The position numbers and the translations under genes are program-made. This document shows positions 1 to 64,000 of a DNA stretch of 64,000 nucleotides, in pieces (the first letter of the stretch is position 1; each line of letters opens with the position of its first letter). The notes beneath the pieces were generated by a model that was not told the DNA's origin, made no database searches, and saw only the letters and a list, made by a program, of their open reading frames with translations. Source of the DNA: Haloferax mucosum ATCC BAA-1512 (lineage in GTDB: Archaea > Halobacteriota > Halobacteria > Halobacteriales > Haloferacaceae); assembly GCF_000337815.1 (NCBI RefSeq), contig NZ_AOLN01000018.1, forward strand, positions 124,001 through 188,000, in the 5' to 3' direction.

Positions 1-851
1 GAGGGCGAGCGTACTCGTTGCACGCGCTCGGCGGCGCGCTCGGATTCGCCGTGCCGTACGCAATCGCCGCCGGAATCGACACACTCGGACTCGACTGGCG
101 CTGGACCATCGCCACCGTTTCGGTCCTCGGCGCGGCCGTTTCGCTCGTCGTGGTGCCGCTCGCAGTGGGCCTTCCAGCGACGCTTCGAAAGCCGACGGCA
201 GACGCCCGCCCGGCGACTCGCCCGTCGCTTTCGGACGTTCGGCGCGGTGCGGCGGCCCTCCTCTCGTCGGCGGGGCTGATGGGACTCGCGTTCCTCTCGT
301 TTCTCACGTCGGCCGCCGCGTGGTGTATCCGGACCTACTCGCCGCAACTCCTCGCCGACGGCTACAATCTCCACCCGAGCACGGCTAACCTCCTCGTCTC
401 CGGGATGCTCGTCACGGGCGCGGGAACGATTCTCCTCGGTGGCGCGCTCACCGACCGTATCGGTCCCGGACGCGTCGCGCTCGGCGGTTACGCGGCCCTC
501 GCGGGACTGGCCACACTGCTCGCAAGCGGGTCGCTCCCGGTCGCACTGCTCGTGGTCGTCCTCCCGTTCAGCGGGACGATTAGCGTCTCTCGCCCCGCGC
601 GTTCGACGCTGGCGGACCGTCTCTCGACGCGGGACGACCTCGGGAAAAGCTTCGCCGTCGTCACGATTGGTATCTCACTCGGTGGGGCGGTTGCACCGCC
701 CGCGTTCGGCGCGCTCATCGATGCCGCTGGCGTCCGCGTCGCGTTCAGCGTCGTCGCCGCTCTCGGCGTGGTCTCGTTCGGCGTCACGCGGTGGCTTCTC
801 GGTCGGGTCGATGGCTCTGCCCGCGACCCGGTGGCGACGCCGAGCGACTGA
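1..851 (+). CDS. MFS transporter, C-terminal part (5' end outside window)
   Basis: The reading frame is open from the first bases, so the true start lies upstream; about 283 residues are visible. They form a chain of hydrophobic helices typical of the second half of a major facilitator superfamily permease. The segment GALTDRIGPGRVALGGY matches the cytoplasmic loop motif (G-x3-D-R-x-G-R) that recurs between helices 2-3 and 8-9 in this family. The substrate cannot be read from the sequence. It ends with a short hydrophilic tail. The gene is not obviously in an operon with the next gene, which is on the other strand. Confidence 0.8.
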   Translation, partial: GRAYSLHALGGALGFAVPYAIAAGIDTLGLDWRWTIATVSVLGAAVSLVVVPLAVGLPATLRKPTADARPATRPSLSDVRRGAAALLSSAGLMGLAFLSFLTSAAAWCIRTYSPQLLADGYNLHPSTANLLVSGMLVTGAGTILLGGALTDRIGPGRVALGGYAALAGLATLLASGSLPVALLVVVLPFSGTISVSRPARSTLADRLSTRDDLGKSFAVVTIGISLGGAVAPPAFGALIDAAGVRVAFSVVAALGVVSFGVTRWLLGRVDGSARDPVATPSD

Positions 852-878
852 ACTCGACTCACGGTGGGCCGCCGTGAC

Positions 879-1058
879 TCACAGCGATTCGCCGCGACTC
901 ACCAGCACACCGATAGCGATGCCGAAGACGACACCGAGACCCGTACTGACTGCGACCAACCCGGTTCCCGCACCCACCATCGTGAAGCAGATGAAACCGA
1001 ACCCGCCGAAAACGGCCGCGGGGGCGAACACCGCAATCGGCGAAACCGTCCCGTCCAT
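879..1058 (-). CDS. Small two-helix membrane protein
   Basis: This 59-residue protein is almost entirely hydrophobic, with two predicted membrane spans separated by a Gly-rich turn (VGAGTGLVAVSTGLG). A TTG lies two codons upstream, but the ATG at 1058 is the more likely start. It is convergent with the MFS gene and 27 nt away from it. I do not recognise a family. Haloarchaeal genomes carry many such small membrane proteins. Codon third positions are GC-rich, which supports real coding. Confidence 0.5.
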   Translation of the reverse strand: MDGTVSPIAVFAPAAVFGGFGFICFTMVGAGTGLVAVSTGLGVVFGIAIGVLVSRGESL

Positions 1059-1223
1059 GCCCAAAAGTAGTAGGTGAATTGGTATAATTGCCGTGACTCG
1101 CGGCGTCCCCCGTGGCGCGTCTCACTCGTAACGTCGGGCGTGTTTCAGTTCCCGTTCGACGTTCGTGATGGCAAGAATCCATAACTAAGCCGCTGGTTCG
1201 CGTTGGTTCGAACGGTGGTGGAG

Positions 1224-1673
1224 ATGTCAGCAACGACCGACCAAGAACAACAGAACCGGGACACGACAATTCGAATCGCAGAGGAACTGTGGAACGGGCG
1301 GAACTACGACGTCATCGACGAGGTGTACGACCCGCTCGTCGAGACACACGCGTTCTCCGAACCGGAGGACATCGTCGGGACGAAGGCGATGAAAGAGTGG
1401 GCCGAGAAGTTCCACGACGCCTTCTCGGACTTCCACGTCGAACTCCACGACGTGAAGGCGAAAGACGAGTTCGTCTACGCGCGCTACCGTCTCACCGGGA
1501 CGCACGACGGAACGCTCCGACAGGCAGTGGGCGACGATATTCCCCCGACGAACCGCGAAATCGACACGTGGGGCCTCGTAGAAGCTCGCTTCGACGGCGG
1601 ACTCTGCGTCGAAGAGTGGAACAGCACCGACGTCATGACGATGCTGTCACAACTGGGCGTCGCGCCCGAGTGA
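1224..1673 (+). CDS. SnoaL-like ester-cyclase family protein
   Basis: The product is 149 residues. The fold signature is that of the SnoaL/NTF2-like family: an N-terminal helix, then VDEVYDPLVETHAF, GTKAMKEWAEKFHDAFSDF, and a beta-rich C-terminus with YRLTGTHDGTL and VEARFDGGL. Members are small cytosolic proteins that range from polyketide cyclases to proteins of unknown role, so the reaction is not assignable. The ATG at 1224 was chosen over an in-frame TTG at 1203 because the family starts a few residues before the first helix. Confidence 0.75.
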   Translation: MSATTDQEQQNRDTTIRIAEELWNGRNYDVIDEVYDPLVETHAFSEPEDIVGTKAMKEWAEKFHDAFSDFHVELHDVKAKDEFVYARYRLTGTHDGTLRQAVGDDIPPTNREIDTWGLVEARFDGGLCVEEWNSTDVMTMLSQLGVAPE

Positions 1674-1678
1674 ACCAA

Positions 1679-1688
1679 CTTTTTTCGA
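1679..1688 (+). terminator. T-run after the SnoaL-like gene
   Basis: A run of six T residues (ACTTTTTTCG) begins a few bases after the stop codon at 1673. Archaeal transcription commonly ends at such T-tracts without needing a hairpin. The call rests only on this composition and position. Confidence 0.4.
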
Positions 1689-1753
1689 ATCGCGCCGCTG
1701 GGGTGGCGCGATAGAACCGGAGCATTTGCTCGTTCGACGGCCGATTCGACGGC

Positions 1754-1951
1754 TTACCCGGACCACTCGCCGCCGACGTCGTCGACGACTGCGTCGCGCC
1801 ACATGCCGAAGCCCTGCCGACAAATCGGGCTCTCGTCGATGTGGTCGATAAAGCCTGCACCTTCGCTTTCCAGTTCGGCGAGGCAGAACGGACAGCGGGT
1901 CGGGTCGTCCCACGTGTGCGCGGTGACCGATGGGGATACGTCCTGGGACAT
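1754..1951 (-). CDS. Small zinc-finger-like protein
   Basis: The product is 65 residues. It has a CPFC knuckle near residue 19, followed by FIDHIDESPIC, so a CxxC pair plus a His and a later Cys form a plausible zinc site, as in the many small zinc-ribbon proteins of haloarchaea. The ATG at 1951 is preferred over an upstream extension to 2011, whose AT-rich codons (TISLVQTFINYFRIL) look like promoter DNA. That AT-rich stretch between 1952 and 2045 probably holds the promoter. The function is unknown. Confidence 0.65.
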   Translation of the reverse strand: MSQDVSPSVTAHTWDDPTRCPFCLAELESEGAGFIDHIDESPICRQGFGMWRDAVVDDVGGEWSG

Positions 1952-2160
1952 GGACAGTAATATGCGAAAATAGTTGATAAAAGTTTGCACTAGAGAGATT
2001 GTAGTAACCATATGTTCTCCTAATATTCTATTCAGTATTCAATCCTAAATCGACTCCCGGTGCCGTCATCGAATCGGTGACGGTTCGAATCGCGCTCTCG
2101 GCCAGCCGAATCGTAACCCTATACACGGTTCGGACCGCCTGTTCGAACGGTGAATTATCC

Positions 2161-2586
2161 GTGAACTACGTCTCTTGGGCTGTCATCGCACTCGGCGCGT
2201 ACTCCCTCGTCGCTCCGCTGATGAAGGTTGCGACGACGGGGCAAGGAAAGATACCGAGCGACGTCGCCGCCCTCGTCGCAAACGGCGTCCTCGTCACCGC
2301 GACTATCGGCGTCATCGTCGTCTCCGGACAGAACGTCTCCGATTCGGTCGTGAGCTCGAAACTCCCGTACGTCCTCCTCGCCGGGGTCTGTCTGGCCGTC
2401 GGTATTCTCTCGTACTACCGGGCGCTCGCGCTCGGTCCGGTTTCCATCGTCGCGCCCATCTTCGGGATGTTCCTCGCCGTCTCCTCTGTCGTCGGCATCG
2501 TCGCGCTCAACGAACCAGTAACGATTCGGAAGGTTGCCGGTATCGCCTTCGCCGTCATCGCCGTCTTTCTCGTTTCGGTCGAGTAG
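2161..2586 (+). CDS. EamA/DMT-type membrane protein, single half
   Basis: This 141-residue protein has about five membrane helices. The segment YYRALALGPVSIVAPIFGM followed by a conserved Glu (LNEPVTIRKVAGIAFAVIAVFLV) is the C-terminal signature of EamA repeats in drug/metabolite transporters. Only one repeat is present, about half the usual ten-helix length, so it may work as a dimer like small multidrug transporters. The GTG start at 2161 is chosen; the in-frame extension back to 2077 lacks coding character. Confidence 0.7.
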   Translation: MNYVSWAVIALGAYSLVAPLMKVATTGQGKIPSDVAALVANGVLVTATIGVIVVSGQNVSDSVVSSKLPYVLLAGVCLAVGILSYYRALALGPVSIVAPIFGMFLAVSSVVGIVALNEPVTIRKVAGIAFAVIAVFLVSVE

Positions 2587-2652
2587 TTCCCGCCGTTTTT
2601 CGCCTCCGTCGTGAGGCAACCGCTTTTGTCCCTCGCGGGCTAATTCCGCGGT

Positions 2653-3216
2653 ATGGTTCTCTTAGAATCCGACTCGGAACTCGAACACGGCGACGCCGCA
2701 CCCGACTTCGAACTCCCCGGAACCGACGGTGAAATCTACACGCTGTCGTCGTTCGACGACTACGACGCCCTGCTCGTGGTGTTCACGTGCAATCACTGCC
2801 CGTACGCGAAAGCGAAGTTCGAGGAACTGAACCATCTCGCCGACGCCTACGACGACCTCGCGGTCGTCGGCATCAACCCCAACGACGACGAGGAGTACCC
2901 TGACGATTCGTTCGCCCGGATGAAAGAACTCGTCGCGGACGGCACGATTCGGTACACGGCGTATCTCCGCGACGAATCGCAGGCCGTCGCCGCCGCGTAC
3001 GGGGCCGTCTGTACGCCCGACCCGTTCCTCTTCGAGCGCACCGACGATGGCTTCGAACTCGCGTTCCACTCCCGTATCGACGACGCGATGACCCCCGACG
3101 ACGAGGTGACGGCCTACGAGATGCGCGAGGCGGTCGAAGCCCTCCTCGCAGACGAGGACATCCCGGTCGAAGCGTATCCCTCGCAGGGCTGTTCTATCAA
3201 GTGGACGGACGACTGA
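2653..3216 (+). CDS. Thioredoxin-fold (AhpC/TSA-like) protein
   Basis: The product is 187 residues. It has GDAAPDFELPGTDGEIYTLSSF at the N-terminus and a redox-type CNHCP motif near residue 42, as in the peroxiredoxin-like-1/ResA branch of the thioredoxin superfamily. A second conserved Cys pattern (GAVCTPDPFLF) follows. There is no signal peptide, so it acts in the cytoplasm, probably as a thiol-disulfide oxidoreductase or peroxidase. The ATG start follows the preceding gene by 66 nt. Confidence 0.8.
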   Translation: MVLLESDSELEHGDAAPDFELPGTDGEIYTLSSFDDYDALLVVFTCNHCPYAKAKFEELNHLADAYDDLAVVGINPNDDEEYPDDSFARMKELVADGTIRYTAYLRDESQAVAAAYGAVCTPDPFLFERTDDGFELAFHSRIDDAMTPDDEVTAYEMREAVEALLADEDIPVEAYPSQGCSIKWTDD

Positions 3217-3286
3217 CGGACGCTATCGTCGGCGGGCGACTTGCGGCCGAGACCGAACGGCGGGTCCCGAGGAAAAAGATTCCGTC

Positions 3287-3715
3287 CTACTCGTCGCCGA
3301 GCAGAGCGTCACGGGCGTTTTCGACCGCCGCTTCCTTCTTCGCCGGGTAGGCTTCGACCTTCGCACGAAGCGTGAGACCGCCGCCGCGTGCGACATCGCC
3401 TTTGAAGGCCGCCTGTTTGTCCAGTCGCAAGAAGAACTCGGTGTTGTCGGTGACTCGTTGGTCGAGTTCCTCCAAGAGCGCCTCGAAGTCGTCGAGGTCG
3501 CGGATTTTCGAGAGCACGTACCGAAGGTCATCCGCCCGCTCGACGCGTGCGGAGAACACGACGATTCGGTCGCCGTGGTGGCCGGTACTCTCGATACGGT
3601 CGAGTTCGAAGTCGTCGGGGAGGAACGTCCGAAGCGCCTCCTCGACCCGTTTTTCGTCTTCCGTCTCGTAGCAGAACGTTCGGAGGTCGATGTAGTGGAA
3701 CGGAACGCGTGGCAT
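3287..3715 (-). CDS. RNA-binding protein, predicted exosome-associated family
   Basis: This 142-residue protein begins MPRVPFHYIDLRTFCYETED. It carries the STGHHGDRIVVFSARV strand-turn and a FFLRLDKQAAFKG segment typical of the archaeal family once listed as a predicted exosome subunit (COG1325, PF01877). It is probably cytosolic and binds structured RNA. No catalytic residues are known for the family. It lies 33 nt downstream of a small DUF1918-like gene on the same strand, so the two may be co-transcribed. Confidence 0.75.
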   Translation of the reverse strand: MPRVPFHYIDLRTFCYETEDEKRVEEALRTFLPDDFELDRIESTGHHGDRIVVFSARVERADDLRYVLSKIRDLDDFEALLEELDQRVTDNTEFFLRLDKQAAFKGDVARGGGLTLRAKVEAYPAKKEAAVENARDALLGDE

Positions 3716-3748
3716 TGGTGGGTCTCTCGGAGGCGTCGGTTGTCGTCG

Positions 3749-3955
3749 TTATTCGTCGTCTTCGTCGGCCGCGTCCTCGTCGGCGGCTTCGAGCTGGTCC
3801 TCGGCGATGCCGACTTCCTGTCCTTCGTCGAAGCTGATGGTGTAGGTCGGCTCGCCGAACATGCTCTCGATGACCTGCGTGACCGTCCCGGTCTCGCCGT
3901 CGAACTCGCTGTGTTTGTCGTTCAGAACGACCTTGTCGTCTTTCTCGAAGCTCAT
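3749..3955 (-). CDS. Small acidic KOW/SH3-like protein (DUF1918-like)
   Basis: The product is 68 residues. MSFEKDDKVVLNDKHSEFDG and the following beta strands (GTVTQVI, YTISFDEGQEVGI) resemble small SH3-like barrels of the DUF1918 type, followed by an acidic tail (DEDAADEDDE). It probably binds nucleic acid or protein in the cytoplasm; the role is unknown. The reading frame is open much further upstream, but the ATG at 3955 is the family start and the extension overlaps the NUDIX gene on the other strand. Confidence 0.7.
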   Translation of the reverse strand: MSFEKDDKVVLNDKHSEFDGETGTVTQVIESMFGEPTYTISFDEGQEVGIAEDQLEAADEDAADEDDE

Positions 3956-4114
3956 ACACACAGGTTCCTCGCCACCGAATAAAAGGGCGATGGTTGGTCG
4001 TGAGTCGAGACGGACACCCACACCGTTCCCGGGTCGAAGCCGATTTGTGGAGCCACGCCGAACGTCGCGTATGCCGAGTTGCCAGCTCGCACATCGTCTG
4101 CCGCGCGCGTTCCG

Positions 4115-4684
4115 ATGACGATGGACGACCTGTGGTTCCTCGCCGACGAGGCTCGCCAACGCGCCGAACAGGCGTATCATCGCCTCCGACGAGACCACAC
4201 CGACTTCATCGAACCGGTTCATTCCCGCCGCGTCTCGCGCCCGCGCTTTCGAACGCTCGCAACGCGAGTCAAAGCGACCGGGACGCCCTACGGCGTCCAC
4301 ACCGTCGTCCGCCGCCGCGACGACGAGATACTCCTCGTCCGCCACGAGGGCGTCGATATGTGGGTTCTCCCCGGCGGCGAAGTTGACGACGACGAGCGAT
4401 TCACCGAGGCGGCCCGCAGGGAACTCGCCGAGGAAGCCGGTATCGACGCCGATTACGGCGGGCTTGCGATGGCGACCCGCGTCGATATTCGCTGTGACGG
4501 CCACCAACTGTGGGGCGTGATGCCCGTCTACCGCGCCCGCGCCGACTTCGACGTCGAACTCAGTGTCAACGACCCCGATGACGAGATTTCTACGGCGCGG
4601 TGGTTCGACGTGGGCGACTTACCCGCCGACACCCGTGACCGAGACGACCTGTTAGCGTGGCACGGTCACGTCACCGGCGATTGA
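4115..4684 (+). CDS. NUDIX hydrolase
   Basis: The product is 189 residues. The NUDIX box is complete: GGEVDDDERFTEAARRELAE followed by EAG (G-x5-E-x7-R-E-x2-E-E-x-G), so a divalent-metal-dependent pyrophosphohydrolase is expected. An N-terminal helix-rich extension of about 55 residues precedes the catalytic domain; this arrangement is common in haloarchaeal ADP-ribose-pyrophosphatase-like enzymes. The substrate is not readable. The ATG at 4115 and a second ATG two codons later are both possible starts. Confidence 0.85.
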   Translation: MTMDDLWFLADEARQRAEQAYHRLRRDHTDFIEPVHSRRVSRPRFRTLATRVKATGTPYGVHTVVRRRDDEILLVRHEGVDMWVLPGGEVDDDERFTEAARRELAEEAGIDADYGGLAMATRVDIRCDGHQLWGVMPVYRARADFDVELSVNDPDDEISTARWFDVGDLPADTRDRDDLLAWHGHVTGD

Positions 4685-4751
4685 ACGGTCGAGTGAGTCT
4701 ATCGGGGTCAAAGAATCGAAGAGTCGAGTCGGAACCGAAGCATCTCGCCCC

Positions 4752-5222
4752 TCACTCGGGCTGGTTTTCGGTGCTGTCGCAGTCGCCGGTGGTCTCGTCT
4801 GCGTCGGTCCCGTCGGTGTTGTCTTGAGAGTCATCGTCGGCGTCGATGTTGCTGTTTTCGTCACCGTCGGCGTCGATGTCACCGTCACCGACACTGTCGC
4901 CGTCGGCATCGACGTGGTGTCCCCAAAACCCCGGATACTTCTCCACCCAGATGTCGCCGAGGACGAGGGTTTGACACGCGAGTCGAAGCCCGGATTCGGC
5001 GTCGTGCGGCGGGAACCTGAGCCGTTGTGTCTCTTTTTTCGTTCGGTAGGTGACGGGGCCTCGGATACAGACCGCACACGTCCCGCACGACCCTCTGCCG
5101 AGGCAGTTGAACCACGACGAGCGGCCGTTGTGCGGCGACTCGTCGGCCGCTCGAAGCACGTCGCGGAGCACATCGCCCCGGTCGCACTCGATTTCGCGGC
5201 CGCGAAAGTGGACGGTTGGCAC
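4752..5222 (-). CDS. [2Fe-2S] ferredoxin with long acidic tail
   Basis: This 156-residue protein has plant-type ferredoxin ligands: C-x5-C-x2-C (CLGRGSCGTC) near residue 40 and a fourth Cys in RLACQTLV. After the domain ends at about residue 100, a 55-residue tail made almost only of Asp, Gly, Thr and Asn follows; halophilic adaptation or a disordered linker are both possible. The start is GTG at 5222. It faces the redox cluster that begins at 5331 and may supply electrons to it, but that is inference. Confidence 0.85.
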   Translation of the reverse strand: MPTVHFRGREIECDRGDVLRDVLRAADESPHNGRSSWFNCLGRGSCGTCAVCIRGPVTYRTKKETQRLRFPPHDAESGLRLACQTLVLGDIWVEKYPGFWGHHVDADGDSVGDGDIDADGDENSNIDADDDSQDNTDGTDADETTGDCDSTENQPE

Positions 5223-5330
5223 GGCGGAGGGGAGGAGACACAGCGGTTAATCGCTATCGTTCGAGACGCCGCGCCGCGAGACGCGTCGAAACCTCGGTGC
5301 ACATAAGTCCGTTCGTTACTCATTCGGTGT

Positions 5331-6050
5331 ATGCGCCAAACACGACGCGCGTACCTCGCCGCCGCGGCGGGTGCGTTGACCCTCGGCACCGCCGGATGCC
5401 TCGGGGGCGGCGATGGGTCGGACGCCACCGCGACCGATACCGGTAATTCGACTGGTACGGAGTCCGACGTCATCGCAACGATTGGTTGTGACGTCTCCGA
5501 GCGCGATGCAGTCAGTTCCCTCCCAACCCCGTCTCTCGGTTCCGACGACGCGGCCGTCGTCGTGGACGTGTGGGAAGACTTCGCGTGCCCCCACTGTGCG
5601 ACGTTCTCGCTCGACGTCTTCCCGAAACTCCAATCGGAGTATATCTCCGAGGGCGTCGTTCGATACCGACATCACGACTTTCCTCTCCCGGTCGATGAGT
5701 GGTGGTCGTGGAAGGGTGCGTCCGCCGCGCGGGCGGTCCAAGACGAGACCGACGACGAGACGTTCTTCGAGTTCGCGCACACGCTGTTCGAAAACCAGTC
5801 CGAACTCAGCGGCGGTTCCCCCGAGGAGTCGCTCACGACGCTCAAGAACCTCGCTACCGACGCCGACCTCGACGGCTGTTCGGTGGCCGCGGCCGCCTCG
5901 CGCGAACGCTACCGCCCGGTCGTCGAGGCGGAGCGAACGAACGCCACCGACGAACGCGAACTTCGAGGGACGCCGACCGTCCTCGTCAACGAGTCGAAGG
6001 TCAAGCCGACGTGGGACGCCCTCCAGACCGCCGTCGAAGACGCTCTATAA
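5331..6050 (+). CDS. DsbA-like Tat lipoprotein, thiol-disulfide oxidoreductase
   Basis: The product is 239 residues. It has a twin-arginine type signal (RRAYLAAAAGALTLGTAGCL) with a lipobox Cys near residue 23, then a Thr/Ser-rich linker. The DsbA-like domain has WEDFACPHC, a CPHC active site near residue 85, and a cis-Pro segment in LRGTPTVLVN. It should sit outside the membrane, forming or breaking disulfides. It is the first gene of a run of secreted redox proteins ending at 10734. Confidence 0.85.
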   Translation: MRQTRRAYLAAAAGALTLGTAGCLGGGDGSDATATDTGNSTGTESDVIATIGCDVSERDAVSSLPTPSLGSDDAAVVVDVWEDFACPHCATFSLDVFPKLQSEYISEGVVRYRHHDFPLPVDEWWSWKGASAARAVQDETDDETFFEFAHTLFENQSELSGGSPEESLTTLKNLATDADLDGCSVAAAASRERYRPVVEAERTNATDERELRGTPTVLVNESKVKPTWDALQTAVEDAL

Positions 6051-6184
6051 GCCGTATTCGACGCGCACACTATCTCTCGCGCATGATTCGTGCACGACAC
6101 CAGCGGTTCTTTACGGCGAGATTGACTAGCGGCGGGTATGGATACGACGCGACGGTCGCTCCGAAGACGCCGAGGTGCTGAACG

Positions 6185-6787
6185 GTGAGGCGGCGCGACC
6201 TGCTCGGCGTTCTCGCGGGTGCGGGAGTCACCGGGTTTGCGGGCTGTCTCGGCGACGGCGACGGTACCGGTTCGTCCGGGTCCGGGTCCACATCGACCGA
6301 CTCGAACACTGGAACGGCGACGTCGAACGCGACCGTTGACACGGACAGCACTGGCGACAGCGGCGACCTCCCCCTCACTATCGACACCATCGACGCACAG
6401 GGGTCCGCCGAAGGCGACGTTCGCGTGCCCGTCGAGGGGTCGCCGATGGTGCTCGACCTCTTTGCGACGTGGTGTGCGCCCTGTGTCGCACAGATGGAGT
6501 CGCTTCGCACCCTCCACGACGAGTTCGGCGACGAGGTCGCGTTCGTCTCGGTCACGAACGAACGACTCGGCGGCGGTCTCACCATGGACGATATCCGCAA
6601 CTGGTGGGCCGAACACGACGGGTCGTGGACTGTCGGCCACGACCCCGAAAGCCAACTGATGCGTGCCGTTCGGGCGAATGGGCTACCCTACCTCGTGGTC
6701 TTCGACGCCGACGGGTCGATAACGTGGACCCACCGCGGACTCGCCAGCGAGGAGAACCTCAGGAGCGCAATCGAGGACGCGACGTGA
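6185..6787 (+). CDS. TlpA-like thioredoxin Tat lipoprotein
   Basis: The product is 200 residues. The GTG start is followed by RRRDLLGVLAGAGVTGFAGC, a Tat lipoprotein signal. After a Thr/Gly/Ser linker comes a TlpA/ResA domain with FATWCAPC (active-site CAPC) near residue 97 and the cis-Pro loop NGLPYLVVFD. The stop overlaps the start of ccdA by one base (TGATG), so the pair is translationally coupled, as expected for a CcdA-driven extracellular reductant. A 16-codon frame from ATG 6138 ends inside the GTG start and may couple translation. Confidence 0.85.
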   Translation: MRRRDLLGVLAGAGVTGFAGCLGDGDGTGSSGSGSTSTDSNTGTATSNATVDTDSTGDSGDLPLTIDTIDAQGSAEGDVRVPVEGSPMVLDLFATWCAPCVAQMESLRTLHDEFGDEVAFVSVTNERLGGGLTMDDIRNWWAEHDGSWTVGHDPESQLMRAVRANGLPYLVVFDADGSITWTHRGLASEENLRSAIEDAT

Positions 6788-7473
6788 TGGTCGGGGTTGG
6801 TCTCGGTCTCGGCCTCGACCCTGCGTTCACCGGCACGCTCGTGTTCGCCGTCACCGCCGGTGTCGCTACGTTCTTCGCGCCGTGTGCGTACCCGCTGTTG
6901 CCGGGCTACGTCGGCTACTACCTCTCCCGCGAGGAGGCCGACCTCGGTGGCGCTGTCACCCGCGGCGCGGTCGCCTCGCTCGCGGCGCTCGTCGTCCTCG
7001 GCGCTATCGGGAGCGTTCTCAGCGTCGTCGGCAATCGAATCGCCGCTCAAGTGCAACTTCTCGAACCGGTTATCGGCGCGGCGCTCGTGGTCTTCGGCGT
7101 CCTCCTGTACACCGGCCGCGCGCCGAGTCTTCACGTCGTCCTGCCCGAGTACCGCGCTTCGGTGGCCGGATTCGGCGTCTTCGGGGCGGTGTACGGACTC
7201 GCCGCCGCGGGCTGTGTCGTCCCGATTCTCTTCGGCGTCGTCACGCAGTCGCTCGCGCTTCCGACCGCGCAGGCGATTATCTCGCTCGGTGCCTACGCCG
7301 CGGCCGCGGCGCTCCCGCTCGCTATCGTGACCGTTCTCACCGCCGTCGGCGGCGGTCTCGTCCGCTCGGTTTCGGGCTACGTCGGGCGGATACAGAAGGT
7401 CGCCGCCGGCGTGATGATTTTGGCCGGTGCGTGGCAAATCTGGCTCGCACTCGGGTTCCTCGGATACGTCTGA
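6787..7473 (+). CDS. ccdA: CcdA-type thiol electron transporter
   Basis: This 228-residue membrane protein has about six helices. It contains the two hallmark Cys segments of the CcdA/DsbD-beta family: FFAPCAYPLLPGYVGYYL near the N-terminus and AAAGCVVPILFGV mid-protein. The family carries electrons from cytoplasmic thioredoxin across the membrane to extracytoplasmic thioredoxin-like partners. The partner is most likely the TlpA-like lipoprotein whose stop codon overlaps this ATG. The start is fixed by that overlap. Confidence 0.9.
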   Translation: MVGVGLGLGLDPAFTGTLVFAVTAGVATFFAPCAYPLLPGYVGYYLSREEADLGGAVTRGAVASLAALVVLGAIGSVLSVVGNRIAAQVQLLEPVIGAALVVFGVLLYTGRAPSLHVVLPEYRASVAGFGVFGAVYGLAAAGCVVPILFGVVTQSLALPTAQAIISLGAYAAAAALPLAIVTVLTAVGGGLVRSVSGYVGRIQKVAAGVMILAGAWQIWLALGFLGYV

Positions 7474-7566
7474 GTCGCCTCGGCCGCCCGTTGCCGGAAC
7501 GCGCAGTAAGTGTTGAAGACCGCACGCACGGAAAACGCCGAACGCGCTGAGGCCTCCCTTCGATGG

Positions 7567-8865
7567 CTACTCGTTCGGCATCGGCGCGTCACCCGTCGGC
7601 GTCGGCAACGCGCGGAGTCGCCGCGGCGGCACGAGGAAGTTCCCGCGATGCTTGACGAAGATGTACTCTAAGATGCCGTTGTTGACGCGCTGGCGGATGG
7701 TCGGAATCTCGGTCAGGTCCGTCCCGTTCATCGCCTCGCGGACCGCTTCGAAGTCGGAGATTCCGCGCTGGAGCGACGGGAAGTGGAGGGCCGCCACGTC
7801 GTCGTCGGCCGACTCGAAGTGTCGCCGAAGGAGTTTGACGTTCCCGTCGGCGTCGCGGTTGGCGCGGGCGGCCTTCTGCGCGTGACCGACGTGCCCGAAC
7901 GCTTCGGCGTCGTCGCGGATGCGGTCGAGCATCGTGTCGATACCACTGTCGTCGCCGAGGTTCTCGCCGATTCCTTCGACGAGTCCCTGCTCGGCGTGTC
8001 CCGGCGAGAACAGTTTCATGATGCGGTGGTACTGGTCTTCTTCGTCGTACCAGTCACGGAGTCGCTGTCGGAGGTTCGCCACGTGTTTGGTGGTGCCGCC
8101 CGCAAACGGCCCATCCGCGATGGTGACGTAGTCTTCTGTGGCCTGGTTCTTGGCGAATCCGGCTTTGAAACCCATGAAAAGCGGTGACTGCTCGGGGACG
8201 GGGTTGCCGTCGGGAATCCCGTTCAGGTCGGACTGGTGTTTCGCCGGGAGTCCCGCGCCGACGAATCCGGTTCGTCTGTCGGCGACCGAGAACACACCCG
8301 AGAGGTCGGTCTCGACGGCGACGCCGTTCGCCTCGTCACGCTCGCCCAAGAGCGCCTGCTCGGCTTCGAGCACTACGTCGGCGCGGTCGGCCGCGAGGTG
8401 GACGAGCGCGTCCTGACGGTCGAACTCGGGCGTCTCAAACGGCGAGAGCGCGCGCGGTTCGGGCAGGTCGATTTCCGCTGGGAGCGACTCGTCGAATCGC
8501 TTGAAGTATCGCGGTGAGTAGCCGACCGACCAAATGAGGCCCTCGTGGGTTCGCTCGTACGCCCGGTCGAGGACGTGAAAGGCGCGCTCTACCGTCGCTC
8601 GCTCGGTTTTAGTCGGCGGTCCCGAACCGGACACGTCGAGATACAACAGTACGTGGTGGTATGGGACCTCGACGTTTCCGTGCTCGTCAGTTGCACACAC
8701 GTCGTTCCACGCGTGTTGCCTGTCGGGGAGCGTGTCGAACTCGGCCGTCCCCGAAGGGACGGGGTCGGCCGGTGCCCGGTCGAGACACGCGGAGAGCGCC
8801 GCCGCGCCTCCGGCCGCGACTGCGGCTTTCAGGAACGCCCGGCGTGACGGAGACCCGTCGAACAT
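7567..8865 (-). CDS. Dyp-type-peroxidase-like Tat-exported protein
   Basis: The product is 432 residues. The start at 8865 gives a clear Tat signal (SPSRRAFLKAAVAAGGAAAL, then SAC, a possible lipobox). The body has dye-decolorizing peroxidase features: GFVGAGLPA, then GFKAGFAKNQ, where GxxDG is usual, then DGPFAGGTTKHVANLRQRLR and the E-E-D-x-Y helix. The catalytic Asp of GxxDG appears replaced (GFKAG), so peroxidase activity is uncertain; heme binding may remain. It lies on the strand opposite its redox neighbours and resembles the EfeB partner of iron systems. The functional assignment is inference. Confidence 0.65.
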   Translation of the reverse strand: MFDGSPSRRAFLKAAVAAGGAAALSACLDRAPADPVPSGTAEFDTLPDRQHAWNDVCATDEHGNVEVPYHHVLLYLDVSGSGPPTKTERATVERAFHVLDRAYERTHEGLIWSVGYSPRYFKRFDESLPAEIDLPEPRALSPFETPEFDRQDALVHLAADRADVVLEAEQALLGERDEANGVAVETDLSGVFSVADRRTGFVGAGLPAKHQSDLNGIPDGNPVPEQSPLFMGFKAGFAKNQATEDYVTIADGPFAGGTTKHVANLRQRLRDWYDEEDQYHRIMKLFSPGHAEQGLVEGIGENLGDDSGIDTMLDRIRDDAEAFGHVGHAQKAARANRDADGNVKLLRRHFESADDDVAALHFPSLQRGISDFEAVREAMNGTDLTEIPTIRQRVNNGILEYIFVKHRGNFLVPPRRLRALPTPTGDAPMPNE

Positions 8866-9007
8866 ACTCCGGCTAGGGACCTCAAAGTCAAGTCCGTTCT
8901 GGTGTACCAGTCGAAGTTTTGGTTCGAGCGTCGATTCCGAATCCGATAGTTCGGCGTTCGAAACGCACACCAAACGGCATTTGAGTGCCCACCCGATAGT
9001 ACGCACA

Positions 9008-9673
9008 ATGAATCGGCGAACCTATCTTCGGGCTGTCGGGACGGGCGCGGCAGTCGGACTCGCAGGCTGTCTTGGCGGTGGAAACCCGAACGTCTCGCTT
9101 CCGAAGCCGGAACGCGAGAACGACGTGACGAGCGAGGACCTGCCGTATCCTGCGTGGGGCCAGCAGGTGCCCGATGTGACGCTCACGGACCCAATCAACG
9201 AGACTGAGGTCTCGGTCCGAGACATCGACGTCCCGCACTTCCATACGTATATCTTCACGAACTGTATGAGCGTCTGTCCGGTTCTCGTCAGTGCACTCCG
9301 CGAAGTGCAGATTCACTCCGTGTCAGAGGGCTACGCCGACGACGTGGCGTTCTACCCGGTTACGTTCGACCCCGCCCGAGACGACGCGACAGCCTTCCGG
9401 AACGAGGCGGACCAACTCAATATCGATATGGACGTGGGCAACTGGCAGTTCCTCCGCCCCGAAGACGAGGCCGAAGCGAAGGACGTCGTCGAGGACAAGT
9501 TCGGCGTCTTCTTCGAGAAGGGCGAACCCGACGAGGACGGAAACTACATGTTCACCCACCTCGGTCTCGTGACCCTCGTCAACGGCGACGGCTACGTGGA
9601 ACGAACCTACCGCGGGAACCAGCCGGACGAACAGACGCTGATAGACGACTTGACCGCGCTCCGAGACGCGTAA
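9008..9673 (+). CDS. SCO1/SenC-like copper-binding Tat lipoprotein
   Basis: The product is 221 residues. MNRRTYLRAVGTGAAVGLAG ends at a lipobox Cys. The thioredoxin-like domain has the copper site C-x3-C (CMSVCPVLV) near residue 84 and a downstream His in MFTHLGLVTLV, the three ligands typical of SCO1/SenC/PrrC. It is expected outside the cell membrane, loading copper into oxidases or acting as a thiol reductase. It overlaps the next gene at TAATG and is surely co-transcribed with it. Confidence 0.85.
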   Translation: MNRRTYLRAVGTGAAVGLAGCLGGGNPNVSLPKPERENDVTSEDLPYPAWGQQVPDVTLTDPINETEVSVRDIDVPHFHTYIFTNCMSVCPVLVSALREVQIHSVSEGYADDVAFYPVTFDPARDDATAFRNEADQLNIDMDVGNWQFLRPEDEAEAKDVVEDKFGVFFEKGEPDEDGNYMFTHLGLVTLVNGDGYVERTYRGNQPDEQTLIDDLTALRDA

Positions 9674-10734
9674 TGGACCGCCGTCGGTTCCTCACAGCGG
9701 CCGGAACCGTCGCGGCCGCCGGTCTCTCTGGCTGTCTCGCCGACCTCGGGCGACTCTACACGTCGAACGAACCACCGGTCCTCTCGAACCGGCCGGACGA
9801 AGTGTACGTGCCGACCCATACGGAAGGGATGCAGATGGTCGGAACGGCCGACGCCGGCGACCTCCGTGTCGGCGTCTTCTACAGCTACGCACACCGATTT
9901 TGGGTCATCGACGACGAATCAGACGGCTTTCAGACGACGAAGATTCCGCACACTGCCGACGACGACATTCACCTCATGGTGTCCGCGTGGGACCCTGAGA
10001 CGGGCGTCGCCGTGCCCGATACCGGACTGTCCGTCGAACTCACGCGCGACGGTGACCTCGTCAGCGAGGACGTCGTCTACGCGATGCTCTCTCAGCGGAT
10101 GGGCTTTCACTACGGGTCGAACTTCGGACTCGACGGCGACGGCACCTACGAGGTGACGGTCGATGTCGGCGCGCCGTCCCTGAACCTGTTCGGCGACGTG
10201 GCGGGGAAGTTCGACTCGCCCGCGTCAACGACGCTCGAATTCGACTACAGCGAAGCCGAGCGCAACGAAATCACCTACGAACTGCTCGACGAAACCAACG
10301 GCGAATTGGACGCTGTCGAACCCATGACCATGGGTGCCGTCCCGCTCGGCGTCGCGCCGGACTCGCTTCCCGGGACCCCGCTCGGTACCGCCATGACTGG
10401 CGGTCTCAGACTGGCCGGAACCGTCGTCTCGGCCGACCGCTTCGGCGACGACCCGTATCTCGCCGTCTCGCCGCGAACGCCCTACAATCGGCTCGTCGTC
10501 CCCCGGATGGGACTCTCTGCGACCGTCTCGGCTGACGGGGACACCCAGTTCGACGGCGGTCTCGAACCCGGGTTGGACCCCGAACTCGGGTTCCACTACG
10601 GCACGCCGGTTTCGGGTCTCGACGGGGTACCCGAGAGACAGGCAACTGTGACGGTCGATGTGCCGCCGCAGATCGCTCGCCACGAGGGCTACGAGACGGC
10701 CTTCCTCGAATTCGACCCAGTTCGGCTCGGCTGA
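9673..10734 (+). CDS. P19/Tp34-like metal-binding Tat lipoprotein
   Basis: The product is 353 residues. The signal MDRRRFLTAAGTVAAAGLSG ends in a lipobox Cys. The N-terminal domain (VGVFYSYAHRFWVID, DDDIHLMVSAWDPETGVAVPD, MLSQRMGFHYGSNFGLDGDG) matches the pattern of periplasmic iron/copper transport proteins of the P19/Tp34 type, including the MGFHYGSN-like metal-ligand loop. A second, related beta domain follows (GFHYGTPVSGLDG). Coupling to a SCO1-like gene suggests copper or iron handling at the cell surface. Precise family naming would need a profile search. Confidence 0.65.
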   Translation: MDRRRFLTAAGTVAAAGLSGCLADLGRLYTSNEPPVLSNRPDEVYVPTHTEGMQMVGTADAGDLRVGVFYSYAHRFWVIDDESDGFQTTKIPHTADDDIHLMVSAWDPETGVAVPDTGLSVELTRDGDLVSEDVVYAMLSQRMGFHYGSNFGLDGDGTYEVTVDVGAPSLNLFGDVAGKFDSPASTTLEFDYSEAERNEITYELLDETNGELDAVEPMTMGAVPLGVAPDSLPGTPLGTAMTGGLRLAGTVVSADRFGDDPYLAVSPRTPYNRLVVPRMGLSATVSADGDTQFDGGLEPGLDPELGFHYGTPVSGLDGVPERQATVTVDVPPQIARHEGYETAFLEFDPVRLG

Positions 10735-10784
10735 CGACACAACAAGAACAGGGCTATTTTGATTCGGAGCCACCGATAGTGTAT

Positions 10785-11993
10785 ATGGACTCGACACGCC
10801 GAGAGCGGATGACGCTCGCCCTCGCGGTTTGGGGGGTGCTCGTCTCGCAGGTCCTTCTGTACCCAGGCGTTTCGGACCTCGTCCAGCGACTCGGCGGCAC
10901 CGAGGACATCGCCGCCGGAATGCTCTTTCTCGCCGCCGAGTTCACGGCGTTCGTCGTCTTTTCCAGCGTGTGGGGTGCGCTCTCCGACGCGGTCGGCAGT
11001 CGCACGTGGCTCATCGTCGTCGGCGCGTTAGGCGGCGCGGCGAGTTATCTCGTGCTCATCGCGGTCGCCACGGTCTCGGGCCTGCACGCGGCGTTCGGGG
11101 TCGTACTCCTCATTCGACTGCTCGGCGGCGCGATGACCATCGGTGCGTTCTCGCTTTCGATTACGATGCTCGCCGACCTCGCTGGCGGGAACGGCCGCAA
11201 CATGGGTGCCGCCGGAATCGCCATCGGACTCGGGGCCGCCCTCGGGTCGGTCGTCGGCGGGCGACTCACGACCATAGACCCGCTTGCGCCACTCTACGCG
11301 GCGGCGGCAGTGCTCATCAGCGTCGCGCTCGTCGTCACGACCGTCCCCGACCGAACCCCGGAGACGACCCGCGTCGGAATCGGCACCATCCTGCGGAAGT
11401 TGACCGCGAGACCGGCGTTCGCCGTCCCCTACGCCTTCGGCTTCATCGACCGCATGACTGCCGGCTTCTTCGCGCTCGTCGGCGTGTTCTACTTCCGCGA
11501 TACGTTCGGCGTGAACGCGGCCGTCGCCGGGGGCGTGCTCGCACTCTTTTTCGTCCCCTTCGCGCTCTTGCAGTACCCCTTCGGGTCGCTTTCTGACCGC
11601 GTCGGTCGGTTCGCGCCGGTCGTCGTCGGGTCGATGCTGTACGGCGTCTCCATCATCGCGGTCGGCGTTGCCGGGTCGTTCGAACTCGCGGCCGGACTGA
11701 TGGTTCTCGTCGGCGTCTTCGGCGCGCTCGTCGCGCCCGCGACGATGGCACTCGTCACCGACCTCGCCCCCGCGAGTGAGCGTGGCGCGGCGCTCGGCGG
11801 CTTCAACGTCTTCGGGAGCCTCGGCTTCCTCGCCGGCTTCGTCATCGGCGGCGTCGTCGCCGACGTGGTCGGCTACCTCCCGTCGTTCCTCGTCGTCGGC
11901 TTCGCCGAGGTTGCGATTGCGATTGTCGCGGTTCGCGCCGTCAGACGAATCGACAGCCTCGAACCGGGTCAGTCAGCGCCCAGTGCGGACTGA
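10785..11993 (+). CDS. MFS transporter, 12 helices
   Basis: The product is 402 residues with twelve predicted helices. The loop motif is seen in WGALSDAVGSRTWLIV and again in FGSLSDRVGRFAPVVV. Its substrate is not evident; it resembles drug/sugar efflux-type MFS proteins. An in-frame GTG two codons upstream is possible, but the ATG at 10785 is preferred. The 3' end overlaps the convergent membrane gene by 25 nt. Confidence 0.85.
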   Translation: MDSTRRERMTLALAVWGVLVSQVLLYPGVSDLVQRLGGTEDIAAGMLFLAAEFTAFVVFSSVWGALSDAVGSRTWLIVVGALGGAASYLVLIAVATVSGLHAAFGVVLLIRLLGGAMTIGAFSLSITMLADLAGGNGRNMGAAGIAIGLGAALGSVVGGRLTTIDPLAPLYAAAAVLISVALVVTTVPDRTPETTRVGIGTILRKLTARPAFAVPYAFGFIDRMTAGFFALVGVFYFRDTFGVNAAVAGGVLALFFVPFALLQYPFGSLSDRVGRFAPVVVGSMLYGVSIIAVGVAGSFELAAGLMVLVGVFGALVAPATMALVTDLAPASERGAALGGFNVFGSLGFLAGFVIGGVVADVVGYLPSFLVVGFAEVAIAIVAVRAVRRIDSLEPGQSAPSAD

Positions 11994-12463
11994 ATCTCGG
12001 CGTCTACGACGAGCCACATGCCGCGGAGACAGACGATGACCGCCAGCCCGACGCCTGCGAGGATGAACGCATAAAAGAGACCGACGAAGACGCCGCCTCC
12101 TGCCGGGCCGGGACCGGCCGGGTCGAACGCGCCGAGTTGCGCCGCGAACGCGACGATACCGGTGACGAAGAAGGCGAACATCGCTTCGAGCAGTCGCCAA
12201 AACGACTCGATTTCGAGCCCTCCGCGGCCGGTGACGAACCGGACGATGCGCCGCGAGGCGGCGAGCAAAGAGACGACCGTGAGAGCGGCAATTGCGACTG
12301 TCGCAATTTGAAACCCGAGGTCGGCGAGAAACGCCGCGGAGAGCGTCGGTGAGACGAGCGTCGCCGCGACGCCGACGAGCGTGACCGCCGCGAAGACCAA
12401 CTCGACACCGAGGACTGCTCGGTCGGGGTCGTCGCGGACGAGTCGGGCGAAGTCGTCGTACAC
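11969..12463 (-). CDS. Membrane protein with four predicted helices
   Basis: The product is 164 residues. After YDDFARLVRDDPDRA come helices at about residues 18-40, 50-70, 85-110 and 125-150, a layout common in uncharacterised haloarchaeal membrane proteins. The GTG at 12463 is chosen because the open frame further upstream (to 12637) overlaps the aldo/keto reductase and reads as its shadow. The function is unknown. Confidence 0.65.
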   Translation of the reverse strand: MYDDFARLVRDDPDRAVLGVELVFAAVTLVGVAATLVSPTLSAAFLADLGFQIATVAIAALTVVSLLAASRRIVRFVTGRGGLEIESFWRLLEAMFAFFVTGIVAFAAQLGAFDPAGPGPAGGGVFVGLFYAFILAGVGLAVIVCLRGMWLVVDAEIQSALGAD

Positions 12464-12500
12464 GGTCGAAGGTTTCGAGGGGAGTCTGAAGTGTTTTCCT

Positions 12501-13475
12501 TTAGTCGTGACCCGAGACGCGAACCGGTTGGTACGGCTCTTCGAGGTAGTCGATATCGGAGTCCGAGAGCGTGATGTCGAGTGCTTCCACGGCGTCTTCG
12601 AGGTGTTCGATGCTCGTCGTCCCGACGATGGGTGCATCGACCCACTCTTTGTGGAGCACCCACGAAAGCGCGATTTGCGCCATCTTGACTCCCTTCTCGG
12701 CGGCGAGTTCTTGGACGCGTTCGTTCACCTCGCGGCCGCCGCCGTCGAAGTACGGGTGGTTTTTCGCGTGTTCGTCTGACTTCCCGCGAGTCGTCGCCTC
12801 GAACTGCTCGTGCGGGCGGGTGAGATAGCCGCGAGCGAGCGGCGACCACGGCATGACGCCGACGCCCTGTTTCGCACAGAGGGGTAGCATCTCGCGTTCT
12901 TCCTCGCGGTACAGCAGGTTGTAGTGGTTCTGCATCGTGGCGAAGCGGTCGAGACCGAGCGAGTCCGCGGTGTACTGTGCCTCGGCGAACTGGTGTGCCC
13001 ACATCGACGACGCGCCGATATATCGGGCCTTCTCGCGGCGAACCGCGTCGTCGAGGGCGCGCATCGTCGTTTCGATGGGTGTGTCGTCGTCCCAGCGGTG
13101 AATCTGAAGCAGGTCGAGGGTGTCCATCCCGAGGCGGTCGAGGGAGTTGTCGAGTTCTTGCTCGATGGCTTTCCGCGACAGACCGCCCGAGTTCGGGTCG
13201 TCGTCGTCCATCTGGAAGTACACCTTCGAGGCGACGACGTTCTCGTCGCGGCGGCCCTCCAATGCCTTCCCGAGAACTCGCTCCGACTCGCCGTTCGAGT
13301 ACATGTTGGCAGTATCGAAGAAGTTGATTCCGAGGTCGAGCGCGCGCTCGACGAGTTCGAGACCGGTCTCTTCGTCTACGACCCACTCGCGCCAGTCGGG
13401 GGTGCCGAAGCTCATACAGCCGAGGCAGATTCGGGAGACCTCCATGCCGGTGTTCCCGAGCGTCGTGTACTCCAT
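12501..13475 (-). CDS. Aldo/keto reductase
   Basis: This 324-residue TIM-barrel enzyme has the full catalytic tetrad: Asp and Tyr in DTANMYSNGESERVLGKAL, Lys in VVASKVYFQ, and His in LLQIHRWD. The NADPH-binding C-terminus includes GTTSIEHLEDAVEAL. The N-terminal MEYTTLGNTGMEVSRICLG and the lengthened loop place it in the plant/yeast AKR7-13-like group of general aldehyde reductases. The substrate is unknown. The ATG at 13475 is the family start. Confidence 0.9.
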   Translation of the reverse strand: MEYTTLGNTGMEVSRICLGCMSFGTPDWREWVVDEETGLELVERALDLGINFFDTANMYSNGESERVLGKALEGRRDENVVASKVYFQMDDDDPNSGGLSRKAIEQELDNSLDRLGMDTLDLLQIHRWDDDTPIETTMRALDDAVRREKARYIGASSMWAHQFAEAQYTADSLGLDRFATMQNHYNLLYREEEREMLPLCAKQGVGVMPWSPLARGYLTRPHEQFEATTRGKSDEHAKNHPYFDGGGREVNERVQELAAEKGVKMAQIALSWVLHKEWVDAPIVGTTSIEHLEDAVEALDITLSDSDIDYLEEPYQPVRVSGHD

Positions 13476-13642
13476 GCACACACCTCTCGGGCAATCGGCA
13501 AAAAGGTGGATGAACCGGACGGTTTCGGTCGTGTTTCCGAATTCCACGCACTCGACACATTCTCCGTTTCCGGGAGTGTCACGCCCGATTTATGATTCGA
13601 GGCGTCGTATCATCGACCCGAGGCGTAACCTCGGTGATTCCG

Positions 13643-14761
13643 ATGTTCACAACGAAGCAATTGGGCGCAGTCCTGCTCGCAATCCTCGTCGTAGGGTCGC
13701 TGGCGGGCGTTGCGGCCGCACAACAGGGCCCGTCCGCAGGCGGTACCATCGTCGTCGATGAAGGGGAGACCTACACCGGCGACCTCGAATCCGTTGGCGG
13801 AACGGTCGTCATCGCCGGCACGGTCGATGGCAACGTCGAAACGACCGCCGGGACGGTTCTCGTGACCGAAACCGGCGAAATAACTGGGTCGCTCGAAGGT
13901 GTCGCAGGCTCGGTCACCATCGAAGGCGCAGTCGGTGACGACGTGAGCCTCGCCGCGGGCGCGATTCTCGTACGCGACACGGCGACCATCGACGGGTCGT
14001 TGGAGGCCGCCGGTGGCGACGTTAGACTCGACGGCACAGTCACCGGCGACGTGACGGTCGGCGCTGAAGAACTCACTGTCGGCCCGAACGCCCGCGTCGG
14101 CGGGGCGCTCGAATACGACGCTGAGAGCGCGACAATCGACTCGGCGGCCGTCGTTGACGGCGGCGTGACGGAGGTCGATGCCGTCACCATCGAGGGACCG
14201 TCAATCGTTGGTGTCCCGTTCGAGTTCGGTCAGTTCGAAGGTCCCGTCATCCCGGCCTGGGTGGTCTCGGGCTACTGGTTCCTCGCAAACTTCGTCCTCG
14301 GCGCGATTATCGTTCTCGCCGCACCCGGGTTCGCCCGTCGGGTGACGGGTCTCGGAACCAAGAAGGCCGCCAGGAGCGGCGGCGTCGGCCTACTCACCAT
14401 CGTCGCGGTGCCCATCGTCTTACTGGTCATACTCCTGACCATCATCGGTATCCCGCTGTCGCTCGCCGGCGGTGCCGGGTTCCTGTTGGTCCTCTGGGTC
14501 GCGGGCATCTACGGCGCGCTCGTCCTCGGGACGTGGCTCCTCTCGCTTGGGGACTACGACAACCGGTGGGCCGCGCTCTTCGTCGGCCTGTTCATCCTCG
14601 CGCTCCTCGACTTCGTGCCCCTCGGCGGTATCGTCGAATTCGTCGTGCTCCTCGTGGGTCTCGGTGCGTTCGCGCTGGCACTTCGCGGTGAGTCCGGTGA
14701 CGAAGGCGACGACATGGGCGCTCCCGACGAGGGATCACAAGAAGACGCGCCGGTGGTCTGA
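13643..14761 (+). CDS. Bactofilin-like polymer-forming domain fused to membrane helices
   Basis: The product is 372 residues. It has a Sec-type signal ending AGVAAAQQ, then residues 30-180 form a right-handed beta-helix built of short repeats such as GTVDGNVET, GEITGSLEG, GTVTGDVTV, as in bactofilin-like proteins. Four to five membrane helices follow (residues 195-345), then an acidic tail. The beta-helix is therefore outside the cell, anchored by the membrane domain. It may form a surface or membrane scaffold; its function in archaea is not established. Confidence 0.75.
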   Translation: MFTTKQLGAVLLAILVVGSLAGVAAAQQGPSAGGTIVVDEGETYTGDLESVGGTVVIAGTVDGNVETTAGTVLVTETGEITGSLEGVAGSVTIEGAVGDDVSLAAGAILVRDTATIDGSLEAAGGDVRLDGTVTGDVTVGAEELTVGPNARVGGALEYDAESATIDSAAVVDGGVTEVDAVTIEGPSIVGVPFEFGQFEGPVIPAWVVSGYWFLANFVLGAIIVLAAPGFARRVTGLGTKKAARSGGVGLLTIVAVPIVLLVILLTIIGIPLSLAGGAGFLLVLWVAGIYGALVLGTWLLSLGDYDNRWAALFVGLFILALLDFVPLGGIVEFVVLLVGLGAFALALRGESGDEGDDMGAPDEGSQEDAPVV

Positions 14762-14825
14762 GACGGGACCACACCCATCAAATATTGGACAAACAATTAT
14801 TACAATACTTGTTCTCTGTCGTTCC

Positions 14826-16433
14826 ATGGCAGTCAGTTACACGGACGAGAGAGACTCGTTCGAGTGGGACATTCCGGCGGCGTACAACATCCCTGCAGTC
14901 ATCGAATCACACGCCGATTCGTTCGGCGACCGAATCGCACTTCGGTTCCTCGATTCGGACGGGAGGCGAGCCGAGCGGACGTACGACGACCTCCGACGTG
15001 ACATGAACCGGTTTGCCAACGCGCTCGAATCGCTGGGCGTCGAGAAAGGCGACCGCGTGATTCACCTGCTCCCACGAGAGCCTGACGTGTTCGCCATCCA
15101 ACTCGGCGCGCTCAAGCGCGGTGCGCTTCTCGTCCCGAGTTCGTCGATGCTCAAGCCCAAAGACATCGAGTTCCGTGCGAACGACTGCAACGCGACGACT
15201 GCCGTCGTCCACGAATCGCTTGTCGGGATGGTTGACGAGGTGCGCGATGACACACCGCTCGAACGGTTCGTCGTCCTCGGCGGCGACGCCGACAGGTGGA
15301 CGCAGTTTGCCGAGTTAGTCGATGGCGAGTCGGACCGCCACGACGGTCCAGCCCTCGCCGCCGAGGACCCGATGTCTATCAACTACACGTCGGGGACGAC
15401 GGGCAAGCCCAAACCGGTTCTCCACCGACACCGCTGGATGCGCTGTTTCGAACTCGTCAATGCACCTTACTGGTGGGGTGTCACGGCCGACGACGACCTC
15501 TCCGACGAACTCCTGTGGGCGACGACCGGCACCGGCTGGGCCAAGTGGTTCTGGAGTCCGGTCGGCGTCGGTCTGACGACGGGCGCGACCCAGTTCGTCT
15601 ACGCCGGCGAGTTCGACCCCGGAACGTTCCTCAATATCATGGAACAAGAGGAAGTCACCCGACTCTGCGCCGTCCCGACGCAGTACCGGATGTTCGCCCA
15701 ACACGACCTCGGGTCGTACGACCTACAACTGCGCGAGGCGCTGTCGGCGGGCGAACCGCTCAACCGCGAGCCAATCGAGGCGTTCCGCGAAGCGTTCGAC
15801 GTGACTCCCCGCGACGGCTACGGCCAGACCGAGACGGTGGCACTACTGACGAACTACCCCGGTATCGACGTGAAGCCCGGTAGTATGGGCAAACCGACGC
15901 CGGGTCTCGGAACGACCATCATCGACGAGGACGGCGCGGAGGTCGGCGTCGGCGAAATCGGCGAAATCGCCGTCCCGGTCGATTCGCCGGGCATCTTCGA
16001 CGGCTACTACGACAAGCCGCATCTGGACGAACAGACGTTTCACGGCGACTACTACCGCACCGGCGACCTCGCATCCCGCGACGAGGACGGCTACTTCTTC
16101 TTCGAGGGCCGCGCCGACGACATCATCATCTCCGCGGGCTACCGCATCGGCCCGTTCGAGGTCGAAGACGCACTCGTCTCCCACGAAGCGGTCGCCGAGG
16201 CCGCGGCGGTCGGGAGTCCACACGAAGAGCGGGGAAGCATCGTCAAGGCGTTCGTCGTCCTGACCGACGGCTACGAGGGGTCTGACGACCTCGTCGCCGA
16301 CCTCCAAGCGTTCATGAAAGCGGAGACGGCACCGTACAAATACCCGCGCGAAATCGAATTCGTCGAAGCACTGCCGAAGACCTCGTCGGGGAAGATTCGG
16401 CGTATCGAACTGCGCTCGCAGGAACGCGAGTAG
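14826..16433 (+). CDS. Acyl-CoA synthetase (AMP-forming)
   Basis: This 535-residue ANL-superfamily enzyme has the phosphate loop YTSGTTGKPKPVL, the adenine motif GYGQTE, the hinge motif YYRTGDLASRDEDGYFFFEG and the catalytic Lys in KTSSGKIRR near the C-terminus. It activates a carboxylic acid to acyl-CoA through an acyl-adenylate. Overall it resembles the medium-chain/acyl-CoA synthetase (Acs-like MACS) group. It is cytosolic. The ATG at 14826 follows an AT-rich promoter-like stretch (14785-14815). Confidence 0.9.
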   Translation: MAVSYTDERDSFEWDIPAAYNIPAVIESHADSFGDRIALRFLDSDGRRAERTYDDLRRDMNRFANALESLGVEKGDRVIHLLPREPDVFAIQLGALKRGALLVPSSSMLKPKDIEFRANDCNATTAVVHESLVGMVDEVRDDTPLERFVVLGGDADRWTQFAELVDGESDRHDGPALAAEDPMSINYTSGTTGKPKPVLHRHRWMRCFELVNAPYWWGVTADDDLSDELLWATTGTGWAKWFWSPVGVGLTTGATQFVYAGEFDPGTFLNIMEQEEVTRLCAVPTQYRMFAQHDLGSYDLQLREALSAGEPLNREPIEAFREAFDVTPRDGYGQTETVALLTNYPGIDVKPGSMGKPTPGLGTTIIDEDGAEVGVGEIGEIAVPVDSPGIFDGYYDKPHLDEQTFHGDYYRTGDLASRDEDGYFFFEGRADDIIISAGYRIGPFEVEDALVSHEAVAEAAAVGSPHEERGSIVKAFVVLTDGYEGSDDLVADLQAFMKAETAPYKYPREIEFVEALPKTSSGKIRRIELRSQERE

Positions 16434-16507
16434 TCTCGGACGCCGCCAGTCCGGCCACCACCCATCGCGGCCGACACCCTCTTTTCGTCGCCAGCGAAGC
16501 ATCACGC

Positions 16508-18004
16508 ATGACCGTCTGGGTTCTCGGGGACCAACTCGACCCGGAGACCGCGCCGCTCCAGCACGACGACCACGTGCTCATGATAGAGGCGCACGCCTTC
16601 GGCGACCGGATGCCCTATCACCCCCAAAAGCTCGCGCTCGTCTTTGCCGCGATGCGGCACTTCCGCGACGACCTCCGCGACCGCGGCTACGAGGTGACGT
16701 ACATCCGAGCCGAGACATTCGGCGACGGACTCGACCGCTTTTTCGATGCCGCACCGGGAACCGACCTCGTAGCCATGACCCCGCCGAGCCACGGCGCTGG
16801 CGAGCGACTCCGTGAACTCGTCGAAGCGCGCGGCGGGTCGCTCACGCTCGTCGAAAACGACCTGTTTCTCACGACGCCCGACGATTTCGACGACTGGGCG
16901 GGTGACGCCAAGAGCTACAGGCAGGAACACTGGTATCGCCACGTCCGCCGGGAGACGGGCATCCTGATGGATGGCGACGAACCCGCGGGCGGCGAGTGGA
17001 ACTACGACGACCAAAATCAGGAGACGCCGCCCGAAGACTGGACGCCGCCTGCAGTCCCGATGTTCGACCCCGACGAGCTGACCCGAGAGACCATCGAGTT
17101 CGTCCGCGAGCGCTATCCCGACGCGTGGGGGTCTGCCGACGAGTTCCGCTGGCCCGTGACGCGTGTGGAAGCGCGGCAGGCGCTCGACCACTTCGTCGAA
17201 GTTCGACTCGCGGAGTTCGGCCCGTATCAGGACGCCATGCTCGACGGCGAGTGGACGCTGTGTCACTCGCTTCTTTCGGCCGCTATCAACCTCGGCTTAC
17301 TCCATCCGCGCGAGGCTGTCGAAGCGGTCGAAGACGCCTACAGAACGGGCGACGCGCCGCTCAACAGTGTCGAGGGGTTCATCCGACAGGTCGTTGGCTG
17401 GCGGGAGTTCGTGCGGCACGTCTACCGACGAGCGATGCCCGAGATGGCCGACGCGAACCAACTCGACCAGACCGAGGCGCTTCCGGAGGCATACTGGACA
17501 GGAGAGACGGAGATGAGGTGTCTCTCGGAGGCAGTCGAGCACGTCTACGACCGCGGTTACGCCCACCATATCGAGCGTCTGATGGTGCTTTCGAACTTCG
17601 CGCTACTGTACGGCACCGACCCGGCGGAACTCAACCGGTGGTTCCACCTCGGCTTCGTCGATGCCTTCCACTGGGTGACGACGCCCAACGTGGTCGCTAT
17701 GGGCTCGTTTGCGACCGACGTGCTCTCGTCGAAGCCGTACGCGTCCTCCGGAAATTACGTGAACAAGATGTCCGATTACTGCTCGTCTTGTCGCTACGCG
17801 GTGTCGAAGACGACCGGCGAGAACGCCTGTCCCTTCAACGCGCTCTACTGGGACTTCCTGCAGGAAAACGAAGCCCTGCTTCGAGGGACGGGCCGCATGG
17901 GTCTCATGTACGCACACGTCGATAGAAAAGACGAATCCGAGTGGGACGACATCCGAGCGCGGGCCGACGACGTTCGGCGGATGGGTCGGTCGGGAACGCT
18001 CTGA
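16508..18004 (+). CDS. Iron-sulfur photolyase (FeS-BCP/PhrB-like)
   Basis: The product is 498 residues. It is related to deoxyribodipyrimidine photolyases of the prokaryotic (6-4) type. Four cysteines, C338, C425, C428 and C441 (DYCSSC and ENACPF), have nearly the same spacing as the four ligands of the [4Fe-4S] cluster in the PhrB/CryB group. FAD-binding helices lie in between (e.g. SLLSAAINLGLLHP, VEGFIRQVVGWREFVR). It is expected to repair (6-4) photoproducts using light, useful for a sunlit brine organism. Confidence 0.9.
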   Translation: MTVWVLGDQLDPETAPLQHDDHVLMIEAHAFGDRMPYHPQKLALVFAAMRHFRDDLRDRGYEVTYIRAETFGDGLDRFFDAAPGTDLVAMTPPSHGAGERLRELVEARGGSLTLVENDLFLTTPDDFDDWAGDAKSYRQEHWYRHVRRETGILMDGDEPAGGEWNYDDQNQETPPEDWTPPAVPMFDPDELTRETIEFVRERYPDAWGSADEFRWPVTRVEARQALDHFVEVRLAEFGPYQDAMLDGEWTLCHSLLSAAINLGLLHPREAVEAVEDAYRTGDAPLNSVEGFIRQVVGWREFVRHVYRRAMPEMADANQLDQTEALPEAYWTGETEMRCLSEAVEHVYDRGYAHHIERLMVLSNFALLYGTDPAELNRWFHLGFVDAFHWVTTPNVVAMGSFATDVLSSKPYASSGNYVNKMSDYCSSCRYAVSKTTGENACPFNALYWDFLQENEALLRGTGRMGLMYAHVDRKDESEWDDIRARADDVRRMGRSGTL

Positions 18005-18126
18005 GAGGGTCTCGAACGAACCGAACCCACCGAGTGTTGTAAATCAAAGCCGGTGCGTCGCTCTCCGGCTGAATATGAAAAATTCTGTTCTCGGTCGAGT
18101 CGTCGTCGGTCGAAACGTTCGCAGAC

Positions 18127-18321
18127 TCAGAGTCGCGTGACGTTGACCGCCCGCGGGCCTTTGTCGGCCTGCTCGATGTCGAACTCCACTTCCTGACCCT
18201 CTTCGAGGTCCGGGCCGCCGATGTCCTCCATGTGGAAGAACACGTCGTCGTCGTGTTCTTCTGTCTCGATGAAGCCGTAACCGCCGGAGGACTTGAAGAA
18301 TGCAACCTTGCCTTTCGCCAT
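18127..18321 (-). CDS. cspA: Cold-shock domain protein
   Basis: This 64-residue single cold-shock domain starts MAKGKVAFFKSSGGYGFIET, with RNP-1-like GYGFIE and RNP-2-like DVFFHM motifs. It is a cytosolic single-stranded RNA/DNA binder. An upstream in-frame extension to 18399 is possible, but the ATG at 18321 matches the family length. Confidence 0.92.
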   Translation of the reverse strand: MAKGKVAFFKSSGGYGFIETEEHDDDVFFHMEDIGGPDLEEGQEVEFDIEQADKGPRAVNVTRL

Positions 18322-18409
18322 TGCGTGTCGAACGTCACCGGACGAGGCCATAAGAGTTCCGCTGGTTGACAACAATCTGCCGAAGTTACCATTTACCATG
18401 GTGCGTCCG

Positions 18410-18991
18410 TTAGTCGTCGCGTGGTTCGCGGCCGAGCGTGTGGAACTCCTCGTTCGGACGCATATCCGCGAACATCGCCATCCGGTTGCTGAGGTTGAAG
18501 AAGGCAGTCACAGCGCCGATATCCCACACGGCCTCTTCGGAGAAGCCAGCGTCCCGGAGCCGTTGGAGGTCGTCTGCTCCGACTTCCACGGGGTTTTCGG
18601 TGAGTTTGACCGCCACGTCGAGCATCGTCTTGTGTTTCTCGGGGATGTCGGCGGTGCGGTAGTTGGCGACGAGTTGGTCCGCGAGAAGCGGGTCTTTCGC
18701 GTAGATTCGGAGGAGCGCGCCGTGGGCGACGTTACAGTAATAACAGTGGTTGACGCCCGAGACGGCGACGATGAGCATCTCGACTTCGTGGCGTTCGAGC
18801 GCCGTGTCGTCTACGAGCGCGTCGTGGTACTCGAAGAACGCCCGCCAGTGGGATGGCTTGTACGCCATCGCGGCGAAGACGTTCGGTGTGAAGCCGGCGC
18901 GTTCGGTCTCTTCGTCGATTCGCTCGCGCAGGTCGTCCGGAAGGTCCTCGGCGTCGGGCACCGGGAATCGTCGCATCGCGTCGTCGTCCAT
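18410..18991 (-). CDS. Peroxidase-related AhpD-like enzyme
   Basis: This 193-residue all-helical protein of the carboxymuconolactone-decarboxylase/AhpD superfamily contains the redox motif C-x2-C-x3-H (HCYYCNVAHGALLR) near residue 85. Members of this uncharacterised peroxidase-related branch use the Cys pair in disulfide exchange. It is cytosolic. The start is at the second ATG (18991) rather than 19003. Confidence 0.85.
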   Translation of the reverse strand: MDDDAMRRFPVPDAEDLPDDLRERIDEETERAGFTPNVFAAMAYKPSHWRAFFEYHDALVDDTALERHEVEMLIVAVSGVNHCYYCNVAHGALLRIYAKDPLLADQLVANYRTADIPEKHKTMLDVAVKLTENPVEVGADDLQRLRDAGFSEEAVWDIGAVTAFFNLSNRMAMFADMRPNEEFHTLGREPRDD

Positions 18992-19057
18992 GCATCGCCT
19001 CACTCCCGGACGGACCTTAACGATTCCTCAGGTTCGATGGGTGCTACGAACTGCCGC

Positions 19058-19552
19058 TCAGAGCGCGACCGAGAGGTACGCGGTCGCCGCAACCGCGAAG
19101 ACGCCGACCGCGAAGAGTCCGTAGTTGGCGATGCTGTTGTCTGCGGTCCACAGTGAGAGGGTGATTTTCCGGGACGAAATCGGCCACAGCGGGCGGATTC
19201 CGGCGGGCGTGAGCGCGTCCGCGAGGAGGTGCGCGACGATGGTGAGCGTGCCGACGACGAATCCGAACGCGCCGAGCGTCGTCGCCGTCGCCTCGGGTTG
19301 GCCGACGTTGTTCGCAACGAAGAAAGCGCTACCGCCGCCGACGCCGCCGACGAGAAACGCAAACAAGAGCGTGTGCGTCGGCCCGCGGTGAGAGATACCG
19401 GGAATTTGCATGTCGTAATCGGGGAGCATCGCCAGCCAGCACATCACCGCACCGGCGACGAACGCGAGTTCCGGGTGGCCGGTTCGAACCAACGCAAACC
19501 CGAGTGGGGCGAACACGAGGAGCGAGACGCCCCAGTGGCCGAGTCGATACAT
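19058..19552 (-). CDS. YdjM-like membrane-bound metal-dependent hydrolase family
   Basis: This 164-residue membrane protein has four to five helices. The family signature is visible as HWGVSLLVFAPLGFAL, MLPDYDMQIPGISHRGPTHT (Asp and His residues that would bind metal) and AHLLADALTP. This matches the YdjM/DUF457 group, often described as membrane-bound hydrolases of unknown substrate. The ATG at 19552 is chosen. It diverges from mscS with less than 100 nt between the starts. Confidence 0.8.
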   Translation of the reverse strand: MYRLGHWGVSLLVFAPLGFALVRTGHPELAFVAGAVMCWLAMLPDYDMQIPGISHRGPTHTLLFAFLVGGVGGGSAFFVANNVGQPEATATTLGAFGFVVGTLTIVAHLLADALTPAGIRPLWPISSRKITLSLWTADNSIANYGLFAVGVFAVAATAYLSVAL

Positions 19553-19646
19553 TTGCTTCGACCTCGCGGGTGCGTCGAACAAAACCTTTCGGCTGTGGTT
19601 CGCTCCCGGAGCAATCGTTATCCCCGGCGGCCGCGATTTCCGCGGC

Positions 19647-20855
19647 ATGAGTCAGCACCTCTTCGAATTCCTCTCGGGGCTGTCGGCGGCGGAGGCAACG
19701 CTCCTCGTCTTGCTCGTCTCCGTCGTCGGCGCCTTCCTCATGGAGGCGGTCGTCATTCGCCTCCTGTTACAGTACACGAGACGGACGGAGACATCGCTCG
19801 ACAACATCGTCGTCCAAGAGCTTCGGTTGCCCATCGTCGTCACCGTCTCCCTGACCGGTATCTTTCTGTTCGTGCAGGTTCCGGCGGTCGCCGAAGCGCT
19901 CGTCGTCGATTCGGCGGTGCTCAAGACGTTCTTCGGGAAGCCGTCGATTTCCGTCGGTATCGTCGTCTGGGCGTGGGCGCTCAACCGCCTCGTCAATCGA
20001 CTGGTCGAGGCGGTCAAAGACCGAGGCAGTCAGTACGACTTCGCACCGGTGTTTTCGAACGTCTGGACGATTCTGGTCGCTATCGGGACCATCGGCGCGC
20101 TCCTGTACCTCTGGGGTATCGAAATCACACCGCTTTTCGCGGGTGCTGGCATCGCCGGTATCGCGGTCGGGTTCGCCGCCAAAGACACCGTGGCCAACTT
20201 CTTCGGCGGTATCGCGCTCTACTTCGACGACACGTACAAAATCGGCGACTACGTCGTCCTCGACTCCGGGGAAGCGGGTACAGTCGTCAAAGTGGGGATT
20301 CGCTCCACGACGCTTCTCACCCGCGACGAACTCCTCGTGACCGTGCCGAATTCGGTGCTCAACGCCGCGAAGATAATCAACGAGTCCGCCCCGAACCGAC
20401 GCCGCCGCCTCAAAGTCCCCATCGGCGTCGCCTACGGCACCGACATCGACACGTTCGAAACACTGCTCACTGACCTCGCGCTCGACGAACCGCTCGTCCT
20501 CGACAGCCCCCGTCCGCGACCGCGCTTCCGCAAGTTCGGCCCGGACGCGCTGGAGTACGAACTCGTCTGTTGGGTCAACAGCCCGCTCAAGCGCGGCAAA
20601 GCGACGCACAACCTCAACCGTGAGATATACACTCGGCTGAACGACGCGAACATCGACATTCCGTACCCGCAACGCGACGTCCACGTCCACGCCGCCACCG
20701 AGTCCGAGACGCCCGACCAGTCCATGATGCGGGGATTATCGAACGGCGGCAACCGACGGCAAGATGCGACGGACGCCACGGACGCGACAGGTGAGAGAGA
20801 AAGAAGCGCGAGAGAGACGGACGCCGAAACTGTGGACTCTCCCGACGACGAGTAA
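19647..20855 (+). CDS. mscS: Mechanosensitive channel, MscS family
   Basis: The product is 402 residues. N-terminal membrane helices are followed by the pore-lining helix and beta domain: AGAGIAGIAVGFAAKDTVAN, GDYVVLDSGEAGTVVKVGIRSTTLLTRDELLVTVPNS. These are the hallmarks of MscS small-conductance channels. They release solutes during hypo-osmotic shock, important for a halophile facing dilution. A hydrophilic Arg/Glu-rich tail of about 45 residues ends the protein. Confidence 0.9.
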   Translation: MSQHLFEFLSGLSAAEATLLVLLVSVVGAFLMEAVVIRLLLQYTRRTETSLDNIVVQELRLPIVVTVSLTGIFLFVQVPAVAEALVVDSAVLKTFFGKPSISVGIVVWAWALNRLVNRLVEAVKDRGSQYDFAPVFSNVWTILVAIGTIGALLYLWGIEITPLFAGAGIAGIAVGFAAKDTVANFFGGIALYFDDTYKIGDYVVLDSGEAGTVVKVGIRSTTLLTRDELLVTVPNSVLNAAKIINESAPNRRRRLKVPIGVAYGTDIDTFETLLTDLALDEPLVLDSPRPRPRFRKFGPDALEYELVCWVNSPLKRGKATHNLNREIYTRLNDANIDIPYPQRDVHVHAATESETPDQSMMRGLSNGGNRRQDATDATDATGERERSARETDAETVDSPDDE

Positions 20856-21085
20856 TTACTTCGAAAATACGGATTTGGCTCTTTCACGCCCTGAATCAGC
20901 GTTCCAATGAGCGTGCTATCGTCTATCGTTCTCGTGCCCAGAATCCAACGTCCCCCACCGAACCGGCACACACCATGCGAGACACGACGGACCCTCGATA
21001 CCGGGACCCGACAACCGGAATCGACGGCGGACCGCGACAGTCCCCGCGCCGGGAAGGTTAACTTCGGCGGGACCGTCCGTCGAAT

Positions 21086-21223
21086 ATGCTCCAACTTGGG
21101 CCGATAGACGGACTCATCGAAGTGTTCGGCCCGTTCGTGATTCCAGTGCTCTTGTTCGCCGCGGGGTTCGTAGGCTATCTCGTCCTCGTCGCGCTCGGAC
21201 GAACCGGACCGGACGGAGACTGA
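21086..21223 (+). CDS. 45-residue single-span membrane protein
   Basis: The ATG at 21086 opens a frame MLQLGPIDGLIEVFGPFVIP with a following hydrophobic helix (VLLFAAGFVGYLVLVAL) and a polar end (GRTGPDGD). Third codon positions are strongly C/G. A TATA-like GGTTAACTT sits about 25 nt upstream, consistent with a leaderless transcript. One membrane span is predicted. The function is unknown; the size and layout match the small membrane proteins common in haloarchaea. Confidence 0.6.
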   Translation: MLQLGPIDGLIEVFGPFVIPVLLFAAGFVGYLVLVALGRTGPDGD

Positions 21224-21305
21224 CCAAGAACCGCCCGCCGGTCGCCGGAGACACGACGGATGTCCCGATGCCGACTGCCCCGCGTTCTGTGTTCGTTCTG
21301 CGAGC

Positions 21306-23759
21306 TTACTCTTCGACGACGATGGCACCCGTCATGCCCGCGGCCTCGTGCGGGATACAGAGGTAGCTGTGTTCGCCGGCGGTCTCGAAGGTGTGCGTGT
21401 AGGACTGGCCGGACTGCACCGCGCCCTTCCCGTCTTCCCACCCAGACTCGGCGGCGTCCTGCGATTCGAAGCCACCGGAAGCCCAGTACGCCGCGCCCTC
21501 CGGAATCTCGTCCTGATAGGCGGTCACCGAGTGCGCTTCGCCGCCGGCGTGCTCGAACGCGACCGTGTCGCCGACGCGCACCGTCAGTTCAGCGGGTTCG
21601 AACGCGACGGCGGTCATCTTCACCACGTGGTCTGCGTCCTCGGGGACGCCTTCGACGACGCTCGGCCCACCGGTGTACTCGGTCTCGGAACTGCCGCCGT
21701 GCTCGTGGCCGCCGTCCGCGCTCGGTGCCTTGTCGATTGCGCCGACGACCGCAAACTGGGCGCGGGCGGTCGCAACCGCGTATCCTTCTGCGGCGGTCTC
21801 CACGTCGCTTCCGTCTTCGAGCGCGCCGACGTAGGTCGAAAGCGCCGACTCGAAGCCTTCGTAGGCATCGTGGTCGGCTTCCTCCAGCGCCTCGTGAACA
21901 CGAGCCCCTTCGAACGTCTGGAAGACGCCGCTCATGCGCTCGGACGCGGCGGCCGCGAGACCCGCGTCGGCGGCGGCGGTTGCAACGACGGCGTACATCG
22001 AATCGACCGCTTTCTGACCGTAGGTTTTCGCCGCGTCGTAGGCGTCGCCGCCGTCTTCGGCCGCGGTGCGGACGTTGCCGAGTGCACCTTCGAACGACTC
22101 ATAGAGGTCGTGGTCGGCTTCCTCCAGCGCCTCGTGGTAGCCGCCCGCACCCTCCTCGAAGAAGGTGAACGTCGATTGGACGACCGTCGCGGCGCGGTCG
22201 GTGGCGCCGACCTGTGCGAGCGCGGCGGCGTCGAAGCCGCGGGCACCGAAGAACGCCGCTTCGGCGGCCGACACTTCGGCGGTCGTTCCGACGGCCGTTT
22301 CGAACTCGAAGAGCGCGTCCATCGCACCCTCGGCGTGCGTCGCGGCCGCGTCGGTTTCGCCAGCCGTCGCCGCATCGACGAGTCCGGCGAGGTGTTCCTC
22401 CTCGAAGCGGTGGTAGAGTTCTTCAGACTCGTGTTCGACCGACTCGTGGATGTCGGCTTCGTTCTCCTCAAAGCGGGCGAACAGCCCCTCTGCGACGGTG
22501 GCGGCTCGGTCCGTCTTACCCTGTGCGACGAGTTCGCGGGCGTCCGCGAGGCGGGCGCGGAAGAACGCCGCTTCGAGCGTCGTCGCCGACTCGCCGCCGA
22601 CGAGCGCCGTGACGCCGGTGAGAAGGTTCTCGTCAACCGTCGCAAGCGCGTCTTCGGTCGCCGCGGCGTCGCCGGACTCGGCGGCTTCCTTCAGCGATTC
22701 GAGACCGCCCTCGAAGCCTTCGTAGGCGTCGTGGTCGGCTTCCTCCAGCGCCTCGTGAGCGCGCGCGCCCTCGAAGTGCGCGTAGACGTCGCCGGCGAGC
22801 GTCGCGGCGAAGTCGGTCTCTCCCTGCGCGACGAGTCGAGTCACGTCGGCGGCGCGGGCGCGGTAGAGCGTGAGCGCGGATGCGTGTGCGTAGTCGTCGC
22901 CGGGACCGCCGAGTCCGGCGAGCACTTCGGCGTCGAAGCCGACCGACTGCATGAGCGCGAGGTGGCCGGCACCGGCGACCGACTCGGGGACGAGTTCGTA
23001 GGTCGCTTCGACTGTCGCGTCCGCGGCAGAGCGCGCAGACGAGACGATGCTGTCGGCGTCAGACGCGTCGGCCGCGCCCTCGACACCGGCCTCGAACGTC
23101 TCGTAGAGTTCCGACGAGGCGTCTTCGAGCACCGAGTGAGCCGGTGCCTCTTCGAACGATTCGTAGACGCCGTTGGCGAGTTCGGCGGCGGCCTCGACCT
23201 CGCCAGCGGCGGCGAGCATCTCGGCGTCTCGGGCGCGCGCACCGAACAGGAGGACGTTCATCGCATCCACGACAGCGGTATCGACGCGACCGCGCTGGGC
23301 CGCAAGAAGGTTGGCGGACGCCTGTGCCGCGAGGTCGATACCGGCGTCGGTGTTCCCGTTCGCAAACTCGTCTTTTGCGCCGCGGAGGTGTTCTTCGAAC
23401 GTCTCGTAGTTCTCCTCGTTCGTCTCTTCTAACTGCTCGTGGGTTCCCCACTCGCTCGACGCCTGTTCGAAGCGCGCGAAGATGTCTTCCGTGACGCGGG
23501 CCGCGGTTCCCAGTCGTCCCGCCCCAGCGAGGGCGATAGCGTCGTACAGACGTGCACGCATCACGTTCCACTCGGCCGCGACGGCGACGGTCGCATCGAC
23601 GGTCACGGACATCTCGCCGGTGGCGGTCGTCTCCGACCCGTCCGTCTCGTTTCCGGCCGTCGTGGATTCGTCGGAAGACTGTGCGCTACATCCTGCGAGA
23701 CCGGCAGTCGTAACCGCCAGCCCCGTCGTTTTCAACAGACTCCGTCGGGAGTAGTTCAT
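21306..23759 (-). CDS. DUF5059-like repeat protein with C-terminal halocyanin (type 1 copper) domain
   Basis: The product is 817 residues. The Tat lipoprotein signal is NYSRRSLLKTTGLAVTTAGL, then AGC. Residues 60-690 consist of six helical repeats, each carrying a segment like HEALEEADHDAYEGFE, rich in His, Glu and Asp. The last 110 residues are a cupredoxin with ligands His (GGEAHSVTA), Cys and His (YLCIPH) and Met (AAGM), as in halocyanins. It should sit on the outer face of the membrane, shuttling electrons and possibly binding metal through the repeats. A DtxR-type operator lies just upstream. The DUF5059 name is from memory of the family. Confidence 0.8.
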   Translation of the reverse strand: MNYSRRSLLKTTGLAVTTAGLAGCSAQSSDESTTAGNETDGSETTATGEMSVTVDATVAVAAEWNVMRARLYDAIALAGAGRLGTAARVTEDIFARFEQASSEWGTHEQLEETNEENYETFEEHLRGAKDEFANGNTDAGIDLAAQASANLLAAQRGRVDTAVVDAMNVLLFGARARDAEMLAAAGEVEAAAELANGVYESFEEAPAHSVLEDASSELYETFEAGVEGAADASDADSIVSSARSAADATVEATYELVPESVAGAGHLALMQSVGFDAEVLAGLGGPGDDYAHASALTLYRARAADVTRLVAQGETDFAATLAGDVYAHFEGARAHEALEEADHDAYEGFEGGLESLKEAAESGDAAATEDALATVDENLLTGVTALVGGESATTLEAAFFRARLADARELVAQGKTDRAATVAEGLFARFEENEADIHESVEHESEELYHRFEEEHLAGLVDAATAGETDAAATHAEGAMDALFEFETAVGTTAEVSAAEAAFFGARGFDAAALAQVGATDRAATVVQSTFTFFEEGAGGYHEALEEADHDLYESFEGALGNVRTAAEDGGDAYDAAKTYGQKAVDSMYAVVATAAADAGLAAAASERMSGVFQTFEGARVHEALEEADHDAYEGFESALSTYVGALEDGSDVETAAEGYAVATARAQFAVVGAIDKAPSADGGHEHGGSSETEYTGGPSVVEGVPEDADHVVKMTAVAFEPAELTVRVGDTVAFEHAGGEAHSVTAYQDEIPEGAAYWASGGFESQDAAESGWEDGKGAVQSGQSYTHTFETAGEHSYLCIPHEAAGMTGAIVVEE

Positions 23760-23763
23760 ACTT

Positions 23764-23777
23764 TTAGGCACACCTAA
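23764..23777 (-). promoter_or_regulatory. DtxR/SirR-type operator at the start of the copper-repeat gene
   Basis: TTAGGCACACCTAA is a palindrome with perfect 5-bp arms and a 4-nt spacer, matching the TTAGG/CCTAA arms of metal-dependent DtxR-family repressor sites. It begins 4 nt upstream of the ATG at 23759, between the TATA box and the coding region, where a bound repressor would block initiation. Confidence 0.65.
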
Positions 23778-23780
23778 GAT

Positions 23781-23789
23781 GATAAAAGG
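23781..23789 (-). promoter_or_regulatory. TATA box of the copper-repeat gene
   Basis: On the minus strand this reads CCTTTTATC, about 25 nt from the start codon at 23759, giving an essentially leaderless transcript. It is flanked on both sides by DtxR-like palindromes (23764-23777 and 23797-23815). Confidence 0.55.
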
Positions 23790-23796
23790 ACTTCGA

Positions 23797-23815
23797 TTTT
23801 TAGGTTACCCAAAAA
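23797..23815 (-). promoter_or_regulatory. Second, imperfect DtxR-like palindrome
   Basis: TTTTTAGGTTACCCAAAAA is a near-palindrome containing TTAGGT with an imperfect complementary arm. It lies upstream of the TATA box at 23781-23789, so two repressor sites may bracket the promoter. A further half-site TTAGGC is at 23824-23829. Confidence 0.45.
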
Positions 23816-23978
23816 CTAACAAATTAGGCGGACTGATGGCTGTTACCACGCGTTTTCTGTTTCTATACATTTATAAAAAAGTCAACTCATCGGGGGAGTT
23901 CAATCGTCGCCGACGGCGAGCGACGGTATCGAACAATAGGACTTCTGTCGAAGCAGGAATCGTCTCGGGGAGACGGGG

Positions 23979-25571
23979 TTAGTCCGCGGTCGTCGCGTCG
24001 TCACCGCGGAGTCGGTCGAATGCCGATTCGAACTCCTCGTCGTCTTCGACCGTCTCCTCCCACTCTTCGAGACCGCGCTCGACGCGGGTTCCCTCGATGG
24101 TGTTATCGAAGAAGAACGCGAACAGGCCGCCGACGGCCATACCGGTCGAGCCGATGACGAAGATGGTGTCGGCGACGAGTTGGTTCCCGAGGACGGGACC
24201 GACGAGGGCGACCTGACTCATGCCCTGACGGAAGGCTTCGGCGGAGCCGACGTTACCCATGTACGCCGGAATCGCAAGCCCGGCGAACAGGGCGATACCG
24301 ATGACGAAGCCGTTCCGCGAGGAGTCGAGGTCAACGTACTTCAGGTTCGAGAGACCGACAGCGACGATTTGGCCGAACATGGCGACGTAAAGCCCGCCGA
24401 CGATGGGGTCAGGAATCGTTGCGATGAGTTGGCCGAAGTAGCCGACGAAGCCCATGATGAGCATCACGCCCGCGCCGACCTGCACGACGTAGCGGGAGGC
24501 GACGCCCGTCAGACCGATTGCGCCGATGTTCTCGGAGTAGGACGTCGAGCCACTCCCGCCCATGAGCGCCGAGAAAACGTTCATGACGCCTTCCATTCCG
24601 ATACCGTGGTTGATGCGGCGTTCGGAGGGTGCGCCGATGCCGGACAGGCGCGCGACCGCGTGGTAGTCACCGAACGACTCGACCATGGAGGCGGCGACGC
24701 CAGCGAGCATGCCGATGATGAACGACGTCGAGAACTGCGGAATGCCGAAGGCGACGCTTCCGACGAGCGGAAGCGAGACGGTCGTCGTTCCGGCCCCACC
24801 CGCAAAGCCCCACTGGAGCGGGTAGATGGGCACGAACGCCGGCGCGTCGATGACCGTCTGGAGATTCACGTAGCCGGACGCACCGGGTGCGATAACACCC
24901 GTAACCGACAGTACGGTGGCGACGACGTACGAGGCGATGACGCCGAGAAGCACCGGGAACAGCTTGAACGCCGGGTGTGCGGTGTCGAGGTACTGCGAAA
25001 AGAGCACGATGAGCGCGAGCGTCAGACCGAGAAGCCACCAGTTGTTGGCCGCCGAGGTCACCTGCGGCGCGTTGAAAAGCGAAAGGCCGATGAGTGCGAT
25101 AGTCGGCGCGATGACGACCGGCGAGATGAATTTCCGGAGTCGTCCGAGCAGGCCGAAGTAGCCGACGAGGACTTCGACCAACGCGGCCACGATGATGGCA
25201 CCTTGGAGTTGCAACAGCGCGCTTTGCCACGCGACACCGGACGGGTCGGTCGCCTTTGCGACGCCGACGACGGCAATTGCGGGTGCGAGCATCGAGAACG
25301 GCGCACCCTGCACGATTGGGTAGCGGTTGCCGAACGTCGTCTGCATCAGCGTCGCAATCCCGGAGACGACGAAGAAGGTCCCGACGAAACGCGGGACGAT
25401 ATCGGCGGGCATTCCCAAGGCACCGGCGAGAATGAGCGGGACGGCGATGTTCGCGCCGACCATGGTGAGGTAATGTTGGGCGCCGAGAAGAAGAGCGGTT
25501 GGAAGGGGTGGTTTATCGTCGATACCGTACTGCACGAACGAGGCGGAAGAGGAGTCGTCCGTCACGACCAT
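23979..25571 (-). CDS. NCS2 nucleobase (uracil/xanthine) permease
   Basis: This 530-residue permease has about fourteen helices. Family motifs include YGIDDKPPLPTALLLGAQHYLTM at the N-terminus and GGSGSTSYSENIGAIGLTGVASRYVV, the conserved segment of NCS2 transporters (here with S-E-N-I-G). MVESFGDYHAVARL carries the other conserved acidic site. It probably imports uracil or another purine/pyrimidine base by cation symport. The ATG at 25571 is chosen over 25691, where the reading runs into promoter DNA. Confidence 0.88.
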   Translation of the reverse strand: MVVTDDSSSASFVQYGIDDKPPLPTALLLGAQHYLTMVGANIAVPLILAGALGMPADIVPRFVGTFFVVSGIATLMQTTFGNRYPIVQGAPFSMLAPAIAVVGVAKATDPSGVAWQSALLQLQGAIIVAALVEVLVGYFGLLGRLRKFISPVVIAPTIALIGLSLFNAPQVTSAANNWWLLGLTLALIVLFSQYLDTAHPAFKLFPVLLGVIASYVVATVLSVTGVIAPGASGYVNLQTVIDAPAFVPIYPLQWGFAGGAGTTTVSLPLVGSVAFGIPQFSTSFIIGMLAGVAASMVESFGDYHAVARLSGIGAPSERRINHGIGMEGVMNVFSALMGGSGSTSYSENIGAIGLTGVASRYVVQVGAGVMLIMGFVGYFGQLIATIPDPIVGGLYVAMFGQIVAVGLSNLKYVDLDSSRNGFVIGIALFAGLAIPAYMGNVGSAEAFRQGMSQVALVGPVLGNQLVADTIFVIGSTGMAVGGLFAFFFDNTIEGTRVERGLEEWEETVEDDEEFESAFDRLRGDDATTAD

Positions 25572-25572
25572 C

Positions 25573-25640
25573 CCCCCGTATGCGGTGGTTCGCTTCCGAA
25601 CATGGTTGTTCGAGCATACTAGTGCGGATATATATGTCCT
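25573..25640 (-). promoter_or_regulatory. Promoter and hairpin-prone leader of the nucleobase permease
   Basis: A TATA-like element (CATATATATCC on the minus strand, near 25628-25638) lies about 55-65 nt upstream of the ATG. The short leader contains an inverted repeat GTATGC (25579-25584 on +) with GCATAC (25614-25619), enclosing a second one, TTCG-CTTC-CGAA. Such a foldable leader is unusual in this mostly leaderless genome. Confidence 0.4.
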
Positions 25641-25829
25641 CCTTTTTCGCGCGCGAAGGCGTGCCAGCAACTTTGATTTATCGGCCCTCACATGGGATTT
25701 GTCAGCCCTCTCGTGTCACATGTGCACACAGAACTTGGTGAGAACTCTCGGCAGTCACAGCGGGAAACGAAGTGAGCCGTCCGACGGCGGACGACTCGAA
25801 AGCGGGACCGGTTGCTCGAAAAGTGGCCG

Positions 25830-26300
25830 TTACTCGATGGCGTGCACCGGCGAAATCCAGACGACGAGTTCGCCGTCTCGCTTGATGACGCCCTCGATGG
25901 AGTCGTCTTTTTCGAGCGGCGGGTCTTCGACGTCGTCCATCGAGATACGGACGACCTGATACACCTCATCGACGAGCCAGCCGGTCGCGGCCTCGTCTTC
26001 GAACTTGTTCGGGTCGAAGATGACGATACGCTTCGATTCGCCTTCCTCGTCGATGCTGAGAAGCGACTTGGGATTGATAATCGAGGTCGTCCGACCGCGA
26101 AGGTCCATCACGCCTTCGACGTGATTCGGCGCGTTCGGAACCGCCGTCAGCTGTCCCTTATCGACGATTTCGCTCACGTACTCGATATCGACGCAGTACG
26201 TCTCCGGCCCGAGTTGGAATTCCAGTACCTGTACTTCCTCCGCGGAGTCCTCCTCGACGTCGTCCGCGCCCATCTCTGTCGTGATTGAATCTTGTCGCAT
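25830..26300 (-). CDS. cheW: CheW chemotaxis adaptor
   Basis: This 156-residue CheW-domain protein has QVLEFQLGPETYCVDIEYVSEIV, PNAPNHVEGVMDLRGRTTSIINP and WLVDEVYQVVRI, the strands that link transducers to CheA. It is a cytosolic member of the receptor-CheA-CheW array. A 20-residue acidic N-terminal extension precedes the domain. It diverges from cheB, and both promoters share one central inverted repeat (26377-26396). Confidence 0.92.
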   Translation of the reverse strand: MRQDSITTEMGADDVEEDSAEEVQVLEFQLGPETYCVDIEYVSEIVDKGQLTAVPNAPNHVEGVMDLRGRTTSIINPKSLLSIDEEGESKRIVIFDPNKFEDEAATGWLVDEVYQVVRISMDDVEDPPLEKDDSIEGVIKRDGELVVWISPVHAIE

Positions 26301-26358
26301 GGTGAACCCCGGCGACGACACGCGCCGCCCTGTCTGCTTCAGAGTGGTGAGATTCAGC

Positions 26359-26366
26359 GTATAAAG
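26359..26366 (-). promoter_or_regulatory. TATA box of cheW
   Basis: CTTTATAC on the minus strand, exactly 10 nt from the dyad at 26377-26396 and about 60 nt upstream of the cheW ATG. This predicts a leader of about 35 nt. Confidence 0.6.
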
Positions 26367-26376
26367 GTACGTACCC

Positions 26377-26396
26377 GATTATCAGCCGTGATTCTT
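26377..26396. promoter_or_regulatory. Motility dyad shared by cheW and cheB promoters
   Basis: Half-sites GATTATCA and TGATTCTT with spacer GCCG. Read toward cheW the downstream half is TGATAATC. The dyad is exactly 10 nt from the cheW TATA box on one side and 10 nt from the cheB TATA box (GTTTATAT) on the other. The same layout recurs at cheY, arlD and arlA1. Confidence 0.65.
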
Positions 26397-26406
26397 CTCG
26401 CCGAGC

Positions 26407-26416
26407 GTTTATATAT
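26407..26416 (+). promoter_or_regulatory. TATA box of the cheB operon
   Basis: GTTTATATAT, 10 nt downstream of the dyad. Transcription would start near 26435, immediately before a GGAGG sequence and the ATG at 26441. Confidence 0.6.
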
Positions 26417-26440
26417 CCGATTTCCGAACCTCGGAGGTAG

Positions 26441-26554
26441 ATGAGCGGTCAACGAAACGGCACACTGACGACTCCCTCTCCGCACCACCGGTGGGGGACT
26501 GTATCGACGCTCCCGGTTCCACCTCGGCGTCGCCGCGCTGGGTGTGGGCGATGA
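26441..26554 (+). CDS. Candidate 37-residue leader peptide before cheB
   Basis: ATG at 26441 follows a GGAGGT-like ribosome site and sits a few bases after the predicted transcript start. The frame encodes MSGQRNGTLTTPSPHHRWG and ends in an Arg-rich tail; its TGA overlaps the cheB ATG by ATGA, the usual sign of translational coupling. Codon bias is mixed and no family is recognised. It may be a true leader peptide, or an accident of cheB having a longer 5' extension (in-frame GTG at 26491). Confidence 0.35.
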   Translation: MSGQRNGTLTTPSPHHRWGTVSTLPVPPRRRRAGCGR

Positions 26555-27642
26555 GTTCCGCTTCCGAACCGACGCGTGCGGTCGTCGTTGACGACTCGCG
26601 GTTCATGCGGACTCTCATTCGTACGCTCCTCGAAGACGCCGACGTCGAGGTTATCGCCGAAGCGAGCAACGGACGGGAAGCGATTTCGGTGGTCTCCGAG
26701 CATCGCCCGGACGTCGTGACGATGGACATCGAGATGCCCGAGATGAACGGTCTCGATGCCGTCGAAGCCATCATGGACGAGTGTCCCACGCCCGTCTTGA
26801 TGCTCTCGGCACACGCCGAGGAGGACGCGGACGTGACGTTCGACGCACTCGACAGAGGCGCAGTTGATTTCGTCACCAAACCTGGCGGCGAGGTCACCTC
26901 TGAGATGCCGCGTGTGAAGCGCGAACTGGTCGAGAAGATTCGGTCCGCCGCGGCGGTTGACCTGTCGGCGACTCAGCAAACATCTCGCCCCCCGAAGACC
27001 AAGGCGAGACAACAGACTTCCGCGACGTCGCCCGATTCGGGCGTCGAATCCGAGTCGCTCCCCGAAGAAGGGACGACGCTCGTCGTGGGCGCATCGACCG
27101 GCGGCCCGAACGTCGTCGAGCGCGTCCTCGCGGCGCTCCCGAAGGAGGCCGGTCTCCGCGTGCTCGTGGTTCAACACATGCCAGCGGGCTTCACAGAGCG
27201 CTTTGCGGCGCGTCTCGACGCACGTTGTGACTACGAGGTCAAGGAAGCCGACGACGGCGAACGTATCGGTCCGGGTCAGATTCGCGTCGCACCGGGCGGC
27301 TCGCATCTCTTGGTCACACGCGACAGCGGCGGAAAGCTCAAACTCGAACTCTCCGACGACGACCCGCTTCACGGCGTCAAACCGGCTATCGACCTCACGA
27401 TGTCGTCCGCCGCCAAAACGGTCAACACACCGCTTGCCGGCGTGCTCCTGACCGGCATGGGCCGCGACGGCGTCGATGGAATGACCCGAATTAGCCGGGC
27501 GGGTGGCCACACGGTCGCACAAGACGAAGAGACGTCTGCAATCTTCGGGATGCCGAAGCGCGCAATCGAGGCCGGCTACGTCGATACCGTCGCACCCGAC
27601 GGTCGCATCGCCGAGGAAACACTTCGCGGGCTTACTACCTGA
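26551..27642 (+). CDS. cheB: CheB receptor methylesterase
   Basis: The product is 363 residues. An N-terminal receiver domain has phospho-acceptor D59 (TMDIEMPEMNG) and the KPGG loop. A linker of about 45 polar residues leads to the esterase domain with catalytic Ser in GASTGGP, His in VQHMPAGFT and Asp in GMGRDGVDGM. It removes methyl groups from transducers and deamidates Gln when activated by CheA. The ATG at 26551 is chosen; a GTG at 26491 would add 20 residues. It heads the cheB-cheA-cheR-cheF1 operon. Confidence 0.95.
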   Translation: MSSASEPTRAVVVDDSRFMRTLIRTLLEDADVEVIAEASNGREAISVVSEHRPDVVTMDIEMPEMNGLDAVEAIMDECPTPVLMLSAHAEEDADVTFDALDRGAVDFVTKPGGEVTSEMPRVKRELVEKIRSAAAVDLSATQQTSRPPKTKARQQTSATSPDSGVESESLPEEGTTLVVGASTGGPNVVERVLAALPKEAGLRVLVVQHMPAGFTERFAARLDARCDYEVKEADDGERIGPGQIRVAPGGSHLLVTRDSGGKLKLELSDDDPLHGVKPAIDLTMSSAAKTVNTPLAGVLLTGMGRDGVDGMTRISRAGGHTVAQDEETSAIFGMPKRAIEAGYVDTVAPDGRIAEETLRGLTT

Positions 27643-27644
27643 CC

Positions 27645-29873
27645 ATGGACGACGAACTCTACCAAGCATTCATCACCGAAAGCGAAGAGAGCATCACGCA
27701 GTTAAACAACTCCCTGCTGTCGCTGGAGTCTAATCCGGAGGACACCGACGCAATCGACGACATCTTCCGGCAAGCGCACACGCTGAAGGGGAACTTCGGC
27801 GCGATGGGCTTCGACAACGCCGCGACGGTCGCACACGCTGTCGAGGACCTCCTCGACGAGATTCGACACGAACGGCTCGAAGTCACGCCCGAACGGATGG
27901 ACCTCGTCTTCGACGGGATGGACCTCATCGTCGAAATCCTCCACGACATCGAGGAAAACGGCGAATCCACCATCGACCCCGCAGACACCGTCGAAGAGAT
28001 TCGCGCCGCCGTCGAGACCGGTGGTGACGCGGGAAACTCGAGTCCGGCGGCGCCTGACGAGGACGACTCCGATGACATCGACCTCACTGCTCTCGCCGCC
28101 GACACCGTCGATACCGACGCCATCGATGCGACCACGCTGACGCACGCCCACATCGAACTCGACGCGGGTGACATGAAGGGCGTCGATGCGGGTATCTTCC
28201 TCAGTAGCATCCCCGAAGACATCGACATGGTCGGTGCGGCACCGTCACGAGACGACATCGAGGACGGCGAATTCGACGACGGATTCGACCTGTTCATCGC
28301 GGAACTCGACCCCGACGGCGTCGAAACCGAGTTCAAAGGACTCTGGAAAGTCGTTACGGTCGAGACGACCGACGTTTCGGACGCGCTCGACGGCGCGGTA
28401 TCGACCGGCTCCGACGCGTCGGCGGACGCAGACGACGCGTCCGAAGGCTCTGACGCTGACGCCGACACCGAACAGACGGCCGCTGACGACGCGGAGACTG
28501 CCAACGAGGAAGACGACGACGACAACACGGAGTCGGACGCCGACGAGACGAAGGAAGACGCGGAGGCGGACGAGACGACGACTGACTCCGGGGCAGACGA
28601 TAGCTCGGCGGACGAATCGGCAAAAAAGAAGAAGGAAGAAAAGAAGGAAGCGCGCTCGATTTCAGCGGTCAAGTCCGTCCGCGTTGACGTTGACCAACTC
28701 GACGAACTCCACGAACTCGTCGAGCAACTGGTAACGAGCCGAATCAAGCTTCGGAACGCGATTCACGAGGAGCAAAACACCGCGCTCGATACGCTCGACG
28801 AACTGGACAAGATTTCGTCGAACCTCCAGAACACCGTCATGGACATGCGGCTCATCCCGCTGAAGAAGGTGTTCGACAAGTTCCCGCGGCTCGTGCGTGA
28901 CCTCGCACGCGAACAGGACAAGCGCATCTCGTTCAAAGTCGAAGGCGCGGACATCGAACTCGACCGCACCATCCTCGACGAGATTTCCGACCCGCTGATG
29001 CACGTTCTTCGGAACGCCGTCGATCACGGCATTGAAGAACCGGACGTGCGCGAGGCGAACGGCAAGCCGCGGACGGGGACCGTCAAGCTCTCCGCCCGGC
29101 GGCAACACGACACGGTCATCGTAACCGTCGAAGACGACGGGACCGGCATCGACGCCGACGGCGTCCGCGACAAAGTCGTCGCCGAGGGCGTCGAGACCCG
29201 CGAAGAAGTGAACAAGATGTCGGACTCGGAGATATACGACTACATCTTCCACCCCGGTCTCTCGACCAACGACGAGATTACGGACGTGTCCGGCCGCGGC
29301 GTCGGCATGGACGTGGTCAAGACCACCGTCGAATCGCTCGACGGGTCGGTCTCGGTCGAAAGCGAACCCGGCGAAGGGAGCACGGTCAAGATTCGCCTCC
29401 CCGTCTCGGTGGCGATTATCAAGGTCCTGTTCGTCCAAGTCGAAAACCGCGAGTTCGGCGTGCCAATCAAGTACATCGACGAAATCAGTCGCCGCGACCG
29501 GATTCAGACGGTCAACGGCGCGGAAGTCATCGTCCACGAAGAGACGATTTTCCCGCTGATTCGACTCCGCGAGGCGCTGGAAATCGACGCGGAGGACCCG
29601 GACCACGGGATGGTCGTCCGCATCCGGCCCGACGACAGACAGGTCGCACTACACTGCGACGGCGTCACGAAACAGGAGGAAGTCGTGGTGACGCCGCTTC
29701 AGGGACCGCTCTCCGGCGTCGATGGACTGTCCGGAACCGCCGTCATCGGTGACGGGAACGTCATCCCGATTCTGGACGTTTCGACCCTCGAACTCCCCGA
29801 TACGGGGAAACAAGCGATGCGAGAGTTCGACCCGAGCCAACTGCCCGGCACGTCTGAGGAGGCGGCGGACTAA
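27645..29873 (+). CDS. cheA: CheA chemotaxis histidine kinase
   Basis: The product is 742 residues. The order is: HPt domain with H45 (FRQAHTLKGNFGAMGF); a P2-like region about 165-245; a very acidic Asp/Glu/Thr/Ala linker about 245-335; the dimerisation domain (DQLDELHELVEQLVTSRIKL); the ATPase domain with HVLRNAVDHGIEEPD, VEDDGTGID and GRGVGMDVV; and the C-terminal CheW-like regulatory domain. It phosphorylates CheY and CheB. It starts two bases after cheB and overlaps cheR. Confidence 0.97.
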   Translation: MDDELYQAFITESEESITQLNNSLLSLESNPEDTDAIDDIFRQAHTLKGNFGAMGFDNAATVAHAVEDLLDEIRHERLEVTPERMDLVFDGMDLIVEILHDIEENGESTIDPADTVEEIRAAVETGGDAGNSSPAAPDEDDSDDIDLTALAADTVDTDAIDATTLTHAHIELDAGDMKGVDAGIFLSSIPEDIDMVGAAPSRDDIEDGEFDDGFDLFIAELDPDGVETEFKGLWKVVTVETTDVSDALDGAVSTGSDASADADDASEGSDADADTEQTAADDAETANEEDDDDNTESDADETKEDAEADETTTDSGADDSSADESAKKKKEEKKEARSISAVKSVRVDVDQLDELHELVEQLVTSRIKLRNAIHEEQNTALDTLDELDKISSNLQNTVMDMRLIPLKKVFDKFPRLVRDLAREQDKRISFKVEGADIELDRTILDEISDPLMHVLRNAVDHGIEEPDVREANGKPRTGTVKLSARRQHDTVIVTVEDDGTGIDADGVRDKVVAEGVETREEVNKMSDSEIYDYIFHPGLSTNDEITDVSGRGVGMDVVKTTVESLDGSVSVESEPGEGSTVKIRLPVSVAIIKVLFVQVENREFGVPIKYIDEISRRDRIQTVNGAEVIVHEETIFPLIRLREALEIDAEDPDHGMVVRIRPDDRQVALHCDGVTKQEEVVVTPLQGPLSGVDGLSGTAVIGDGNVIPILDVSTLELPDTGKQAMREFDPSQLPGTSEEAAD

Positions 29874-30712
29874 TGGCGTCACCAACTGACGACCCGACGT
29901 TCGACGAACTCCTCGACTACGTCGAAAACTCGCTTCACTTCCAGACGAGTTCGTACAACGAGGCCTACCTCGACCGGCGAATCTCCGCACGGATGCGTCG
30001 CTGTCGCACCGACGACTACGAGGAGTATCACTCCATCTTACGCGACGACGACGACGAACAGCAGGCGCTTCTCGATGCGCTCTCTGTCAACGTGACGAGC
30101 TTCTTCCGGAACCCGAAGGTTTGGGAAGCGCTCCGTGAGGTCCTCCGCGACCTCAGTTCGAAGGGGAGCCGCCGCGACCCGATCAAAGTGTGGAGCGCCG
30201 CCTGTTCGGACGGCCGTGAAGCGTACTCGCTTGCGATGCTCGCCCACGACGACGACCGCGTTGACGAACGACGAATCGAAATCGTCGGGACGGACATCAA
30301 ACGCGAGATACTGCGCGCCGCCCGAAAAGGCGAATACCGCGCCTCGGAGACGAACGACGTCTCGGAGCAACTCGAACCGATCGGACGCTGGGAACGGTTC
30401 GTCGAACGCGACGGCGACATCTTCCGCGTGAAAGACTCGATTACCGATATGGTTCGGTTCGACAGGCGCGACCTCATCCGCGAGGACCCGCCGGGGACGT
30501 TCGACTTAGTCGTCTGCCGAAACCTGTTTATCTACATCAACACCGAGTCGAAACGCGCCGTGTTCGAAACGCTTGGGTCGGCGCTCAAACCCGATGGCTA
30601 TCTGACGATTGGGATGACTGAGACGATTCCTCCGACGTGCAGACAGCAGTTCGACCCCGTCGAGAAACGACTTCGAATCTACCGTGCGAACGACGAAACA
30701 GCACAGAGGTAA
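29873..30712 (+). CDS. cheR: CheR receptor methyltransferase
   Basis: This 279-residue protein has an N-terminal helical domain (FDELLDYVENSLHFQTSSYNEAYLDRR), then the SAM-binding domain with VWSAACSDGREAYSLAML, IVGTDIKREILRAARKGEY and FDLVVCRNLFIYI. It methylates transducer glutamates and opposes CheB. The ATG overlaps the cheA stop (TAATG). Confidence 0.95.
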   Translation: MASPTDDPTFDELLDYVENSLHFQTSSYNEAYLDRRISARMRRCRTDDYEEYHSILRDDDDEQQALLDALSVNVTSFFRNPKVWEALREVLRDLSSKGSRRDPIKVWSAACSDGREAYSLAMLAHDDDRVDERRIEIVGTDIKREILRAARKGEYRASETNDVSEQLEPIGRWERFVERDGDIFRVKDSITDMVRFDRRDLIREDPPGTFDLVVCRNLFIYINTESKRAVFETLGSALKPDGYLTIGMTETIPPTCRQQFDPVEKRLRIYRANDETAQR

Positions 30713-30715
30713 GAG

Positions 30716-31582
30716 ATGAAACCCGGTGAACAAAAACTTGGAGACACACGCGGGCGGTTCCTTCAGGTTATCAAGAACGGCCGGGAGATTCACGACGTTG
30801 ACTGGACGAGCGGTCGAATCTTGCTTTCCAACCAGCGACTCATCCTCGCTGGGACGGCCGGAAAGCGGACGATAAACCTCTCACAGATCAAGAAGTTCGG
30901 CGGACGCTACGACGTCAACCAACGGATTGCGACCGTCTCGGACTACTTCAGTATCCACATCCCGTCCGGCGTCGTACTCCTCGCCCCCGTCGAGTACGAC
31001 GAGTTCGAGACCGACTTCTTCGGTGCGCTCTTGAACTCCGAGCAGTTCCTCGCTCGCCACCCTGCGGTCGCCGGTGGCGTCGTTCAGAACACAGAGTGGG
31101 AGAAAACCCGGTTGAAAGTCGAAGAAGAGGCTGTGAGCATGGCGACCGTCGGCGGCAAGTTCGTCGAGATTCGCCTCGACGACATCGGCGAGGTGAACAC
31201 GGGCGAACGGACGATCATCGACAAACAACGAAGCGTCATCGAAGTTGAACACTCAGACGACGAGGGAACGAGTCTACAGACGTATATTTCCGGGTCCGAG
31301 CGGTCCATCGGATTCCTCTACACGCTCTTGCGCGAGGGCGAAGAGCTCTCGGAGACCTCGATAGAACTGAGCGAGACCGACAAGCAAGTTCTGACGGCGC
31401 TTTACTCGGGCGTCTCACCGTTCGACATTCCAAACTTCCTCGGACTCGATATCGACGAAGTCGAGGAACTCTTCCAGCGTCTCATCGACCACAACGTCGT
31501 CGAGGAGATTCGCGTGCGACGCGAAGTCCAACTCAACGCTCGCGGCCGTAGTATCGCATCAGACGCTATCAACGAACAATAG
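30716..31582 (+). CDS. cheF: CheF1, archaeal linker between Che system and archaellum
   Basis: The product is 288 residues. It matches the archaea-specific CheF (DUF439) family known to bind CheY, CheD and CheC2 and the archaellum. Visible features are WTSGRILLSNQRLILAG, a duplicated PH-like beta fold in the first 220 residues, and a winged-helix-like end (DKQVLTALYSGVSPFDIPNFLGLDIDEVEELFQRLIDHNVVEE). It starts 3 nt after cheR. A paralogue (32030-33142) closes the arl operon on the other strand. Confidence 0.9.
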   Translation: MKPGEQKLGDTRGRFLQVIKNGREIHDVDWTSGRILLSNQRLILAGTAGKRTINLSQIKKFGGRYDVNQRIATVSDYFSIHIPSGVVLLAPVEYDEFETDFFGALLNSEQFLARHPAVAGGVVQNTEWEKTRLKVEEEAVSMATVGGKFVEIRLDDIGEVNTGERTIIDKQRSVIEVEHSDDEGTSLQTYISGSERSIGFLYTLLREGEELSETSIELSETDKQVLTALYSGVSPFDIPNFLGLDIDEVEELFQRLIDHNVVEEIRVRREVQLNARGRSIASDAINEQ

Positions 31583-32029
31583 CGTCTTTTCAGCGAAGTA
31601 CGGGGACACGCGTTACGTATTTCTACGAACGAACGTCTGACTACTACGTCTACTCGACCGTTCCACGCTGGTCGGGGCGGCGGAGACAGAGACCCACGCA
31701 TAGTCTCGCGCTTCGTGGCCACGTTGTGCTTGTGGTCCCGAGGCAGTCTTGAAACGCTTCTGAGACGTTCATAATGTCCCCCGTGACGCTCCCAAGACGT
31801 TCCTGGCGCGCTTGCAATGCACTTCTGATGGACGGGCGTGTAACGAGAACAAGGCAGTCGTGGCCGGTGTGCGCGGTAGACTCTCGGCTTCCGGTTCGGA
31901 GACGCGCATCACAGGTGTTTGAGACGGGCCGGTACGAAGGCGAAACCCAAAATCAGACGGAAACACGGGCGGATGAACCACCTCGCATCGGGTACACGAC
32001 CGCTTGCGTGGTTCTCGTGTGAAACGCGC
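31583..32029. other. 447-nt convergent gap between the two cheF genes
   Basis: The stretch holds no supported gene. A CTTTTC tract right after the cheF1 stop may terminate that transcript. Positions 31750-31771 (TGAAACGC...AGACGTTCA) imperfectly repeat 32020-32040, which spans the cheF2 stop codon, so a fragment of the cheF2 3' end may have been duplicated here. Confidence 0.5.
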
Positions 32030-33142
32030 TCAGACGTTCACGTCTTCGATTTCTTCGTTCACGATGAACCGACCCTGCGGCGTGAGCGCGGTCGGCAACT
32101 CTTCGTCTTCGATGAGACCCTCTCCGTGGAGTTCTTCTAACTCCGCATCGAGGACTGCCTCTTCGACGCCGAGGAGTTCGCTGAAATCGACTTCTGCGGC
32201 CATCTCCCCAGCGGAGTAGAGACCGACGAGGACTTCGAGACCCTGTTCTGTGACCTCGATGTTGCGAACCTCCGATTTGATCCAGTGGTAGACGAGACGG
32301 AGGTAGCGTCCGAGGATGTTCATCTTCCGGCGTGAGTCGAGCGTTATCTCTGAGGTAACGGTCTGTCCCTGCTTGACGTGTTGTACAGAGAGGACGAGTC
32401 GCTTTTCGTCGTCGATGGTCCGTTCGAGCACCTCGAAGAAGATGACACTCGCCAAGTCGATGTGGAACGGTTCGCCGTTTTCGGTGAGCGGGCCGCCGTC
32501 GTCGGGGAACGTCACCGCCTCGTAGTCGAGGTGGAGACCGGACGGTCGTCGCGGCGTGTCGAGGACACGGCCACCGATGCGAGCCGGATGTGTGACCTGC
32601 GTCCGAGAACCGTTGAGTGCCGCGCGGAACAACAACAGCGAGAACTTCTCGATGGTCTCGCGGTCGCCACCGATGACGGTCGTCCGGCGCTGTCGTCCGG
32701 TGATGTAGCCGACCATCACCGTGTAATCGAAGAACTCCTCGACTTCCGGTGGGACCTGCCCCACCGCGATGTCGAAGATAGACGAGATAGAGATGTTCGT
32801 CTTTCCCTTCGCCGTGGCGAGGATGAGCCGCCGTTGGCTCATCAAGACGCGCCCTTTGACCGGGTCGAAAGACGCGTTTCCGCCGGCAACGAAGTTAGCG
32901 ACGAAATCGACGACAATCGATTCGTTGTCTCCGATTTTCTTTATCCGCTTTTGCTCCGAGCGCTCGCGTTCTCTTTGTTCGCGGTCGTCGTCCGGTTCGG
33001 ATTTCTTCCGGCGGTACGCTTGGAGAAGGTCACTTTCTGCAACGTCACCCCCCTCCGGCGCGCGAGACCGGGCCTCTTCGGGGCTCTGTTCACCTGCCTG
33101 TTCACGTGTCGAATCTTGGGTCTGTGTTCCGTCTTCCGTCAT
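32030..33142 (-). CDS. CheF2, second CheF-family protein, in the arl operon
   Basis: The product is 370 residues. The first 75 residues are disordered and charged (ERERSEQKR). The rest parallels CheF1: DPVKGRVLMSQRRLILATAKG, GGRVLDTPRRPSGLHLDYEAV, and a C-terminal winged-helix-like part (TEQGLEVLVGLYSAGEMAAEVDFSELLGVEEAVLDAELEEL). Its ATG overlaps the arlJ stop (ATGA), so it is translated with the archaellum genes. That placement fits a switch-complex role. It is clearly diverged from CheF1. Confidence 0.85.
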   Translation of the reverse strand: MTEDGTQTQDSTREQAGEQSPEEARSRAPEGGDVAESDLLQAYRRKKSEPDDDREQRERERSEQKRIKKIGDNESIVVDFVANFVAGGNASFDPVKGRVLMSQRRLILATAKGKTNISISSIFDIAVGQVPPEVEEFFDYTVMVGYITGRQRRTTVIGGDRETIEKFSLLLFRAALNGSRTQVTHPARIGGRVLDTPRRPSGLHLDYEAVTFPDDGGPLTENGEPFHIDLASVIFFEVLERTIDDEKRLVLSVQHVKQGQTVTSEITLDSRRKMNILGRYLRLVYHWIKSEVRNIEVTEQGLEVLVGLYSAGEMAAEVDFSELLGVEEAVLDAELEELHGEGLIEDEELPTALTPQGRFIVNEEIEDVNV

Positions 33143-34881
33143 ATACTGATCAGCGCTCCTGCGAGCGACGAGGTAGCGACTGCCATCAGAGAGCCAACCC
33201 AGACGAGCATCACGAAGTGGAGGTATGCGTTCGCTTTGTGACCTCCGTCTACCATCCGGATCATCAGCGATGACAACAGCGCGTTGAACAGAATAATAAG
33301 TGTTAGCATGTACTCGATGAAGGGAACGTCGTAGACGCCTGCGTAGATGAGCGTCCCGAACTGAAGGCTGTCGAGGTTCATCTCCGTCGAGAACGACGCG
33401 AGGATTTCGACGACTTCGAGTCCGATAAAGAACGCGAACGACGCCGAGGCCGTGATGCCGTAGAGGACCCCGATGAGCGTCACGGTTGACTGCTTGCGCT
33501 GTCGGCGGAGTTTAATAATCTCGTTCATGTTCCGGCTGATAAGCTCCCCGAGGAGCTTCGGTTTCCCACCCATCGACCGTCCGACGTTGTACATCTCGGA
33601 GAACTTCTGAATGAGATACGAGTTCGTCTCGGCAGTAAAGAAGAACCACGACCGGTCGGGGTCCAGACGCATCCGAAGGCGGGTGTGAAGCCGACCGATT
33701 TCGCGGGACAGGACGCCGAAGTCTTTCGTCTTCAGCGTCGCAAGCACGGCAGTCGTCGTGCTCTGTTTTGCCGTCTCGGAGGCACCGAGCGCACGAATGA
33801 AGCCGGGGTATTCCTCGTCGCGGTCGCCAATGCGTTTCTCGTGGCGACGAGCCACGATTCCGGGGACCGCAAGCGGCGTCAGCGGGGTGGAGATGAGAAG
33901 CGGAACCGGCAGGTCGAGCATAATCGGGCGGACGACTTCGCCGACGACGGTCAGGTTGAACGTCCCCAGCGCTAACACGAGAATCATGACGATGGAGAGT
34001 CCGACAGCGCCGTACAGCGTGATGTCTATCTGCCGGTCGGCCTTCGTCCGGTATTCGCGCTGGTGGAACCACAGCGGGTCGTACGGCGACATCGTCCGGA
34101 TGACGAAGTAAAAGCCCAGTTGGACGAAGACGAAGAGCACGATGACCGCTCCGATAGTCATCGTCGCGTCGGTCCCCGTCAGAATCGGAAGGACGATGGC
34201 GTTGATGATGGCGAACGTCATCGACAGAATCATCGAGAGGTAGAGGTCTTTCATGACCTCTAGGTTCCCGAGTGCGCTCTCGTAGACGGTGATGTACTTC
34301 TGAATCATCGCGTTCTGCTCGCCGAGCAGGAAGTCGTCGATGCTCTGCCCGGCGTTGATGGAGTACGCGAGGCGGTCGAGGAAGTCAGCGAGAGGTTTCG
34401 ATGGTACTTCGCGCGCGCGACGTTGACAGGCGTCGTCGAGCGATTGGTTCCACGCATCGACGAGTTGGACGATTCTGTTCATCTCCGTCGCCAACTCGCC
34501 GTATTCATCTTCGCGTGCGAGGGTCCGGAACACGGCGACGCGGTCGATATTCGTCGTGGAGAGGACCGTCATGTGCGTAATCAGCAGGTGTATCTGGTTC
34601 TCGAGGCTCCGTTTCGTCTGTTCGACGAGCAACCGTGGGTAGAGCACGGCACCGCCGAGGAGCAGTGCCCCGAGGAGGAACACGGGAATCCGCACGAGTA
34701 GGGGGAACGGAAGCGCAATCGCGCCGGCCAGACAGAGGATGAAGAACACGATGGCGGGGCCGAGAACGAAGAGGAGATACCGCGGTAGCTCCATCGGCAT
34801 CTTCTCGTAGGACTCGATGACTTCGCTAATGAAGTCCCGAATTTGAACCCCTTGTATCGTCGTGTTCGCTTCCTCTGTCAT
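33139..34881 (-). CDS. arlJ: ArlJ archaellum membrane platform protein
   Basis: This 580-residue polytopic protein has two homologous halves of the TadC/PilC type with cytoplasmic loops (RYPRLL VEQTKRSLENQ region and MGGKPKLLGELISRNMNEI). It has nine or so helices, including a C-terminal cluster (IEYMLTLIILFNALLSSLMI). It anchors the archaellum filament base in the membrane and works with the ArlI ATPase. It follows arlI after 4 nt. Confidence 0.95.
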   Translation of the reverse strand: MTEEANTTIQGVQIRDFISEVIESYEKMPMELPRYLLFVLGPAIVFFILCLAGAIALPFPLLVRIPVFLLGALLLGGAVLYPRLLVEQTKRSLENQIHLLITHMTVLSTTNIDRVAVFRTLAREDEYGELATEMNRIVQLVDAWNQSLDDACQRRAREVPSKPLADFLDRLAYSINAGQSIDDFLLGEQNAMIQKYITVYESALGNLEVMKDLYLSMILSMTFAIINAIVLPILTGTDATMTIGAVIVLFVFVQLGFYFVIRTMSPYDPLWFHQREYRTKADRQIDITLYGAVGLSIVMILVLALGTFNLTVVGEVVRPIMLDLPVPLLISTPLTPLAVPGIVARRHEKRIGDRDEEYPGFIRALGASETAKQSTTTAVLATLKTKDFGVLSREIGRLHTRLRMRLDPDRSWFFFTAETNSYLIQKFSEMYNVGRSMGGKPKLLGELISRNMNEIIKLRRQRKQSTVTLIGVLYGITASASFAFFIGLEVVEILASFSTEMNLDSLQFGTLIYAGVYDVPFIEYMLTLIILFNALLSSLMIRMVDGGHKANAYLHFVMLVWVGSLMAVATSSLAGALISI

Positions 34882-34885
34882 TTGG

Positions 34886-36550
34886 TTATACCCGTGCCAT
34901 GTCGAACGGCAGTCCTTCGACGCCGTCGCGCTGGTAATCTTCGATGAGTTCGTTCACTTCGTGGTAGCCGAGGACGTTCTCCTGAATCGCCCGCCGAACG
35001 AGTTCGGCGCGGAATTTGATGTCGTCGTAAATCTTCCGCGTGTCGTCGTACCCCAGAAGGGTAGCGACTTTCTGCTCCATGATGAACGAGTTGTTCATTC
35101 CCTGGAAGACGATCTCGTCGTTGACTGGGTCCCAGTAGAACGCCTCACGAGTGACGACGCCGCCCATCTCCTTCGAGTAGCCTTCGATTTCCTGCACACT
35201 CGTCACCCGGCGCAGGATGTCGTTTCCACGACGAACGCGGTTCTGGAACAGCGCGATGTCGCAGTTGTCCATGAACGTCTCGGGGACGTTGATGGGGTCA
35301 CCGGTGAAACGCTGAATCATCGAAACGATGTCGGATGCGTGGAACGTGAGCATGACCGGGTGACCCGTCTGGGCCGCCTGGAACGCCATCCGGCCCTCTT
35401 CACCACGAACCTCCCCGACGATGATGTAGTCGGGACGAGAACGAAGCGCGGCCGCCACGAGGTCGAACATGTCCACCTCGGAGTCGGAACCACGACCCTC
35501 ACGCGTGAGGAGTTGTTGCCACGTGTCGTGCGGCGGCAACACTTCGGCCGTGTCCTCTGCGGTGTATATCTTCGAATCCTGCGGGATAAACGAGAGAATC
35601 GCGTTGAGCGTCGTCGTCTTCCCGGATGCCGTCTCGCCGACGACGAAGATCGTCCGCTCGTTTTCCAGCGCAATCCAGAGGTACGCCGCCAACTCCGGCG
35701 AGAGCGTTCCCCACTTCGTAATCTGGAAGATCGAAAGCGGAACGTCGTCACCCTGACGAATCGTCAGTGACGAGCCTTTGAGCGACACGTCGTCGGAGTA
35801 GATGATGTTGATACGCGAGCCATCGGGGAGCGTCGAGTCCACGATGGGGTGTGCGTCGGAGACGGGGTCGCCGATACGCTCACCCATGTTACGAAGCCAG
35901 TTGTCGAACTGCTCTTCGTCGTCGAATTCGACGCTCGTCTCTAACAGGCCGAACGTTCCGTGATCGACGTCAACCTGCCGCGGCCCGATAACGTGAATGT
36001 CCTCGTTCTCGGGGTCGCGCATGATGGGTTCGAGCGGGCCGAGTCCGACGATGTCACGGGTGAGTCGGTACTGAATCTTGTCGTAGGTCTCCTGTGGGAC
36101 CTCGATACCGGCGACATCGAGTCGCTTCGCAACGGACCCAAGCGGGCCGCGGTCGTTACCTGTGATATGAACGATTTCGCTGAGGAGTTCTTCGATGCGC
36201 TCTTCGTAGTCGGCGCTTTCCTCGGGTGCTGGCTTCGAGACACTGCGTTCGAGCAGTTTGTCTTTCACCCGGCTGAACACCTCCAGTTCTTCGTCGTCCA
36301 TCTCCGGTTCGATGGTGTAGTACTTCGTCGTCTCGCCGAAGTTGCCGTATATCTGGCAGAACACGGGACCGCCGAGCGGATAGATGATGTTGGGTCGCCG
36401 TGACTCGTAATCACCCGGCTCATCGACGAGCATCGGGAACTCACCCGTAATCTGTCGGAACCGCTTGAGGTGTTCACGGAGGTGTGGCCACTGCATTGCG
36501 AGGCGCTTGAGGTCGTCCGACAGTTTGGCAGAGCCGTGTTCGGTCGCCAT
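34886..36550 (-). CDS. arlI: ArlI archaellum motor/assembly ATPase
   Basis: This 554-residue secretion ATPase of the GspE/PilT superfamily has Walker A VVGETASGKTTTLNA, an Asp-box/Walker B region (RPDYIIVGEVRGEEG), and a His-box near QTGHPVMLTFHA. The N-terminal domain contains FPMLVDEPGDYESRRPNIIYPLGGP. It powers both filament assembly and rotation. The gene abuts arlH without spacing. Confidence 0.97.
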   Translation of the reverse strand: MATEHGSAKLSDDLKRLAMQWPHLREHLKRFRQITGEFPMLVDEPGDYESRRPNIIYPLGGPVFCQIYGNFGETTKYYTIEPEMDDEELEVFSRVKDKLLERSVSKPAPEESADYEERIEELLSEIVHITGNDRGPLGSVAKRLDVAGIEVPQETYDKIQYRLTRDIVGLGPLEPIMRDPENEDIHVIGPRQVDVDHGTFGLLETSVEFDDEEQFDNWLRNMGERIGDPVSDAHPIVDSTLPDGSRINIIYSDDVSLKGSSLTIRQGDDVPLSIFQITKWGTLSPELAAYLWIALENERTIFVVGETASGKTTTLNAILSFIPQDSKIYTAEDTAEVLPPHDTWQQLLTREGRGSDSEVDMFDLVAAALRSRPDYIIVGEVRGEEGRMAFQAAQTGHPVMLTFHASDIVSMIQRFTGDPINVPETFMDNCDIALFQNRVRRGNDILRRVTSVQEIEGYSKEMGGVVTREAFYWDPVNDEIVFQGMNNSFIMEQKVATLLGYDDTRKIYDDIKFRAELVRRAIQENVLGYHEVNELIEDYQRDGVEGLPFDMARV

Positions 36551-37303
36551 CTATGCCACACTCCTCGACTCGATAACGAGTCCGATGCCGGAACGGACCG
36601 AGAAACCGACACGGTCTCCGACCTGTTGGCCCATCCCCGCAAAGCGTTTGACGAAGATGTTCCGTCGAACGTCGTTTCCGACCTCGACCATCTCCAGTTC
36701 GAAGTACACGTCAGCAATCGACCGGAACGGACCGATAGAACCCTCGTCAACCGACGATGGGTCTACAGTGATGATGATGGTCTTTCCTTTCGTCGTCAAC
36801 TCGCGGAAGAACGAGATGATTTCGAGCGCCGCTTGCCGTTCGTCGTTTTGCCGGACCAGCGCTTCGAACTGCGGGTCGTTACGCAGGATGGCGTCGAACG
36901 TATCGATGATGATGACGTCCGCATCCCACAGGGTTTCTGCGTCCATCAGGCGACGGAGGAGCTGTTTTCGCTCTTTTTGGCTACTACTACCTCCGGAAAG
37001 CGCCCCACTACTGTCGATTTCGGCCTGTAAGAACAGGATTTGTTCGTCTAAGAGGGGCTTGACGATGTCGTACGACAGCGAATGCATCTGGTCGAGGAAT
37101 CCGCGGACGCCCAACTCTGTCGAGACGAGCGTAACCACCGTTTCCTCCTCACAAAAGCCGTAGCTGAATCGCTGCGATAGCACGCTCTTTCCGGCTCCGT
37201 AGTCCCCTTCGATGAGGACGATGGCACCCTTCGGGATGCCACCACCGAGTTCCTTTTCGAGACGGTCGTGCCCCGATAGTCCGAGAGAGAATTGACTGCT
37301 CAT
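36551..37303 (-). CDS. arlH: ArlH, KaiC-like ATP-binding regulator of the archaellum motor
   Basis: The product is 250 residues. A RecA/KaiC fold has Walker [16 protein letters not shown] and a Walker B ending [11 protein letters not shown]. The KIIITVDP-like strand near residue 175 is also typical. ArlH binds ArlI and acts as an autophosphorylation-dependent assembly switch in other archaea. Its start overlaps the arlG stop by ATGA. Confidence 0.94.
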
Positions 37304-37749
37304 GGTACGTGGAATTCGAACACCTCTTCGTCACCGTCAACGACGATCTTCATCCGGTAGTCGCCCGAACTGAGCTGGATTCCAGTCACGTCGATTCTGA
37401 CGACGTTGCTCGGACGCCACTCGGTGCCGTCAACGACGGTTACCGAAACACTGCTTTGATACTTTGCGCCGACGATGATGTCGAAGCCATCGCTCGTTGC
37501 GGGAAGCGACCGGAGGCCGGTGTTTTTGACGTACACGGAGAGGTTGTCGTTGGTGTCGTCGTACACACCACCTTGCGGATCGCTTATCACTTCGATATCT
37601 GTTCTGATTTCTGTACTCACGTCTCCGCCGCGGTCGTCAACCGAACTGCTGATTCCGGTGACGGTGTCGATGAGAACACCGGACACACCGGCGGCGACCA
37701 CGATACTTGCGATGAACAAGATGAGACTCGGAATCGAAATGTCCGCCAT
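37300..37749 (-). CDS. arlG: ArlG archaellum stator protein
   Basis: The product is 149 residues. An N-terminal membrane anchor ([20 protein letters not shown]) is followed by a short linker and a beta-sandwich domain outside the membrane ([20 protein letters not shown]), as in ArlG/ArlF, which form the stator contacting the S-layer. It directly follows arlF. Confidence 0.92.
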
Positions 37750-38187
37750 CTAGCTCACCACCTCAGTCGCGGCGACACCGGTTCCAGTGACGACCTTTAC
37801 ACGTGGTGGCTCGGAACTGACGCCGACGACGATCGAGAGATTCTGGCCGGCGTACCACAGGTCCGTCGTGGTGTCGCCCTCGACGCTCGAATTCGCATCC
37901 GGAACCGTAACGTGCGCGTTGTCAACCAGCAGCGTCGTCTCGTCAACAGAGAGCGTCTCGGCACCCGTGTTCGTCACGTTCACCGTGAGGTTCGACGTCC
38001 CCGTGTCGTACGTCGCGTTCGTGATGCTGATGTCGGTGTTCATGCGTTCGAGCGCGCGCTCCGAGTTGGCGTCTCGGGCTTCGAGCACGTTCTCGGTCGC
38101 GTTAGACGTCGCTGTGTAAAGCGTCCCCGTTGCGATGAGGACGCCGAGGAAGATGATGGCAGTTGAGCCGCTAACACCGAATCCCAT
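37750..38187 (-). CDS. arlF: ArlF archaellum stator protein
   Basis: The product is 145 residues. An N-terminal helix (GSTAIIFLGVLIATGTLYTA) anchors an external beta-sandwich with the NLTVNVTNTGAETLSVDETTLLVD pattern known to bind S-layer protein in other archaea. Several N-glycosylation sequons (NAT, NLT, NVT, NSS) are present. It overlaps the arlCE 3' end by 17 nt. Confidence 0.92.
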   Translation of the reverse strand: MGFGVSGSTAIIFLGVLIATGTLYTATSNATENVLEARDANSERALERMNTDISITNATYDTGTSNLTVNVTNTGAETLSVDETTLLVDNAHVTVPDANSSVEGDTTTDLWYAGQNLSIVVGVSSEPPRVKVVTGTGVAATEVVS

Positions 38188-39547
38188 CGGGGTTCCCTCC
38201 GTAGGCGACCAACTCTTGGAACAGTTGTCCCTTCGGAACGTCTTCGGCGAGACGACTGACGTATGCGAGGCTCGTTTGGTGGTCGTCGATGCGGAACTCG
38301 TGGTCGTCTACGTCGTCTATCGCCGCCGAAATCTGTCCAACGTGCGCGTTCAGTTCGCTCTCGACGGTGCGCGAAATCCAGTCCTGCTCCCGGTACTGGC
38401 GGAGTGCGCGTGATGCGCCGAGCGCGCCACCAACGGAGACGAGATGCTCGACCCATTCGAGGACGAGCACTTCCGAGACGTAGTTCGCGGGCAGATGCGT
38501 GAGATACGCATCCGACGCCGGTTCGCCGGTCGAATCGGCTTCAGCTGGCGGCTCGGGGTCGTCGGCCGCGTCTTCGGCTTCGTCCGCCAACTCTTCTTTC
38601 GCCATCGCCGCGGACGCGTACTCGGCTTCGAGTTCGTCGAGCGTCTTCCGAACGTTCTCCGGTTCGTCCTCCGCTTCTTCGAGGTCGTCGGCTTCGTCTT
38701 CGACATCGCCGAGGCCGAACGCTTCGTCTGGCTCGTCTTCTGTTTCCTCTTCGACGTCCGTCTCGGTTTCGCCGAGGTCGTCGGGGTCGTCAAGGAGTTC
38801 GTCCGCGTTGTCGGCTTCGACATCGCCGAGTTCCTCGGTCGCATCGAGGTCCTCGACGACATCCGCCGCCGCGTCGTCGGGTTCGAGTTCGTCTTCTTCG
38901 TCTTCGTCTTCCCAACCACCTTCGTCTTCGTACTCCTCTTTGAGGTCGTCGAAGCTCGAACCGCCGCCACCGGAGTCGTCGGTATCGTCTACGTCGTCCA
39001 GCGCGTCAGCTGGACTCTCTCGTTCGGCTTCGGCGAGTTCGTCTTCAGCGGCGAGTTCGGCTTCTTCTGCGCCTTCCTCGGCTTCGAGTTCGCCGAAGTC
39101 GTCGTCGAAGAACGACTCCGCCTCGGCGTTTGCCACTTCGGGGTCGAGATGCTCTTCGTCTTCGGCTTCCGCCTCGAAGAGACCGAACGAACCGCCGCCG
39201 TCGATACCACCCATCTCGCGGGCGTCATCGACGAACGGGTTGATACCGCGGGTAACCATCTCATAGATGTCGAGGAGCTTCCGAATCGTGTCGTCAAGCT
39301 CTTCGACGGTTTCTCCGATTTGTTTGTTCTCTTCGCGGACGGTGTTCATCCCCGACGAGATGGCGCTTACTTCGTTCTCGAGCTCGCCGATGCGATCTTC
39401 AAGCTCTGCGAGTTCCTCGCTGTTGTCGTCGTCGAATCCGCCGAAATCATCGTCGAATCCGTCGTCGAGGTCGTCGCCGAAGTCACCAAACTCGTCGGAG
39501 AGATCGTCGATACCCTCCTCGAATCCAAGTCCATCATCTGATGACAT
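38171..39547 (-). CDS. arlCE: ArlCE fused cytosolic ring/switch protein
   Basis: The product is 458 residues. Residues 1-45 are acidic, 45-95 a coiled coil (LEDRIGELENEVSAISSGMN), then the ArlC region (IRKLLDIYEMVTRGINPFVDD). A 220-residue low-complexity Asp/Glu linker follows, and the last 115 residues are an ArlD/E domain (YLTHLPANYVSEVLVLEWVEHLVSVGG). In Euryarchaeota ArlC/D/E couple the Che system to the motor through CheF. It is the first gene of the arl operon. The acidic linker produces a long false frame on the opposite strand. Confidence 0.94.
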   Translation of the reverse strand: MSSDDGLGFEEGIDDLSDEFGDFGDDLDDGFDDDFGGFDDDNSEELAELEDRIGELENEVSAISSGMNTVREENKQIGETVEELDDTIRKLLDIYEMVTRGINPFVDDAREMGGIDGGGSFGLFEAEAEDEEHLDPEVANAEAESFFDDDFGELEAEEGAEEAELAAEDELAEAERESPADALDDVDDTDDSGGGGSSFDDLKEEYEDEGGWEDEDEEDELEPDDAAADVVEDLDATEELGDVEADNADELLDDPDDLGETETDVEEETEDEPDEAFGLGDVEDEADDLEEAEDEPENVRKTLDELEAEYASAAMAKEELADEAEDAADDPEPPAEADSTGEPASDAYLTHLPANYVSEVLVLEWVEHLVSVGGALGASRALRQYREQDWISRTVESELNAHVGQISAAIDDVDDHEFRIDDHQTSLAYVSRLAEDVPKGQLFQELVAYGGNPDGIRC

Positions 39548-39925
39548 ATGTTATCTTTCAGTGTCCGTTTCGTTCCCGGCGTCGGCCGTATCTGAGCCGT
39601 CTATTAGTACTATCATGCCCGGTGTGAGCACCTCCGTACTGCTCGCGGGGTGACCTGTTCGTGCGACTGCCTGTCACCCGTCCGAGCGTCAGACGGGCCG
39701 GGGTGGGCTGACGGGCTCGGGGGAGCAGGTAACATTAGTGCAAGGTACGTAAGTCGATACAAGAAAGTTCCCGTCCCGTTATCAGAGAAGATATTCGAAA
39801 AGTGCGGAATTTTCGATAACCCTGCATGTAATAAAAGTCAGACAACGGCGTAGCGGCGGTAAGAAGAATTATCCGGCGCCAGCACCGATGGTCGTCCGAC
39901 AGTCAACACTCGCGTCAATCAAATC
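39548..39925. other. 378-nt divergent region between arlCE and cirA
   Basis: It contains a copy of the motility dyad (39777-39796), an inverted repeat TCGAAAA/TTTTCGA (39795-39801 with 39810-39816), a TATA-like TAATAAAAG for cirA near 39829-39837, and a GC-rich foldable stretch at about 39675-39728 that would lie in the arlCE leader. No gene is supported. Confidence 0.55.
39777..39796 (-). promoter_or_regulatory. Motility dyad upstream of arlCE
   Basis: Read toward arlCE the half-sites are GAATATCT and TGATAACG with spacer TCTC; the second half is identical to that of arlD. Ten nucleotides further lies TTTCTTGT, a poor TATA box. Initiation here would give an arlCE leader of about 190 nt. Confidence 0.45.
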
Positions 39926-40666
39926 ATGACAGAACTAGTCAAGACCGGTGTCGAAGGGCTCGATTCCATCCTGAATGGCGGTATCGTAAAGAACGCCGCG
40001 GTACTCATCAGTGGCAACCCCGGGACGGGGAAGAGTATTCTCGGGTTGCAATACCTCTACAACGGCGTCGATCAGTTCGACGAAGGAGGGTTGTACCTCA
40101 CCTTCGAAGAGACAGAAGACGACATTCGTCAGGCGGCGGAGTCTATCGGCTTCGACCGCTGGCACGAGTACGTGGAGTCTGGCCAGATCAAAGTCTACGA
40201 CAAGCGGACGCTCCTCCGAGACGGCGACTTCTCCACGACGCTCGACCGTATCCTCGGCGACCTACAGGATACGAACTACGACCGACTCGTCTTGGACTCG
40301 CTTACGATGTTCCAACTTTTCTTCGACGAGGAGAAAGAACAGCGTCAGTACCTCCTGAAGTTCATCGATATTCTGAAAGACAGCGGCCTCACGTCGCTGT
40401 TGACGACCGAACAGTCGGCTATCTTCCCCGAGACCGACATCGGTCTAGAGAACTTCCTGACCGACGGGAACATCTATCTCATCCAGAGTCCTGCGGGCGC
40501 GACGAGCAACCGATACGTCTGGGTTGCGAAGATGCGGAAACAGAGTATCAAGAACTCGATGTTCCCGCTGGAAATCGCCCACGGTGGTATCAAGATATAC
40601 GAACAGGCCGCCGGCTTCTCGATGGTCGGCGAGTCGCCGCCGTGGTTCGGCGAAGAAACAGAGTAG
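39926..40666 (+). CDS. cirA: KaiC-domain protein, CirA-like motility regulator
   Basis: This 246-residue single RecA/KaiC domain has Walker A SGNPGTGKSILGLQYL, a Glu pair EETEDD and Walker B YDRLVLDSLTMF. It resembles the cirA-type KaiC proteins, one of which, next to the arl genes, affects motility in Haloferax. It diverges from arlCE across 378 nt. The symbol is given by context and similarity, not by a search. It may act by binding ArlH or ArlI-like partners, which is inference. Confidence 0.75.
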   Translation: MTELVKTGVEGLDSILNGGIVKNAAVLISGNPGTGKSILGLQYLYNGVDQFDEGGLYLTFEETEDDIRQAAESIGFDRWHEYVESGQIKVYDKRTLLRDGDFSTTLDRILGDLQDTNYDRLVLDSLTMFQLFFDEEKEQRQYLLKFIDILKDSGLTSLLTTEQSAIFPETDIGLENFLTDGNIYLIQSPAGATSNRYVWVAKMRKQSIKNSMFPLEIAHGGIKIYEQAAGFSMVGESPPWFGEETE

Positions 40667-40673
40667 CGTCCAC

Positions 40674-40686
40674 ACTCTTTTATTCG
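40674..40686 (+). terminator. T-rich terminator after cirA
   Basis: CACTCTTTTATTC starts about 8 nt after the cirA stop, a T-rich tract typical of archaeal termination. Confidence 0.45.
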
Positions 40687-40865
40687 GTTCTGGTCGTTCA
40701 CGGCGTCGCCGCGGAGCGTAAGCGACACTCGTCGGTACCGGAGAACACGGACCGTCAGAGCCGAGCCACTGCCGTCGTTTTGTTACAGACTTGACGGACG
40801 CATCGTCTCCGTACTGACCACCCGAAGTACCGCCAGGATAGTGCAACCGCTCTGCGGGTGAGTGC

Positions 40866-40881
40866 TATAAAATGAAATGAG
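40866..40881 (-). terminator. T-rich terminator after arlA2
   Basis: On the minus strand CATTTCATTTTATAG lies about 20 nt past the arlA2 stop, suggesting the archaellin transcript ends here. Confidence 0.45.
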
Positions 40882-40899
40882 AGTCGCTGAACAGTCCCG

Positions 40900-41520
40900 T
40901 TACAGTTCGACCGGCTCGCCCTGCGTCTTGCCAGCGAGCTGCTGCGGCATCGTCAGCATTACCTGCGTCGTGCCACCAGTACGGGAAGTGATTTCGAGGG
41001 TGACCTTTTCGCCAGTCGAGAGACCGCCGGTGAGGTCACCGGACGGGTTCTCGATGTCGGAGGTGTTGATGCGGACCTCGTAGCGGTCGTTCATGCTGTT
41101 GAGAACGCCGAAGGAGCCGTCGTCGTCAGTAACCTTCGAGAGGTTGAAGTTCGTTTTGTTGGCGTACGTGAGGCTCTTTGAGCTGTTCGTCAGCGTCTGG
41201 ACCTGCGTATCGCTGAGGTACTTGATCGAGGTCTCGTTCATATCGACGCTGCTGGAACCTGCGGCGAGGCGGACGGTCATCGTAATGTTGTCGATGTCGT
41301 TTTCACCGCCGACCGTACCGTGGGTGTTCAGCACTTCGACGCGGTTCGTGACCTTGTTCACGCTCTCTTGACCGGCGTCTTCAGCAGTCGCCTGGAGGAA
41401 TCCAGCGGTGTTCACGAGAACACCCGCCGCAATCGCTGCGACGAGGACCATCGCGATGAAGACGATGAGCGTACCGATACCAACCTGACCGCGGTCTTCG
41501 CTGTTGAATTTATCGAACAT
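40900..41520 (-). CDS. arlA2: Archaellin ArlA2
   Basis: The product is 206 residues. The class III signal ends at EDRG before [20 protein letters not shown], the hydrophobic filament-core helix; cleavage by the prepilin peptidase (PibD/ArlK) is expected after the Gly. The external domain has Thr/Ser-rich strands and N-glycosylation sequons (NIT, NET, NSS, NKT, NTS). The C-terminal [10 protein letters not shown] block is shared with ArlA1. It follows arlA1 by 10 nt and is the product of a tandem duplication. Confidence 0.94.
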
Positions 41521-41530
41521 TTGAATCACT

Positions 41531-42208
41531 TTACAGGGCAACCGGGTTGTTGTCCGACTTGCCAGCGAGCTGCTGCGGCATCGTCAGGATAACTTGCGTC
41601 GAACCACCGGAGCGGCTCGTGATGTCGAGCTTGACGGTATCGCCAGTCGTGATACCCTTGGCGTTATCTTCGACGACAGAGGTGTTGATGACGATCTCGT
41701 AGCGGTCTGCCTGGTTGTTCAGAACGGGGAACGAGGTGTCGCCACCGTCTTCGAGCTTGTGCGCGGTGAATTCAGTGGAGTTGAGTCCAGTGTCTCCACC
41801 AGTGCCACTCTCCCACTTGTTCACGCTTCCGAGGTCTGCGCCCGCAGCATCCGTCGTGGCGTTGTCGTAGACGAGGTTCTGCGCAGTCTCACCGCTCAGG
41901 TACTTGATGCTCGTATCTTCGAGCGAAACACTCCCGGAGCCGGCTGCGAGACGCACAGTGAGGTTGATGCTATCGACTGCCAGCTCACCACCGGTATCGT
42001 TGACGATACCGTGAGTGGAGACGACGTCGAGACGGTTCGTAACCTTGTTTACACTTTCTTGTCCGGCGTCTTGTGCGGTCGCCTGCAGGAAGCCTGCAGT
42101 ATTGACCAAGACACCAGCCGCGATTGCGGCGACCAAAACCATCGCAATGAAGACGATAAGGGTCCCGATACCGACCTGACCCCGGTCTTCTTTGATGTTG
42201 TTGAACAT
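41531..42208 (-). CDS. arlA1: Archaellin ArlA1
   Basis: This 225-residue major-type archaellin has the signal [10 protein letters not shown] followed by [20 protein letters not shown], nearly identical to ArlA2 through residue 60. The variable middle carries an insertion compared with ArlA2 ([19 protein letters not shown]) and sequons NDT, NLT, NAT, NST, NTS. It is the first of two archaellin genes and probably gives the main filament protein. Its promoter has the most complete copy of the motility dyad. Confidence 0.95.
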
Positions 42209-42278
42209 GGGTTGTCGTAGGTGTGGTCCCACGCTCGGCGAGAGCGGGAACCGTCATTCTTCATCTTGAGTAGGTGGT

Positions 42279-42286
42279 ACATAACG
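42279..42286 (-). promoter_or_regulatory. TATA-like element of arlA1
   Basis: CGTTATGT on the minus strand, 10 nt from the dyad at 42297-42316. The predicted transcript start is near 42258, leaving a leader of about 50 nt. Confidence 0.45.
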
Positions 42287-42296
42287 GTACGGCCCT

Positions 42297-42316
42297 CAAT
42301 ATCAAGACTGATATTG
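42297..42316 (-). promoter_or_regulatory. Motility dyad of the archaellin promoter
   Basis: Perfect 8-bp inverted repeat CAATATCA / TGATATTG with 4-nt spacer. It is extended by GGCC on both outer sides (42291-42294 and 42319-42322) and roughly by GGTAC beyond them. Its edge is 10 nt from the TATA-like element. Confidence 0.7.
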
Positions 42317-42421
42317 GTGGCCGGTACGTCCATATGCAACAATCCTTCGTGCGCTCACGCGTGGGTGGCAGAAGCTAATCGTTTCAGAAAACGTAAGAAA
42401 AGGATACGGAGTCGGGCCAGC

Positions 42422-42760
42422 TCAGTCCTGCGTAATCTTCCGCCAGACGTCGTCGAGCTTGTTTTTCACTTCTGGCCGCTCTGTCACGCTCACGGTGTAA
42501 TCGTCACCCTCGAACCGAACGACGATCTCGTCAACCTCACGACGGTAGACGTTCGTCCGCCGATGTTCGTCCGAGAGTACCCGGTCGTGAAGTTCGAGAA
42601 GTCCCGCCGCCGTCAATTCTTCAATTCTGCGATAACAGGTCGCAATGGGTATATCTAACATCTCGCTGAACTCCTGTGCCGAGTGAGGTTCGTCCGCGGC
42701 ACGGAGGATATCAGGGTTGTACTCGTTTCCCAGTGCGGAAAGGGTCCTGTCAGACTCCAT
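42422..42760 (-). CDS. Winged-helix regulator upstream of the archaellins
   Basis: This 112-residue protein has an ArsR-like winged helix: LGNEYNPDILRAADEPHSAQEFSEMLDIPIATCYRRIEELTAAGLLE contains the recognition helix (IPIATCYRRIEEL). The beta-rich C-terminus (RREVDEIVVRFEGDDYTVSV) may dimerise. It is on the same strand and directly upstream of arlA1, so it is a reasonable candidate for controlling motility genes, though nothing in the sequence proves it. Confidence 0.8.
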   Translation of the reverse strand: MESDRTLSALGNEYNPDILRAADEPHSAQEFSEMLDIPIATCYRRIEELTAAGLLELHDRVLSDEHRRTNVYRREVDEIVVRFEGDDYTVSVTERPEVKNKLDDVWRKITQD

Positions 42761-42900
42761 AGATGGAAATTCATCGGTTCGCGCGGCTTGTCAATGTGTT
42801 GGTTATATATTTGGCACATTCTCAGTCATAGTAGTGAGTTCGGGCGCCGAGTCGTATCGGCGGCGATGGGATTATATGTTGCCCCACCGAGCATCCGGCG

Positions 42901-43545
42901 ATGGACGAGGCCGACGACGAGCGTCCAAAGAGCCACCCGCGAGAGCAGGGGGTGGTCGGGACAGAGGACCTCGATATAAGTCACGATAAGAACGTAGCCG
43001 AGATTGACTCCGGCCGGTTCGTTATCTCGACGGACAACGACGAAACGCCGAACCCGAGCGAGGAGGCACTGAATGAGCGTTCGACGAGCGCCGAACCGGA
43101 ACAACAGTCCACGGCGAGTGCCGACTCGACCGAGTCGGACGCGAAGCCCAAACTCGTCCTTCCGGAAGACCCGAGAAAGCGCGCTATCGTCGCGCGCCGA
43201 CTGCTCGCCGAACGCGTCGGCGCGATTCAGTCGGACCACGCGTTGGTCACGACCGCGCTCGTCGATGGGTCGGTCGAACAACACGAGACGGTCTCGAACG
43301 ACGTGACCGACGTGTTTCACTCGCTGTTAGAGTGGTACGCGGACGCCGTCGGAAGCGACGACACGCCCTCGGACGAGGTGCTCGGGATTTTACTGCTCGC
43401 GTCCGAAGTCCGCGTGACGTACCCCGGTCGAGCGATTAAGGCGCTCGCCGCCGCTCACGGACTGGACCGGGACGATTCGATTGGAAACCTCTTCGATGCC
43501 GTCGAGGCGTCGGGGGCGTCGTTCCCACCGCGACGCCAAAAATAG
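42901..43545 (+). CDS. Uncharacterised haloarchaeal protein (DUF7500-like)
   Basis: The product is 214 residues. The first 95 are disordered and acidic (EQQSTASADSTESD). The last 110 form a helical domain (DPRKRAIVARRLLAERVGAIQSD, ATALVDGSVEQHE-like, VTDVFHSLLEWYADAVG, RAIKALAAAHGLDRDDSIGNLFDAVEASG). I do not know a function. It diverges from the winged-helix gene and precedes cheY, with a TATA-like GATTATATG at 42869-42877. The family name is from memory and unsure. Confidence 0.65.
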   Translation: MDEADDERPKSHPREQGVVGTEDLDISHDKNVAEIDSGRFVISTDNDETPNPSEEALNERSTSAEPEQQSTASADSTESDAKPKLVLPEDPRKRAIVARRLLAERVGAIQSDHALVTTALVDGSVEQHETVSNDVTDVFHSLLEWYADAVGSDDTPSDEVLGILLLASEVRVTYPGRAIKALAAAHGLDRDDSIGNLFDAVEASGASFPPRRQK

Positions 43546-43640
43546 GTTTATAATATGGTGTTATTGGCTTCCTAACACACCGTACGCCCGGAATTTGATT
43601 TTTGTGTCGCGTGTTTATTACGACGCTCATCGTTCTGTAT

Positions 43641-43660
43641 TCGTATCAGCCTTGATAATG
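43641..43660 (+). promoter_or_regulatory. Motility dyad of the cheY promoter
   Basis: Half-sites TCGTATCA and TGATAATG with spacer GCCT; 10 nt later comes the TATA box GTTTATAG. Confidence 0.6.
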
Positions 43661-43670
43661 GGGTGGAAGG

Positions 43671-43678
43671 GTTTATAG
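43671..43678 (+). promoter_or_regulatory. TATA box of cheY
   Basis: GTTTATAG, about 28 nt upstream of the cheY ATG, so the transcript should be nearly leaderless; a GGAGGT lies directly before the ATG. Confidence 0.6.
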
Positions 43679-43702
43679 TGTGATTTTCGGAAATCTGGAG
43701 GT

Positions 43703-44071
43703 ATGGCAAGCAAGGTACTGGTCGTGGACGACTCTGCGTTCATGCGGAACCTCCTCAAGCAACTCCTCGAAGGAGAACACGAAGTCGTCGGCGAAGCCGA
43801 AAACGGCGTCGAAGCGGTCGAACTCTACCGCGAACTCGACCCCGATGTCGTCACGATGGACGTTGTCATGCCGATTCGAAACGGCATCGAAGCGACGTCC
43901 GAAATCAAGTCACTGGACTCCGGCGCATCGGTCATCATGTGTACGTCGGTGGGACAAGAAGAGAAGATGCGCGAGGCGGTCGAAGCGGGCGCAGATGGCT
44001 ACATCACGAAGCCGTTCCAGAAGCCCAACGTGCTCCAAGCTATCGCTGACGTCATTCAGGCAGAGGCATGA
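43703..44071 (+). CDS. cheY: CheY response regulator
   Basis: This 122-residue stand-alone receiver has acidic pocket D9/D10, phospho-acceptor D53 (TMDVVMP), a Thr/Ser in MCTSVGQ and a conserved Lys in YITKPF. Phospho-CheY binds CheF and so reaches the archaellum motor. Its stop overlaps the cheC start (ATGA). Confidence 0.97.
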   Translation: MASKVLVVDDSAFMRNLLKQLLEGEHEVVGEAENGVEAVELYRELDPDVVTMDVVMPIRNGIEATSEIKSLDSGASVIMCTSVGQEEKMREAVEAGADGYITKPFQKPNVLQAIADVIQAEA

Positions 44072-45255
44072 ATCTCGACGTACGGTCGCTTCGAACGTTT
44101 AGTCGCCTTGCCCACTCGGGCGCCGAGAAGGCGGCAGGCTCGTTGACTACGCTCGCCGGAATCGACACGTACGTCAACGTCACCAAAGTAGAGCTGGGAA
44201 CGAAGTCGGACGTCGAAACCGAGTTCGCAGAACGTGACCTCGTAAGCGTCCATATCGGATTCAACGGCGGCTTGGACGGTCGTACGGTACTGGCGTTTTC
44301 GCCGGAATCGGCCGAACGCCTCGTTGACGCGCTGATGCCCGGTATCGACGCGACCGACGCCGACGGCGAACTCGCGGCGAGCAGTCTCAAAGAGGTCGCC
44401 AACATCATGCTCGGCGGCTTCATCGACGGGTGGGCGGATTACCTCGACACGAGCGTCGATATCACGACGCCGACGTACGTCGAAGACGACGACAGCGGCC
44501 CGCTGAAGGAGATCGAAGCGAGCGGCTTCGAACACGGCGGGACTGACGAACACGTTCTGGTCTTCCGGAACCAACTCGAAGCGGCGGATAACGCAATCGA
44601 ATTCGACCTGTACATGGTTCCGACGCCCGACTCTATCGGCACCATCGTCGAAGCGAGCGGCGAGGACGACGCGCTCCCCGTGGAGTCGTTCGCCGCCTTC
44701 TCAGAGATGGTCAACGACGGTGCGAATCAGGCGTCGGCCGACATCACGTCCATGACGGGAATCGACACGACTGTCGAAGTGAGCCGTCTGAGCTTCGTCC
44801 CAATCGAAGGCGTCCCGATGTCCTTGACCGACGCCGTACGGCGCGGTGTCGTCCTCGAATTCAGCGGAACGCCGAGCGGGTACATCGCAATCCTGTTCGA
44901 CGAACCGTCCGCAGAGAACATTGCGAGTAGCCTGCTTCCGGGCATGGAAGGTGACGAAGCAATGCGACAGAGTGCAATTCAGGAGATCGGAAATATCGTC
45001 ACCTCGGGATTCCTCGACGGCTGGGCGAACGCGCTGGAGACGACGATCGACATCTCGCCGCCGAAGCACGTTCACGACCTCGGGTCCGCAATCATCGACC
45101 CGCTTGCGACCGACCTCGCACAGTCACAGGAGTACGCGTTCCTCATCGACTCGACCATCCGAACGGACGACGACGAGTTTACCTGTGACATCTACGCGCT
45201 CCCCGACGAAACCGAGTTGCGCAAGGCGCTTGAGCAACTCTCACCCGCCGCGTGA
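44068..45255 (+). CDS. cheC: CheC with two CheC domains
   Basis: The product is 395 residues, twice the length of a single CheC. Each half carries the phosphatase-type helix: SSLKEVANIMLGGFIDGWADY and IQEIGNIVTSGFLDGWANA (E-x2-N). The first repeat spans about 1-195 and the second about 200-395. It dephosphorylates CheY-P and partners with CheD. Translation is coupled to cheY. Confidence 0.92.
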   Translation: MNLDVRSLRTFSRLAHSGAEKAAGSLTTLAGIDTYVNVTKVELGTKSDVETEFAERDLVSVHIGFNGGLDGRTVLAFSPESAERLVDALMPGIDATDADGELAASSLKEVANIMLGGFIDGWADYLDTSVDITTPTYVEDDDSGPLKEIEASGFEHGGTDEHVLVFRNQLEAADNAIEFDLYMVPTPDSIGTIVEASGEDDALPVESFAAFSEMVNDGANQASADITSMTGIDTTVEVSRLSFVPIEGVPMSLTDAVRRGVVLEFSGTPSGYIAILFDEPSAENIASSLLPGMEGDEAMRQSAIQEIGNIVTSGFLDGWANALETTIDISPPKHVHDLGSAIIDPLATDLAQSQEYAFLIDSTIRTDDDEFTCDIYALPDETELRKALEQLSPAA

Positions 45256-45279
45256 CAACGCTGCAGAGGCACCCCAGAA

Positions 45280-45789
45280 ATGCAAGTTTACACCACGGAT
45301 ACGTCCTCGCCCCAGTCCGGGCGAACGAAGGTCGGAATTGCCGACTACGCTGTCTCTAGTGACCAGAGTACGTTGACGACGAGCGGGCTCGGTTCCTGTA
45401 TCGGCGTCGCACTCTACGATCCAGACACATGCGTCTCTGGGCTCGCACACGCGATGCTCCCGGAAATCGAACCGGGCGGCGAACCGGCGAAGTTCGCCGA
45501 CAGTAGTATCGAATTGTTGCTCTCGGAGATGGAGGCCGCCGGTGCCAACATCGACAGAGTGGTTGCAAAGATAGCAGGTGGCAGTACCATGTTCGACTTC
45601 ACGTCTGCCAACGGCGACGGGAGTATCGGCGACCGAAACGTCGAAACGACCCGCGAGACGCTCGCTCGATTCGGCATCGAAATCGTCGCGGAAGACATCG
45701 GCGGCTCCCACGGGCGGTCGTTGGAACTCGACGCACAGACTGGAGACCTTCGCGTGCGAAGTGCGAAGACCGGAAACAGCGTGCTCTGA
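45280..45789 (+). CDS. cheD: CheD transducer deamidase
   Basis: The product is 169 residues. The catalytic Cys is in TSGLGSCIGVALYD and the His in GLAHAMLP, followed by KIAGGSTMF and GGSHGRSLELDAQTG. It deamidates specific transducer glutamines and binds CheC. It closes the cheY-cheC-cheD operon, 24 nt after cheC. Confidence 0.95.
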   Translation: MQVYTTDTSSPQSGRTKVGIADYAVSSDQSTLTTSGLGSCIGVALYDPDTCVSGLAHAMLPEIEPGGEPAKFADSSIELLLSEMEAAGANIDRVVAKIAGGSTMFDFTSANGDGSIGDRNVETTRETLARFGIEIVAEDIGGSHGRSLELDAQTGDLRVRSAKTGNSVL

Positions 45790-45936
45790 CCGTCAGGGTA
45801 CATCCGTTTTTCACGCGGCGTCCACCGGGCAACCGTAGCCGAGGTGAGAGAGTGGGGACAACTAGTTTCTCCTTCGATACGTCGCGGTCGATTCGAACGT
45901 TGGTGAACCGTTCTGAGATGTCTCTCTGGTACGGTC

Positions 45937-45956
45937 CAATATCACGTCTGATAACG
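45937..45956 (+). promoter_or_regulatory. Motility dyad of the arlD promoter
   Basis: Half-sites CAATATCA and TGATAACG with spacer CGTC. The left half and the preceding GGTACGG resemble the archaellin operator. Ten nt later is TTTTATAT. Confidence 0.65.
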
Positions 45957-45966
45957 TCTCGGGTAG

Positions 45967-45974
45967 TTTTATAT
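45967..45974 (+). promoter_or_regulatory. TATA box of arlD
   Basis: TTTTATAT. Transcription would start near 45996, leaving a leader of about 105 nt, unusually long for a haloarchaeal gene. Confidence 0.6.
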
Positions 45975-46051
45975 CGCCTGCTTCGAATTCTCTCACCGAA
46001 ACGGTACGATATTCGCGTGTGACACCACGGATAGCGCTCTGCGCTTTCCAA

Positions 46052-46071
46052 CCCAAGTCGGGGGACTTGGG
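46052..46071 (+). promoter_or_regulatory. Hairpin in the arlD leader
   Basis: CCCAAGTC / GACTTGGG form a perfect 8-bp stem around a GGGG loop. It lies about 30 nt upstream of the ATG, and a strong ribosome site GAGGTGA is at 46093-46099. The hairpin could influence translation of arlD. Confidence 0.5.
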
Positions 46072-46102
46072 GGAGTCGTACCGTCCCTGAATGAGGTGAC
46101 CC

Positions 46103-46633
46103 ATGTACTTGGACCCGGACGAATACGACCCAGACGAACTTCGACGCATCGCCCGCGACACGGCACGACCACGACGGAACGGGAGTTCCCGGTTTGAAGA
46201 CTCCCGGTTTGAAGACGCTCGGTTCGACGACCGGAGTCCCTTCCGTTTCGATAACCCGGTTTTCGACCGAAGCCGACAGGAAGCGTCGGAAGCACTCCGG
46301 TCGAGCCAACTTGAGCACCTGCTCATGCACCAGTCCCGCGGTGAGGAAGACGGCGTCGAAAAGCCGTATCTTCGCTCGCTCCCAGACAAGTACGGCGCGG
46401 AACGCGTCGTCTTCGATTGGCTGGAGTTCCTCGTCCTCAAAGGCGGTTTCAAGCGAGCGATGGACGCACTTCGCTACTACCAGACGGTCGATTGGCTGAC
46501 AGAAGACGTCGAACAGACCCTCCGTAACTACCTTCTTGGGTTCTCCGCTGACGTTGACGAACCGACCGAACTCGACGTTGACGACCACCTGCTGAGTCTG
46601 GTCTACGTCGCTCGTCTCGCCTCGATGGTGTGA
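46103..46633 (+). CDS. arlD: ArlD-type archaellum switch protein
   Basis: The product is 176 residues. A disordered N-terminus includes the repeated FEDSRFEDARFDD. The C-terminal ArlD/E domain (YLRSLPDKYGAERVVFDWLEFLVLKGGFKRAMDALRYYQTVDWLTEDVEQ, ending DHLLSLVYVARLASM) matches the last part of ArlCE. ArlD partners with ArlCE in the cytosolic ring that receives CheY signals. It has its own promoter with the motility dyad. Confidence 0.88.
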   Translation: MYLDPDEYDPDELRRIARDTARPRRNGSSRFEDSRFEDARFDDRSPFRFDNPVFDRSRQEASEALRSSQLEHLLMHQSRGEEDGVEKPYLRSLPDKYGAERVVFDWLEFLVLKGGFKRAMDALRYYQTVDWLTEDVEQTLRNYLLGFSADVDEPTELDVDDHLLSLVYVARLASMV

Positions 46634-46745
46634 CGGCCGACTACCGGGTCTCGAATACGAACACAGTCTCTCCTTCCGATAACCCAGTGTATCCAATGAT
46701 CGCGTACACGACGCGCCCGTCGAATCCGAGCCGAGTTGATACCGT

Positions 46746-47810
46746 ATGACGACCGACCCCGCCAGTTCGAACGCGGTCGAGACGCCACAGAAACCGAAAC
46801 CGGTCGGCGCGAAACTTGGAAGCGCCAGAACCGCGCTCGTGTACGACACCGACGCTGGAGACCGCGAGACGGTCCAGACGCTCTCTTGTCTCGCAACGTA
46901 CGAAGACACACTCACCGAAGACGAGCGCGTCCTCTACGGCGAGGAGGCTGCCCGACAGTACCCAGATCGCACGTCGTTCATGCTCCGGTCGGGCCTGCCG
47001 ACAGACGCCGCGAGCGCGGAGCTAACGGCCCAGTTTTTCGGCGAGGTGTGCGACGGCTACGCGCTTCCCGAAGAAAGCGCGGTGGTGTACGCGATTCCGA
47101 CTATCGGAGACGAGGTCGGACTTGCGAACCTGACCACCGTCATCGAAGAGAGCGCCGTCGGAGAGACGCTCGTCCGTGGCTTTCCCGAGTCGCTTTGCGC
47201 GTCGATTCCGGCGATTGGCGACGACTTGGAAGCGGTCGAAGAGATATTTGTCGCCGTCAATCTCGGTGCGACGACGCTCGAAGCGTGCGCGTATCGCCAC
47301 GGCGAGCAACTGTTGCCTTTCGTCTCAGAGGCGGCGACCGGCAACGATGTGGACGAACGCATCGCCGACGCCGTCGAAAGCGAGATTGACGGGCGAATCG
47401 GTATCGACCGAACCACCGCGCGCGAGTACAAAGAAGAACACGCAGACTTCGACGACTTCGAGTCGTTCACCGACGTCGTGCAACGGCCCGACGAGGGCTC
47501 ACACGAGTTCGCAGTCGAACGAGGCATCATGGAACCGCTCGACGAGTACCTCGACGACGTCGTAGACGAACTCGTGGCGTTCTTCTCGAAGTTGGCGAAC
47601 GCCCACATGCGAACCTATCAACTCTCTCGTACGCGCCCGCTCGTCGTCACGGGCGGTATGGCGTGCATCCCCGGACTCATCGCCGAACTCGAAACACGAC
47701 TGAGCGAGGCACTCGACCGCGAGGTCACGCTGTGCGTTCCCGAGAACCCCGACACTGCCGCGGCCGAGGGTGCCTACCGAATCGCAACCCGATTGCTCGA
47801 ACAGCACTAA
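46746..47810 (+). CDS. Actin/Hsp70-fold protein of unknown role in the motility cluster
   Basis: The product is 354 residues. The order of signatures is that of the actin superfamily: a phosphate-1-like KLGSARTALVYD near residue 24, a phosphate-2-like VNLGATTLEACAY near residue 167, connecting helices, and an adenosine-type VVTGGMACIPGLIAELETRL near residue 300. The usual Asp of phosphate-1 is Lys and that of phosphate-2 is Asn, so ATP hydrolysis may be lost or altered. It follows arlD by 112 nt on the same strand. It could be a divergent MreB/salactin-like scaffold or a regulatory pseudo-ATPase. Confidence 0.7.
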   Translation: MTTDPASSNAVETPQKPKPVGAKLGSARTALVYDTDAGDRETVQTLSCLATYEDTLTEDERVLYGEEAARQYPDRTSFMLRSGLPTDAASAELTAQFFGEVCDGYALPEESAVVYAIPTIGDEVGLANLTTVIEESAVGETLVRGFPESLCASIPAIGDDLEAVEEIFVAVNLGATTLEACAYRHGEQLLPFVSEAATGNDVDERIADAVESEIDGRIGIDRTTAREYKEEHADFDDFESFTDVVQRPDEGSHEFAVERGIMEPLDEYLDDVVDELVAFFSKLANAHMRTYQLSRTRPLVVTGGMACIPGLIAELETRLSEALDREVTLCVPENPDTAAAEGAYRIATRLLEQH

Positions 47811-48004
47811 CGGGCTCGAAAACCGCGTCCTGAAGTTTCTACATTCCACATCAACCACTGCTCAGCTACTCGGTTCTCGAATGGTGACTGCTGAGCCACG
47901 CTGAACGTTCTGCGGTGCTCTCGGTCTCGCTTCGGGAGTCAAAGACCAACGGACTACACAGCGCTCCGCCGCGCGTCGGGTCGGTTCGTCCTGGTCTATG
48001 CGTG

Positions 48005-50116
48005 TCAGTCTGTCTCGCTTTCGACCGTCCCGCCGTCGCTGACAGAAATCGTCTGGTCGGCTCTCCGGAGTCCAATCGTTGCGATAGTCCCGCGGGGTTC
48101 GTTCTCGTCGAAGTGCAGGCGGCCGTCGGAGCGGTCGATAATCCAGTGGACCAACCAGAGACCGAGACCGCTGATGTGTTGCAACGGCGTCTCGGTGCCC
48201 GATTTGAGAACGGAGATTTCGGCGTCCGGGACTCCCGGGCCGTTGTCGGCGATCTGAATCTCGACGAAGTCACTCGACGTCGCAGTCGGTTCGACGGTGA
48301 CGCTGACCTCGGGGATGACTCGGTCGTTGTGTTCGAGCGCGTTGTCGATGAGGTTCTTGATGGCCGACTCGACGAGATCGTCGGCGTAGACCCACATCTC
48401 GTCAGGGAGGTTCCGGCGGACGATGGCGCTCGGATAATCCGATTCGATACTGTCGAGCTGGGCTTCGATTCGGCTGATGACTTCGACCGATTCGAGACCG
48501 CTCGCCTCGCGGTTGAGCGTCGTGTCGATGTGGCGCGTCTGCTCGCCCAACTCGACGAGCGACGACGCTTTTCGTTTGATGGTTCGCGCGTGGTCTTTCG
48601 ACTCCGCGGGGATGCGCTGTTCGAGAAGCAGGTCCGCGTGGCCCAAAATGACGTTCATGTCGTTTCTGAGGTCGTGACGAAGGACACGATTGAGCACTCT
48701 GAGACGCTGTTCGTACCGGTAGCGACTCGTCACGTCCCGAGAGTTCAACACGATTCCGTCCACGGCCGGGTCGTCGAGCAAGTTGATTCCAACCGTCTCG
48801 AACCGCCGCCACGTGCCGTTTTTGTGGCGGATTCTGAACTCGGCTCGTACCGGGTCGTCACCGTCGATAACCTCGGTGAGGCACGCTTCGACACACTCTC
48901 TGTCGTCCGGATGGACCAGATTGAGCACGCGTTCGCCGACGAGCGAATCGGTCGAGTAGCCGAGGACGTCGGTCATCGACGGACTCGTGTACTTCCGGAC
49001 GCCGCGTTCGTTGATGACGGTGATAACGTCCCTCGAATTCTCGATGAGCGCTCGAAACTCCTCTTCGGTCCGCCGCCGCTCGGTCACGTCGTAGAAGACG
49101 AGGAGCCTCGCGCGGTTGCGAGACGCTTCGCCGACGGACTCCGACCGAATCTCGAAATATCGCCGTCGGGGTCCCTCCCCAACGACCGCCTCCGCTCTGT
49201 CGCTTCCGTGGAGGACGGCCCGTACCTCGGTGGGAGTGCGAACGACTTCGAGCACCGACTCGCCGATGCACTCCGAGACCGGTTCGGTGAGCAGTTCGGA
49301 CGCGGCACCGTTCGATTCGACGATTCGGTCGTGGTCGTCGAGGACGACGACCGCGTCGCGCATCTCCGAGAGAATCGCATCCCGCGCGATAGGGGTGATG
49401 TCGAACAGTCGATACTGAAAGAGCGCCCAGAGGACGATTAGTGAACTGAGACCGAGCGAAATCGGAACCGGATTGATCCACAACTTCTGCCAGAATAGCT
49501 TACCGGCGAACGCGACAAGCGGAATCAGTCCCACGACGATGAGGACGCCCGCCTGTCGCCGATGGATCCCCGAGGTTCGGAGGTAGGTCTTTCCGAGGAC
49601 ACTCAATCCGGTGATGCCGATACCGGATGCGTACACGACGTGTGCGATGAGAAGCGGTCCCGGGCCGGGCCCGGGCGGACCGGCGAACTCTATGCCAACG
49701 CTCGTACTCGTCCACAACTCCATTGGGGATGCTAAGAGTCCGTGTGCGTGGTTCGTGAACGCGAGCGCGATTGCGAGCGCCGGCTCGACCGAGAGAAACG
49801 AAAGCATCCGTCGCGTGAGAAGTTGGTCTTCTCCAGCGTAGACGAGCGCGAAGACGAGCCAGAGCGTCGGGAGAATCGCGGCTCCGACCAGTGCGAGGCG
49901 AGCGTAGAACAACTCCGCGCCGGGAATCGGGGCGAGAAAGATGAATCCGTACGCAGTTGACCAGATGCTCCCAGAGAGAGATAGGAGCGCGAACGGAACC
50001 CGAACACGGCGCGAATAGAGTCGAAAGCGACCGAGAACCACAAGCGTCACGATTCCGGAGAGGATACCGGCGGCGAACAGCGCGTACGCGTACGGGAACT
50101 GCTCAGCACCCATCAT
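48005..50116 (-). CDS. Membrane sensor histidine kinase with two PAS domains
   Basis: The product is 703 residues. Seven N-terminal helices (1-225) form a HisK_N-like 7TM sensor. PAS domains lie about 245-345 and 355-475 (e.g. ENSRDVITVINERGVRKYTSP). The phospho-acceptor His is in RVLRHDLRNDMNVILGHADL, and the ATPase has NLIDNALEHND, IADNGPGVPD and GLGLWLVHW. It probably senses a membrane-linked cue and signals to an unlinked regulator. A dyad like those of the motility promoters lies upstream. Confidence 0.92.
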   Translation of the reverse strand: MMGAEQFPYAYALFAAGILSGIVTLVVLGRFRLYSRRVRVPFALLSLSGSIWSTAYGFIFLAPIPGAELFYARLALVGAAILPTLWLVFALVYAGEDQLLTRRMLSFLSVEPALAIALAFTNHAHGLLASPMELWTSTSVGIEFAGPPGPGPGPLLIAHVVYASGIGITGLSVLGKTYLRTSGIHRRQAGVLIVVGLIPLVAFAGKLFWQKLWINPVPISLGLSSLIVLWALFQYRLFDITPIARDAILSEMRDAVVVLDDHDRIVESNGAASELLTEPVSECIGESVLEVVRTPTEVRAVLHGSDRAEAVVGEGPRRRYFEIRSESVGEASRNRARLLVFYDVTERRRTEEEFRALIENSRDVITVINERGVRKYTSPSMTDVLGYSTDSLVGERVLNLVHPDDRECVEACLTEVIDGDDPVRAEFRIRHKNGTWRRFETVGINLLDDPAVDGIVLNSRDVTSRYRYEQRLRVLNRVLRHDLRNDMNVILGHADLLLEQRIPAESKDHARTIKRKASSLVELGEQTRHIDTTLNREASGLESVEVISRIEAQLDSIESDYPSAIVRRNLPDEMWVYADDLVESAIKNLIDNALEHNDRVIPEVSVTVEPTATSSDFVEIQIADNGPGVPDAEISVLKSGTETPLQHISGLGLWLVHWIIDRSDGRLHFDENEPRGTIATIGLRRADQTISVSDGGTVESETD

Positions 50117-50442
50117 GAAGTGGTCGTGAGTTGCATGTGTGACTCTCTCGTTAGCTGTTCTTTCCGATGAATGTCACATCGGACAGTATCAAACGTCTAT
50201 TCGGTTTGGGACTTAAGCCGTTCGTCTCGAATATCGAAATTGATAGCAAAATCGCCGAACCTGGGAACCATCTCGAAATTGGACTGCGAAAGTTCATACA
50301 TCTGGTATGGTAGTCGAATTTTCCACCGCGATTATCAGTGCTACTTGTAGACGGGTCAATAACCAGTTGGTGTAGAACAACTGTCAGTGGTTCGAACTAC
50401 GCCCGAACGCTTAATTCGGATGGATGCACACGCAGGGATAAC
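50117..50442. other. 326-nt divergent region between the kinase and the second arlD
   Basis: It is AT-richer than its neighbours. It holds the dyad-like site 50229-50248, a TATA-like TTAAG for the kinase near 50211-50218, and a TATA-like GCTTAATTC at 50409-50417 that would give arlD2 an almost leaderless transcript. No gene is supported. Confidence 0.5.
50229..50248 (-). promoter_or_regulatory. Weak motility dyad upstream of the histidine kinase
   Basis: Read toward the kinase the half-sites are TGCTATCA and CGATATTC, spacer ATTT, followed 10 nt later by GCTTAAGT. Both halves deviate from the better copies. Confidence 0.4.
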
Positions 50443-50889
50443 ATGCCGCGCGACCCGCGCCACTACGAGATATCCGACCGGCGTCGTTCCGGAGATGTGA
50501 GGAGCGACGCGCGGTTCGATTGGGCCGACGTCCCGACAGACCGCACGTGGAGCGGCGTCGCTCGGAAGCGACTACTCACGACGACCGCGGCGGTGACGGC
50601 AGACGGCGACCCGTTTCTCGAAACGATTCCGCGGACGCCCGCCGCAGAACAGGTACTCCTCGATTGGTGTGTGCACCTCGTCGAACGACTCGGCGGCCGT
50701 GGCGCAATGGAGATGGTCTCGTACTACCGCGACATCGGCTGGCTCGGCGACGACCCACACGACACCATCCACGAGCGGCTCCTCTCGTTTACCGTGCCCG
50801 AAGATTTCGAAGACGCACCAACCGAAGACGACCACGTACAGAGCTTCTCGTACATCGCGCGCTTGTCGGCGATGGACGACTCGGAGTGA
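50443..50889 (+). CDS. Second ArlD-type protein
   Basis: The product is 148 residues. The first 50 are basic and polar, then the ArlD/E domain (FLETIPRTPAAEQVLLDWCVHLVERLGGRGAMEMVSYYRDIGWLGDD, ending DDHVQSFSYIARLSAM). It is clearly related to the arlD at 46103 and to the end of ArlCE. Its own promoter suggests separate control. It may form an alternative ring subunit. Confidence 0.82.
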   Translation: MPRDPRHYEISDRRRSGDVRSDARFDWADVPTDRTWSGVARKRLLTTTAAVTADGDPFLETIPRTPAAEQVLLDWCVHLVERLGGRGAMEMVSYYRDIGWLGDDPHDTIHERLLSFTVPEDFEDAPTEDDHVQSFSYIARLSAMDDSE

Positions 50890-50899
50890 CCGTTCGGAA

Positions 50900-52042
50900 T
50901 TAGAGTCCGAGTTGGCGGCCGATGATGAGGTGCTGAATCTCGCTCGTTCCTTCACCGATTTCCATCAGTTTCGCGTCGCGGTAGAACCGCTGTGGCGCGA
51001 AGTCTTCGGTGTAACCGTAGCCACCGAGCACCTGCACCGCGTCTTCGGCGACTTCGCGGGCGGCTTCCGAGGCGTCGAGCTTCGCCAGTGCGGACTCGCG
51101 GCTGACTCGCTTGCCGTTGTCGTACAGGGTCGCCGCCTTGTGCGTGAGAAGGCGGGCACGCTCGGTTTTCCGGTGCATCGAGACGAGTTTGTCGCGGATG
51201 GCGTCGAACTTCGAAATCGGCTGGTCGAACTGCTCGCGCTCTTTGGCGTATCTCTTTGCGTGACCGTACGCGCCCTCTGCGAGTCCGACCGAGAGCGCCG
51301 CGATGGAGATTCGGCCGCCGTCGAGGGTCTTCATCGTCTGTTTCCACCCCTCACCCTCTTCGCCGAGCAGTCGGTCCTCGGGCACCCAGCAGTCGTCGAA
51401 CGAGAGTTCGCACGTCGGCGAGGAGTTGAGTCCCATCTTGTCCCACTCGGTAGTCACCTCGAAGCCGTCGTCGTTTTCGGGGTCAACGATGAACGTCGAG
51501 ATACCGTCGTAGCCCGCAGTCGGGTCGGTGACTGCTTTCACGAGCACCGAACCGGCGACGCTCGCGTTCGTGATGAACTGCTTCGTGCCGTTGATGACGT
51601 AGCCGTCGCCGTCCTTCTCGGCGATTGTATCCATGTCGCTCGCGTCGCTTCCGGAACCGGGTTCGGTGAGCGCCCACCCGCCCATGTGCTCGCCCGTCGC
51701 AAGCGGCGTCAGCCACGTTTCTTTCTGCTCGTCGGTCCCGAACAGTTCCAGCGGCTTCGACGCGAGACTGACGTGTGCGGCGTACGACAGGCCGATACCG
51801 CCCGAGACGCGGCCGAGTTCCTCGACGACGAGCGCGTACATCAACTGGTCGCCGCCGAGTCCACCGTACTCGGCGTCGATTGGGACGCCCATCACGTCGA
51901 GGTCGGCCAACTGGTCGAATATCTCCGTGGGGAACCGGTGTTCGTCCTCGATGTCCTGTGCGATAGGAGCGATCTCTTCGTCGCAGAACTCGCGGACGGT
52001 GTCACGAATCATCCGGTGTTCCGCCGGAAGGTCGAAGTCCAT
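50900..52042 (-). CDS. Acyl-CoA dehydrogenase
   Basis: The product is 380 residues, the standard length. FAD-binding segments include ALTEPGSGSDASDMDT and ITNASVAGSVLV; the C-terminal VLGGYGYTEDFAPQRFYRDAK and GEGTSEIQ carry the catalytic-Glu region. It oxidises acyl-CoA to enoyl-CoA, passing electrons to ETF. The chain length cannot be read. The ATG at 52042 is the family start. Confidence 0.93.
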   Translation of the reverse strand: MDFDLPAEHRMIRDTVREFCDEEIAPIAQDIEDEHRFPTEIFDQLADLDVMGVPIDAEYGGLGGDQLMYALVVEELGRVSGGIGLSYAAHVSLASKPLELFGTDEQKETWLTPLATGEHMGGWALTEPGSGSDASDMDTIAEKDGDGYVINGTKQFITNASVAGSVLVKAVTDPTAGYDGISTFIVDPENDDGFEVTTEWDKMGLNSSPTCELSFDDCWVPEDRLLGEEGEGWKQTMKTLDGGRISIAALSVGLAEGAYGHAKRYAKEREQFDQPISKFDAIRDKLVSMHRKTERARLLTHKAATLYDNGKRVSRESALAKLDASEAAREVAEDAVQVLGGYGYTEDFAPQRFYRDAKLMEIGEGTSEIQHLIIGRQLGL

Positions 52043-52189
52043 GCGACCAAGTATCGCCGACCGAGACATAAACTAATCGAACGACCATGTAGAATACCGC
52101 CGAGAGCGCTGTCGGTCGGCCACCACGCGACTCCCACCGAGTGAGAACGGACGGATAGCTCTTTTCCCGGCGACCCCCGAGATGTTCGT

Positions 52190-52627
52190 ATGTACTCTCA
52201 AATCCTCTTTCCAACCGACGGAAGCGAGTGTGCGGACGCGGCGTTCGACCACGCGCTCGAACACGCAAAGACGTACGACGCGTCGATTCTCGCGCTGTAC
52301 GTCGCTGACATCCGGGAGGTCGGCCACGCCTCGCCCGCGATTTCGCTCGACCGAATCCGAGATGCACTCCACGAAAGCGGCAACAACGTGCTCAGCCGAA
52401 TCGAGTCGCGGGCCGCTGACGCCGACGTGGAAATCGAGACCGTCGTCTCCGAGGGAACGCCCGCCAGCGAGATTCTCCGCCACGCCGACAAGGACGGTGT
52501 AGACCTCGTCGTGATGGGGACACACGGTCGAAGCGGTCTCGACCGCTACCTCATCGGAAGCGTCGCCGAGCGGGTGGTCCGAGGGTCGTCGGCACCGGTG
52601 TTGACCGTCCGTCAAGAGTCGACGTAG
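52190..52627 (+). CDS. Universal stress protein UspA family
   Basis: The product is 145 residues. Starts MYSQILFPTDGSECADAAFDH and ends with the ATP-binding G-x2-G-x9-G-S motif (GTHGRSGLDRYLIGSVAERVV then RGSSAPV). It is a cytosolic nucleotide-binding stress protein. Confidence 0.93.
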   Translation: MYSQILFPTDGSECADAAFDHALEHAKTYDASILALYVADIREVGHASPAISLDRIRDALHESGNNVLSRIESRAADADVEIETVVSEGTPASEILRHADKDGVDLVVMGTHGRSGLDRYLIGSVAERVVRGSSAPVLTVRQEST

Positions 52628-52665
52628 GCCCACGACGTTAAGCCGCCCCTCGTCATACGGGGACC

Positions 52666-53463
52666 ATGGACCTCCGCCGGCTCGTCCGCGGCCGCGTCGA
52701 GTGGCCGCGTCTGGAGACTGTCGCCCGCGAACTCGTGGACCGGTACGACCGCGACAGCCTCACCATTCGATTTCTCGAAGCGGACAACTGGCTTTCTACG
52801 CCGATGGTCGTCAACGACGAGTGGTTCGTCAAGGTCATCTCCCGACAGAACTCGCTCGTTCACGCCCTGTTTACGACCGGCCGAAACCTCGGTGCGTTCT
52901 CCAGCGGCACTGAGGGATTTTTCCAACACTTCGGGACGCCCTTCGAGATGGCCGAACACGAGTTAGTGGCGACAAAGCGCCTCCGCGAAATCGGCCTCAA
53001 CGCGCCCGCTCCCGTCGAAGCCTTCGAAATCGATGGCCTCGGTATCCTCGTGTTGGAGTATCTGCCGAACTTTCACACGCTCGATTCGGCCCCCCACGAC
53101 GAGGTCGTCTCGCTCGCGCCCGACCTCTTTGCGGCCCTCTGTCAGATGCACGAAAACGGGCTAGCACACGGCGACCTGCGCGCCGAAAACGTCCTCGTCC
53201 GCGACGACGGCATCTACTTCATCGACGCAACGAACGTCAACGAAGCAGGGATGCACGACGCCCGGTCGTACGACCTCGCGTGCGGACTGGCGGCGCTCGA
53301 ACCCCTCATCGGTGCGAAACAGGCCGTCTCGGCGGCCGTCGAATCGTACGACCCGGACGACCTGCTCGCCGCCGTCGATTTCCTCGATTTCGTCAACATC
53401 AGGCCCGACCACGACTTCGATGCCGCGGCGCTCAAAGGCCAGATAGAGACGCGCGCGTCCTGA
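52666..53463 (+). CDS. RIO/Kdo-type protein kinase-like protein
   Basis: The product is 265 residues. The ATP-lysine is likely in EWFVKVIS, the catalytic loop is HGDLRAENVLV and the metal-binding ID-x-T is IYFIDATNVN, the reduced kinase core of RIO and Kdo-kinase families. It is shorter than RIO1/RIO2 and lacks their N-terminal winged helix. The target is unknown. It lies 38 nt after uspA and may be co-transcribed. Confidence 0.8.
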   Translation: MDLRRLVRGRVEWPRLETVARELVDRYDRDSLTIRFLEADNWLSTPMVVNDEWFVKVISRQNSLVHALFTTGRNLGAFSSGTEGFFQHFGTPFEMAEHELVATKRLREIGLNAPAPVEAFEIDGLGILVLEYLPNFHTLDSAPHDEVVSLAPDLFAALCQMHENGLAHGDLRAENVLVRDDGIYFIDATNVNEAGMHDARSYDLACGLAALEPLIGAKQAVSAAVESYDPDDLLAAVDFLDFVNIRPDHDFDAAALKGQIETRAS

Positions 53464-53523
53464 CGACTCGCCGGGAGCACCACGCACGGTTCCTAAAAAA
53501 TTGGTCGCGGCCGGGGATGTTCC

Positions 53524-54261
53524 TTACAGGTCTTCAATTCCCTCGTAGTCCGCACCGCCCATGTAGAGGCGCGAGACTTCGGGGTCGTCGAGGAGTCCGT
53601 CGGCGTCACCCTCGTAGGCGACCGTCCCTTGGTCGAGGACGTAGCCGCGGTCGGAGATGGCGAGGCCCTCCCGAGCGTTCTGTTCGACCATGAGGACCGC
53701 CGTGCCGAGTTCGTTCACCTTCTGTACGTCTTTGAACACCGACTGCACGATGTTCGGTGCGAGGCCGGCGGACGGCTCGTCGATGAGGAGCACGTCGGGT
53801 TCCATGACGAGTGCACGCGCGAACGCGAGCACCTGTCGTTGGCCACCCGAGAGTGTCTTCGCCTTCGCGGTCCGCTTCTCGTCGAGAATCGGGAACTGAT
53901 CGTACAGTTCCTCGATTCGCTCGTTGAGACCTGTGGAGCGAGCGACGCCGCCCATCCGGAGGTTCTCCTCGACAGTGAGCGACGAGAATACGTTGTCGAC
54001 CTGCGGGACATAGCCCATGCCGGTTCGGACGAGGTCCGCAGGGTCTTCGCCAGTGATGTCTCTCCCGGAGAGGTCTACCGACCCAGTCCACGGCTTCAGG
54101 AGGCCGAAGACGGTCTTGAGGACCGTCGATTTCCCGGCACCGTTCGGGCCGATGATACAGACGATTTCGTCGTCGTCGAGGTGGAGGTTGAGGTCGCGGA
54201 GGACCTGCACTTCTCCGTACCCGCTGTCGACGCCGCTCACGTCGAGTGCTCGCTCGGTCAT
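53524..54261 (-). CDS. livF: LivF branched-chain amino acid ABC ATPase
   Basis: The product is 245 residues. Walker A IGPNGAGKSTVLK, signature LSGGQRQVLAFARAL and Walker B VLLIDEPSAGL. The length and the EQNAREGLAISDRGYVLDQG end are typical of LivF. It is coupled to livG by ATGA overlap. With the permease and binding-protein genes missing nearby, its transport role here is doubtful. Confidence 0.92.
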   Translation of the reverse strand: MTERALDVSGVDSGYGEVQVLRDLNLHLDDDEIVCIIGPNGAGKSTVLKTVFGLLKPWTGSVDLSGRDITGEDPADLVRTGMGYVPQVDNVFSSLTVEENLRMGGVARSTGLNERIEELYDQFPILDEKRTAKAKTLSGGQRQVLAFARALVMEPDVLLIDEPSAGLAPNIVQSVFKDVQKVNELGTAVLMVEQNAREGLAISDRGYVLDQGTVAYEGDADGLLDDPEVSRLYMGGADYEGIEDL

Positions 54262-55067
54262 GGGCCCGCACCTCCGAGGTACGCCTCGATAACGCGGTCG
54301 TCCGTTCGAACCTCCTTCGGCGAGCCTTCCATCAGTACCCGTCCCTGGTCGAGGACGATGATAGGGTCGGCGAGGCCCATGATGAACGGCATGTCGTGTT
54401 CGATGATGAGGAAGGTCTGACCCTCCTCGTTGAGTTCGCGGATGAACCGTTTGATGTCGTTCGCGAGCGTCGGGTTGACACCGGCGACAGGCTCGTCGAG
54501 GAGCAGGATGTCGGGGTTCGTCGTGAACGCCCGTGCCAACTCGACGAGCTTCAACTGACCACCAGAGAGGTCTGTCGACGGCTGGTCGATGAGATGGGAG
54601 ATTTCGAATCGTTCGAGCAACTCTTTGGCCCGTCTGAGGTTCGCGCGCTCTTCTCGGGTCACGTCGTCAGCCGAGAAGAAAAGCGGGAAAATCGACTCAC
54701 CAGTCTGTGGACCGGGGCCGACGAGCATCGCTTCGCGGACACTCATCCCTTCGAGACGACGCGGCGTTTGGAACGTCCGAACGAGTCCTTCGTGGGCGCG
54801 CTCCGGTGGTGTCATGTCGCTCACGTCGGTCTCGTTGACGAAGACGCTCCCCGCGTCGGCCTCGTAGAACCCGGAGATGAGGTTGAAAAGCGTTGACTTC
54901 CCCGCGCCGTTCGGGCCAATCATCCCCGTGATGGTTCCGCGCTCGATTTCGATGGAGACGTCGTCGGTGGCGACGAGTCCACCGAACGCCTTTTCGAGTC
55001 CTCTCGTCTTCAACACCGGGTCGTTCTTTTCGAGGTGTGCACCCTCGTAGACGCCGTCTTCGCTCAT
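54258..55067 (-). CDS. livG: LivG branched-chain amino acid ABC ATPase
   Basis: The product is 269 residues. Walker A IGPNGAGKSTLFNLISGFY, signature LSGGQLKLVELARAF and Walker B ILLLDEPVAGVNP, with the LivG-specific GLVRTFQTPRRLEGMSV. It overlaps livF and the truncated livM by ATGA on each side, so the original livM-livG-livF order is intact. Confidence 0.93.
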   Translation of the reverse strand: MSEDGVYEGAHLEKNDPVLKTRGLEKAFGGLVATDDVSIEIERGTITGMIGPNGAGKSTLFNLISGFYEADAGSVFVNETDVSDMTPPERAHEGLVRTFQTPRRLEGMSVREAMLVGPGPQTGESIFPLFFSADDVTREERANLRRAKELLERFEISHLIDQPSTDLSGGQLKLVELARAFTTNPDILLLDEPVAGVNPTLANDIKRFIRELNEEGQTFLIIEHDMPFIMGLADPIIVLDQGRVLMEGSPKEVRTDDRVIEAYLGGAGP

Positions 55068-55666
55068 TGGTTCTCACCTCCGTCGGACGGTCCGCCCGAC
55101 GTGGTGCCGTCTGTGACGACACCGCCGTCGGTCGCAGTCGCACCGCGCGACGCGGAACTGGAATCCTCCTTCGCTGCGGGCCAGATAAGCTCGTCCTTCG
55201 GTGGGAGGAGACCATCCTGCCGGTAGCGCATGATGAGGATGATGAGGATGCCGACGAACAGCAACCGAAGCGGTGCCACGTCGAGCCCCAAGTTGCCGAT
55301 GAAGGCGATGTCGTTGAGGAAGCGCGTCCCCTCGCGGATGGCGATGACGACGGCCGCGCCGACGACCGCCCCGCGGTTCGACCCGGTCCCACCGAGGATG
55401 ACGGCAATCCAGATGTAGAACGTCGTCAGGGGAACGAGGTCAGTGGGGTCGATGTCGAGGTTCAGATGCGCGTAGAACGCGCCGGCGATGGCCATGACGA
55501 CGCTGCCGACGACGAACGCCTGCATCTTGAACCGGTAGGTGTCCTTGCCGAGGGCCTTTGCGAGGTCCTCGTCTGACCGGATGGTCCTGAGGACGCGTCC
55601 CCACGGTGACCGGTGGATGCGCCGGAGGAACAGATACACCAGTCCGAGGAGGACGACGACGTCGAG
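55064..55666 (-). pseudogene. livM: livM, 3' part only (truncated permease)
   Basis: About 200 residues match the second half of LivM: VYLFLRRIHRSPWGRVLRTI, DLAKALGKDTYRFKMQAF, FYIWIAVILGGTGSNRGAVVGA, ending ELIWPAA plus a Ser/Thr/Gly tail. Upstream codons stay in frame but after about residue VVVLLGL they no longer look like LivM; they are the reverse of a proline dehydrogenase end, and no start codon is available except GTG 55639 in mid-helix. Membrane helices 1-5 are missing, so function is unlikely. Confidence 0.8.
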
Positions 55667-55777
55667 ATGTGGCAGTACGTCCCCTACGGTGACAAGTGGT
55701 TCCAGTACTTCTACCGTCGCGTGCGCGAGCGGAAGGAAAACGCGCTGTTCGCGCTGCGCGCAGTCACCGGTATCTAA
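55661..55777 (+). pseudogene. Proline dehydrogenase, last ~36 codons only
   Basis: The plus strand encodes MWQYVPYGDKWFQYFYRRVR, then ERKENALFALRAVTGI and a stop. This is the conserved C-terminus of PRODH (Y-V-P-Y-G-x-x-W-x-x-Y-F-x-R-R-x-x-E-R-x-x-N). The rest of the gene is absent: upstream sequence is livM in the opposite orientation. A P5C-dehydrogenase-like gene is nearby (56684), as expected for a former proline-catabolism locus. Confidence 0.8.
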
Positions 55778-55792
55778 GCGGTCGATTCGACG

Positions 55793-56512
55793 TTACTGAG
55801 GGTCCAGTAACTTCGCTTCCGCTTTCCTGAGGTGTTCGAGTAGCGTGGTCTTCGAGATGTCCATCTTGGACGCGAGTTCTCTGGTCGATATCTCGCGGGG
55901 CCACCTGTAGTACCCCTCCTCTCGGGCCAGTTCGAACGCCTCACGCTGACTCCGGGTGAGCGTGTCTAATCGCCGGCCCCGCTCCGGCTCTGCGCCTTCT
56001 GTCGAAGAGATGGAGTCGACGCGGATGTCGGCGTTCGTACAATCCATCACCTCGTCGATTCGTCCCTGTATCTCGGTGCGCTCGCCGGCGAACCAGACCT
56101 GCCACTTCTCACGACCCCCCTCGATTTGTGTGGGTTCGCTGTGGACGAACCCCTGTTCGAGGAGTCGCGGGCAAATCATGTCGCTCGGGTCGTATTCGAG
56201 GAAGAACTCGCGTGCGACCGACCCGGGTGCGACCCGCCGACCGCGGGGGTCGAACCGCTCTTGGAGTTCGAGAACGTCACCCGTCAATTCGGAATCGGCA
56301 ATCGTATCGAGAAGCGTCTCAACCTCGTCTATCGATTCTCCGTACGCCGTGAAAAGCCCGTTTGCCCGTTCGATTCCTGCCGTCGGTGCGTCGTAGATTG
56401 CGTGTGCCAGTATGCCGCCTCTGTGATCTTCTGTGGCCTCTATCGCCCAACAGTTCGGATGCCAGAGGTCGAGCGTCAGGCGCGTGCCCTGCCCAGCCAT
56501 GCGCTCGCTCAT
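55793..56512 (-). CDS. Bat-type HTH-10 transcription regulator
   Basis: The product is 239 residues. N-terminal sensor-like domain begins TRLTLDLWHPNCWAIEATE; the C-terminal HTH-10 (bacterio-opsin activator type) is LTRSQREAFELAREEGYYRW then ELASKMDISKTTLLEHLRKA. It sits between the proline-dehydrogenase remnant and the aldehyde dehydrogenase and diverges from the latter, so it probably regulates proline or a related catabolic gene. Starts at 56512, 56500 or 56557 are possible; 56512 is preferred. Confidence 0.85.
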   Translation of the reverse strand: MSERMAGQGTRLTLDLWHPNCWAIEATEDHRGGILAHAIYDAPTAGIERANGLFTAYGESIDEVETLLDTIADSELTGDVLELQERFDPRGRRVAPGSVAREFFLEYDPSDMICPRLLEQGFVHSEPTQIEGGREKWQVWFAGERTEIQGRIDEVMDCTNADIRVDSISSTEGAEPERGRRLDTLTRSQREAFELAREEGYYRWPREISTRELASKMDISKTTLLEHLRKAEAKLLDPQ

Positions 56513-56649
56513 ACGGTCGCATTGTAGACGAGAGTGTAAGATGTCATCTATACTCATGGAGACAGTAGTTGCTGAACGAACAAGACTCGCCAAACCATAA
56601 TGATAATATATCACAATAGAAAACGCTTCCCTCCCATGGACGGTGACGG

Positions 56650-56659
56650 GGTTATTAAT
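56650..56659 (+). promoter_or_regulatory. TATA box of the aldehyde dehydrogenase
   Basis: GTTATTAATG lies about 27-30 nt upstream of the ATG at 56684, predicting a leaderless transcript and supporting that start over the in-frame upstream ATGs. Confidence 0.5.
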
Positions 56660-56683
56660 GTAAGTTCTGCAAATATCACCACT

Positions 56684-58207
56684 ATGGCGCAGGACGAATA
56701 TCGTCACTACATCAACGGCGAATGGACAGACGGCACCGGCGACGAGACGTTCGTGAGCGAGAACCCCGCGACGGGCGAGACGCTCGGAACGTTCCGACGC
56801 GGCACTCCGGAAGACATCGACGTGGCGGCCGAAGCGGCCGACGAAGCCTACGAGGAGTGGCGCGAACTCTCGCACATCGAGCGCGCGGAATATCTCTGGG
56901 ATATCTACCACGAACTGCGTGACCGAACCGAAGAACTCGCGGAAGTCGTCACCAAGGAGTGCGGAAAGGAAATCTCCGAGGGACGCGCCGACGTTATCGA
57001 AGCCTACCACATGGTCGAGTGGGCCGCAGGCGACGCTCGCCACCCCAAAGGCGACGTGATTCCGTCCGAGATTCCGGCCAAAGACGCCTACATGCGGCGT
57101 AAGCCCCGTGGCGTCGTCGGCTGTATCACCCCGTGGAACTTCCCGGTCGCCATTCCGTTTTGGCACATGGCCGTCGCGCTCGTCGAGGGTAACACCGTCG
57201 TCTGGAAGCCCGCCGAGCAGACGCCGTGGTGCGGTCAGATCATCGCCGAGATGTTCGAAGACGCCGGCATTCCGGACGGCGTGTTCAACATGGTACAGGG
57301 CTTCGGCGACGCTGGTGCCACCATCGTTGACGACGAGCGTATCGACTCGGTTCTGTTCACCGGGTCTGCGGAAGTCGGCCACGAAGTCGCAAGCAAGGTC
57401 GCTCAACAGCCCGGCAAGCTCGCCGCGTGTGAGATGGGTGGCAAGAACAACATCGTCATCACCGAGAAGGCGGATCTCGACATCGCCGTTCACTCCGCCG
57501 TCATGTCCTCGTTCAAGACGACCGGTCAGCGCTGTGTCTCCTCCGAGCGCATCGTCGTCCACGAGGACGTCTACGACGAGTTCAAAGAGCGCTACGTCGA
57601 GATTGCGAAGGACGTCTCAGTCGGAAACCCCCTCCGCGAAGACACTTTTATGGGGCCGCTCATCGAGGCCGAACACAAAGAGAAGGTCCTCAAGTACGCC
57701 GACCTCGCAAAGAAAGAGGACGTGAACGTGCTCGTTGACCGGACCGAACTCGACGACGACGAGATTCCGGACGGTCACGAAGACGGTCACTGGGTCGGTC
57801 CGTTCGTCTACGAGGCCGACGCGCACGAAGACCTCCGCTGTACGCACGAAGAGGTCTTCGGGCCTCACGTCGCTCTGCTCAAGTACTCCGGCGACATCGA
57901 AGACGCCGTCGAGATTCAGAACGACACCGACTACGGTCTTGCCGGAGCCATCATCTCCGAGGACTACCGCGAAATCAACTACTACCGCGACCACGCCGAA
58001 GTCGGTCTCGCCTATGGCAACCTCCCGTGTATCGGTGCTGAGGTGCACCTGCCGTTCGGTGGCGTGAAGAAGTCCGGCAACGGCTACCCGTCCGCCCGCG
58101 AAATCATCGAGGCAGTCACCGAGCGCACCGCGTGGACGCTCAACAACTCCAAGGAAATCCGCATGGCACAGGGTCTCTCTGCGGACATCAAGACGAAAGA
58201 CGAGTAA
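56684..58207 (+). CDS. Aldehyde dehydrogenase, probably 1-pyrroline-5-carboxylate dehydrogenase
   Basis: The product is 507 residues. NAD(P)-binding [20 protein letters not shown], catalytic Glu in [11 protein letters not shown], catalytic Cys in [13 protein letters not shown], and [10 protein letters not shown] with the C-terminal [10 protein letters not shown]. The proline dehydrogenase remnant and Bat-type regulator next to it suggest oxidation of glutamate semialdehyde (P5C), the second step of proline breakdown. Other semialdehyde substrates are possible. Confidence 0.85.
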
Positions 58208-58295
58208 CGAGACCGACCGGTCTCACGACGACTGCGGTCCCGCTTTCTTCTCTTTGTGCGTTCCCGGCGCGAGACGTCACGTCGAGCGCGTCGCT

Positions 58296-58364
58296 TCCGA
58301 CGCGACCAAAACAGTATCCGACGTGACCAAGACAGCTTCTGACGCGGCTAAGACAGCGTCTAAA
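58296..58364 (+). repeat. 21-bp direct repeat, three units plus a stub
   Basis: Units at 58296-58316, 58317-58337 and 58338-58358, each beginning TCYGACG and containing AARACAG, plus TCTAAA. In one frame the units read SDATKTV, SDVTKTA, SDAAKTA, but no proper start precedes them. It may be the relic of a repetitive coding tail. Confidence 0.6.
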
Positions 58365-58396
58365 CCAAAATCCCCGCCGCTACGCGGTTAGTCATC

Positions 58397-58606
58397 AAAA
58401 GGCGGAGGCGAATTCGCCTCCCGCCGAATCTCGTGTCACCAGTTGGCGAAGTGAGACGAGGGGAGTGCACCCCCACCGGGCTTGGGAGTGCGAAACGACG
58501 TGGCCACGTCGTTGAGTGCCACAACGGACCCCGAAACGTTGCGGCGGGTGCGGCGGATGTGGAGTCGCCGACGTCTGGCGAGAAAAGCGCCTATTGCGTC
58601 GGCGAA
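58397..58606 (-). ncRNA. Candidate structured transcript with many palindromes
   Basis: On the minus strand a TATA box GTTTATACTT (58625-58634) would start transcription near 58604, exactly at a 9-bp stem (CGTCGGCGA 58597-58605 with TCGCCGACG 58565-58573). Further on are a perfect 20-bp palindrome AACGACGTGGCCACGTCGTT (58494-58513) and an 18-bp one GGAGGCGAATTCGCCTCC (58404-58421) followed by TTTT, terminator-like. No known RNA family is recognised. A 57-codon TTG frame (58436-58609) runs through it with fair codon bias, so a small protein is an alternative. Confidence 0.3.
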
Positions 58607-58678
58607 CAAGCGTTAGAAGCCACGAAGTATAAACCCACCGCAACACGAAGTTCGCGGTCGGAAGCGGGGATTGTCGAT

Positions 58679-59110
58679 TCAGGCGGTCGCTTCGAGGTCA
58701 CGCCGGAGCGCCGCTTCGAGGTTGTCGAGTTCGGTATCGAGGTTCCGTTCGAAGAACGTCTCGACGCCGGGAAGCCGGCCGTCAACGACGAATTCGTTTA
58801 TCAATCGACAGCCACCGTCGGTCGGCTGGATGGTGTGTTCGCCCGTGACTCGTAGCACACGCGACTTGCCGACGAATTTGACGTGTGTCGGTTCCTCGAC
58901 GACGATGTCCTCGGTTTCGACGGTCGCGGTGGATTTGACGAGCGGAATCGGCAATTCGAGATGCCACGTCGCGTGTCGGCCGTCCTCGGCGACCTCGAAT
59001 CGATCGACGACGCTGATAGCCCCCGCTCGTTTCGCGGGGTCAGCGATGAACTCCCAAACGCGTTCCCCGGCGGCGTCGAACTCGAACGTTCGTTTCACGC
59101 GGACGGTCAT
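58679..59110 (-). CDS. SRPBCC-fold protein (CoxG/polyketide-cyclase-like)
   Basis: The product is 143 residues. FEFDAAGERVWEFIADPAKRAGAI and ERNLDTELDNLEAALRRDLE frame a START/SRPBCC barrel with a hydrophobic cavity. Members bind lipids or small hydrophobic ligands. The function is not assignable. Confidence 0.82.
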   Translation of the reverse strand: MTVRVKRTFEFDAAGERVWEFIADPAKRAGAISVVDRFEVAEDGRHATWHLELPIPLVKSTATVETEDIVVEEPTHVKFVGKSRVLRVTGEHTIQPTDGGCRLINEFVVDGRLPGVETFFERNLDTELDNLEAALRRDLEATA

Positions 59111-59153
59111 GAGATAGCATCACACCTCGATAGTAAAAAGCCGTGGAATCGCC

Positions 59154-59378
59154 TCAACTGCGTGTGACGCGCCACGTGGTCGAGCGGGCGCGCCCCCACT
59201 TTTCGATTTCGACGTCTTCGGATTTCTCGGCCAGTTGCGGCAGGCGCGAACCGACCTGCTTTGCGGTGAGACCGATAGCTTCGGCGATGTTTTTCGCCCG
59301 GAAGTACCCCTCCCCGCGACTGACGCTGTCGCGGAGGTAGGCGAGAATGCGTTGTTCCTCGTCGGTGTACTCAGTCAT
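59154..59378 (-). CDS. Small winged-helix protein (DUF7123-like)
   Basis: The product is 74 residues. YTDEEQRILAYLRDSVSRGEGYFRAKNIAEAIGLTAKQVGSRLPQL forms a winged helix and the end is basic (KWGRARSTTWRVTRS). It is a likely DNA-binding protein. The start at 59378 gives the compact domain; upstream frame is not coding. Confidence 0.75.
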   Translation of the reverse strand: MTEYTDEEQRILAYLRDSVSRGEGYFRAKNIAEAIGLTAKQVGSRLPQLAEKSEDVEIEKWGRARSTTWRVTRS

Positions 59379-59428
59379 CCTCGAACCGTCTAGGGAATGG
59401 GCGTTCTTAACGGTTACTCGTCTGGGAT

Positions 59429-59611
59429 TTACTGAAACAGATGTGCGCCGCAGACCGCCAGCGACGCGGCGATGATGGCGACAGCAAACCCGAGCGCCTT
59501 CGTCAACTGGTCCGGTCCGCCAACCATCAGGCCTGCACCGACGAGCGTGAGCACGCCGAACAACGCCGCAAAGCCGATGGACTTGTCGGATTGCACCGTC
59601 TTCGTTTCCAT
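59429..59611 (-). CDS. Small two-helix membrane protein (DUF7525-like)
   Basis: The product is 60 residues with two helices (IGFAALFGVLTLVGAGLMVGG and LGFAVAIIAASLAVCGAHLF). A conserved small haloarchaeal membrane protein type; no role known. It is 50 nt from the winged-helix gene on the same strand. Confidence 0.65.
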   Translation of the reverse strand: METKTVQSDKSIGFAALFGVLTLVGAGLMVGGPDQLTKALGFAVAIIAASLAVCGAHLFQ

Positions 59612-59957
59612 ATCTGCGACTTTTCGGGCGCGTACTTAGTTCATTCGACACCGCGTCTCGTGCGTCTAACTACCACGACCGTAGACGCGCACAATCAGAG
59701 CCGAGGACACCGTGTCCGACCACAGTCACGTACGACCGCAGACGTGTTCAACCTCGGCGTGTCTCGGCGACGACCGACACAGTGATGTCGGATATCGTCT
59801 CGTTTGTGAGTCAGTACACGCTCGGCCGAACGCGTACCCAGTTGCAAACGGTACTATGGGCGACCTGGACGCGTTGCACGTCCGTCTGGGGTACTATGTG
59901 GCAATGTCGGCGCAGGCCGTTCGACATTTGTACCAGTAGTCTCGTCACTCCACAACG
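59612..59957. other. 346-nt gap without a supported gene
   Basis: Open frames here have low codon quality. I see no repeat or known motif; the promoter of the downstream surface-protein gene must lie in its right half. Confidence 0.45.
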
Positions 59958-61166
59958 ATGGGACTCACAGCAGTACTGTTTGGTGGACGGCTCCGAATCG
60001 CACTCGTTGCGCTCTGTTTCGTCGGCGCGGCCGTCGGCGGCGCGTACGCGACCGGCGTCATCGGCGTACCGAGCGTCGAGGGCGTCGATAACCGCTTTGC
60101 AGACGTCAATCAGACGACGACGGTCATCGAGACCGACCTCCGTGTCTCGAACCCGAACCCGATTTCGGCGAACCTCTCCGGACTCGCCGTTGATTACGCC
60201 GTCGGGATGAACGACATCGAGATGGCGACCGGGAAGAAAAAGGGCATCTCCGTCGGGCAGGGAACGACGGGGGTTCCGCTCCGAACGACGCTCTCGAACG
60301 AGCGCATTCCTGCCTGGTGGGTATCGCACATTCAAAACGGCGAACACACGACGCTCCGCGTCAACGCCACGGTCTCCTCCGAAACGCTCGGCCGCTCGTT
60401 CGAGGCCCCGAAGATAGCCCGGTCTATCGATACAGACCTGCTTTCGGCGTTCAATTCGACCGAGACACGCGAGGTAGACGCTGACGCGCCGCTCGTTTCC
60501 GACCCGGTGTTGTACATCAACGAGACGAGCGCCGAGTGGGGCGAATCCACGAGCGAGCGCACGGCACTCGAACTCACCTTCGTCGTGCACAATCCTAATG
60601 CGTACCCGGTCGCCGTCTCCGAACTCGGCTACAACATCTCGATGAATGACGTTGACGTGGGCGAGGGGACGACGCAGTCCGAGTACGTCATCCCGCCGAA
60701 GGCGACGAAGACCATCGAAGCGACGACCTACATCGAAAACGACAGACTCGACGAATGGTGGGTGACGCATCTCGACCGGAACCAGACGACCGACCTCCGC
60801 ATCGACTTCTACGCGAAACTCGACGCCGGGGGCACGACGCTCACCGTCCCGCTCGACGCCTTGACGTACGAAAAGACGTTCGAGACGGACATCTTCGGCA
60901 ACAAGGCGGCGTCGGATACGAACGCGTCGGCGACTGATTCGTCCACGAACGAGACGGAGACGGCCGACGGGAACACGACGCAGTCGTCCGGAAGCAAGAC
61001 GACGACAACGACGACTGAAACGACATCGACCGACACAGCCACAACGACGACTGAAACAACCGATACGGCGACGACCACGACGGCCGAACCCACGACGACC
61101 ACGACGGCGGGTGACACCACGGGTATCGGAACCAACGAGACCACCAGCGACGACGGGTTGTTGTAA
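59958..61166 (+). CDS. LEA-type (WHy-domain) surface protein with Thr-rich tail
   Basis: The product is 402 residues. An N-terminal membrane anchor (RIALVALCFVGAAVGGAYATG) precedes two LEA14/WHy domains, visible from DLRVSNPNPISANLSGLAVDYAVGMND and VVHNPNAYPVAVSELGYNISMND. The last 90 residues are almost only Thr, Ser, Glu and Ala, a likely O-glycosylated stalk. The topology suggests an extracellular, cell-anchored protein with a role in desiccation or envelope stability. Confidence 0.82.
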   Translation: MGLTAVLFGGRLRIALVALCFVGAAVGGAYATGVIGVPSVEGVDNRFADVNQTTTVIETDLRVSNPNPISANLSGLAVDYAVGMNDIEMATGKKKGISVGQGTTGVPLRTTLSNERIPAWWVSHIQNGEHTTLRVNATVSSETLGRSFEAPKIARSIDTDLLSAFNSTETREVDADAPLVSDPVLYINETSAEWGESTSERTALELTFVVHNPNAYPVAVSELGYNISMNDVDVGEGTTQSEYVIPPKATKTIEATTYIENDRLDEWWVTHLDRNQTTDLRIDFYAKLDAGGTTLTVPLDALTYEKTFETDIFGNKAASDTNASATDSSTNETETADGNTTQSSGSKTTTTTTETTSTDTATTTTETTDTATTTTAEPTTTTTAGDTTGIGTNETTSDDGLL

Positions 61167-61260
61167 CCCGAGCGGTCGGCATCTACCACCGACTCGGGTT
61201 GCCGCGGTCAATCCTGACTCAGCCGACAAGACTTTACACCGAGCCACAATACGAGTTGGT

Positions 61261-61759
61261 ATGACACGGAGTACCCACGCTCCTGATCGAGTTCTTCTCC
61301 CGCGATGAGAACCCCGTAACCGTCGAGAGCGACGACGAGACGATCGTCGTCTCCTTCGGCGACCGGACTTGCGAACTGTCCCGTGATGCCGCCGCCGACT
61401 TGCAAGATGCCATCGGCACGGCGCTGACCGAGAAACAAGAATTCTTCCGCACGGCAGGTGAGTACCGGCGGGACGGCAGTTACGTCGTCTCCCGACGCGG
61501 CGCTGATTCGACCGGCAACGCCAAGGTGTTCACTAGTTTCGACGAACTGCACCGCCTGTACGACAGGTTGCCGGAGCGCTTTACGGCCGACGATGTCGGT
61601 CGGACCGGTATCACTGGCTCTCGTCGCCACATGATAATCCGTCACTTCGGCGAGCACCCGGCGTTCGACTGCCGTATCGCCAGTCGGAATCCGCTGGCGG
61701 GCGAAAAAGAGTCGGGCGATTCGGACGCGACCGAGACGATAGAACTCGTCGCCGACTGA
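61261..61759 (+). pseudogene. Small haloarchaeal protein gene (DUF7528-like) with an apparent frameshift
   Basis: The ATG at 61261, with a TATA-like ACTTTACACC about 25 nt upstream, opens MTRSTH but this frame stops after 15 codons. The next frame carries clear coding sequence from about 61280 (LLIEFFSRDENPVTVESDDE) to the stop at 61759, including AIGTALTEKQEFFRTAGEYR and a FDELHRLYDRLPERFTADDV helix. Removing one base near 61279 joins them into MTRSTHLLIEFFSRDENPV. Sequencing error, true mutation or a start at the TTG 61400 cannot be separated here. Confidence 0.6.
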
Positions 61760-61779
61760 GGCGTCGAGTCGCCGCCGTC

Positions 61780-62811
61780 TCAGTCGAGCGTGACGTGTTC
61801 AGACTCCTCGTTGAGCGCGAGGTTCGCCGCGATTTCGGCGTTCCGCATCGCGTACTGCGCGGTCTGCTGGAGGCTCACGAGCACCTCGCGGATTTGGAGG
61901 AGCTTCTGGTTTTCCATCTCCGGCAGGTCGTTGAGAATGTCGCGCTCGCGGTCACGAATCTCTCTGAAGAGTTCACGACACTCGATGGTGTGGTCGTAGT
62001 TGCGCTCGACGACCGCCCGCACCGCGGTGGTCGTAATCTCGTCTACGTGGTCCGTAAACTCCCGGATACGCCGCATCGTCGACTGGTCAACGTCGAGCGT
62101 GTGGCCGTCGGCGTCCATGACGATGTTGGCGATATCCTCGGCGTTGTCGGCGGTGAGTTCGAGGTTCTTCGCCACAGACCGGTAACCGATGAGCGGGAAT
62201 CCCGAGTCGAGACCGACGGCGCGTGCGAGGTTGGGGTTCTGGTACGACGTGAAGATGAGACGAAGCAGGAGAACGAAAATTTTGTTCGCCTGCCGCTCGC
62301 GGTTGAGCGCCCGTTGTGCGAGGTCCGGATTGCCGTGAGCGAGCGCCTTTACGGCCTCGCCACGCATCGTACTCCCCGTGTTCTCTAGGCGCTTGAGGAG
62401 GTTGTCGAGGCTGAAGTCCTCGGCATCGACCGAACAGCGAATCGCGATTCGCTCGGGTGTCTCCTCGATGACGCCGAGACCCATGAGCTGTGTCTCAGCC
62501 TTGTAGACGGCGTTGATGTGGTCGGAGTCGAGCGCACCCTCACTTTTTTCGATGTGGATGACGCGCCGCCCGAGCACGTACTGTGCGACGATGGCGCGTT
62601 CGAGCGCCTCCGCATTCAGATTGTCTGCACGTATCGTCGCCTTCGAGTCTTCGGTGTTGACGGACTCGGGAAGCACAGTCAGGGTTCCCTTGCCACTGGT
62701 TCGAATCGTCACCTCGTCGCCCTTATCGACGTTGTGTTCTTTGGCCCACTCCGCTGGAAGCGTCATCGCCAGCGTGGAGGGACCGAGACGCTGGACTTTC
62801 CGGGTCTCCAT
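61780..62811 (-). CDS. AbrB-PhoU fusion, phosphate-uptake regulator family
   Basis: The product is 343 residues. An N-terminal SpoVT/AbrB-like swapped-hairpin (METRKVQRLGPSTLAMTLPA, EWAKEHNVDKGDEVTI) is followed by PhoU-type helical bundles (REFTDHVDEITTTAVRAVVE, LQIREVLVSLQQTAQYAMRN). This architecture is typical of archaeal phosphate-sensing regulators. The ATG at 62811 is the family start. Confidence 0.9.
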   Translation of the reverse strand: METRKVQRLGPSTLAMTLPAEWAKEHNVDKGDEVTIRTSGKGTLTVLPESVNTEDSKATIRADNLNAEALERAIVAQYVLGRRVIHIEKSEGALDSDHINAVYKAETQLMGLGVIEETPERIAIRCSVDAEDFSLDNLLKRLENTGSTMRGEAVKALAHGNPDLAQRALNRERQANKIFVLLLRLIFTSYQNPNLARAVGLDSGFPLIGYRSVAKNLELTADNAEDIANIVMDADGHTLDVDQSTMRRIREFTDHVDEITTTAVRAVVERNYDHTIECRELFREIRDRERDILNDLPEMENQKLLQIREVLVSLQQTAQYAMRNAEIAANLALNEESEHVTLD

Positions 62812-62963
62812 GCCATGGTGAACCCATCCAATGACCTTAAAGGCCACTATATGTTACTCTCTGCCAATAATAGTTATAGACTTCACTGGAATTTCTTTCA
62901 GAACCCTAAATGACGTCGAAGTCGGTCGATTCGCCCTCTCACCGTTCGACACCGGCGAACCAG

Positions 62964-64000
62964 TCACTCGATTTTCATCATCCGTCGCTCCACGCGACCG
63001 ACGCGAACTTTGGTCCATCCACGGAGTTCCTCGTCGAGGTCCGTATCGTCGGTATCGACGCGAAGGACCGGAATCGAGTCGAGTTTCGAGCGCGAGGCGA
63101 CGACCGAGACGTCACACCGACGAATCACCTCAGGAGAGAGTTGCGGGTTGCCGCGACCGAAGATGAACCCTTGTCCGCCGATGGGCGTGACGACGATGAC
63201 GTTTTCGTCGCCGAGATTGGCGAGGATTTCGTCCGCCGTCGCGTCGCGGGCGAGCACGTCACCGTCGCGGTACACGTCCACGCCGAGCGCCGAGCCGTCG
63301 ATTCCGAGTTCGGATTTCACCGCGCCGACGGTGCTTCCGGGGCCGAGAACGTAGGTCACTCCGTCGCCGCTGTTGATATCGTCGGCGACCCCGGCGGCGA
63401 GCGCTTCGACCGTCCCGCCGCTCGTCTGCTTGGACGATTGGAGGTCTTCCGCGACGGGGACGTGTGCGACCGCCCGGAGTTCGGGATGCACTTCGCCCTC
63501 GCGGTAGTCGTCCTCGTCGATGTCCATGACCTCGCGGGCCTCGGTTCGCTCGAACGAGGTGACGATGTGTGCGGCGTCCTCCGGAGAGACGGCGAACACC
63601 GACGAATAGACTTTCACGCCCGCGGGGACCCCGAGCATCGGCACGTCGCTTCCGTCGAGCGCTTCGGCGACGTCGGCCGCGGTGCCGTCGCCGCCGACGA
63701 ACAACACGAGGTCAACGTCGGCCTCGGCGAACGCCTCCGCGGCGGCGATGGTGTCTGCGGCGCTCGTCTCGTCGGCGTCAGGTTCGCCCAGCACGGTCGG
63801 GTCGAAGCCGACGTCGCGGGCGATAGACGCGCCCATGCCACCACCCCACGCGAGGATTTCGGCGTCGGGAGCGGCGTCGAAAAGTTGTGAGAGCGCCCGC
63901 CGCGCGCGATTCGGCGACCGCGGCTCGGCACCGCGCGCTCTGGCTTCGGCGACTTTTCCGTCGGTTCCTTTCAGTCCGACCCGGCCGCCCATCCCCGCGA
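62964..64000 (-). CDS. ATP-NAD/AcoX kinase family protein (5' end outside window)
   Basis: 345 residues are visible, and the frame is open to the window edge (AGMGGRVGLKGTDGK), so the start, likely MxxIGFLVNPI, lies beyond. The nucleotide loop is VDLVLFVGGDGTAADVAEAL, with GVPAGVKVYSSVFAVSP after it; the C-terminus carries TPIGGQGFIFGRGNPQLSPEVI. This is the branch of NAD kinase-like proteins (AcoX type) of uncertain substrate. Confidence 0.88.
   Translation of the reverse strand, partial: AGMGGRVGLKGTDGKVAEARARGAEPRSPNRARRALSQLFDAAPDAEILAWGGGMGASIARDVGFDPTVLGEPDADETSAADTIAAAEAFAEADVDLVLFVGGDGTAADVAEALDGSDVPMLGVPAGVKVYSSVFAVSPEDAAHIVTSFERTEAREVMDIDEDDYREGEVHPELRAVAHVPVAEDLQSSKQTSGGTVEALAAGVADDINSGDGVTYVLGPGSTVGAVKSELGIDGSALGVDVYRDGDVLARDATADEILANLGDENVIVVTPIGGQGFIFGRGNPQLSPEVIRRCDVSVVASRSKLDSIPVLRVDTDDTDLDEELRGWTKVRVGRVERRMMKIE

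Follow-up and report, generated by a model that had tools for sequence, protein, structure and literature searches.

The gene at positions 21306..23759 (minus strand) of the window, the 64,000-nucleotide stretch of the Haloferax mucosum genome analyzed here, encodes an 817-aa Tat lipoprotein composed of a DUF5059 region and a cupredoxin domain, and there is strong support for assigning it to the iron regulon. We give about even odds (a probability of roughly 0.5) to the reading that the product is a lipid-anchored surface protein induced by iron starvation and used for iron acquisition. The gene is the orthologue of HVO_1228 (hcpE) of H. volcanii, as judged from the open reading frame and Pfam. 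Since the family is already catalogued (DUF5059/hcpE) as an uncharacterised halocyanin-domain protein, the finding is partly known beforehand. In the literature we found no functional study and no metal-binding or oxidase assay of DUF5059/hcpE, and no description of the DUF5059 repeat structure, operator pair or iron-regulon membership. Little is known of haloarchaeal iron uptake beyond the siderophore cluster and its transporters; the gene is probably part of how haloarchaea capture iron.

Operator pair of the DUF5059 gene

The open reading frame starts with an ATG at 23759 on the minus strand and ends with a stop codon at 21306-21308. A scan of the window with the palindrome pattern TTTAGGN4CCTAAA (at most one mismatch) returned only two matches, with 0.00 expected. 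The proximal palindrome, TTTAGGCACACCTAAG (+ strand, 23763..23778), lies just 5′ of the start codon, and the distal one, TTTAGGTTACCCAAAA (+ strand, 23799..23814), lies 36 bp from it. Between them is the BRE/TATA core promoter, AATCGAAGTCCTTTTATCAT on the coding strand (23779..23798, minus strand), a layout shared by 52 homologous promoters. Two palindromes bracketing a TATA box had been described in an earlier, sequence-only reading of this DNA, and the scan bore this out. The ATG is 3 nt past the end of the proximal palindrome, and relatives have the same arrangement. Given this position of the palindromes, on both sides of the BRE/TATA and close to the start codon, a repressor sitting on them would mask the probable start of transcription.

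Conservation of the palindromes, whose absence the same reading had listed as part of a refutation, was pronounced. Both were present in 52 of 56 homologous promoters from haloarchaeal genera, spaced by 33-37 bp (36 bp in 27 of them), and the conserved pair was seen again in two overlapping homologue sets obtained by different searches. Exact palindrome pairs were found in 14 of 15 Haloferax genomes, compared to none with a reversed-pattern control.

Helical repeats and copper domain

The N-terminus, MNYSRRSLLK, contains a Tat signal (SRRSLLK) and is followed by a lipobox, LAGC, with Cys24 as the predicted lipid anchor (23688..23759, minus strand); R5, R6, G23 and C24 are invariant in 44 homologues. 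Pfam DUF5059 (PF16502) matched residues 59-679 with 906 bits against a cut-off of 25 and over the entire model (positions 1-619 of 619), and Pfam Copper-bind (plastocyanin/azurin-type) matched residues 713-816 with 54.9 bits. The signal, the lipobox and the domain calls agree with the earlier description of a Tat lipoprotein. There is one full-length copy of the gene in the H. mucosum genome. It is an ordinary full-length member of the family with the same domain layout as HcpE (HVO_1228), from which no structural differences were found, and the two proteins presumably have the same function.

AlphaFold2 modeling with 44 homologues predicted, for the whole protein, an all-helical DUF5059 region (residues 56-681; 21717..23594, minus strand) with about five helices per repeat, followed by a beta domain (mean pLDDT 90, and 93 for the helical part modeled alone). 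Relative placement of the repeats is less certain because the pTM was 0.63-0.64. A repeat HMM divided the helical region of the window protein into six tandem repeats of ~105 aa (E 1e-19 to 1e-32), and pairs of repeats also matched each other in BLASTP (best E about 5e-16). Of 41 full-length homologues, 39 had six copies, and short homologues of 500-525 aa, from Halorutilus and two uncultured lineages, had three.

According to the HMM and the alignment, repeats 1, 3, 4, 5 and 6 share the motif F-E-x(4-9)-H-[E/D]-x2-E-x6-Y-x2-F-E-x3-L. All lie on the minus strand. Repeat 1 (residues 56-160; 23280..23594) contributes E98, H107, E108, E111, Y118 and E122. Repeat 3 (residues 288-388; 22596..22898) contributes H335, E339, Y346 and E350, with H292 invariant too, and repeat 4 (residues 389-491; 22287..22595) H438, E439, E442, Y449 and E453, with H456 and H475 also invariant. 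The corresponding residues are H542, E543, E546, Y553 and E557 in repeat 5 (residues 493-597; 21969..22283) and H622, E626, Y633 and E637 in repeat 6 (residues 599-681; 21717..21965). Repeat 2 (residues 161-258; 22986..23279) is degenerate and has lost the motif. Therefore, of the six His/Glu-rich repeats proposed in the earlier reading, all six exist and five carry the conserved motif.

The motif core (FE, H, E at +4, Y at +11 and FE at +14/15) showed 93-100% identity, mostly 100%, among the 41 homologues in repeats 1 and 3-6. Invariant residues occupy 71 of 633 positions and include 8 of the 17 His overall (p=2e-4); Phe, Glu and Tyr are enriched there as well, Asp is not, and all 16 invariant Glu fall inside the motif. 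Halophile proteins are acidic in general, and a bias for acidic residues was therefore rejected as evidence of metal binding and the invariant positions were used instead. With His, Phe, Glu and Tyr enriched at these positions and Asp not, the pattern goes beyond the acidity common to such proteins. Each of the five conserved repeats is, judging from these residues, a candidate carboxylate/His/Tyr iron site.

Across 60 family genomes, DUF5059 proteins were the only ones in which the repeat was detected; 12 of these genomes contain it, each with exactly six copies. A PDB search for remote homologues of the repeat by sequence gave chance-level matches only, mostly to designed bundles. Fold search with the helical part produced long spurious repeat alignments and no PDB match at E<=0.001; a weak match the size of a single repeat, to photosystem II chain Q (4yuu, E 5.3), was treated as generic.

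The C-terminal type-1 copper domain, delimited by Pfam and fold matches, covers residues 701-816 (21312..21659, minus strand). Its four type-1 ligands, H743, C801, H804 and M809, are 100% conserved, and matches in the whole-model fold search were dominated by plastocyanins. The score with the NCBI halocyanin domain TIGR03102 was 42.1 bits, below the cut-off of 93.8. The halocyanin domain of the earlier reading is a true type-1, halocyanin-like site that falls short of the NCBI definition; plastocyanin/halocyanin-like is the best description of the domain. Ordinary halocyanins, in contrast, have no such repeats, and none of the other cupredoxin relatives found in the genome has the operator, which among them only the DUF5059 gene carries.

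Halocyanins are one-electron carriers of haloarchaea (PMC8305020). With its complete type-1 copper site and its halocyanin name, hcpE, the protein might accordingly be an iron-sparing electron carrier, a halocyanin that replaces iron-containing carriers under iron limitation and whose repeats are a stalk positioning the copper domain beyond the membrane. We consider this unlikely: a passive stalk leaves the H/E/E/Y/E motif, invariant in five repeats across 41 homologues, unexplained, the other cupredoxin relatives do not share the operator, and haloarchaea already use copper carriers, so that little iron would be saved.

Genomic setting and published expression

Genome-wide, the palindrome pattern (one mismatch allowed) matched 36 sites, compared to 3 for the control. 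Genes adjoining the palindromes encode eight FhuD-type (Peripla_BP_2) binding proteins, a FecCD permease with its ATPase in an operon, an Fbp-like solute-binding protein with a permease, a NifU-like protein, and DUF7260 and DUF7551/7552 proteins. They also include an aminotransferase-decarboxylase pair resembling the start of a siderophore operon, which in H. volcanii begins with dat-bdb (PMC7407949). Two marks of a haloarchaeal DtxR-type iron regulon, a palindrome in the promoter and an operator common to the iron-uptake genes of the genome, were thus found. Several DtxR-family regulators are encoded in the genome; we infer that the repressor is a protein of this family and that the gene responds directly to iron.

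Operators in pairs, 36-37 bp from each other, are a general feature of this genome's iron regulon and mostly lie 5′ of FhuD-type genes (G000 C1:118476/118512, C12:27754/27790, C19:21972/22008, C20:8117/8153, C20:16755/16791 and C4:231245/231282). Such a spacing points to cooperative binding on either side of the TATA box. Palindromes at G000 C1:113653, C1:114591 and C1:118253 (locus L051) lie 5′ of RraA-like, polysaccharide-deacetylase-like and glutamine-synthetase-like genes, and this cluster, which also contains a FhuD gene, possibly represents a second siderophore-related pathway.

In Natrinema and Haloterrigena the DUF5059 gene is located directly 3′ of FecCD/ATPase/FhuD genes and in Halobellus 3′ of FhuD and ATPase genes; additional palindromes lie in these stretches. 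Genes for DUF7260 and DUF7551/DUF7552 proteins (L062:3570-4379, L067:4367-5299, L096:6706-8485, L110:6795-7580 and L081:6726-7517) are members of the palindrome regulon and, in other genera, are also neighbours of the DUF5059 gene. Because of this double recurrence, these proteins are probably iron-related.

Published H. volcanii data bear on the same question. In an endA knock-down, HVO_1228 (log2 +4.2) is among the ten most induced genes, between siderophore genes (iucA/B/D) and Fe(III)-binding proteins (PMC7714728). In a second study, where it is named hcpE, it is down by log2 -2.92, as are iucA, bdb and dat and the gene of an Fe(III)-binding protein (PMC9051519). Neither paper's passages on HVO_1228 draw a conclusion about it; it covaries with the siderophore cluster both up and down. 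Lack of iron raises the siderophore transcript itself 44-fold (PMC7407949). An H. volcanii iron-starvation proteome makes no mention of HVO_1228 in its main text (PMC11349517). The sequence-only reading had postulated metal-responsive expression. Control by iron is strongly supported by the conserved operator pairs, by operators common to siderophore and Fe(III) uptake genes, by the closeness of the gene to FecCD/FhuD operons in other genera, and by the published co-expression with the siderophore cluster.

The proximity to FecCD-ATPase-FhuD genes (Natrinema, Haloterrigena) or FhuD/ATPase genes (Halobellus), together with co-expression with siderophore synthesis, would also suit a surface protein that receives or reduces ferric siderophores or haem, in which the repeats hold the chelate and the copper domain aids release of iron to FecCD/FhuD. 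This appears less likely still than the electron carrier. Halocyanin-type potentials, about +0.2 V, are too high for reduction of ferric siderophores, the chelate is already bound by FhuD proteins, and PDB sequence and fold searches gave no link to haem or siderophore receptors. Handling of another metal (manganese, copper) under a regulator not specific for iron is improbable, for although the DtxR family includes Mn-responsive members and several of its regulators are encoded in the genome, the genes that bear the operator serve mainly siderophore and Fe(III) uptake, and expression of HVO_1228 goes up and down with the siderophore cluster.

Proposed function, known systems and distribution

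For iron acquisition at the cell surface, the reading we prefer, the following scheme can be proposed. When iron is plentiful, a DtxR-family repressor (of Idr, SirR or TroR type) would occupy both palindromes around the TATA box and keep the gene off; when iron is scarce, the repressor would be released and the gene switched on along with those for siderophores and Fe(III) ABC transport. The protein, going by its signal sequence, would be exported by the Tat pathway and anchored via the lipobox Cys. The five conserved repeats may bind iron through their carboxylate/His/Tyr sites, concentrating it at the surface. The type-1 copper domain would swap electrons with the bound iron, most likely converting Fe(II) to Fe(III), the electron would be passed to the respiratory chain, and ferric iron would be handed to a co-regulated FhuD- or Fbp-type substrate-binding protein.

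The sequence-only reading had compared the protein with EfeO, which combines a cupredoxin with an all-helical domain whose conserved His, Glu and Tyr are proposed metal sites (HxxE, Tyr, Glu/Asp) (PMC9174327). Provided that the window protein acts on iron, both are exported iron-uptake proteins pairing a cupredoxin with an all-helical His/Glu/Tyr domain. However, the domain order is reversed (the Cup domain is N-terminal in EfeO, the copper domain C-terminal here), and the window protein has six repeats and a complete type-1 copper site. Membership in the M75/EfeO family was rejected. There was no match to the Pfam M75 (imelysin) domain in the window protein, and hhalign gave probabilities of 0.1% against an EfeO profile and 0.5% against an imelysin profile, both small (2 and 4 sequences) and built from bacterial genomes. 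Comparison of the predicted structure with imelysin/EfeO, suggested earlier, turned out negative: the fold search of the helical model had no entry of M75, a fold of two four-helix bundles, among the 50 matches listed. In 119 family genomes, H. mucosum included, neither an EfeU/FTR1 permease (0/119) nor M75 proteins were found. The likeness to EfeO therefore holds as a functional analogy and does not extend to sequence or fold.

FtrB of the FtrABCD iron-uptake system, a cupredoxin with Fe(II)-oxidising activity in vitro (PMC11966278), is similar in being a cupredoxin of iron uptake, the role presumed for the window protein. However, FtrB binds Cu via D118/H121 and works with an FTR1-type permease, FtrC, whereas the haloarchaeal relatives have no FTR1. 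It is plausible, by analogy, that the window protein is a haloarchaeal counterpart of cupredoxin-helical iron-uptake proteins. A broader proposal, which we advance tentatively and at less than even odds, is that DUF5059 is an independent means of haloarchaeal surface iron capture, made of a new helical metal-binding repeat (three or six copies) and type-1 copper, which would oxidise and hold several irons per molecule and pass them to ABC transporters without FTR1. If true, EfeO and FtrAB would be joined by a third, unrelated route by which iron uptake couples a cupredoxin to metal-binding sites, and a Pfam domain of unknown function would gain a role. HVO_1228, with a defined operator and candidate metal ligands, is a named candidate in the genetic model H. 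volcanii and makes the proposal directly testable.

DUF5059 was detected in 30 of the 119 family genomes and in 18 of 393 genomes of the phylum, all 18 from the same order as H. mucosum; among 14 named control genomes only H. volcanii had it. Since it is missing from about three quarters of the 119 family genomes, the gene has an accessory function. The compact three-repeat form of 500-525 aa (L123:3138-4706, L124:281-1855 and L125:3815-5323) has the same operator pair and copper domain, with a weakly scoring middle repeat, and is perhaps the ancestral form. The DUF5059 gene of Haloferax massiliensis seems to contain an interruption of about 1 kb, matches in H. prahovense and H. gibbonsii were confined to a copper-domain stretch, and Natrinema gelatinilyticum has a truncated copy; these interrupted, partial and truncated copies are located at L116:4001-7401, L131:4001-4150, L136:4001-4150 and L128:4001-4900.
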